From contig WGNN01000145.1 of NCBI GenBank assembly GCA_016124515.1, positions 1 to 37,612 on the forward strand: a DNA stretch of 37,612 nucleotides. Reading direction: 5' to 3'. The position numbers were made by a program, and so were the translations under genes. This document shows, in pieces, positions 1 through 37,612 of the stretch (position 1 is its first letter; every line of letters begins with the position of its first letter). The notes beneath the pieces were generated by a model. It was not told the origin of the DNA, ran no database searches, and saw nothing but the letters and a program-made list of their open reading frames with translations. This DNA comes from a bacterium. GTDB lineage: Bacteria; Bacteroidota; Bacteroidia; CAILMK01; JACPUW01.

Positions 1-476
1 AGGTTTTCTTCATAAATGCGGTGCTTGTTGGGCGCAACAAAAATGATGTAGGGTACGCCTTGCTTTTGTGCAAAGTCGGCGCGGTATTGCAGTTGCACCC
101 GGCCTTCCTTCAGTTCGGCATGCGTAAATTTATTTAAGCCCGAGTAGCATTTGTAGGGTTTGCCTTTCATAAAATACCAACCTTCGGTACCAAATATTAC
201 CTGATCGGGAAGTGGAGAAACCCGCAGAAGATCCATTTTTATCTTGTGGTTTTGGCTAATAAACCACTCGCGAAAGCCAAAATGATCCGCCCAATACTCA
301 TTAAACTGTGGCGGAAATTTATCAAGCAACTTCAGGTTTACTTCAGGAAAAGGTTTCAGTTGCCGGTTTTCATCAGCCGAGGTTTCTTCGTTTTTGCTCA
401 GCAGTGTTTTTACCAGGGGCATACTTATGGCCAGTACAAAGACGAGCGAAAAAGCTATTTGTAACAATCTTTTCAT
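1..476 (-). CDS. AlgX/AlgJ-like SGNH-hydrolase-fold protein (polysaccharide O-acetylation), truncated at window edge
   Basis: Manual reverse-strand translation from ATG at 476: MKRLLQIAFSLVFVLAISMPLVKTLLSKNEETSADENRQLKPFPEVNLKLLDKFPPQFNEYWADHFGFREWF...; 'ENRxL..P' and 'DHFGFRE' style N-terminus; directly downstream of an MBOAT gene. Absent from the ORF track because it runs off the window. Confidence 0.75.
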   Translation of the reverse strand, partial: MKRLLQIAFSLVFVLAISMPLVKTLLSKNEETSADENRQLKPFPEVNLKLLDKFPPQFNEYWADHFGFREWFISQNHKIKMDLLRVSPLPDQVIFGTEGWYFMKGKPYKCYSGLNKFTHAELKEGRVQLQYRADFAQKQGVPYIIFVAPNKHRIYEEN

Positions 477-481
477 GGCGC

Positions 482-1894
482 TTAAAATCTGAAGTAAATA
501 AAAGGATTGTAGGTATTGGCCGACAGGAAGCTCATACTAAGGAAAAGCACCACCAGAAGAAATGCGTATTTGGCGCTCACAAATCCCAGCATGGCCCGGC
601 TTTCATTTTTATTGGCAGCAAGGTAGTCGTGCAGCTTTTGAAACCAGCCCAGCGATGCCAAAAGTGAGGCAATAAAAGCCAGTAGCACATCGGTTTGCAG
701 GTACGAGGCAGCTTCCAGCCAGTTGAAATGCGTAAAAACATTTCCCAATTTGCCTATTATAGCCAAGGCGGCGGGCAAGGTTTCGGCTCTGAAAAACACC
801 CAGCCAACCACTACTATAATAAAGGTATAAAGTTGTGGAATGGGCAGCCATACTTTTTTAAGCACGCGGGCAAGGCCAATGCGCTCTGCAACGAGAAAAA
901 AACCATGAAACAAACCCCAGATCACAAAATTCCAGCTTGGACCGTGCCAAAAACCGGTGCATAAAAACACGATGAGCAAATTGATGTAAAGCCTGCTGTT
1001 GCCCACACGGTTGCCGCCCAGGGGAATATATAAGTAGTCTCTGAACCAAGTGGAGAGCGATATGTGCCACCTTCTCCAAAACTCCTGTATGCTTTTGGAT
1101 ATGTAGGGAAAGTTGAAGTTTTCGAGAAACTCAAAACCAAACATTCGGCCAAGGCCAATGGCCATATCGGAGTAGCCGGCAAAGTCAAAATAAATTTGAA
1201 AAGTGTAGGCCAGGGTGCCCACCAATGCCATGGTTGGGGTCATAATGTCGGGGTTGGTTTCAAAAATGTCGTCGGCAACAACCGCCAGCGTGTTGGCTAT
1301 CAATACCTTTTTGCCCAAGCCAATGACAAAGCGCTCCACTCCCGATGCAAAATGTTGCCAGTTGCGCACCCGGTTTTTCAGTTGTTGGGCAATATCGTGG
1401 TAGCGCACAATGGGGCCCGCTATTAGCTGCGGAAACAAGGAAATGTACAGTGATAAGTCAATAAGGCTTTTTTGTACCTTGGTTTCTTTCCTATACACAT
1501 CTACCAAATAGGAAATGGCCTGAAAGGTGAAAAATGAAATACCAATAGGCAATTTGATATGCGGAAGGGGGAGCTGTGTACCGGCAAGTGTATTGATGTT
1601 CTCAGCAAAAAAATCGGCGTATTTGAAAATGACCAGTACGAGCAGGTTGATGCCCACGCCCAAGGCCAGTACTTTCTTTTGAGAATGAGGGAACTTGTTG
1701 AGCAACAGACCAAAGCCATAGTTGAGCAACAGCGAACCTATTAAGATGAGTGAATAGCTGACGCCGCCCCAGGCGTAGAAGGTAAGCGATGCCAGCAGCA
1801 GCCAAATGTTTTGTCCTTTGCGGGGCAACAAAAGACTTACCAACAGCGTGAGCGGCAAAAAGCAAAATATAAATACGGTAGAACTAAAAACCAT
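482..1894 (-). CDS. MBOAT family O-acyltransferase (AlgI-like)
   Basis: 470 aa multi-span membrane protein; 'FPQLIAGPIVRY', 'EFWRRWHISLSTWFRDYLYIPLGGNR', 'GFWHGPSWNFVIWGLFHG' motifs of the AlgI/DltB MBOAT family. Confidence 0.95.
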   Translation of the reverse strand: MVFSSTVFIFCFLPLTLLVSLLLPRKGQNIWLLLASLTFYAWGGVSYSLILIGSLLLNYGFGLLLNKFPHSQKKVLALGVGINLLVLVIFKYADFFAENINTLAGTQLPLPHIKLPIGISFFTFQAISYLVDVYRKETKVQKSLIDLSLYISLFPQLIAGPIVRYHDIAQQLKNRVRNWQHFASGVERFVIGLGKKVLIANTLAVVADDIFETNPDIMTPTMALVGTLAYTFQIYFDFAGYSDMAIGLGRMFGFEFLENFNFPYISKSIQEFWRRWHISLSTWFRDYLYIPLGGNRVGNSRLYINLLIVFLCTGFWHGPSWNFVIWGLFHGFFLVAERIGLARVLKKVWLPIPQLYTFIIVVVGWVFFRAETLPAALAIIGKLGNVFTHFNWLEAASYLQTDVLLAFIASLLASLGWFQKLHDYLAANKNESRAMLGFVSAKYAFLLVVLFLSMSFLSANTYNPFIYFRF

Positions 1895-1936
1895 GTGTAA
1901 AAACAGCGGGCAAAAGTAACTTAAAATCAGGACTGA

Positions 1937-2776
1937 TTAGCGGGCGCTGTTAACCGCCCATTGCTGCCAATTGTTTTGCGCTTCTGCGGCATCTTCAAGC
2001 GCATCGGGCAATTGGTAGAAAAAATCGAGACCGGTAAGTTGCTCCACACTGTCTATGCTCACCACATAGTTGTAGATGCTTTCCTTACTTCCTTCATTTG
2101 GCATTACAAAGGCAATGGTTTTGATTTCGGGCCATGAAAAATCGGCTACAATCTTATAGTAATAGTTGGGCACAGCTACTTCGTTGCCGCCTATATGTTT
2201 CATGTTTTCAGTAAAAACAGGGCCTGTTACCACAAAAAGCAAGGTATCGGTATATACCCAAGTGCGTACTTGCTCTTCCAGTTTTTTCCAAATTCCACGG
2301 TTAAAAGAGGGTTCCTGTGGACTCATGTTGCTCATATAAAATGACTCGTCCATAGCGGTTTTGCTCCAGGCCATGTCGGCGGCGGGTGCCAAATGGCCCC
2401 TGTCGTAGCCGCTTCTCTTGTAGTCATCAAGCGTGGCACTTCCGGTGCTTACGCTTGGGTCGGCCATAAAATGGTCTTTGCGTTTTACCGGGTTTTGAAG
2501 TTCGCTCAGGCAAATGCTGTAGGCCACCCACGCTGCCTGCTCATACAATTCGTTGTATCCCAGCGAGTAGTACTTATGGTTTATGATAGCCAGACTTGGG
2601 TCGGTGGCCGGCAGCTCAAGATTTGAAGGCAAGGTATAGCTGCTCCAGATTTCGTTTGTCTCAGTGCTGGGTTGGCTGTCAGGTGTTGTGGCAATTTTGC
2701 CCTGTTGCAGGTAGAAGTAGAGGGCCACCAGAACCAGCACGCAGAGCAAAATCAAAAAAATCTGATTTTTTTTCAT
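1937..2776 (-). CDS. DNA/RNA non-specific endonuclease (NUC1 family) with N-terminal membrane anchor/signal
   Basis: 279 aa; 'YDRGHLAPAADMAWS' catalytic DRGH motif, 'NMSPQEPSFNRGIWKKLEEQVR'; hydrophobic N-terminus. Confidence 0.93.
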   Translation of the reverse strand: MKKNQIFLILLCVLVLVALYFYLQQGKIATTPDSQPSTETNEIWSSYTLPSNLELPATDPSLAIINHKYYSLGYNELYEQAAWVAYSICLSELQNPVKRKDHFMADPSVSTGSATLDDYKRSGYDRGHLAPAADMAWSKTAMDESFYMSNMSPQEPSFNRGIWKKLEEQVRTWVYTDTLLFVVTGPVFTENMKHIGGNEVAVPNYYYKIVADFSWPEIKTIAFVMPNEGSKESIYNYVVSIDSVEQLTGLDFFYQLPDALEDAAEAQNNWQQWAVNSAR

Positions 2777-2892
2777 TTCACAAATATGTAAAAACAGCCC
2801 TGATATGGTTTAAAATGGACATTGGAAAAATATAGCTGTGTACTTTATACACTTTGTGTTTTTCAATTTAAAAAAAATATTACCTTAGCCAA

Positions 2893-2999
2893 GTCTTTAA
2901 GAGAAAGACACAATTTCAAAATTTTACTAACTCAAGATATAGGTCAACGCAGTTAGTCCCCTTGCGGTCAGGTTTGGGAGGTCCTGGCCGCTTTTTTTT
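2893..2999 (+). ncRNA. candidate structured small RNA of unknown family, three hairpins ending in an intrinsic terminator
   Basis: Hairpin 1 GTCTTT-AAGAG-AAAGAC (2893-2909); hairpin 2 ACTAACT-N18-AGTTAGT (2926-2957); hairpin 3 GCGGTCAGG-N10-CCTGGCCGC (2964-2991) followed by T8. No ORF; flanking genes are both on the minus strand; TACCTTAG (2881-2888) resembles the TAnnTTTG -7 box. Confidence 0.6.
2964..2999 (+). terminator. intrinsic terminator (9-bp stem including one G-U, 8 T)
   Basis: GCGGTCAGG TTTGGGAGGT CCTGGCCGC TTTTTTTT; no T tract on the opposite strand, so polarity is plus. Confidence 0.85.
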
Positions 3000-3017
3000 G
3001 CCCATTACCCAACACTT

Positions 3018-5888
3018 TTATTTGTTTTTGAGCTCCTGCTGCAGGAAACGTGCAGTATGGCTTGTTTTGTTTTTGGCTACTTGTTCGGGGGTTCCTTTGC
3101 AAACTATTGTTCCGCCATTGTTGCCCCCTTCGGGCCCCAGATCTATCACATGGTCGGCCAGTTTTATCACATCAAGGTTGTGTTCTATTATGAGAACCGT
3201 ATTTCCGCGGTCCACCAGTTCGCCTATCACATCCATCAATATTCTTATGTCTTCAAAATGCAAACCCGTGGTGGGTTCGTCAAAAATGTAGAAGGTATTT
3301 CCGGTATCGCGTTTCGATAGTTCGGTAGCCAGTTTTATGCGTTGCGCTTCGCCGCCGCTCAGTGTGGTAGAGCTTTGACCCAATTTTATATACCCCAGCC
3401 CCACGCTGTTGAGTGCTTCTAGCTTGCGTTTTATTTTGGGTACCGCCTCAAAAAAATCTACCGCCAATTCAATAGGCATTTCAAGCACATCGCTTATGGA
3501 GTGGCCTTTGTAGCGCACTTCAAGGGTTTGGCGGTTGTACCTTTTGCCCATGCATGAGGGGCAGTTTACATACACATCGGGCAGAAAATTCATTTCTATG
3601 AGTTTCATACCGCCGCCACCACATTCTTCGCATCGTCCACCTTTCACATTAAAAGAAAAGCGTCCGGGTGCATAGGCCCGTATTTTAGATTCGGGCAATT
3701 GGGCAAACAGGTTGCGTATTTCGGTAAAGACGCCGGTATAGGTGGCCGGATTTGAGCGCGGGGTTCTGCCTATGGGCGATTGGTCAATCTCTATTACTTT
3801 GTCAATAAGTTGCAGTCCATCAATGCTTTTGTAGGGCAAAACAGGTGCGTTGGATCGGTAAAAATGCCGCTTGAGTATGGGGTACAAGGTGCCATTGATA
3901 AGGCTTGATTTGCCACTGCCCGAAACCCCGCTCACACAAATAAGGCAGCCCAGGGGAAAACTCACATGTACATTTTTGAGGTTGTGGCCCGTAGCGCCTT
4001 TCAGCTCCAGTTTGTGGCCATTTCCTTTGCGTCGTTTGCTTGGTACTTCAATATTTTTTGCTCCCGACAAATAGGCTGCCGTGAGTGAACCTTGTTTCAT
4101 AAATGCCTTTGGAGCGCCTTCTGCTACCACTTTTCCGCCATTTACACCGGCACCGGGACCCAAATCCACAATGTAGTCGGCGGCCAACATCATGTCTTTG
4201 TCGTGCTCTACCACCAGCACGGTGTTTCCTACATCGCGCAGTTCTACAAGCGAGTTAATCAAACGCTCGTTGTCGCGCTGGTGCAGGCCAATACTGGGTT
4301 CGTCGAGTATATAGAGCACATTGGTGAGTTGCGAACCTATTTGCGTAGCCAGCCTTATACGCTGTGCCTCGCCACCCGAAAGGGTATAAGAGGGCCTGAA
4401 CAACGACAGGTAGTTGAGCCCTACGTTGAGCAGAAATCCGGTGCGGGCCTTTATTTCCTTTATTATTTCATGCGCCACAATACGCATATTGGGCGACACG
4501 GTTTCTTCTATTTGCGAGGCCCATTTGCCAAACTCATCAATTTGCATATTGCCCACTTCGCCTATGTGCTTGTCAAGAATTTTGAAATGCAGCGACTCTT
4601 TTTTCAAGCGGTTGCCTTCGCACTCGGGGCATGGACCGTAGGTAGAAATGCCTTGCAAAATTTCTACAAACTCTTTGTACCAGCCGTTGGTAAGGCATTG
4701 CTCAAAATAGCCCAACAAGCCTTGAAAATCAGTGCGTTCTGAAACCATGCCGTAGTCAATTTTGAGGTTGTCTATGCCGTGCAAAATCTCGTGCAGCACC
4801 GCCTCGGGGATGTCGCTTATTTTAGATTCGGGTTTTAGTTTATGGTTTTTGAGGATGGTTTTTATGCCATTTACAGTAGTAGAGTCAAGGTACTCGCGGT
4901 AGGGAAGCAGCAGGGCTTTGTTTACTGTTGCATTGCCGTTGCCCAAAAGGGCATCTATATCAAATTGGTATGAACTACCCACGCCACGGCATTTTGGGCA
5001 ATAGCCGTATGGCGAGTTGAACGAAAAAGTATTGGGTTGTGGTTCGTCGTAGGCAATTCCACTGTCAATGCACATCAGGTTTTTGCTGTAGGCAAGGGTT
5101 TCGTTGGTTTCGGGCAGGTGCACCATTATAAGTCCATTGCCTTCTTTCAGTGCCAGTTTCAATGAATCATTCAATCGCTCGGCTGCTTTTTCGCCCACTT
5201 TTATGCGGTCAACTACCAATTCTATGTCGTGCACTTGGTAGCGGCTCAGTTGCATTTTCGGCACCAAATCGGTCACTTCGCCATCAATGCGCATACGGGT
5301 AAAACCGTTTTTGCGGTAGCGCTCAAACAGCTCTCGGTAATGTCCTTTGCGACCCCTTACCAGCGGAGCAAGCAGCAAAATGCCCTGTCCGTTGAATTTT
5401 TCGGTAATCAGACTTTTTATTTCCTCCTCGCTAAAGCGCACCATTTTTTTGCCGGTCACGTAAGAGTATGGCTCGCCAATGCGTGCGTAGAGCAAGCGCA
5501 AAAAGTCATAAATCTCGGTAATGGTGCCTACGGTAGAGCGGGGGTTTTTGCTCACCGTTTTTTGCTCAATGGAAATTACCGGACTCAAACCGTTGATTTT
5601 TTCTACATCGGGCCGTTGCATATTGCCCATGAACTGCCTGGCATAGGCACTGAAACTTTCCATGTAACGCCTTTGACCTTCGGCATAAATGGTATCGAAA
5701 GCCAGTGAAGATTTGCCCGAACCACTAAGGCCGGTAAAAACCAGCAAGGCATTGCGCGGCAAGGTGAGCGATACATTTTTGAGGTTGTGCTCATTGGCAC
5801 CATATATTTCAATGAGGCCATCTTCTATCAAATGGGCGTTGTCGGCGGCTTTTTTCGGTGGTTTGCTTTTGGCTGTAGTTGTGGGCAT
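3018..5888 (-). CDS. uvrA: Excinuclease ABC subunit A
   Basis: 956 aa; two ABC ATPase modules ('TGLSGSGKSSLAFDTIYAEGQRRY', 'GVSGSGKSSLINGTLYP', 'TLSGGEAQRIRLATQIGS', 'TLSGGEAQRIKLATEL'), zinc-finger CxxC motifs. Confidence 0.98.
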   Translation of the reverse strand: MPTTTAKSKPPKKAADNAHLIEDGLIEIYGANEHNLKNVSLTLPRNALLVFTGLSGSGKSSLAFDTIYAEGQRRYMESFSAYARQFMGNMQRPDVEKINGLSPVISIEQKTVSKNPRSTVGTITEIYDFLRLLYARIGEPYSYVTGKKMVRFSEEEIKSLITEKFNGQGILLLAPLVRGRKGHYRELFERYRKNGFTRMRIDGEVTDLVPKMQLSRYQVHDIELVVDRIKVGEKAAERLNDSLKLALKEGNGLIMVHLPETNETLAYSKNLMCIDSGIAYDEPQPNTFSFNSPYGYCPKCRGVGSSYQFDIDALLGNGNATVNKALLLPYREYLDSTTVNGIKTILKNHKLKPESKISDIPEAVLHEILHGIDNLKIDYGMVSERTDFQGLLGYFEQCLTNGWYKEFVEILQGISTYGPCPECEGNRLKKESLHFKILDKHIGEVGNMQIDEFGKWASQIEETVSPNMRIVAHEIIKEIKARTGFLLNVGLNYLSLFRPSYTLSGGEAQRIRLATQIGSQLTNVLYILDEPSIGLHQRDNERLINSLVELRDVGNTVLVVEHDKDMMLAADYIVDLGPGAGVNGGKVVAEGAPKAFMKQGSLTAAYLSGAKNIEVPSKRRKGNGHKLELKGATGHNLKNVHVSFPLGCLICVSGVSGSGKSSLINGTLYPILKRHFYRSNAPVLPYKSIDGLQLIDKVIEIDQSPIGRTPRSNPATYTGVFTEIRNLFAQLPESKIRAYAPGRFSFNVKGGRCEECGGGGMKLIEMNFLPDVYVNCPSCMGKRYNRQTLEVRYKGHSISDVLEMPIELAVDFFEAVPKIKRKLEALNSVGLGYIKLGQSSTTLSGGEAQRIKLATELSKRDTGNTFYIFDEPTTGLHFEDIRILMDVIGELVDRGNTVLIIEHNLDVIKLADHVIDLGPEGGNNGGTIVCKGTPEQVAKNKTSHTARFLQQELKNK

Positions 5889-5978
5889 GAGCTATAAAAA
5901 TGGCGGCAAATTTCTATAGATAATGCTTAATACCAATGAGTTGTTTAGGATATGCGTAAGGTTCTGTGCCTTAGTTTT

Positions 5979-6599
5979 TTAAGAAAAGCTGAATAGGTTT
6001 ATAAAAAAGTCGAGGTCTATTTTGTTGGCGGTAAAAACGGCATAGCCATAAAGGGTGTAGCGCAAAAGCCTGAAAGTGGTGTAGAGCAAGAATTTTTTCA
6101 TGGGATAATTGGTGGCGCCGCTCAGCAAACAAATAGCGGCATAGGGCAGGGGAGTTACTGCGGCTACTACCAACAAAAAACCGCCGTATTGTTTCAAATA
6201 CACCACATATTTTTTCATTCGCTTAACCAAAAACCAACGCACTATAGGCAGTTTTCTAAATCGCAGACCCACCAAATAATTGAGCCAGCCGGCGCCATAA
6301 GAAATGAGCATGAGTGCCAGGAGTATGAGAATGTAATGGGTGGTGCCGCCCTGATTGAGTCCCCAGGCCATAAAAATTTCGGGCGTAATGAGCCCAAAGA
6401 ACACCTCTGAAAAAGTGTAGATGGCAAATACCAGCGCGGGTTTGCTGTAAACGGGCTCTAGCCAGGTTAAATAATTGATGCCATTGAACTGTTTGAAAGC
6501 CAAAAAAGCGAGGATAAACAGCGATAAAATGAGCAGACCGCGTGTGAGGTACTTCAGCAGAAAGCTCAGTTTGTTTTCCTCTTGCTCAGTTGCTTGCAT
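5979..6599 (-). CDS. VTT/YqaA-like integral membrane protein
   Basis: 206 aa multi-span protein; 'GAGWLNYLVGLRFRKLPIVRWF', 'VTPLPYAAICLLSGATNYPMKKFL' resembles SNARE-associated/VTT proteins. Confidence 0.55.
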   Translation of the reverse strand: MQATEQEENKLSFLLKYLTRGLLILSLFILAFLAFKQFNGINYLTWLEPVYSKPALVFAIYTFSEVFFGLITPEIFMAWGLNQGGTTHYILILLALMLISYGAGWLNYLVGLRFRKLPIVRWFLVKRMKKYVVYLKQYGGFLLVVAAVTPLPYAAICLLSGATNYPMKKFLLYTTFRLLRYTLYGYAVFTANKIDLDFFINLFSFS

Positions 6600-6620
6600 C
6601 AGCAGATTTTGATGGAATAC

Positions 6621-7121
6621 CTAGCCAAAGGTTACCAATACCATATTTTTTTCAACGGCTTGTTTGGGGCTTACCTTTATTTCTTTTATCACCGCATCGC
6701 CGGGGGCTTTTATCACGTTTTCCATTTTCATGGCTTCAAGTACCAAAATGGGTTCGCCTTTTTTCACTTCATCCCCGGGTTTGGCTATTACCTCCAGCAC
6801 CAAGCCGGGCATGGGAGCTTTCAGATCGCTTTGCACGGCGCCCAGCATTTTGTCCATACCCAGTTTTTCAAGCAGCAAATCGTAGTGGTCTTTCAACTCA
6901 GTCTCGGCTTTGTTGTTGCCTATTTTTATGCTCAGTTGCTTTGCCGAACCATTGTTGGTAATCTGTGGATGCAGTATGCGGTCGGGCAATACGAGTTGCC
7001 ACTGCCCCTGACTGTTTTTCTCCAGATTCATTTCAAATTCCTTGTCATTTACCCTAACCTTGTTTCCGTCTATATCAACGGTGTATATATTTTCGTTTAC
7101 TTTTACCTGATACATAGTCAT
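6621..7121 (-). CDS. Biotin/lipoyl-binding carrier protein (acyl-CoA carboxylase BCCP-like)
   Basis: 'APMPGLVLEVIAKPGDEVKKGEPILVLEAMKMENVIKAPGDAVIKEIKV' with biotinylation motif EAMKMEN. ORF opens at 7184 but the likely start is MTMYQVKVNENIY at 7121 or 7115. Confidence 0.9.
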   Translation of the reverse strand: MTMYQVKVNENIYTVDIDGNKVRVNDKEFEMNLEKNSQGQWQLVLPDRILHPQITNNGSAKQLSIKIGNNKAETELKDHYDLLLEKLGMDKMLGAVQSDLKAPMPGLVLEVIAKPGDEVKKGEPILVLEAMKMENVIKAPGDAVIKEIKVSPKQAVEKNMVLVTFG

Positions 7122-7141
7122 GAATTTGAAGGCAAAATTAC

Positions 7142-9592
7142 ATGCTTCGATTGCTCCAAACCTATTTAATTCAATTGAAAACAAAAAGCGCCATTCTTAG
7201 CAAACCCAAGCTGCTGCGCATAAAACCTTTGCACAAGGGGCGCAGCCAAAAGCTCGTTTCAAAGTTTTCCTTAGTACTCGGCCTGCTTTTTTTGGCTCAG
7301 GTTGCGGCTGCTTCGCATATAATGGGGGGTAATATTGTGTTTAAAAACCTTGATAAAAACCGCTATTTGGTGGGGGTAAAAGTGTTTGTTGATTGCTACC
7401 GCGGCAACCAATCAGCCTTGTATGAAGATGAACTGCACATGGGGATGTATTCCAAAAGCACCAACAGCCTGGTGCGCGATATTCCGCTTACCCTAAAGGA
7501 AGGCAAAGGCGATACACTGAAAATAACCAAAAAGTCCTGCGCCAAAAAGGTCAATTTCTGCATGTTTATAGCCTATTACTACGATGAGCTGGAGTTTGAT
7601 CCGGCCATTTACAACGACCCCAAAGGATACTACCTCAGTTGGGAGCGCTGTTGCAGGAACCAGGTTATCATCAATATCCAAGACCCGCAGGAAACCGGCA
7701 TTGTTTACTACGCCGAAATTCCGCCATTTACCATAAAAAATTCTCTGCCCGAGTTTACCAAAATTCCGCTCAACCTGCTGTGCATCAATTCTTACTTTAA
7801 ATACAATTTCAAAGTAGTTGATGCCGACGGCGACTCCTTGGTTTCGAGCCTTGTATCGCCGCTCAAAGGCCATACGTCCTTTTCTGACGACAACTCAAAA
7901 ACATCGGCTTCCTATCCCATGTTGAAACCCGCGCCATATAGCGAGGTGCTTTGGACCGGCGGTTATGGCCCCGGGCGCATAATGGATGGCAAGCCCGGCT
8001 TGTCGCTCGATTCGGCTGGAACCATAGCCACCGTAAGGCCCACAAGACAAGGCGATTTTGTATTTGCCGTAAAAATTGAAGAATACAGAAATGGCCAAAA
8101 AATAGGAGAGGTGGTGCGCGAACTGCAATACAAAGTGGGTGTGTGCGCCGCCAACCACAGCCCGAATGACACCACACTCAATACCGCCGATACCATAAAG
8201 ATTTTTCCGGGAACGAAATATAACCTCAGGCTCAATTTTAAAGACCACGAAGGCGATTCAGTTTTTGTGAAAGCCGAGGGCAGTATTTTCAACCGCGATT
8301 TGGTGGGAGCGCCCATAGCACAGTTTCAAGCCATGAGCGACAAAGGCAAGGCAAGCGCCACACTTTCGTGGAGCCCACAGTGTCACCAAATTAATGAAGA
8401 ACCCTATGTGGTAACACTGGAAGCCAGCGACAACGGTTGTCCTTTTCCGGCCACCAACCTTATCAAACTCAAGATTAAGGTGCTGGATCCGCCGGTTTTT
8501 GACAAACCCAACGATTTTTGCGTGAGCAGGATAGACAACGACAAACTGCTGCTGAGCTGGAACAATTCAAGTTTTGGCAGCAATTACGGTGGTTTGGTAA
8601 TAGAAGAAAAAACAGAAGGTGGCGACTGGCAGGTGTTGGATACCGTGGTGCAAAAGCAAAAAAACAGCTATGAGTTGGCATCGCCACAAAACAATACACA
8701 GAATATATGCTACCGTATCAAGATTGTAAACTACTGCGGAATAGCCAGCGAAGTGAGTCATGAATATTGCTCGGTAGCCGATGTGGGTAAACCACCATTG
8801 GCGTCAAAACTTTTGAATGTAAGTGTGAACGACAAAGAGCAAGCGGAGCTGATATGGACCCAAAACCATGATTTTGACTTTAATGCCTACCATATTTACC
8901 GCGCCGTAAACGAGGGCTTATTTGACTACTATGCCAAAGCAAAAACCGTGAGCGATACCACTTTTACCGATAGCTTAATAAAAGCCGACTCGAATGTATA
9001 TGCCTATTATATTCAAACAATTGATGATTGCACAGAACTGAGCGAGGCCAGCACAACCGGCGCTAGCATTTTGCTGAGCGGTTCGGTAACAGCCTACATC
9101 AACCAACTTCACTGGACGCCCGTAACCGTTTATGATCCGGCGGGATATGAGCTTATCGGTAGCAATTTGTCGGAAAGTTTGTTGCTCAATGCCTTGTTTA
9201 GCCACACCGAATTTGACTATCCGCACGAACTAGCCATTGGCGATGAAGGTCAGTGGAAGTACAGGATAAAGGCCTACAACAGCGATTCAACGGTATTGTC
9301 CTGGTCCAACTCCATTGAGATGACCCAAAAACCTGTGGTTTACATACCAAATGCCTTTAGCCCAAACCGTGATGCGATTAACAAAACCTGGGACATAAAT
9401 GCCGATTTTGTGAAGGAATATTGGCTGCAGGTTTTCAACCGATGGGGCGAATTGGTATTTGAAAGCCACGATGCCACCGAAAACTGGGATGCTGAAAAAG
9501 CCCTTGACGGAACCTACTTGTACAAGTTGAGTTTCAGAAGCCTTACCGGGAAAATTTTCTTCAAAACCGGCTCATTGGTCATACTGCGCTAA
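7142..9592 (+). CDS. Secreted multidomain protein with gliding-motility/T9SS type B C-terminal sorting domain
   Basis: Hydrophobic segment 'KFSLVLGLLFLAQVAAASHIMGGNI'; Fn3-like segments; C-term 'VYIPNAFSPNRDAINKTWDI...LQVFNRWGELVFES...WDAEKALDGTYLYKLSF'. Exact start uncertain. Confidence 0.85.
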   Translation: MLRLLQTYLIQLKTKSAILSKPKLLRIKPLHKGRSQKLVSKFSLVLGLLFLAQVAAASHIMGGNIVFKNLDKNRYLVGVKVFVDCYRGNQSALYEDELHMGMYSKSTNSLVRDIPLTLKEGKGDTLKITKKSCAKKVNFCMFIAYYYDELEFDPAIYNDPKGYYLSWERCCRNQVIINIQDPQETGIVYYAEIPPFTIKNSLPEFTKIPLNLLCINSYFKYNFKVVDADGDSLVSSLVSPLKGHTSFSDDNSKTSASYPMLKPAPYSEVLWTGGYGPGRIMDGKPGLSLDSAGTIATVRPTRQGDFVFAVKIEEYRNGQKIGEVVRELQYKVGVCAANHSPNDTTLNTADTIKIFPGTKYNLRLNFKDHEGDSVFVKAEGSIFNRDLVGAPIAQFQAMSDKGKASATLSWSPQCHQINEEPYVVTLEASDNGCPFPATNLIKLKIKVLDPPVFDKPNDFCVSRIDNDKLLLSWNNSSFGSNYGGLVIEEKTEGGDWQVLDTVVQKQKNSYELASPQNNTQNICYRIKIVNYCGIASEVSHEYCSVADVGKPPLASKLLNVSVNDKEQAELIWTQNHDFDFNAYHIYRAVNEGLFDYYAKAKTVSDTTFTDSLIKADSNVYAYYIQTIDDCTELSEASTTGASILLSGSVTAYINQLHWTPVTVYDPAGYELIGSNLSESLLLNALFSHTEFDYPHELAIGDEGQWKYRIKAYNSDSTVLSWSNSIEMTQKPVVYIPNAFSPNRDAINKTWDINADFVKEYWLQVFNRWGELVFESHDATENWDAEKALDGTYLYKLSFRSLTGKIFFKTGSLVILR

Positions 9593-10188
9593 GCAGGCAG
9601 GTAGAGCATACAAGCCAAAGTGACCGCAAAACCCGAAACATAGCCTGAATAGAGCTCTTTGTTGGTATGCGCGTCAAGATAAAGCCGCGAAAAACCTACC
9701 AAGCCCGCTGCCAGCGTTGCAAGCATAAAGGGGTAAAAAAACATTGCACCAAACTGAAACATCTGGTAGAGCATAACCGCCACAAAACCACCCCAACTAC
9801 TGGCATGCAGCGATATTTTAAAAAATCCGGTAACGACATACAGTACCAAAAGCCCCGCTACAATAGCCAACAACAACATGCGCAGGTAGTGCGGCAAGTA
9901 TTTTTCGGGAAAACTGAAATAGGTAACCGTGTAAATGACCGCCACCACTATGATGGTTTTTTTGCGCTCACGTTGGTTTTGGGTTATCAGGTTGCGCTTG
10001 CCCAATAATAAGAACACAACGGGCAGCACGGCGGTATTTATAAAAATGATGAGGGTAATGAGGGCAATTCCCTCGGTTGGCAAACTGTGAATGGGGTAAG
10101 GATACAAAACCCAATACAGTATATATAAATAGGTATAGAGAAAAATGGGATGACCCAAATAAGAAATCAGTTTGGCTGTAAACTTCAT
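9589..10188 (-). CDS. PAP2-like integral membrane protein
   Basis: 199 aa, multi-span; 'SLHASSWGGF' and 'GFSRLYLDAHTNKELYSGYVSGF' resemble PAP2 phosphatase motifs. Confidence 0.6.
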   Translation of the reverse strand: MKFTAKLISYLGHPIFLYTYLYILYWVLYPYPIHSLPTEGIALITLIIFINTAVLPVVFLLLGKRNLITQNQRERKKTIIVVAVIYTVTYFSFPEKYLPHYLRMLLLAIVAGLLVLYVVTGFFKISLHASSWGGFVAVMLYQMFQFGAMFFYPFMLATLAAGLVGFSRLYLDAHTNKELYSGYVSGFAVTLACMLYLPA

Positions 10189-10195
10189 AGACTTG

Positions 10196-11653
10196 CTATA
10201 GTTCCTTTCTCAGGCGGGCTACAGGTATGTTCAGTTGTTCGCGGTATTTCGCAATGGTGCGGCGGGCTATGTTGTAGCCTTCTTCTTTCAGCAAATCGGT
10301 GAGTTCATCGTCGGTCAGTGGCTTCGATTTGTCTTCGGTGTTTACTATCGATTTCAGTTTTTCCTTCACCTCAATGTTTGACACCTCCGTTCCGTCTTCG
10401 GTCACTATTCCTTCTGAGAAAAACTCTTTGAGGCTGTAAATACCGTGGTCGGTTTGTACGTATTTGCTACTTACCACCCGCGAAATGGTTGAAATGTCCA
10501 TATTTATTCTGTCGGCCACATCCTTCAAAATCATGGGATGCAGTTTGCTCATATCGCCAGTATGGAAAAACTCAGGTTGCAGTTTCACAATGGTTTGCAT
10601 GGTTTGCATCAGGGTGTTTTGCCGCTGCTTAATGGCATCAATAAACCACTTGGCGCTGTCGAGTTTTTGTTTGATAAACTGTACTTGCGCCTTTTGCTCG
10701 TTGCTCACTTTTTTGGCAGCTTGAAAACCGGCCAGTGTTTCGCGGTACGAGCGGCTTATTTTCAACTCAGGGGCATTTCTTGCATTCAGCGAAACCACCA
10801 AATCTTCGCCGCGCTCGGTAACCATAAAGTCGGGTATCACGTACTGTGTTTTGGCTTCCGACTGCGATTCACCCGGCTTGGGATTCAGTCTTGTGATAAG
10901 TTCAATGGCACTTTTTAGCTCCTCGGTTTCTATTTTCAAAGATTTCAAAAGCTTGTCGTAGTGCTTGTTGCCAAGCTCCTTCAGGTGGTGCTTCACTATT
11001 TTGGTGGCCAGCTCCTTATAAGGGTGGGCAGGCATGCGACGCAATTGAATTTCAAGACATTCTTCAAGGCTTCGCGAGGCAATACCGGGCGGATCAAATT
11101 GTTGGATGACCTTTAAAATACGCTCCAGCTCATCTTCGCTTGTTTCAATATTGCTCAAAAACATCAGGTCGTAAGCAATGTTTTTGAGCGGACGCCGTAT
11201 GTAGCCATCGTCTTCTATCATACCAATCAAGTGGCGGGCAATGGTACTTTCGCGGTCGTTAAATTGGCTCGAGGTATTCAGTTGCGCTTCGAGCAGGCTA
11301 AACAAGGTTTGCGCCCCTGCGTAGGGAATTTCTTCTTTTTCATTGTCGGGGTCGTAAGAGTAGTAGTAGTTGTCGTTGCCGTCATCGTCGCTCATGTACT
11401 CGGCAATATCTACATTATCGTCCCACTCTTTTTCCGTTTCGGTTTTACCGTAGTCTTCATCGGTATCGTCGCTGTTGTTGTCGTATTCCTCGTTGTCTTT
11501 CTCATCATCAGTTTCAAGGGCAGGGTTTTCCGCCAGCTCTTCGTCAAGCCGGTCTTGCAGCTCAGTAAGGCTCAGCTGCAACAGTTGAATGAACTGTATT
11601 TGTTGCGGCGATAATTTTTGCAGCAACTTCTGATTCAGTCCTTGTTTTAGCAT
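10196..11653 (-). CDS. rpoN: RNA polymerase sigma-54 factor
   Basis: 485 aa; N-term 'QKLSPQQIQFIQLLQLSLTELQDRLDEELAENPALE', C-terminal RpoN box 'ARRTIAKYREQLNIPVARLRK'. Confidence 0.97.
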   Translation of the reverse strand: MLKQGLNQKLLQKLSPQQIQFIQLLQLSLTELQDRLDEELAENPALETDDEKDNEEYDNNSDDTDEDYGKTETEKEWDDNVDIAEYMSDDDGNDNYYYSYDPDNEKEEIPYAGAQTLFSLLEAQLNTSSQFNDRESTIARHLIGMIEDDGYIRRPLKNIAYDLMFLSNIETSEDELERILKVIQQFDPPGIASRSLEECLEIQLRRMPAHPYKELATKIVKHHLKELGNKHYDKLLKSLKIETEELKSAIELITRLNPKPGESQSEAKTQYVIPDFMVTERGEDLVVSLNARNAPELKISRSYRETLAGFQAAKKVSNEQKAQVQFIKQKLDSAKWFIDAIKQRQNTLMQTMQTIVKLQPEFFHTGDMSKLHPMILKDVADRINMDISTISRVVSSKYVQTDHGIYSLKEFFSEGIVTEDGTEVSNIEVKEKLKSIVNTEDKSKPLTDDELTDLLKEEGYNIARRTIAKYREQLNIPVARLRKEL

Positions 11654-11729
11654 ATTTGCATCCGCTTTACGAGTTCAAATATTATTACGAATTCCAACAT
11701 TAGAAACCTTTTTATCAAAACTTAAATTT

Positions 11730-13268
11730 ATGGACAGCACGTCAATTCCCGCGGTCACAATTTCAGCAATTGGTCAACACAATGATAGTGAAATCCAACT
11801 AAATGGTTGGGTACAAAATAAGCGCGAAAACAAAGGATTGGCCTTTATTATTCTACGCGATGGCACCGGATTTTGCCAGTGTGTGGCCTCTGAGCAGGAG
11901 CTTGGCGAAGATGAATTTAAGAAAACCAAAGACTTAACCCTTGAGTCTTCGGTGCGCATTAGCGGCAAGGTAAAAAAAGACGAACGCCAGATTGGCGGCT
12001 ATGAACTTCAGGTTACAGGCATTGAAGTTATTCAAATAGCGCAAGATTATCCTATTTCAAAAAAGGCACACGGCGTAGATTTCTTGCTCGATAAAAGGCA
12101 TCTTTGGCTCCGCAGCAAAAGGCAGTGGGCCATTATGCGCGTCAGAAACCAGGTCATTTATTCTATTCACAATTTTTTCCAGAGCCGTGGATATGTGCAA
12201 ATGGATGCACCCATTTTTACAGGAAATGCCTGCGAAGGAACAACCAACTTGTTTGAAACCGACTTTTTTGACCAACCTGCCTACCTGAGCCAAAGTGGGC
12301 AGCTATACGGCGAAGCGATGGCTATGGCCATGGGCAAGATATACACCTTTGGTCCTACGTTCAGAGCCGAAAAATCAAAAACCCGCCGCCACCTGAGCGA
12401 GTTTTGGATGATTGAACCTGAAATGGCTTTCTACAACCTGGAAATGACCATGGATGTGATTGAAGATTTTCTGCAATCAGTAATAGGCGATGTGCTCCAA
12501 AACTGCAGCTTTGAGCTCGAAGTACTTGAGCGCGATGTAACCAAACTGAAGGCAGCCCTGAACCCTTTTGTGCGACTCACTTACAAAGACGCGGTGGCCA
12601 TACTAAAAGGAGAGAAGGAGGTGAACGGCAAAAGGTCCATTGACTTGCTTACTGAGGATTTGAACAAGGCAAAGGATCGATTGAGTGAACTGAACAACGA
12701 AATTGAAGAAACAGAAGCAGCCCTTAAAAAAGGCGGAATAAAAAAAGGAAAAGTGGTGCGCATGGAGCAGTCGTTGCAAAACTGGCGCGCCGAAAAAGCC
12801 GAACTTGAAGAAGCCATTAGAAACATTCCTGTATGGATTCAATCGGCGGAGAACTTTGTAGATGGCAATGACTTTGGCGGTTCTGATGAAACCGTAATTA
12901 CCCGCATGTTCGATACGCCGGTAATGGTTTTCAACTGGCCAAAAATTATCAAGGCATTCTATATGAAAGAGGTGGACGAAGACCCAACCTTGGTAAAAGG
13001 AGTGGATGTGCTTGCCCCCGAAGGCTACGGCGAAATAGTGGGTGGCGGCGAACGTGAAACCGATATCGACGTGCTTATTGACAGCATAAAAAAACACGAC
13101 CTGCCTATGTCAGAGTTTGAGTGGTATCTTGACCTCCGTCGCTATGGCAGTGTACCACACGCGGGTTTTGGCCTTGGCCTTGAGCGTCTTATCACTTGGA
13201 TTTGTAAAATTCACCACCTGCGCGAGGCCATTCCGTTCCCTCGCTTGATGGGTAGGTTGTTGCCATAA
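11730..13268 (+). CDS. asnS: Asparaginyl-tRNA synthetase
   Basis: 512 aa; OB-fold N-term 'IQLNGWVQNKRENKGLAFIILRDGTG', class II motif 2 'FGPTFRAEKSKTRRHLSEFWMIEPEMAF', motif 3 'GFGLGLERL'. Confidence 0.97.
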   Translation: MDSTSIPAVTISAIGQHNDSEIQLNGWVQNKRENKGLAFIILRDGTGFCQCVASEQELGEDEFKKTKDLTLESSVRISGKVKKDERQIGGYELQVTGIEVIQIAQDYPISKKAHGVDFLLDKRHLWLRSKRQWAIMRVRNQVIYSIHNFFQSRGYVQMDAPIFTGNACEGTTNLFETDFFDQPAYLSQSGQLYGEAMAMAMGKIYTFGPTFRAEKSKTRRHLSEFWMIEPEMAFYNLEMTMDVIEDFLQSVIGDVLQNCSFELEVLERDVTKLKAALNPFVRLTYKDAVAILKGEKEVNGKRSIDLLTEDLNKAKDRLSELNNEIEETEAALKKGGIKKGKVVRMEQSLQNWRAEKAELEEAIRNIPVWIQSAENFVDGNDFGGSDETVITRMFDTPVMVFNWPKIIKAFYMKEVDEDPTLVKGVDVLAPEGYGEIVGGGERETDIDVLIDSIKKHDLPMSEFEWYLDLRRYGSVPHAGFGLGLERLITWICKIHHLREAIPFPRLMGRLLP

Positions 13269-13279
13269 AATAAACCAAC

Positions 13280-14377
13280 ATGCCGGTTACCCTCACCTTT
13301 GTAGTGCAGGGAGAGGGGCGCGGGCATCTCTCTCAGGCCATAGCCATGGCCGAAATATGTGAGCAACTCAACTTTGTAATTGACAAGGTTTACGTGGGGC
13401 GCAGTGGCGAGCGCAGTTTGCCCGACTATTTTACTCGCCGCTTTGGCGAAGCCATCGTTGAGTTTAAAAGCCCCAATTTTGCCCACGACAGCAACAACAA
13501 AGGCATACGCGTGGGTTGGTCGCTTTTTATGGGGGCGGTGTTATTACCCAAGTATATTGCCATTTCCATTAAGCTAGCCCGCCGCATAAAGAAGCAAAAG
13601 CCACATGGTGTAATCAATTTCTACGAACCGCTTATTGGCCTGTCGCAATTGTTTGTACGGCTGCGCTTGCCTATAGTATGTGTGGCGCACCAGTATTTTG
13701 CGTTGCATCCTAAGTTTAAGCTACCTGCAAAACCGCTCTTCGATAAAATAGGGCTTATTACCCTCACTTATATCACGCAGATTGGTTCGCATAGCAAGAT
13801 GGCACTTTCGTTTTACCCCTTTGAAAACGACCAAAAGCGCCACATAATTGCCATGCCGCCCTTGCTTAGAAACAAGGTGTATGCTTTGCAAACGAGCCAA
13901 CAATCGTTTTACCTCATTTACATTCTCAATAGTGGCTATGCCGAAAACGTGCTTAGTTGGCACGCCGAAAACGCTGAGGTAGAAGTGCATTGTTTTTGGG
14001 ATCGCTTTGATTTGCCCGAGGTATATAACCCACAGCCCAACCTCTATTTTCACCACCTGAGCGAAGAACATTTCTTACAACGGATGTCGGCCTGCAAAGC
14101 CTTGCTTACCACGGCGGGTTTTGAGTCGGTGAGTGAGGCAATCTATTTGCAAAAGCCCGTGGCAATGGTGCCTGTTAAAGGCCATTATGAGCAAAAGGTA
14201 AATTCATTTGATGCCCTTGAAGCCGGTGCCGGCGTGCGTAACGACGACTTTGATGTGGCTACTCTTATAGAAAAACTCAATAGTTTTTCGCATAAAAAAC
14301 CCAATCGCTCTCACGATTGGGTTAAGCTTTCAAGAAACCACTGGGAAACGTATTTGGGCGGTTTGTTTAATAAATAA
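13280..14377 (+). CDS. Glycosyltransferase (MurG/GT-B-like; 'VVQGEGRGHLSQA' family)
   Basis: 365 aa; N-term 'VVQGEGRGHLSQAIAMAEI', C-term 'TTAGFESVSEAIYLQKPVAMVPVKGHYEQKVNSFDALEAGAG' typical of UDP-sugar GT-B acceptor/donor lobes. Confidence 0.75.
   Translation: MPVTLTFVVQGEGRGHLSQAIAMAEICEQLNFVIDKVYVGRSGERSLPDYFTRRFGEAIVEFKSPNFAHDSNNKGIRVGWSLFMGAVLLPKYIAISIKLARRIKKQKPHGVINFYEPLIGLSQLFVRLRLPIVCVAHQYFALHPKFKLPAKPLFDKIGLITLTYITQIGSHSKMALSFYPFENDQKRHIIAMPPLLRNKVYALQTSQQSFYLIYILNSGYAENVLSWHAENAEVEVHCFWDRFDLPEVYNPQPNLYFHHLSEEHFLQRMSACKALLTTAGFESVSEAIYLQKPVAMVPVKGHYEQKVNSFDALEAGAGVRNDDFDVATLIEKLNSFSHKKPNRSHDWVKLSRNHWETYLGGLFNK
14294..14323 (-). terminator. intrinsic terminator on the minus strand, inside the 3' coding end of the convergent glycosyltransferase
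   Basis: Minus strand: AACCCAATCG-TGAGAG-CGATTGGGTT followed by TTTT; perfect 10-bp inverted repeat 14298-14307/14314-14323 with A-tract at 14294-14299 on plus. Confidence 0.75.
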
Positions 14378-16988
14378 CCTGCACTGTTCCGCTCAGGTTA
14401 CGCGATTCTTCGTCTTTTCCAAAGGCTTCAATTACATAATAGTAAGCGCCTTCCATTACCAATTTGCCGTTAAATGTACCGTCCCACCAATCATAAGGGT
14501 CGTCGGTGTAAAACAACAACTCGCCCCATCGGTTGTAGATCGACATTTTAAAATCTCTTATCAAAACGGGGTGTATTTCAAATACATCGTTGCGCAAATC
14601 GTCGTTGGGCGTAAAGGCATTCGGTACCCAAAGTTTTGAGTAGCAGGTGTCGGTTGGATCTATCTTCAGCAAAATAGTATCCATTGGGCCTTTGCATCCT
14701 TTTGATTGGCCATATACGGTAAGTCTTATATCGTCGGCCACCACGCGGTAGTCTATGGCGTTGGTTGAGTCTTCCGTACTCCAAACGTATGATTCTGCAC
14801 CATCGGCTTCAAGGTTTACGTAGCGTCCTTTACAAACCCACACGGTATCGTTTTCAACTTGCGAACTTGCCAAGTGGGCATAAACCTGTGGAAGTTGTAC
14901 CACATTTACATTCACAAATCCAACGGCATCGCCGCATTGCTCACCGTTTGAAATTTCTACACGGTAGGCCGTGGGCTTGTCGGGCTTTACCAGAGCGGTT
15001 CGTTTCAGGTCGCTGCCCAATATGTCTTCGCCATACCATTTATAAAAGCGTCCGCCTTTGGCCCCAATTTCCACCGCCGATCCATTGCATATCGTGGTAT
15101 CGCCATAGGTGGTTATTTCAATTCCCGCAAGGGTGGTTACCAAAATATCGTCTTGGATTTTGCAGCCATTTGCATCTTCAACGGTAAGGGTATAGAGCAC
15201 AAGCGTATCTTTTATACCTTCTATAGTTATGTCGCGTGCACTTGGATCGGTGGTAATGGCATAGGTGGGGTCCCAACTGTATTTATAAGGGCTTTTGCCA
15301 CTTAGCGAGTCTATTACCACATCAAGCGTTTCGGTAACACACAAAAAGGTATCAGAGCCTATGTACAAATACGGCGGCTTATTCACCGTTACTTTCACCT
15401 GATCGGTAGCGCTGCATTTATTTTCATCTTCTACCCTTAGGGTAAAAGTGGTGGTTTGGTTCAGGTCAAGTATCATGGGGCTGGCGCTGTTGGGTTTGTT
15501 AAACAGTCCTGCGGGTTTCCAGCTGTAGTAAAAAAATCCTTGCTCGGCGTTGAAAAATGCCGTATCGCCAAGGCAAATTTCCATATCACTCCCTGCATCA
15601 ACTGTAAATGCGGGTATTACCGATACTTTAACAGAATCTTCTATTGGGCAATAACCATTTGATGCAATGACATGATAAGTGGTGGTTTTTTTAGGAAAAG
15701 CCATTGGGTTGGCTATGGTAGTGGAAGAGAGTCCGGTGGTGGTGCCTACCCATTTGTAGGTTTTACCTCCGGTTACCAGCAATTTTGCAGTATCACCTTC
15801 ACAAATATTTACGTCAGAACCAGCATCGGTTTTGGTAAGTGGCCTCACAATTACTTTTACTGAGTCAACAGTTTTGCATTGGTTCCCATCGTCGGCATAC
15901 ACATCGTAGCGGGTGGTTGTTTTAGGAAAAACCTGCGGGGCTGCACTGCGGTAGTCGTCAATATATGCTTTCGGTGTCCACGCGTAATTGGTAGCACCTG
16001 TAACGGTTATTTGCACGGTGTCGCCATAGCAGATATCCTTATCGGCACTTACTGTTATTTTGGGGTACGGGTGCACGGTTATTTGCATTTCGTCGGTTGA
16101 TGAGCAAGTGCCCAAAACCGCTTTGAGCGTGTAGGTGTAAGTACCGGGTGAAGTTGGTTTGGTTATGGGGTTTGCAATGTATTTATCGTCAATAGGGGCG
16201 GTGCTGCTCCACTCAAAAAACTCCAGGTACTGGGCATTCAATTGGTATTCATCTCCTATACATATTTCAACATCTTTGCCTGCGTAGGCTTTGTTTTTGC
16301 CGCACGAGCTTATTTTAGCATCAATAGATGGACGTGCCAGCGGGCTGGTAAATTCTGAACTGGCAAAATTTACACTTCGCGTTCCAGTCTCATTGGCCAA
16401 CCTTATTTCTATCCCGAAATTACTGTCGGGATATTGTCGCCAAAAGTTGATAAATGAAACTATGTTGATTTTGTAATCTTCGTCGCCAATGCTGGTTCCG
16501 CTTACTTTTATTTCATCTCTTTTGGAAGTAATGGGCATGCGGTAGGGGGCAATCAAAGGTGGGGTTTTCCAGCGCAGGGTGTCGTCGCCCCAGTCTTCGG
16601 TTATTCTTGCTATGATAAAATCATTCGCACCCGAGGTGGTTTTGTGCGAATCGAGCGCATTGCCGGTAAATTTCAGGTTGAGGTAGGCGTTGCTCCAACT
16701 GCATGAGTTGTTGGCATCAAAAGCCAAGTCAAACTTAATGAAAGACCGGGTTACCAAATATTGCTTGCTATTGTAGGGAGCAGACGATGCGGTAATTTTT
16801 TTCGATGTCCTCAAAATCATTGAGTCGGCACCCAGCCCAATGCTATCGGTTATACGCTGGGCTGTTACGTCAATCCAGTTGTGGTGGGTCGATGGGGAAA
16901 TTGTATAGTCGCATGTCTGTGCGAAAACGCTTGTTGTAGCGAATAGTAAAATAAGATAGACAAGCGGAGTTTTTGGTGTTTTAAACAT
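14367..16988 (-). CDS. Secreted protein: DNRLRE-like N-terminal domain, multiple Ig/PKD-like repeats, T9SS type B C-terminal domain
   Basis: Likely start MFKTPKTPLVYLILLFATTSVFAQ (signal peptide) at 16988 rather than ORF start 17318; repeats 'AGSDVNICEGDTAKLLVTGG', 'AGSDMEICLGDTAFFNAEQG'; C-term 'LWVPNAFTPNDDLRNDVFEI...MSIYNRWGELLFYTDDPYDWWDGTFNGK'. Confidence 0.88.
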   Translation of the reverse strand: MFKTPKTPLVYLILLFATTSVFAQTCDYTISPSTHHNWIDVTAQRITDSIGLGADSMILRTSKKITASSAPYNSKQYLVTRSFIKFDLAFDANNSCSWSNAYLNLKFTGNALDSHKTTSGANDFIIARITEDWGDDTLRWKTPPLIAPYRMPITSKRDEIKVSGTSIGDEDYKINIVSFINFWRQYPDSNFGIEIRLANETGTRSVNFASSEFTSPLARPSIDAKISSCGKNKAYAGKDVEICIGDEYQLNAQYLEFFEWSSTAPIDDKYIANPITKPTSPGTYTYTLKAVLGTCSSTDEMQITVHPYPKITVSADKDICYGDTVQITVTGATNYAWTPKAYIDDYRSAAPQVFPKTTTRYDVYADDGNQCKTVDSVKVIVRPLTKTDAGSDVNICEGDTAKLLVTGGKTYKWVGTTTGLSSTTIANPMAFPKKTTTYHVIASNGYCPIEDSVKVSVIPAFTVDAGSDMEICLGDTAFFNAEQGFFYYSWKPAGLFNKPNSASPMILDLNQTTTFTLRVEDENKCSATDQVKVTVNKPPYLYIGSDTFLCVTETLDVVIDSLSGKSPYKYSWDPTYAITTDPSARDITIEGIKDTLVLYTLTVEDANGCKIQDDILVTTLAGIEITTYGDTTICNGSAVEIGAKGGRFYKWYGEDILGSDLKRTALVKPDKPTAYRVEISNGEQCGDAVGFVNVNVVQLPQVYAHLASSQVENDTVWVCKGRYVNLEADGAESYVWSTEDSTNAIDYRVVADDIRLTVYGQSKGCKGPMDTILLKIDPTDTCYSKLWVPNAFTPNDDLRNDVFEIHPVLIRDFKMSIYNRWGELLFYTDDPYDWWDGTFNGKLVMEGAYYYVIEAFGKDEESRNLSGTVQVIY

Positions 16989-17011
16989 AATTGCGCTACT
17001 TATGCAATGGC

Positions 17012-17042
17012 CAAAAATACATTTTTGCAATATTAGCGAAAA
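17012..17042 (-). promoter_or_regulatory. Bacteroidota sigma-A-type promoter for the T9SS cargo gene
   Basis: Minus strand TTTT-N19-TATTTTTG; perfect -7 box TAnnTTTG, 3/4 match at -33, 24 bp upstream of the ATG at 16988. Confidence 0.6.
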
Positions 17043-17073
17043 CTTAATGTGAAGAATACCTGAAAACATTGAT

Positions 17074-18018
17074 ATGAAAACAAAGGGGAAATTTATACAA
17101 CTGTCAAGAAATGAGCAGATTGGCTTTATGGTTATCGCTGTTTTAATTTTACTCACATTGGCCGCAAAGGCAGTGATAAAGCAGATAAACATGAATTCTG
17201 AGCCCGTAGATACCGCCCTTGTAGCCACATTGGAGCGTGCGTTGGCACAAAACGCAGCAAGGGAAAAACAGGTGGAAGATATGGCCGAAATGTCGTTTTC
17301 GTTCAATCCGAACCGCATTAGCTACGACAGTTTGTTGCTCTTGGGTTTCTCAGAAAACCTGGCAAAGCGATTTATCAATTACCGCTCTGCCGGCAATGGA
17401 TTTTACAATGCCGAGGCAGTATTTAAATTGTATGGCCTGGACAGTAGTTTGAAGAAACGTATTGATACGCTCATGTTTTTCAGCAAATCGGCTGCTCAAG
17501 AAAATGATGATACAAAGCCGGCAAGTAACGAATTGGCCACTGAGCGTGCATCAACATTTCACAATACAAAAAAGCCCGATTATAAAAACGAGAGAAAGCC
17601 CTTTCGCAAGAAGGAGCACTTGACCATCCATCTCAACAGAACAGATACAAGTGAACTTCAAAAAATTTATGGGATAGGTTCCGCACTTTCTGAACGCATC
17701 ATTAACTACCGCAATATGTTGGGAGGCTTTGTGCGTCCCACCCAGTTTTTTGAAGTGTATGGGGTAGATTCTCAAAAAATTGACCTGAAGAATGTCACCC
17801 TGCTAGCCGACTCGCAAAATGTGAAAAAAGTGGCCATAAACGAGTTGGATGCCGATGCTTTGGCGCAATTGCCCTATTTCAACAACAAGCAAAGCAGGGT
17901 TATAGTCAACTACCGAAACGAGCATGGCGACTACCAATCTTACGGCGATTTGTTGCGCACTAAAGTGGTATCTAAAGAGCAACTTCAGCAACTAATTGGA
18001 TATCTTCAATTTGAATAA
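17074..18018 (+). CDS. ComEA-like helix-hairpin-helix protein
   Basis: 314 aa; N-terminal TM; repeated HhH segments 'LLLLGFSENLAKRFINYRSAGNGFYNAEAVFKLYGLD', 'LQKIYGIGSALSERIINYRNMLGGFVRPTQFFEVYGVD', 'LAQLPYFNNKQSRVIVNYRNEHGDYQSYGDLL'. Confidence 0.85.
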   Translation: MKTKGKFIQLSRNEQIGFMVIAVLILLTLAAKAVIKQINMNSEPVDTALVATLERALAQNAAREKQVEDMAEMSFSFNPNRISYDSLLLLGFSENLAKRFINYRSAGNGFYNAEAVFKLYGLDSSLKKRIDTLMFFSKSAAQENDDTKPASNELATERASTFHNTKKPDYKNERKPFRKKEHLTIHLNRTDTSELQKIYGIGSALSERIINYRNMLGGFVRPTQFFEVYGVDSQKIDLKNVTLLADSQNVKKVAINELDADALAQLPYFNNKQSRVIVNYRNEHGDYQSYGDLLRTKVVSKEQLQQLIGYLQFE

Positions 18019-18039
18019 GCTATTCTTTTAGAATAAATG

Positions 18040-18070
18040 TTTGCGCTATCAGAAAAGCACTTTATTTTTG
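18040..18070 (+). promoter_or_regulatory. Bacteroidota sigma-A-type promoter for rpsU
   Basis: TTTG(18040-18043)-N19-TATTTTTG(18063-18070): exact match to TTTG-N19-TAnnTTTG, 21 bp upstream of the rpsU ATG. Confidence 0.85.
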
Positions 18071-18091
18071 CGCTCCCAAATTTTAATGTAG

Positions 18092-18274
18092 ATGATTAGA
18101 GTTGTCGTAAAAGAAAGTGAATCAATTGATAAAGCCCTCAAAAGGTTTAAGAAGAAATTGGAGAAAACCCGCGTATTGAAGGATTTTCGTAACCGCCAGT
18201 TTTTCACCAAACCATCGGTAGAGCGTCGCGCTGAAATTATCAAGGCTAAATACAAGCAGTCTAAGTCCAATTAA
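18092..18274 (+). CDS. rpsU: 30S ribosomal protein bS21
   Basis: 60 aa 'MIRVVVKESESIDKALKRFKKKLEKTRVLKDFRNRQFFTKPSVERRAEIIKAKYKQ'. Confidence 0.97.
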   Translation: MIRVVVKESESIDKALKRFKKKLEKTRVLKDFRNRQFFTKPSVERRAEIIKAKYKQSKSN

Positions 18275-18280
18275 TTTAAT

Positions 18281-19177
18281 GTGTCCCACGATTGGACGAT
18301 AGCATTCTTCAACTGGCTCGAGAAAGAGAAAAAATACAGTCCGAATACCGTCAAATCGTACAGAACTGACATAATGATGTTTCAAAATTTCATTTTGGAT
18401 CAGTTTGAAAGTGCAGATATGTTGCAAGCAGGCAAAGCAGAAATAAGAACATGGGTAATGCACATGCTCGATGCAGGGCAGTCATATACCACTGTCAACC
18501 GCAAGCTTGTGTCGCTAAGCACCTTCTACAATTATGCAGTTCGTCAGGAAGCATTGGAAGCCAACCCCGTAGAAACCATCATACGACCCAAAAAACCTAA
18601 ACGGTTGGCTGGTTTTATAGATGAATCTACCACACAAAATATTTTCAGCAACACTGTATTCAACAATGAATTTAGTGGCTATCGCGACCGACTCATGTTG
18701 GAATTGTTGTACAATACCGGTGTAAGGGTGGCTGAGTTGATAGGAATAACCCACGGAAGTTTTGATGCCAACCGCAGCGAACTCAAAGTACTTGGAAAAG
18801 GAAACAAAGAGCGGTTTATTCCTGTGGGTACCTATATTATAGAGTTGGTTGAAACCTACAGCAGCTTGAAAAAAGCAGAAGGATATACTTGCGAGGCAGC
18901 TGCCCCCTTATTGGTAACCGACAAAGGCAAAAAACTGTATCCCGTGTTTGTTTCGCGCAAGGTAAAGGAAGTACTGACCGGATATGCCAATATTTCCAAA
19001 ACCAACCCGCATTTGTTCAGACACACATTTGCCACACATTTGCTAAACAATGGCGGCGATATCAATGCCATTAAAGAACTGTTGGGTCATGCATCCCTGG
19101 CTTCCACCTCGGTTTACACCCACAATTCCATTGAAAGATTAAAAGACGTTTATAAGAAATCACATCCACGTAAATAG
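18281..19177 (+). CDS. xerC: Tyrosine recombinase XerC/XerD-type
   Basis: 298 aa; 'LLYNTGVRVAELIGI', 'GKGNKERFIPV', 'NPHLFRHTFATHLLNNGGDINAIKELLGHASLASTSVYTH' (R-K-HxxR-H-Y catalytic set). ORF start may be GTG (18281). Confidence 0.92.
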   Translation: MSHDWTIAFFNWLEKEKKYSPNTVKSYRTDIMMFQNFILDQFESADMLQAGKAEIRTWVMHMLDAGQSYTTVNRKLVSLSTFYNYAVRQEALEANPVETIIRPKKPKRLAGFIDESTTQNIFSNTVFNNEFSGYRDRLMLELLYNTGVRVAELIGITHGSFDANRSELKVLGKGNKERFIPVGTYIIELVETYSSLKKAEGYTCEAAAPLLVTDKGKKLYPVFVSRKVKEVLTGYANISKTNPHLFRHTFATHLLNNGGDINAIKELLGHASLASTSVYTHNSIERLKDVYKKSHPRK

Positions 19178-19184
19178 CTAAGCG

Positions 19185-19481
19185 ATGAGAACAGAAATTA
19201 ATGCAGCCCATTTTGAAGTTGATGACAACTTAAAAGAATTGATAAATAAAAAGGTAGCCAAGTTTGAGCGCTTTTTTGACCATATAATTGACTGCATGGT
19301 TTTTCTAAACGAAGAAGGCCATTCAGAGCACAACAAAGTGCAAATTGTAGAGATTAAGCTCAATGTAAAAGAGGCCACTTTGTTTTGCAAAGAGTCGGCG
19401 CCACAGCACGAGGCAGCCATCGATTTGGCTGTTGAGAACATGAAAAGGCAGCTTAAGAAATACAAACAGAAACACAGTTAA
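19185..19481 (+). CDS. hpf: Ribosome hibernation-promoting factor, HPF/YfiA (RaiA) family
   Basis: 98 aa 'MRTEINAAHFEVDDNLKELINKKVAKFERFFDHI...EATLFCKESAPQHEAAIDLAVENMKRQLKKYKQK'. Confidence 0.9.
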   Translation: MRTEINAAHFEVDDNLKELINKKVAKFERFFDHIIDCMVFLNEEGHSEHNKVQIVEIKLNVKEATLFCKESAPQHEAAIDLAVENMKRQLKKYKQKHS

Positions 19482-19522
19482 AAAAATATCAAATCATCTG
19501 GCCGTTATATTAAAGGTTTATA

Positions 19523-19530
19523 TATCTTTG
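19523..19530 (+). promoter_or_regulatory. -7 promoter element (TATCTTTG) upstream of the tRNA-Tyr cluster
   Basis: Perfect TAnnTTTG, 46 bp upstream of tRNA-Tyr; no clear TTTG at -33. Confidence 0.5.
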
Positions 19531-19576
19531 CAGACCTTTTTTGAACAGTAGATCTTTTTTATAGTAGAATATACCC

Positions 19577-19659
19577 GGGGAGATTCCAGAGTGGCCAAAT
19601 GGGCCGGACTGTAAATCCGTTGGCGTAAGCCTTCGCAGGTTCGAATCCTGCTCTCCCCA
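19577..19659 (+). tRNA. tRNA-Tyr (anticodon GTA)
   Basis: GGGGAGA/TCTCCCC acceptor, anticodon GTA in 'GGACTGTAAATCC', long variable arm, 'GGTTCGAATCC' T-arm. Confidence 0.97.
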
Positions 19660-19662
19660 CAC

Positions 19663-19694
19663 AGCCCGCCTTGTGTTTTTCAAGGTGGGCTTTT
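19663..19694 (+). terminator. terminator-like hairpin between tRNA-Tyr and tRNA-Gly
   Basis: AGCCCGCCTTG-TGTTTTT-CAAGGTGGGCT-TTT; 11-bp stem with one G-U; short T run; ends 2 nt before tRNA-Gly. Confidence 0.6.
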
Positions 19695-19696
19695 AA

Positions 19697-19769
19697 GCGG
19701 ATGTAGCTCAATTGGTAGAGCATCAGCCTTCCAAGCTGAATGTTGCGGGTTCGAGTCTCGTCATCCGCT
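19697..19769 (+). tRNA. tRNA-Gly (anticodon TCC)
   Basis: GCGGATG/CATCCGC acceptor; anticodon loop CTTCCAA; 'GGGTTCGAGTCTC' T-arm. Confidence 0.97.
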
Positions 19770-19776
19770 CTGTAGT

Positions 19777-19848
<72 letters not shown>

Positions 19849-19892
19849 CTAAGTTAACTTTTTTAAGTACAGTCAACTAATTACATGAAGTC

Positions 19893-21080
19893 ATGGCAAA
19901 AGAAAAATTTGAAAGATCCAAGCCTCACTTAAATATTGGTACCTTGGGGCACGTGGATCATGGTAAAACCACATTAACCGCAGCAATCACCAAGGTATTA
20001 GCCGATGCAGGTTTGTCACAAGCGAGAAGCTTTGATTCAATTGATAATGCTCCCGAAGAAAAGGAAAGGGGTATTACAATCAACACAGCTCACGTTGAGT
20101 ACGAAACCCAAAATCGTCACTACGCCCACGTTGACTGTCCGGGTCACGCCGACTATGTGAAAAACATGGTTACTGGTGCTGCCCAAATGGACGGTGCTAT
20201 TTTGGTTGTTGCATCAACTGATGGTCCTATGCCTCAAACCAGAGAGCACATCCTTTTGGCTCGTCAGGTAGGTGTACCCAGAATTGTTGTATTTATGAAC
20301 AAAGTGGACGCCGTAGATGATGAAGAATTGCTCGAACTCGTTGAAATGGAAATCAGAGACCTGCTTTCTTTCTACGAATTTGACGGCGACAACGTACCTG
20401 TTATCCAAGGTTCTGCTCTTGGTGCACTCAACGGTGAGCCTAAATGGGTAGAAAAAGTAATGGAATTGATGGCTGCCGTAGATGAGTACATCGAAGAACC
20501 ACCACGTGCAACCGACCTTCCATTCGCAATGCCTATTGAAGACGTATTCTCAATTACAGGTCGTGGAACCGTAGCAACCGGTAGAATTGAAAGAGGTATC
20601 ATCAACGTTGGTGACCCTGTTCAAATCCTAGGTTTTGTAGCTCAACCACTTACCTCTACTTGTACTGGTATTGAAATGTTCAAAAAACTTCTCGATCGCG
20701 GTGAAGCCGGTGACAACGCTGGTATCCTTTTGAGAGGTATCGACAAAAACGATATCAGAAGAGGTATGGTAATTGCCAAACCAGGTTCAATAACTCCACA
20801 CACCAAATTCAAAGGCGAGATTTACGTATTGAAAAAAGAAGAAGGTGGTCGTCACACCCCATTCTTCAACAAATACCGTCCGCAATTCTACTTCCGTACT
20901 ACCGACGTAACAGGAGAAATCATGCTTCCTGAAGGTGTAGAAATGTGTATGCCCGGCGATAACTTAACCATTAACGTAGAGCTTATTGCTCCTATCGCAA
21001 TGGAAAAAGGTCTGCGTTTCGCTATCCGTGAAGGTGGTAGAACCGTAGGTGCTGGTCAAGTAACCGAAATAATCGCATAA
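19893..21080 (+). CDS. tuf: Elongation factor Tu
   Basis: 395 aa; '[15 protein letters not shown]', '[26 protein letters not shown]', 'NKVD'. Confidence 0.99.
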
Positions 21081-21094
21081 GATTATAAAGGCAA

Positions 21095-21167
21095 ACGGGT
21101 GTAGCTCAGCTGGTAGAGCAGTGGTCTCCAAAACCGAAGGTCGTGAGTTCGAATCTTACCACCCGTG
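21095..21167 (+). tRNA. tRNA-Trp (anticodon CCA)
   Basis: ACGGGTG/CACCCGT acceptor; anticodon loop CTCCAAA; between tuf and secE. Confidence 0.97.
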
Positions 21168-21182
21168 CAACATGAGTCAAAA

Positions 21183-21374
21183 ATGAATAAGTTAATTGGC
21201 AACATAAAATTATCGTTTGATGAGTTGCGACACAAAGTAACCTGGCCTACTTGGGACGAGTTGCAGGAGTCGGCAATCATCACTCTGGTAGCATCACTCA
21301 TCATAGCACTTTTCGTTTTTGCCATGGATTATGTCTTTGAGCTGGTAATGAAAGTGATTTACGAATTATTCTAG
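21183..21374 (+). CDS. secE: Preprotein translocase subunit SecE
   Basis: 63 aa 'MNKLIGNIKLSFDELRHKVTWPTWDELQESAIITLVASLIIALFVFAMDYVFELV'; between tRNA-Trp and nusG; ORF start at 21165 includes 6 extra codons. Confidence 0.95.
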   Translation: MNKLIGNIKLSFDELRHKVTWPTWDELQESAIITLVASLIIALFVFAMDYVFELVMKVIYELF

Positions 21375-21389
21375 AAGACAAAATTCAGA

Positions 21390-21974
21390 ATGGCAGAAGA
21401 TAACAAGTTCAAGTGGTATAGCTTAAAAACCGTATCAGGACAGGAAAAGAAGCTCAAAAACTACATCGAAAGTGAATTGTTGAGAGAAAACCTGGACCAA
21501 TATGTGAAGCAAATTCTCATACCACTGGAAAAGGTAGTTCAACTGCGACGTGGCAAAAAGGTAACCGTAGAACGCAACTTCTTTCCGGGTTACATATTTG
21601 TAGAAGCCTATATCCAAGACGAAAAGGAAGGCAGGTATTTTATCAACGCCTACGGCAAAGAAGTAGTTACCACTATAGTTGCTATAACCGGTGTTGCCAA
21701 ATTTTTGCCCAACAACGACAACCCCGAACCACTCAGAAACTCAGAAGTAAATCGCTTCCTGGGTAAGGTGGACGAGTTGAACGAAGCCCCCGAAAGTGTA
21801 GAAGTACCATTCCTTGTAGGGGAAGCCGTAAAAGTAATTGACGGTCCATTCAATGGCTTTACAGGCACTATTGAAGGTATCAATGAAGAAAAGAAAAAGC
21901 TCAAGGTAATTGTAAAAATCTTCGGACGAAGAACCCCTCTTGAGCTTAATTACATACAAGTAGAGAAAGAATAA
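21390..21974 (+). CDS. nusG: Transcription termination/antitermination factor NusG
   Basis: 194 aa '[23 protein letters not shown]', KOW '[49 protein letters not shown]'. Confidence 0.98.
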
Positions 21975-21976
21975 TC

Positions 21977-22429
21977 ATGGCCAAGGAAGTAACCGGATTC
22001 ATCAAGCTCCAGATCAAAGGCGGAGCTGCCAACCCATCGCCACCCGTAGGTCCGGCATTGGGTTCAAAAGGTGTTAACATCATGGAGTTCTGCAAGCAAT
22101 TCAATGCCAGAACACAGGATAAAGCAGGAAAGGTATTACCCGTGGTAATTACCGTATTCAGCGACAAGTCATTCGACTTTGTGGTAAAAACCCCACCCGT
22201 TGCTGTACAATTGATGGAAGTATCTAAAGCAAAAAAAGGATCTCCACAACCCAACCGTCAAAAAATTGCTTCAGTTTCATGGAGTCAGGTTGAAGAAATT
22301 GCGAAAGACAAACTTCCCGACCTGAATACAATCAATGTAGAAAGCGCCATGAGAATGGTAGCCGGTACCGCACGCAGTATGGGTATCACCGTAAGCGGCG
22401 ATGCTCCTTGGGAAACAAGCGAAAACTAA
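21977..22429 (+). CDS. rplK: 50S ribosomal protein uL11
   Basis: '[54 protein letters not shown]'. Confidence 0.98.
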
Positions 22430-22436
22430 TACAGAA

Positions 22437-23132
22437 ATGGCAATTTCAAAGAAAAGAAAAGAAGTGTTGGCCAAATTGGAGGCCGACAAAGCATACTCGC
22501 TGGAGGAAAGTGCCAAATTGGTGAAGGAAGTAACCTTTACCAAATTTGATTCATCGGTTGACTTAAGCGTGCGCTTGGGTGTTGACCCCAAAAAAGCCAA
22601 CCAAATGGTTAGGGGCACTGTGTCGCTACCACATGGTATCGGCAAAACCGTACGCGTATTGGCTTTGGTTACTCCCGACAAAGAAGATGATGCCCGCGAA
22701 GCCGGTGCCGACTTTGTTGGTCTCGATGAGTTTATCACCAAAATTCAAGGCGGCTGGACCGATATTGATGTAATCATCACCATGCCTGCAGTGATGCCAA
22801 AAATTGGTAGATTGGGTAGAATACTCGGACCAAGAGGCCTCATGCCAAACCCCAAATCTGGTACCGTTACTGACGATATCAAAGATGCAGTAGCTTCGGT
22901 AAAAGCCGGTAAAATCGACTTCAAAGTTGATAAATATGGTATCATCAATACCACTATTGGCCGGGCTTCATTTAGCGAAGACAAGCTGTACGAAAACGCA
23001 ATTGAGCTGTTACATACCATAAATCGATTGAAACCATCGGCTGCAAAAGGCACTTATTTCAAGAGCCTGCACATTTCTTCCACAATGAGTCCTGGAATTA
23101 AAATTGACTCAAAAACAGTTCCCGGTTTATAG
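22437..23132 (+). CDS. rplA: 50S ribosomal protein uL1
   Basis: Start [15 protein letters not shown] at 22437; '[29 protein letters not shown]'. Confidence 0.98.
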
Positions 23133-23154
23133 GGAACATAAAAAGCAATTCTGA

Positions 23155-23715
23155 ATGAACAGAGACGACAAACACAGAATTGTTCAAGAACTTGCCCAGC
23201 GCATCGCTGAAGGTGACCGCACGTTCTATCTTGCCGATATAGGCGGAATGACCGTGAAGGACACTACCGAGTTGCGCAAGCTTTGTCACGAAATGGATAT
23301 TCACTTGCAAGTGGTAAAAAACAAATTAGTTGTTAAAGCCCTTGAAAGTCTGGAAATCACTGACGCGGCCCTAATTGGTTCACTTAAAGGTGATACGAGC
23401 ATCATGATAGCTTCCAACATGAAAGCTCCCGCCGAACTGATTAAGAAATTCCGCAAGTCATACAAAAAGCCCCTGCTAAAAGCTGCCTATATCCAAGAGG
23501 CCGTATTTGTAGGAGACGACAAGCTGCAACAAGTTCTGGAACTAAAATCCAAAGAAGAAATTCTTGGAGAAATTATCGGAATACTACAATCTCCTGCACA
23601 ACGAATTGTTAGCGCAATTCAAGCCCCAGCTGGAAAGTTAGCCGGCATTCTAAGCCTGGAAGGAGAAGGTAAATTGGCGGATTTAGGAAAAAAAGACGAC
23701 AAACAAGCTGCATAA
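23155..23715 (+). CDS. rplJ: 50S ribosomal protein uL10
   Basis: 186 aa, uL10 fold sequence, between rplA and rplL. Confidence 0.96.
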   Translation: MNRDDKHRIVQELAQRIAEGDRTFYLADIGGMTVKDTTELRKLCHEMDIHLQVVKNKLVVKALESLEITDAALIGSLKGDTSIMIASNMKAPAELIKKFRKSYKKPLLKAAYIQEAVFVGDDKLQQVLELKSKEEILGEIIGILQSPAQRIVSAIQAPAGKLAGILSLEGEGKLADLGKKDDKQAA

Positions 23716-23739
23716 CTTAAATAATTAAAAAGCAAGAAA

Positions 23740-24123
23740 ATGGCTGAATTAAAAGAATTAGCTGAAAGCCTGGTAAACCTTACCGTAAAAGAAGCCAACG
23801 AGTTGGCTCAAATTTTAAAAGAAGAGTACGGCATTGAACCTGCTGCCGCTGCTCCGGTTGCTGTAATGGCTGGCCCTGGCGCTGGCGACGATGCTCCCGC
23901 TGCTGCAGAACAAACCGAGTTCGATGTTATCTTGAAGGCTGCCGGTGGTTCTAAACTCAACGTTGTAAAAGTTGTGAAAAATATTACCGGTCTTGGTTTG
24001 AAAGAAGCCAAGGAAATTGTTGACGGTGCTCCAAAAGCTGTAAAAGAAGGCGCTTCTAAAGAAGAAGCTGAGAGCATTAAACAACAATTAGAAGAAGCCG
24101 GTGCTGAGGTGGAACTTAAGTAA
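23740..24123 (+). CDS. rplL: 50S ribosomal protein bL12
   Basis: 127 aa; Ala-rich hinge; '[45 protein letters not shown]'. Confidence 0.98.
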
Positions 24124-24165
24124 CATCCGTAACTTAATTCCCTTTACTTCGGGAAAACTAAATTT

Positions 24166-24192
24166 AAACAGCCCCAAAATGGGGCTGTTTTT
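24166..24192 (+). terminator. intrinsic terminator/attenuator between rplL and rpoB
   Basis: AAACAGCCCC-AAAAT-GGGGCTGTTT-TT, perfect 10-bp stem and T5 run (24188-24192). Confidence 0.8.
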
Positions 24193-24225
24193 GGCGTTTA
24201 TTTATATAATTTAAAATTCAGAACC

Positions 24226-27200
24226 TTGGCTAGAGGAAATCAAAACAGAATCAGCTTCGCATCGCTCAAGTCTCCTATAGAATATCCCGATTTTCTTGAT
24301 GTACAAATCAAGTCTTTTCAGGATTTCCTCCAATTGGAAACTTCTGCCGAAGAAAGAATTAACGAAGGGCTTTACAATGTGTTCGCTGAGAACTTTCCAA
24401 TAACCGATGCACGAAACCTTTTCGTGCTTGAGTTTATTGACTATTACATAGATCCGCCAAAATACGACGTGGAAGAATGTATAGACCGCGGACTTACCTA
24501 CAGCGTGGCTCTCAAGGCCAGGCTCAAATTATATTGTACCGACCCTGAACACGAAGACTTCGAAACCATCGTGCAGGATGTTTACCTCGGTACCATACCA
24601 TACATGACCGAACGGGGTTCCTTCATCATAAATGGCTCTGAGCGTGTCATCGTTTCGCAACTGCACCGCTCACCCGGTGTGTTCTTCAGTCAAAGTTTCC
24701 ACACCAACGGAACCAGACTTTACAGCGCCAGAATTATCCCTTTCAAAGGTTCGTGGATTGAATTTGCTACCGATGTAAACAACGTAATGTTTGCCTACAT
24801 CGACCGTAGAAAAAAATTCCCTGTTACCACTTTGTTCCGCGCCATTGGGTTTGAATCTGATAAGGAAATCCTTGAAATATTCAACCTTGCTGAAGAAGTA
24901 ACGGTAACTAAAGCCAAGCTAAAAGCCATATTGGGTAGAAAACTTGCGGCAAGGGTGCTCCGCAAATGGATAGAAGACTTTGTGGATGAAGATACCGGAG
25001 AGGTGGTTTCAATTGAACGTAACGAAATCATACTCGAACGCGATACCATACTTGAAGAAGACCACGTAGATCTGATTCTTGATGCCAACGTAAAATCGGT
25101 AATTCTGCATAAAGATGATTCTAACTCAAACGAGTTTGCCATCATCTACAACACCTTGCAGAAAGACCCGTCAAACTCAGGAAAGGAAGCCTTGGAGCAC
25201 ATCTACCGACAGTTGAGGAACGCAGATCCACCCGACGAAGAAACCGCGCGTGGTATCATAGATCGCTTGTTCTTTTCTGACAAAAGATACGACCTTGGCG
25301 AGGTGGGCCGCTACCGACTCAACAAAAAGCTCAACCTGAGCATTGATAGCGAACACCGCACACTAACCAATGAAGATATTATCAGCATTATCAAGTACTT
25401 AATTCAATTGAGTAATGCAAAAGCTGATATTGACGATATAGACCACCTTTCTAACAGAAGGGTAAGAACCGTGGGCGAGCAGCTCTACAACCAATTTGGT
25501 GTGGGCTTGGCTCGTATGGCACGTACCATTCGCGAGCGGAAGAACGTACGCGACAACGAGGCGTCTACACCTACCGATTTGATCAACTCAAGAACGCTTT
25601 CTTCAGTTATCAATTCGTTCTTTGGTACCAACCAGTTGTCGCAGTTTATGGATCGTATGAATCCATTGGCCGAAACCACGCACAAACGAAGAATGTCAGC
25701 ACTTGGACCTGGTGGTCTTTCGCGCGAAAGAGCGGGATTTGAGGTGCGCGACGTTCACTACACCCACTACGGTCGATTGTGTACCATTGAAACGCCTGAA
25801 GGTCCAAACATTGGTTTGATATCTTCACTCTCCGTATATGCCAAGATAAATGATATGGGTTTCATTGAAACCCCGTATCGCCGCGTGGAAAACGGAAGGG
25901 TTTTGATGGATGCCCCGGTTGATTACCTCAGTGCCGAGGAAGAAGACGAACACATCATTGCCCAGGCAAACGCGCTCGTAAATGAAGACGGCACTTTTGT
26001 TAACGACAAGGTAAAAGCACGACAAGGTGGTGAATTCATTGTGGTCGACATAGCAGAAGTTGACTACATGGACGTATCGCCAAACCAAATTGTGTCAATA
26101 GCCGCATCGCTTATTCCATTCCTTGAGCACGATGATGCCAACCGTGCCTTGATGGGATCAAACATGCAACGTCAGGCAGTTCCACTCCTTCGCGCCGAAG
26201 CTCCAATTGTGGGTACAGGTATAGAAGGCCGCGTAGCCAAAGACTCTCGTGTGATGATTGTTGCCGAGGGAACAGGTTATGTAGAGTATGTAGATGCCTC
26301 CAAAATAATAGTTTGCTACGACCGTACCGACAACGAAAGATTGGTTGACTTTGACGGCGACAGCAAAGTATATAAGATATCGAAATTCAGAAGAACCAAC
26401 CAAAACTCTTGTATCAACCTGAAACCCATTGTGCGCAAAGGCGAGCGAGTGGAAAAAGGACAGATATTGTGTGATGGTTTTGCTACCGACAATGGAGAGT
26501 TGGCCCTTGGCAAAAACCTGCTCGTGGCTTTCATGCCTTGGCAGGGATACAACTTTGAGGACGGTATCGTGGTGTCTGAGCGCATTGTGAAAGAAGATGT
26601 TTTCACTTCAATCTACATCAACGAGTTTGAGCAAGATGTGCGCGATACCAAACGTGGGGTAGAAGAGTTTACCAACGACATACCCAACGTAAGCGAAGAA
26701 GCAACCAAAGACCTCGATGAAAATGGTTTGATTCGCGTAGGTGCCGAAGTTGAAGAAGGCGACATACTTATTGGTAAGATCACGCCAAAAGGTGAAAGCG
26801 AACCAACGCCTGAAGAAAAACTCCTTCGTGCCATATTCGGCGAAAAAGCCGGCGACGTGAAGGATGTTTCACTTCGTATGCCACCTTCGGGCAAGGGAAC
26901 AGTAATCGACAAAAAACTCTTTACCCGCGCCAAGAAAGACAAGTCGAGCAAAGACAAAGACAAAGCACTTCTTCAAAAACTTGAATCATCTCACGAGAGC
27001 AACTTACTTTCTCTTAAGGAAAAGCTCGTTGACAAATTGCTTATCATAATCGAAGGCAAGGTGTCGCAAGGTGTATTCAATGTTTATAATGAGGAAATCA
27101 TTTCAAAAGGCTCTAAGTTCAGTGTCAAGTCGCTCATGGAGATTGATTACAACCTCATCAACCCAACCAACTGGACTACCGACGACGACAAAAACGAGCT

Positions 27201-28032
27201 GATAAGAAAAGTAATAGCCAACTACAAAGGCAAGGTTCACGAAGAGCTTGGTCGATACAAACGCGAGCACTTTAGCATAACCATTGGCGACGATTTGCCA
27301 ACAGGTGTTTTGAAACTTGCAAAAGTTTATGTAGCCACTAAACGTAAGCTTAAAGTAGGTGATAAAATGGCAGGTCGCCACGGTAACAAAGGTATTGTTG
27401 CCAAATTGGTACCTATCGAAGACATGCCGTTTTTGGAAGACGGAACCCCGGTTGACATTTGTTTGAACCCCTTGGGTGTACCTTCTCGTATGAACCTTGG
27501 TCAGTTGTACGAAACCATTTTGGGTTGGGCCGGAAAAAGGCTTGGTGTCACCTTCGCCACACCGATTTTTGATGGCGCCTCGTACGACGAGATTGAAGAA
27601 TACATACAAAAAGCGCAGTTGCCTTCACATGGCAGCACCTACCTCTACAATGGTTTAACGGGTGAGCGTTTTGACCAAAAAACCACCGTGGGTTACATCT
27701 ATATGATCAAGCTCTCGCACATGGTTGATGACAAAATGCACGCACGTTCCATTGGTCCATACTCACTCATTACGCAACAACCTCTTGGTGGTAAATCACA
27801 ATTTGGTGGTCAGCGATTTGGTGAGATGGAGGTTTGGGCACTCGAAGCATTCGGTGCATCGCACATACTTCAGGAAGTACTTACCGTAAAATCTGATGAT
27901 ATTGTGGGAAGAGCCAAAACGTATGAATCAATCGTAAAAGGCGATAACCTGCCTAAACCGGGAATTCCAGAATCATTTAACGTATTGCTGAACGAACTTA
28001 AAGGTTTGGCATTGAGTATCAGACTTGAATAA
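24226..28032 (+). CDS. rpoB: RNA polymerase beta subunit
   Basis: 1268 aa; '[47 protein letters not shown]'; start codon is TTG (TTG GCT AGA GGA AAT). Confidence 0.98.
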
Positions 28033-28044
28033 TAAGATAAGATT

Positions 28045-31000
28045 ATGTCTTTCAAAAAAGAACGAGTAACACTAAATAGCGATTTCGAAACCGTATCAAT
28101 TGGTTTGGCATCTCCCGAAGAGGTGTTGGATTGGTCGTACGGCGAGGTTACAAAACCTGAAACTATTAACTACCGAACATTCAAGCCTGAAATGGGTGGT
28201 CTGTTTTGCGAACGCATTTTTGGCCCCGTTAAAGACTACGAATGCCACTGCGGTAAGTACAAAAGAATCAGATATAAGGGTATTGTTTGCGACCGATGTG
28301 GCGTAGAAGTTACCGAAAAAAGAGTGCGTCGCGAGCGTTTAGGACACGTAAACCTCGTAGTGCCGGTAGCCCACATTTGGTATTTCAAATCATTGCCAAA
28401 CAAAATAGGCTACTTGCTGGGCTTACCCACCAAAAAGCTTGAGCTCATCATCTATTATGAGCGTTATGTGGTTATTCAAGCCGGTATTAAAGAAGAAGAT
28501 GGTATCAGCTACCTCGACTTCCTTACCGAAGAAGAATACCTCGATATTATGGATTCGCTGCCACGCGAAAACCAAATGCTCGACGAAAGCGACCCCAATA
28601 AATTTATTGCCAAAATGGGTGGCGAGGCCTTGTATGCCTTGTTGCAACGTCTCAACCTCGATGAGCTTTCTTACTCATTGCGCAACAAAGCATTCAACGA
28701 AACTTCGCAGCAGCGTAAAAACGAAGCACTTAAGCGACTCAAGGTTATTGAATCGTTCCGCGAAGCCAATGCCAAGTTTGAGAACCGACCTGAGTGGATG
28801 ATTATGAAGGTATTGCCGGTTATTCCACCGGAGCTTCGTCCACTTGTGCCACTAGATGGTGGCCGTTTTGCATCATCTGACTTGAACGATCTTTACCGCA
28901 GGGTAATTATCAGAAACAACCGTTTGAAGAGACTTATGGAGATCAAAGCTCCTGAGGTAATTCTGAGAAACGAAAAAAGGATGTTGCAAGAGTCGGTTGA
29001 CTCATTGTTTGACAACACAAGACGTGTAAGTGCCGTAAAAACTGAAAACAACCGTCCACTTAAATCTTTGAGCGACATGCTTAAAGGTAAGCAAGGCCGT
29101 TTCCGTCAAAACCTTTTGGGTAAAAGGGTTGACTACTCAGGCCGTTCGGTAATTGTGGGTGGTCCGCAGCTTAAACTCAACGAATGTGGTGTGCCTAAAA
29201 ACATGGCTGCCGAGTTGTTTAAGCCATTTATCATAAGAAAATTAATAGAGCGGGGCATAGTAAAAACCGTGAAGTCAGCGCGAAAAATCGTTGATAGAAA
29301 AGATCCGGTTATCTGGGAAATTCTCGAAAATGTAATCAAAGGGCATCCGGTTATGCTCAACCGTGCACCAACACTGCACCGCTTGGGTATCCAATCTTTC
29401 CAGCCAAAATTGGTTGAAGGTAAGGCCATTCAGCTGCACCCATTGGTATGTACCGGATTCAACGCCGACTTTGACGGTGACCAAATGGCGATACACGTGC
29501 CAATTGGACACGGTGCCATTCTCGAAGCACAATTACTTATGCTTTCGTCGCACAACATTTTGAGTCCTGCCAACGGTTCTCCAATTGTGGTGCCTTCACA
29601 AGATATGGTACTTGGTCTTTACTACATTACCAAAGGCCGTAGAAGCATTCCTGAAAACCCTGTAAAAGGCGAAGGAATGACCTTCTACTCTGCTGAAGAG
29701 GTAATGATGGCTTATGACCACAAAGTAGTTGATTTGCATGCCTACATCAATGTAAAGGTTACCGTAATCAACGAAAAAGGAGAGTACGAAGACAAAATCA
29801 TTGAAACCACAGTAGGTAGAATATTGCTCAACCAATTCGTGCCCGTGGAAATGGGTTACATCAACGAGTTGCTGACCAAGAAAACCAACCGAAAAATAAT
29901 TGGTGACATATTCAAGAAAGCCGGCCTTGCCAAAACGGCCAAGTTCCTTGACGATATCAAAGAACTTGGTTTCCACTACGCATTCAAAGGTGGCTTGTCG
30001 TTCTCACTTGCCGATGTTGAAATACCTGCCGAAAAGTTCATCCTAATTGACGAAGCTCAAAAAGAAGTGGATGAAATTTGGGAGAACTACAACATGGGTT
30101 TCATCACCAACAACGAACGATACAATCAGGTAATTGATATTTGGACACGGATAACCAACCGTGTTACCGACCACCTTATGAAACAACTGGCGCTTGACAA
30201 ACAGGGTTTCAACTCTGTTTACATGATGCTCGACTCCGGTGCAAGGGGTTCAAAAGAGCAAATTCGTCAGCTGGGCGGTATGAGGGGTCTTATGGCCAAA
30301 CCGCGTAAGAATGTTGGCGGTGGCGGTGGTGGAATTATCGAAAACCCCATCTTGGCCAACTTTAAAGAAGGCCTTTCGGTACTTGAGTACTTTATATCAA
30401 CCCACGGTGCACGTAAAGGTTTGGCCGATACGGCTTTGAAAACTGCCGACGCCGGTTACCTCACACGTCGTTTGCACGATGTGGCACAGGATGTTGTGGT
30501 ATCAGAAGTTGATTGCGGAACCCTAAGAGGTATTGCTACCGAGGCGCTCAAAGACAGCGAAGAAGTGGTTGAGTCGCTCTACGATAGAATATTGGGCCGA
30601 ACTTCACTTCACGATGTTTACCATCCGGTTACCGAAGAGTTGATTGTAGAAGCGGGTGGCGAAATCACAGAAGAAATTGCGCAAACAATTGAAGATTCAC
30701 CAATAGAATCTGTTGAAATCAGATCGGTACTTACTTGCGAAACGCGCAGAGGTGTTTGCGAAAAATGCTACGGACGCAACCTTTCTACAGGCCGTATGGT
30801 CACAGCCGGTGAAGCCGTTGGTGTTATCGCAGCACAGTCAATTGGTGAGCCCGGTACACAGCTAACACTTCGTACCTTCCACGTGGGTGGTGTGGCTTCG
30901 CAAATTGCATCTGAATCGCAAATCGTAGCCAAATTCGATGGTCGTTTGGAAATAGACAACGTTGAAACCGTAGAACGAATGGTGGATGACGAAGCCAAAC

Positions 31001-32325
31001 ACATTGTAATAGCAAGAGCGGGCGAAGTAAGAATTGTAGATCCTGAGAAGAAAGTGGTTTTGGCCACACACAACATACCTTACGGTTCCATACTTGACGT
31101 AAAAGGAAAACGAAGCATTAAGAAAGGCCAGATGATTGCCAGCTGGGACCCTTACAATGCCGTTATTCTTGCCAATGGTGGCGGTAAGGTTGAATACGAA
31201 CACATCATTGAAAACGTAACCTTCCGCGAGGAAAGCGACGAACAAACCGGCCACAAGGAAAAAGTAATTTCTGAGTCAAGAGACAAAAAGAAAATACCAA
31301 CCCTGCGATTGTTAGGACCTGGTGGCGATTTGATAAAAGACTACAACTTGCCGGTAGGCGCACACATTGTAGTTGAAAACGGACAAAAAGTGGAAATAGG
31401 CCAAACACTTGCCAAAATTCCACGTATGATGTCCAAAACAAAGGATATTACCGGTGGTCTGCCACGTGTTACCGAGCTCTTCGAAGCACGTAACCCATCA
31501 AACCCAGCCGTAATTACCGAAATTGATGGTATCATTTCATTTGGTGGTATCAAGAGAGGTAACCGCGAGATCATTGTTGAATCAAAAGAAGGTGAAAAGA
31601 AAAAGTACCTGGTACCACTTTCAAAACACATTTTGGTTCAGGAAAACGATTTTGTAAAAGCGGGCGATCAATTGTCAGATGGTGCCATATCACCAATAGA
31701 TATCCTCCAAATCAAAGGACCTTACGCCGTGCAGCAGTATATCATTGACGGAATTCAGGAAGTGTACCGACTGCAAGGGGTAAAAATCAACGACAAGCAC
31801 ATTGAAACAATTGTGAGTCAAATGATGCAGAAAGTTGAGATTGTGAACCCCGGCGATACCCGATTCCTTGAAGGAACACCGGTTGACAAATTTGATGTGA
31901 TAGAAGAGAACAACTGGATTTTTGACAAAATGGTGGTAGTAGATGCCGGCGACTCAAACGAGATAAAACCCGGTATGATCATCAGTTCCAGAAAACTCAG
32001 AGAGGTAAACTCGCAACTGAAGCGACGCGACCTTGCCCTGGTACAAGCCCGCGAGGCCGTGCCGGCAACCGTGCGCCCTATGTTGCAAGGTATTACCCGC
32101 GCATCACTCGGAACCAAAAGCTTCCTTTCTGCGGCCTCATTCCAGGAAACCACCAAGGTACTCAACGAAGCAGCCATTTCAGGTAAAACCGACTACTTGC
32201 TTGGTTTGAAAGAAAACGTAATCGTTGGCCACCGCATACCTGCGGGTACCGGTATCAGAAGGTTCGAGAAAAACATCGTAGGCTCAAAAGAAGAATACGA
32301 AGAACTGCTTGAAGCTACCAAGTAA
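28045..32325 (+). CDS. rpoC: RNA polymerase beta' subunit
   Basis: 1426 aa; '[14 protein letters not shown]' catalytic loop; Zn-binding '[24 protein letters not shown]'. Confidence 0.99.
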
Positions 32326-32332
32326 ACATAAA

Positions 32333-32650
32333 ATGGAAGAACAAAAAAAGGATGGTCAGATTAACATAGAACTCAGCGAGGAAATCGCCGAGGGTATATA
32401 TTCTAATCTGGCCATCATTACCCACTCAAATTCAGAGTTCATTGTTGATTTTGTAAGACTCATGCCCGGCATACCACAAGCCAAGGTCAAGTCCAGAATC
32501 ATCCTTACCCCACAACATGCCAAGCGATTGCTCAAAGCCTTGAAAGACAACGTAGCAAGGTATGAGATGCAACACGGAGAGATAGAAGATGTATCGGCTC
32601 CATTTGATGGCTTTCCCATGAATTTTGGAGGCCCTACACCCGAAGCTTAA
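32333..32650 (+). CDS. DUF3467 domain-containing protein
   Basis: Start MEEQKKDGQINIELSEEIAEGIYSNLAIITHSNSEFIVDFVRLMPGIPQAKVKSRIILTPQHAKRLLKALKDNV; immediately after rpoC. Confidence 0.85.
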   Translation: MEEQKKDGQINIELSEEIAEGIYSNLAIITHSNSEFIVDFVRLMPGIPQAKVKSRIILTPQHAKRLLKALKDNVARYEMQHGEIEDVSAPFDGFPMNFGGPTPEA

Positions 32651-32678
32651 TAACAATAAAAAATATTTTTCTTAATCT

Positions 32679-32709
32679 TTTGGTAGTAAGGGGATAACTC
32701 CTACTTTTG
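32679..32709 (+). promoter_or_regulatory. Bacteroidota sigma-A-type promoter for the str operon
   Basis: TTTG(32679-32682)-N19-TACTTTTG(32702-32709): exact consensus match, 32 bp upstream of rpsL ATG. Confidence 0.88.
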
Positions 32710-32741
32710 CAAACCCAATTTTCAAGAAGGATAGATAACGT

Positions 32742-33116
32742 ATGCCTACTATACAGCAACTAATACGAAAAGGAAGACGGCAGATTACCAAAAAGAGTAA
32801 ATCGCCGGCTTTGGATGCATGTCCGCAACGTCGCGGTGTGTGTACAAGGGTTTATACCACAACCCCCAAGAAACCTAACTCAGCTATGAGAAAAGTAGCA
32901 AGGGTAAGGTTAACCAATCAAAAGGAAGTAAACGTTTATATACCTGGCGAAGGACACAACCTGCAGGAACACTCAATAGTATTGGTTCGTGGGGGCAGGG
33001 TAAAAGACCTTCCCGGTGTGCGTTACCACATAGTTCGTGGCGCCCTCGATACCGCTGGTGTAGAAGGCAGAAAGCAACGAAGAAGTAAGTACGGAACAAA
33101 ACGACCAAAAAAATAA
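32742..33116 (+). CDS. rpsL: 30S ribosomal protein uS12
   Basis: '[60 protein letters not shown]'. Confidence 0.99.
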
Positions 33117-33127
33117 TCTTATAAAAG

Positions 33128-33595
33128 ATGCGTAAATCAGTAGCCAAAAAACATAAGCTCCTGCCAGACCCCAAGTATGGCGATGACATGCTTATGAAAT
33201 TCGTAAACAATATTATGGTGCAAGGCAAGAAAAGCACAGCATTTCACATTGTTTACAACGCATTGGGTATAGTAGAAGAAAAAACCGGCGAAAGCGGTCT
33301 TGAAGTTTGGAGAAAAGCCCTGGCAAACGTTACACCGGCTGTAGAAGTAAAAAGTAGAAGAGTGGGAGGTGCTACTTTCCAAATTCCTACCGAAATACTT
33401 CCAAGCAGAAGAACATCCCTTGGAATGAAATGGCTTATCAGCTATTCAAGAAAACGCTCCGGTAAATCAATGGCCGAAAAATTGGCTGCTGAAATTATGG
33501 CTGCCGCCAACAACGAAGGCTCGGCATACAAAAAGAAAGAAGATACTCACAAAATGGCGGAAGCCAACAAAGCATTCTCTCACTTCAGAGCATAA
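33128..33595 (+). CDS. rpsG: 30S ribosomal protein uS7
   Basis: 155 aa '[46 protein letters not shown]'. Confidence 0.99.
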
Positions 33596-33599
33596 TACA

Positions 33600-35729
33600 A
33601 TGGGAAAAGACCTCAGCTATACAAGAAATATTGGTATCGCCGCCCACATTGACGCCGGTAAAACCACCACTACTGAGCGTGTTTTATATTACACTGGTAT
33701 CAACTACAAAATTGGTGAAGTACACGATGGAGGTGCTACCATGGACTGGATGGAGCAGGAGCAAGAAAGGGGTATCACCATTACCTCTGCCGCTACCCGT
33801 TGCTCTTGGACTTGGAAAGACCACCCTTATGTAATCAACATTATAGACACCCCGGGTCACGTTGACTTTACCGTTGAGGTAAACCGTTCGTTGCGTGTAC
33901 TCGATGGCTTGGTTTTCCTTTTCAGCGCTGTTGATGGCGTGGAGCCACAGTCTGAAACCAACTGGCGTCTGGCCGACAACTACAATGTTGCCCGTTTGGG
34001 TTTTGTAAATAAAATGGACCGTCAAGGTGCCGATTTCTTCAATGTGGTAAACCAAGTGCAAACCATGTTGGGTTCCACTCCTATGGTTATGCAAATTCCC
34101 ATCGGCAACGAAGACGAGTTCAAAGGTGTGGTGGACCTTATCACCAACAAAGCCATCATCTGGAACACAGAAGATATGGGAATGACCTACGACGAAATTC
34201 CCATTCCTGCTGAACTTCAGGACGACGTTGATAAATACCGCGAGCAAATGCTTGAGCAAGTAGCCGAATTTGACGATTCATTGCTCGAGAAATTCTTTGA
34301 AGATCCAACATCAATCTCTGAAGAAGAAATCATTGCCGCTGTTCGTCAGGCTGTTATTTCAATGAAAGTAGTTCCAATGTTCTGCGGTTCTGCCTTCAAA
34401 AACAAAGGTGTACAGGCTGTTTTGGATGCCGTTTGTTCATTCTTGCCTTCGCCACAAGACAAAGACAATATTGTAGGTACCGATCCGCGTACCGAAGAAA
34501 AAATATCAAGAAAGCCTGATACTGATGCTCCATTTGCAGCATTGGCTTTCAAAATTGCTACCGACCCGTTTGTAGGTCGCTTGTGCTTCTTCCGTACCTA
34601 TTCAGGTTCGCTTGATGCAGGTTCTTATGTACTCAATACCCGTACCGGCAAAAAAGAGCGTATTTCACGTATCTTCCAAATGCACTCAAACAAGCAAAAC
34701 CCAATTGAAAGGGTAGAAGCGGGTGACATTGCCGCAGGTGTGGGCTTTAAAGACATCAAAACCGGCGATACCCTTTGCGATGAGAAACATCCTATCGTTC
34801 TCGAAAGCATGGTATTCCCCGAGCCTGTAATTGCCATAGCTATTGAGCCAAAAACTCAAAAAGACCTTGACAAATTGGGTATGGCACTTGCCAAATTGGC
34901 CGAAGAAGATCCAACCTTCAGGGTACAAACCGATGAAGATTCAGGCCAAACCATTATCCAGGGTATGGGCGAGCTTCACTTGGACATTATCGTTGACCGT
35001 CTCAGAAGAGAGTTCAAGGTAGAGTGTAACCAAGGCGAGCCACAAGTGTCTTACAAAGAAGCACTTACAACAAGTACTTCGCACCGCGAAAGATTGAAAA
35101 AGCAAACCGGTGGTTCTGGTTTGTTTGCCGATATGGAATTTGAACTTGGTCCTGTAGATCAGGAGTTCCTTGAGTCAGAAGACTACAAAAGCGGAAAAGA
35201 GAAAATACAGTTCAAGTGGGATGTAGTTGGTGGAGCAATTGACAAAAACTACATCAAACCAATTAAGGATGGTTTCAAAGCCATGATGGACAACGGTATT
35301 TTGGCAAACTACGCAATTGACAACATGAAAGTGAGAGTATATGACGGGTCTATGCACTCTGTTGACTCTAAACCCATTGCTTTTGAATTGTGTGCCAAAG
35401 AAGGATTTAAAGTGGCTGCCAAAAGCTGTAATCCTAAAATTATGGAGCCCATTATGAAACTTGAGGTAATTACACCTGAAGAGTATATGGGTGATGTAAT
35501 GGGCGACCTGAACCGACGTCGCGGACACTTGCAAGGTGTTGACTCGAAAGGCGAAGCCCAGGTAATCAAAGCCAAAGTTCCATTGGCCGAGATGTTTGGC
35601 TATGTAACCCAGTTGCGTACCATTACCTCAGGTAGAGCTACTTCAACCATGGAATTCCTGGAGTACGACTTCGTACCTCAAACTATCGAAACCGAGATTA
35701 TTAATAAAGTAAAAGGTGTTAAAGCTTAA
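33600..35729 (+). CDS. fusA: Elongation factor G
   Basis: 709 aa '[24 protein letters not shown]', '[21 protein letters not shown]'. Confidence 0.99.
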
Positions 35730-35734
35730 ATAAG

Positions 35735-36040
35735 ATGGCGCAAAAGATTAGAATAAAATTAAAATCTTACGATCATCATTTGGTTGACAAATCAGCCGAG
35801 AAGATTGTAAAAACCGTAAAATCTACGGGTGCTGTGGTAAGTGGTCCAATTCCACTCCCAACCCGCAAGAAAATCTTTACCGTTTTGCGCTCGCCTCACG
35901 TAAACAAAGAAGCGCGTGAGCAATTTCAATTGTGTGCATACAAACGCTTGATCGATATATACAGCAGCAGTTCAAAAACTGTCGATGCTCTTATGAAATT
36001 AGAACTTCCAAGCGGAGTTGACGTAGAAATTAAAGTATAA
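35735..36040 (+). CDS. rpsJ: 30S ribosomal protein uS10
   Basis: 101 aa '[64 protein letters not shown]'. Confidence 0.99.
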
Positions 36041-36052
36041 TCAAACACAACG

Positions 36053-36670
36053 ATGGCTGGCCTATTAGGAAAAAAAATCGGAATGACTAGCATCTTTGAT
36101 GATGCCGGTAAAAACGTAGCCTGCACAGTTGTAGAAGTTGGACCTTGTTACGTTACCCAAGTGAAAACAAAAGCTACCGACGGATACGAAGCGGTACAGA
36201 TTGGGTACGAGGAGGCAAAGGAGAAAAACACTACCAAGCCTCTCAAAGGACACTTTTCAAAAGCTGGCGTAAAGCCTCTACGATTCTTGAAGGAATTCAA
36301 AGATTTTGAGGAAAACTACAATGTTGGAGACACCCTTGATGTCACCTATTTCAAAGAAGGCGAACTGGTAGAAGTATCAGGACGTACCAAAGGAAAAGGT
36401 TTTCAAGGTGTTGTAAAACGACACGGATTTGGTGGAGTGGGTCAAAGCACTCACGGCCAACACAACCGACTGAGAGCACCCGGATCAATTGGTGCTTGTG
36501 CAACCCCTTCAAGAGTATTCAAAGGAATGCGCATGGCGGGTAGAACAGGTAATGACAAGAAAATGGTCTTCAACCTGAAAATAGTAAAAATTTACCCTGA
36601 TAAAAATATCATGTTGGTAAAAGGATCAGTTCCCGGACACAATGGCGCAAACCTAATTATTGAAAAGTAA
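36053..36670 (+). CDS. rplC: 50S ribosomal protein uL3
   Basis: '[34 protein letters not shown]'; '[48 protein letters not shown]'. Confidence 0.99.
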
Positions 36671-37299
36671 TGGAATTAGACGTTTTAAATATACAAGGTC
36701 AGCCTACAGGTCGCAAAGTGGAATTGGCAGCTGACGTATTCGGAATTGAACCCAACGACCACGCTATTTATCTTGACGTAAAAAGATACCAGGCGGCGCT
36801 GCGTCAAGGTACCCACAAGGCCAAAGAACGCAACGAAGTATCAGGTTCAACACGAAAACTGAAAAGACAAAAAGGTACAGGTACTGCACGTGCCGGTAGC
36901 ATCAAGAGTCCGGTTTTCAGAGGCGGTGGTAGAGTTTTCGGTCCACGCCCAAGAAACTACGATATCAAAGTAAACAAGAAGGTAAGAAGCCTTGCCCGTA
37001 AATCAGCATTGAGCTACAAAGCCAAAGAAAATGCCATTTATGTAGTGGAGGATTTCGCCTTTGATTCGCCAAAAACCAAGGAGTACAAAAGCTTTTTGAC
37101 CAACCTGAACATTGCTGATAAAAAGGCATTGCACCTGCGTACCGATGATTGCGACAACGTATGGCTCTCATCAAGAAACCTGCGCAATGCACTCATTCAG
37201 AAAGCCAACAACGTAAATACTTACGAAATACTCAAACACCAGGTATTGGTACTTTCTGAAGGCGTATTGGAATCATTTCAGAAAACTACAAATAACTAA
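36670..37299 (+). CDS. rplD: 50S ribosomal protein uL4
   Basis: '[53 protein letters not shown]'; start overlaps rplC stop (TAATG). Confidence 0.98.
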
Positions 37300-37302
37300 A
37301 CC

Positions 37303-37596
37303 ATGAAGGAAGTATTGAAAAAACCCTTGATTACTGAAAAGTACAACGCGCTCGCAGAGAAGTTGGGTCAGTACACTTTTATGGTTGACCGCAAAGCTTC
37401 AAAAACCGAAATCAAAGACGAAATTGAAAAGGTTTACGAAGTAAAAGTGGACGCGATACGCACCATGATTTATGGTGGCAAACGCAAAACGCGCTACACG
37501 AAGAAAGGATTTGTTGAAGGAAGAACAGCTGCCTACAAAAAAGCAGTGGTTACCCTCAAGGATGGCGACACAATTGACTTTTACAGCAATTTATAG
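37303..37596 (+). CDS. rplW: 50S ribosomal protein uL23
   Basis: 97 aa 'MKEVLKKPLITEKYNALAEKLGQYTFMVDRKASKTEIKDEIEKVYEVKVDAIRTM'. Confidence 0.98.
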   Translation: MKEVLKKPLITEKYNALAEKLGQYTFMVDRKASKTEIKDEIEKVYEVKVDAIRTMIYGGKRKTRYTKKGFVEGRTAAYKKAVVTLKDGDTIDFYSNL

Positions 37597-37600
37597 ATAA

Positions 37601-37612
37601 ATGGCACTTAGA
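37601..37612 (+). CDS. rplB: 50S ribosomal protein uL2, first codons only (truncated by window)
   Basis: ATG GCA CTT AGA (MALR) directly after rplW, the conserved S10-operon position of rplB. Confidence 0.7.

Follow-up and report, generated by a model that had tools for sequence, protein, structure and literature searches.

A candidate stand-alone small RNA gene between uvrA and a nuclease gene in an uncultured Bacteroidota bacterium

Comparison with described small RNAs

The catalogue of small RNAs in Bacteroidota remains thin beyond Bacteroides and Flavobacterium. Rfp18 and other independent sRNAs of Flavobacterium psychrophilum are intergenic, are transcribed independently from sigma-A-type promoters, contain several stem-loops and are conserved in relatives (PMC9723704). 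The GibS-type intergenic sRNAs of Bacteroides thetaiotaomicron are trans-encoded regulators, in an organism without obvious Hfq or ProQ homologues (PMC7366714). A third RNA, 6S-Flavo (RF01685), is a stand-alone non-coding RNA of Bacteroidota, with a model of 108 positions.

The candidate described here is located between uvrA and a nuclease gene in an uncultured Bacteroidota bacterium, and the predicted RNA resembles Rfp18 and its companions in each of the features listed for them. This comparison is one of descriptions only, and Rfp18 differs in that its expression has been observed experimentally, its deletion has a phenotype and metalloproteases are its predicted targets (PMC9723704). GibS differs in having known targets, and Rfam gives no sequence relation between it and the present RNA. 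The likeness to 6S-Flavo is one of length and of stand-alone character, whereas 6S-Flavo forms one long bulged hairpin and the present RNA is predicted to form separate hairpins.

The family had not been recognised in the first-pass annotation of this DNA, and the Rfam search agrees with that: no family in Rfam 15, 6S-Flavo included, reaches its gathering threshold at the locus. The Rfam matches in the window (the whole 37,612-nucleotide stretch analysed) are four tRNAs, all away from the locus. The best sub-threshold plus-strand match, suhB/mmgR (RF00519), shares a hairpin followed by a T-run, but at 13.7 bits against a threshold of 41 bits it rests on the terminator and was dismissed as chance. 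A genome-wide search for 6S-Flavo gave no signal; its controls were silent as well, making that search uninformative.

Predicted transcript, promoter and structure

The two neighbouring genes lie on the minus strand, as first annotated. On one side is a gene for a DNA/RNA non-specific endonuclease (PF01223, 1937–2776), and on the other is uvrA, encoding UvrA (3018–5888). The first-pass annotation had proposed that an independently transcribed sRNA of about 105–107 nt lies between them on the plus strand, and inspection of the sequence confirmed the position of every element that it had named: the -7 box, the three hairpins, the terminator with its T8, TCCC at 2957–2960 and GGGA at 2976–2979. 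The features are as follows.

2853–2856, plus strand: possible -33 element TTTG from a pattern scan; its 24-nt spacer is long and makes it weak
2881–2888, plus strand: -7 promoter box TACCTTAG, from the sequence, after the Bacteroidota sigma-A consensus TAnnTTTG
2893–2999, plus strand: predicted sRNA transcript of 107 nt, its start taken from the box spacing and its end from the T8
2893–2909, plus strand: predicted 5'-terminal hairpin GTCTTT-aagag-AAAGAC (arms 2893–2898 and 2904–2909), from folding
2926–2957, plus strand: predicted central hairpin ACTAACT/AGTTAGT (arms 2926–2932 and 2951–2957) with an 18-nt loop and the conserved loop sequence CAAGATATAGGTCAACGC, from folding and alignment
2958–2963, plus strand: C-rich single-stranded linker CCCCTT, its CCC invariant in three genomes; a possible seed or pseudoknot partner, by inferred pairing
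2964–2999, plus strand: intrinsic terminator with a 9-bp stem, the invariant loop TTTGGGAGGT and T8, from sequence and folding

The -7 box of Bacteroidota sigma-A promoters has the consensus TAnnTTTG (PMC9723704; PMC7366714) and occupies positions -12 to -5 relative to the transcription start (PMC9723704). Homologues of the locus were found in the only two other genomes of the family that were examined, G001 from the same genus and G002 from another genus. The box is kept in all three, one step off the consensus, as TACCTTAG here and in G001 and as TACCTTGG in G002. Its distance to the 5' hairpin is also the same in the three genomes, and when the published spacing is applied the predicted +1 falls in each of them on the first G of this hairpin (G2893 here). 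The predicted RNAs are 107 nt long here, 95 nt in G001 and 113 nt in G002. A -33 TTG/TTTG is found 19 nt upstream of the -7 box in both homologues, whereas the nearest TTTG here is 24 nt away. We infer that the sRNA is transcribed from its own Bacteroidota sigma-A-type promoter, starting at about 2893. In the window as a whole TAnnTTTG occurs 12 times, whereas a first-order Markov model predicts 37. Such a threefold depletion is expected if the consensus is functional, and is consistent with the use of sigma-A promoters of the Bacteroidota type.

The RNA appears to end at a strong intrinsic terminator, present on the plus strand only, in which the stem GCGGTCAGG/CCTGGCCGC (2964–2972/2983–2991) encloses a 10-nt loop and is followed by T8 at 2992–2999. 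A simple terminator scan missed it because loops were limited to at most 8 nt. The 9-bp stem and the T8 are retained in the three genomes, with the stem 100% paired and a single U-G/U-A exchange. The loop, UUUGGGAGGU, is invariant. A plain terminator would not need an invariant loop, and this frozen loop is the odd feature of an sRNA that is otherwise ordinary in kind.

Folding alone is no better than chance in this genome (z = -0.96 against shuffled sequences; -2.83 and -2.06 for the two homologues). A GUC...GAC hairpin is found at the same 5' position in all three genomes, as GUCUUU-aagag-AAAGAC here, GUC-UUUU-GAC in G001 and GUCAAA-uuuau-UUUGAC in G002. In an ungapped reading this genome and G002 differ at three inner pairs, with both arms changed, whereas a MAFFT alignment favours indels. 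The compensatory changes looked for in the three stems are thus suggestive only in the 5' stem, and the core stems hardly vary among the homologues. In the central hairpin the 3' arm is invariant, and the 5' arm is shifted in G002 with pairing still kept. The comparison is therefore only a weak test of the predicted structure, since persistence of the 5' hairpin despite its changed sequence could stem from indels. The suggestion that CCC (2958–2960) and GGG (2976–2978) form an H-type pseudoknot is possible; both are identical in all three genomes, so variation neither backs nor counters this pairing.

Conservation, distribution and neighbouring genes

Lack of conservation among close relatives had been named beforehand as grounds for rejecting the proposal. 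Conservation proved to be strong: the homologue in G001 is 81% identical over 139 nt (E 8e-32) and that in G002 is 93% identical over about 80 nt (E 1e-25). The 3' core (2926–2999) is 92–96% identical in the two homologues, between flanks that, over 100 nt on each side of the sRNA, are 44–50% identical, and the element thereby rises above chance. The conserved island spans the region from the -7 box to the T-run and then ends. Among the neighbouring coding genes, identity is 68% for the nuclease in G001 and 73% for the MBOAT gene in G002, and no 74-column stretch of their coding alignments exceeds 82%.

Might the conserved stretch be a gene for a small peptide? One plus-strand frame is open across the core, but it contains no ATG, GTG or TTG before the TTG at 2962, just 5' of the terminator stem, and the 5' half has indels whose lengths are not divisible by three, making a peptide gene highly improbable.

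A covariance model of the RNA (R1) found a single copy per genome in these three and no match in nine other genomes of the order. A sample of 395 genomes of the class and another of 395 of the phylum, searched by covariance model under stricter filters that are able to lose diverged relatives, gave only the same three genomes. Plasmids, phages and viral contigs gave no match to the sRNA. Distant Bacteroidota loci reached by scanning genome contigs for the nuclease were without it, and in the order's other families no credible homologue lies around the nuclease homologues. Two further matches were set aside. A weak one in a more distant genome (G018) is chance AT-rich similarity at the end of an apparent coding region, and a second one in the host's own genome is a 25-nt similarity elsewhere. 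On present data the sRNA would thus be a single-copy locus limited to one family, as judged from three homologues.

The gene downstream of the sRNA differs in each genome (uvrA here, an EcoRII-N protein with a cytosine methylase in G001, a PD-(D/E)XK protein in G002) and converges on it in all three. In G002 the sRNA also adjoins the MBOAT gene. The search for a nuclease homologue in G002, an assembly that is 88% complete, was negative, yet the sRNA is present there. Because the downstream genes differ and always converge, and because G002 is without a detected nuclease homologue, the element is probably neither a leader nor a 3' UTR, nor does it seem to accompany the nuclease; it behaves as an intergenic unit independent of its neighbours.

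The restriction-type neighbours in G001 (locus L004, 1826–3126) are an EcoRII-N-like restriction protein and a C-5 cytosine methylase, directly 3' of the sRNA in the place that uvrA takes in the window.

The same arrangement bears on a reading without any functional RNA, in which a terminator and promoter region serves the neighbours, for example by shielding uvrA from convergent transcription. The site is indeed flanked by units in convergent arrangement, and a strong terminator closes it. A terminator would not need the conserved loop and the 38 nt of conserved sequence upstream, however, and the element is unchanged beside different downstream neighbours; furthermore, a T-run on the plus strand cannot end transcription of uvrA. 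We regard this reading as very unlikely.

Three species share the promoter box, the position of the 5' hairpin, the core and the terminator, whereas their downstream neighbours are different. On this basis we propose, with a probability of roughly 0.85, that the element is a real stand-alone sRNA gene of a family absent from Rfam, and the independently transcribed RNA first suggested is upheld as a prediction of about 107 nt.

Possible mode of action and significance

The stand-alone sRNA would begin right at its 5'-terminal hairpin, which probably shields the RNA. The central hairpin would then display its conserved loop, followed by the C-rich linker, and the strong terminator with its unusually invariant loop would end the RNA at about 2999. 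Most likely it acts in trans by base pairing, and the segment that contacts mRNAs would be the AUAGGUCAAC loop, the CCC linker or the GGGAGG loop of the terminator. The architecture and the analogy with Rfp18 and GibS make trans base pairing the best default, at about even odds.

The target searches gave no candidate mRNA. Three conserved segments were used to look for near-perfect antisense sites in the three genomes, and such sites were no commoner than those for reversed-pattern controls; the 5' regions of divergent neighbour genes showed no unusual pairing with the sRNA. A predicted duplex upstream of rpoB (z -2.8, one of 24 tests) was rejected, as it falls on a terminator-like hairpin before that gene. 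This hairpin, AAACAGCCCC-AAAAT-GGGGCTG with a T-run (24166–24192), lies just 5' of an rpoB-sized open reading frame at 24226, and is possibly a terminator or attenuator within the ribosomal protein–rpoBC cluster.

6S and CsrB RNAs act by sequestering protein, and the main rival to trans pairing is that the present stand-alone RNA does likewise, binding through a surface formed by the invariant terminator loop and the possible CCC/GGG pseudoknot. About 60 consecutive nucleotides, the terminator loop included, are near-invariant, which is more than short seeds need, and antisense sites are not in excess. Against this, neither 6S-Flavo nor any other family in Rfam matches the RNA, which has no repeated protein-binding motif, and the recent common ancestry of the three genomes may inflate the invariance. 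Protein sequestration is considered distinctly less probable than trans pairing.

The element gives a candidate sRNA family that is sharply bounded, conserved and narrow in distribution, with its promoter, length and core defined. The frozen loop raises the question of whether this terminator does more than terminate. It is conceivable, if rather unlikely, that the 3' end is a functional module, in which the active site is the invariant loop, maybe joined to the CCC linker as a pseudoknot, and works by protein binding or by opening on target invasion. If true, the sRNA would have an architecture not yet described, in a phylum where the members studied have no obvious Hfq.
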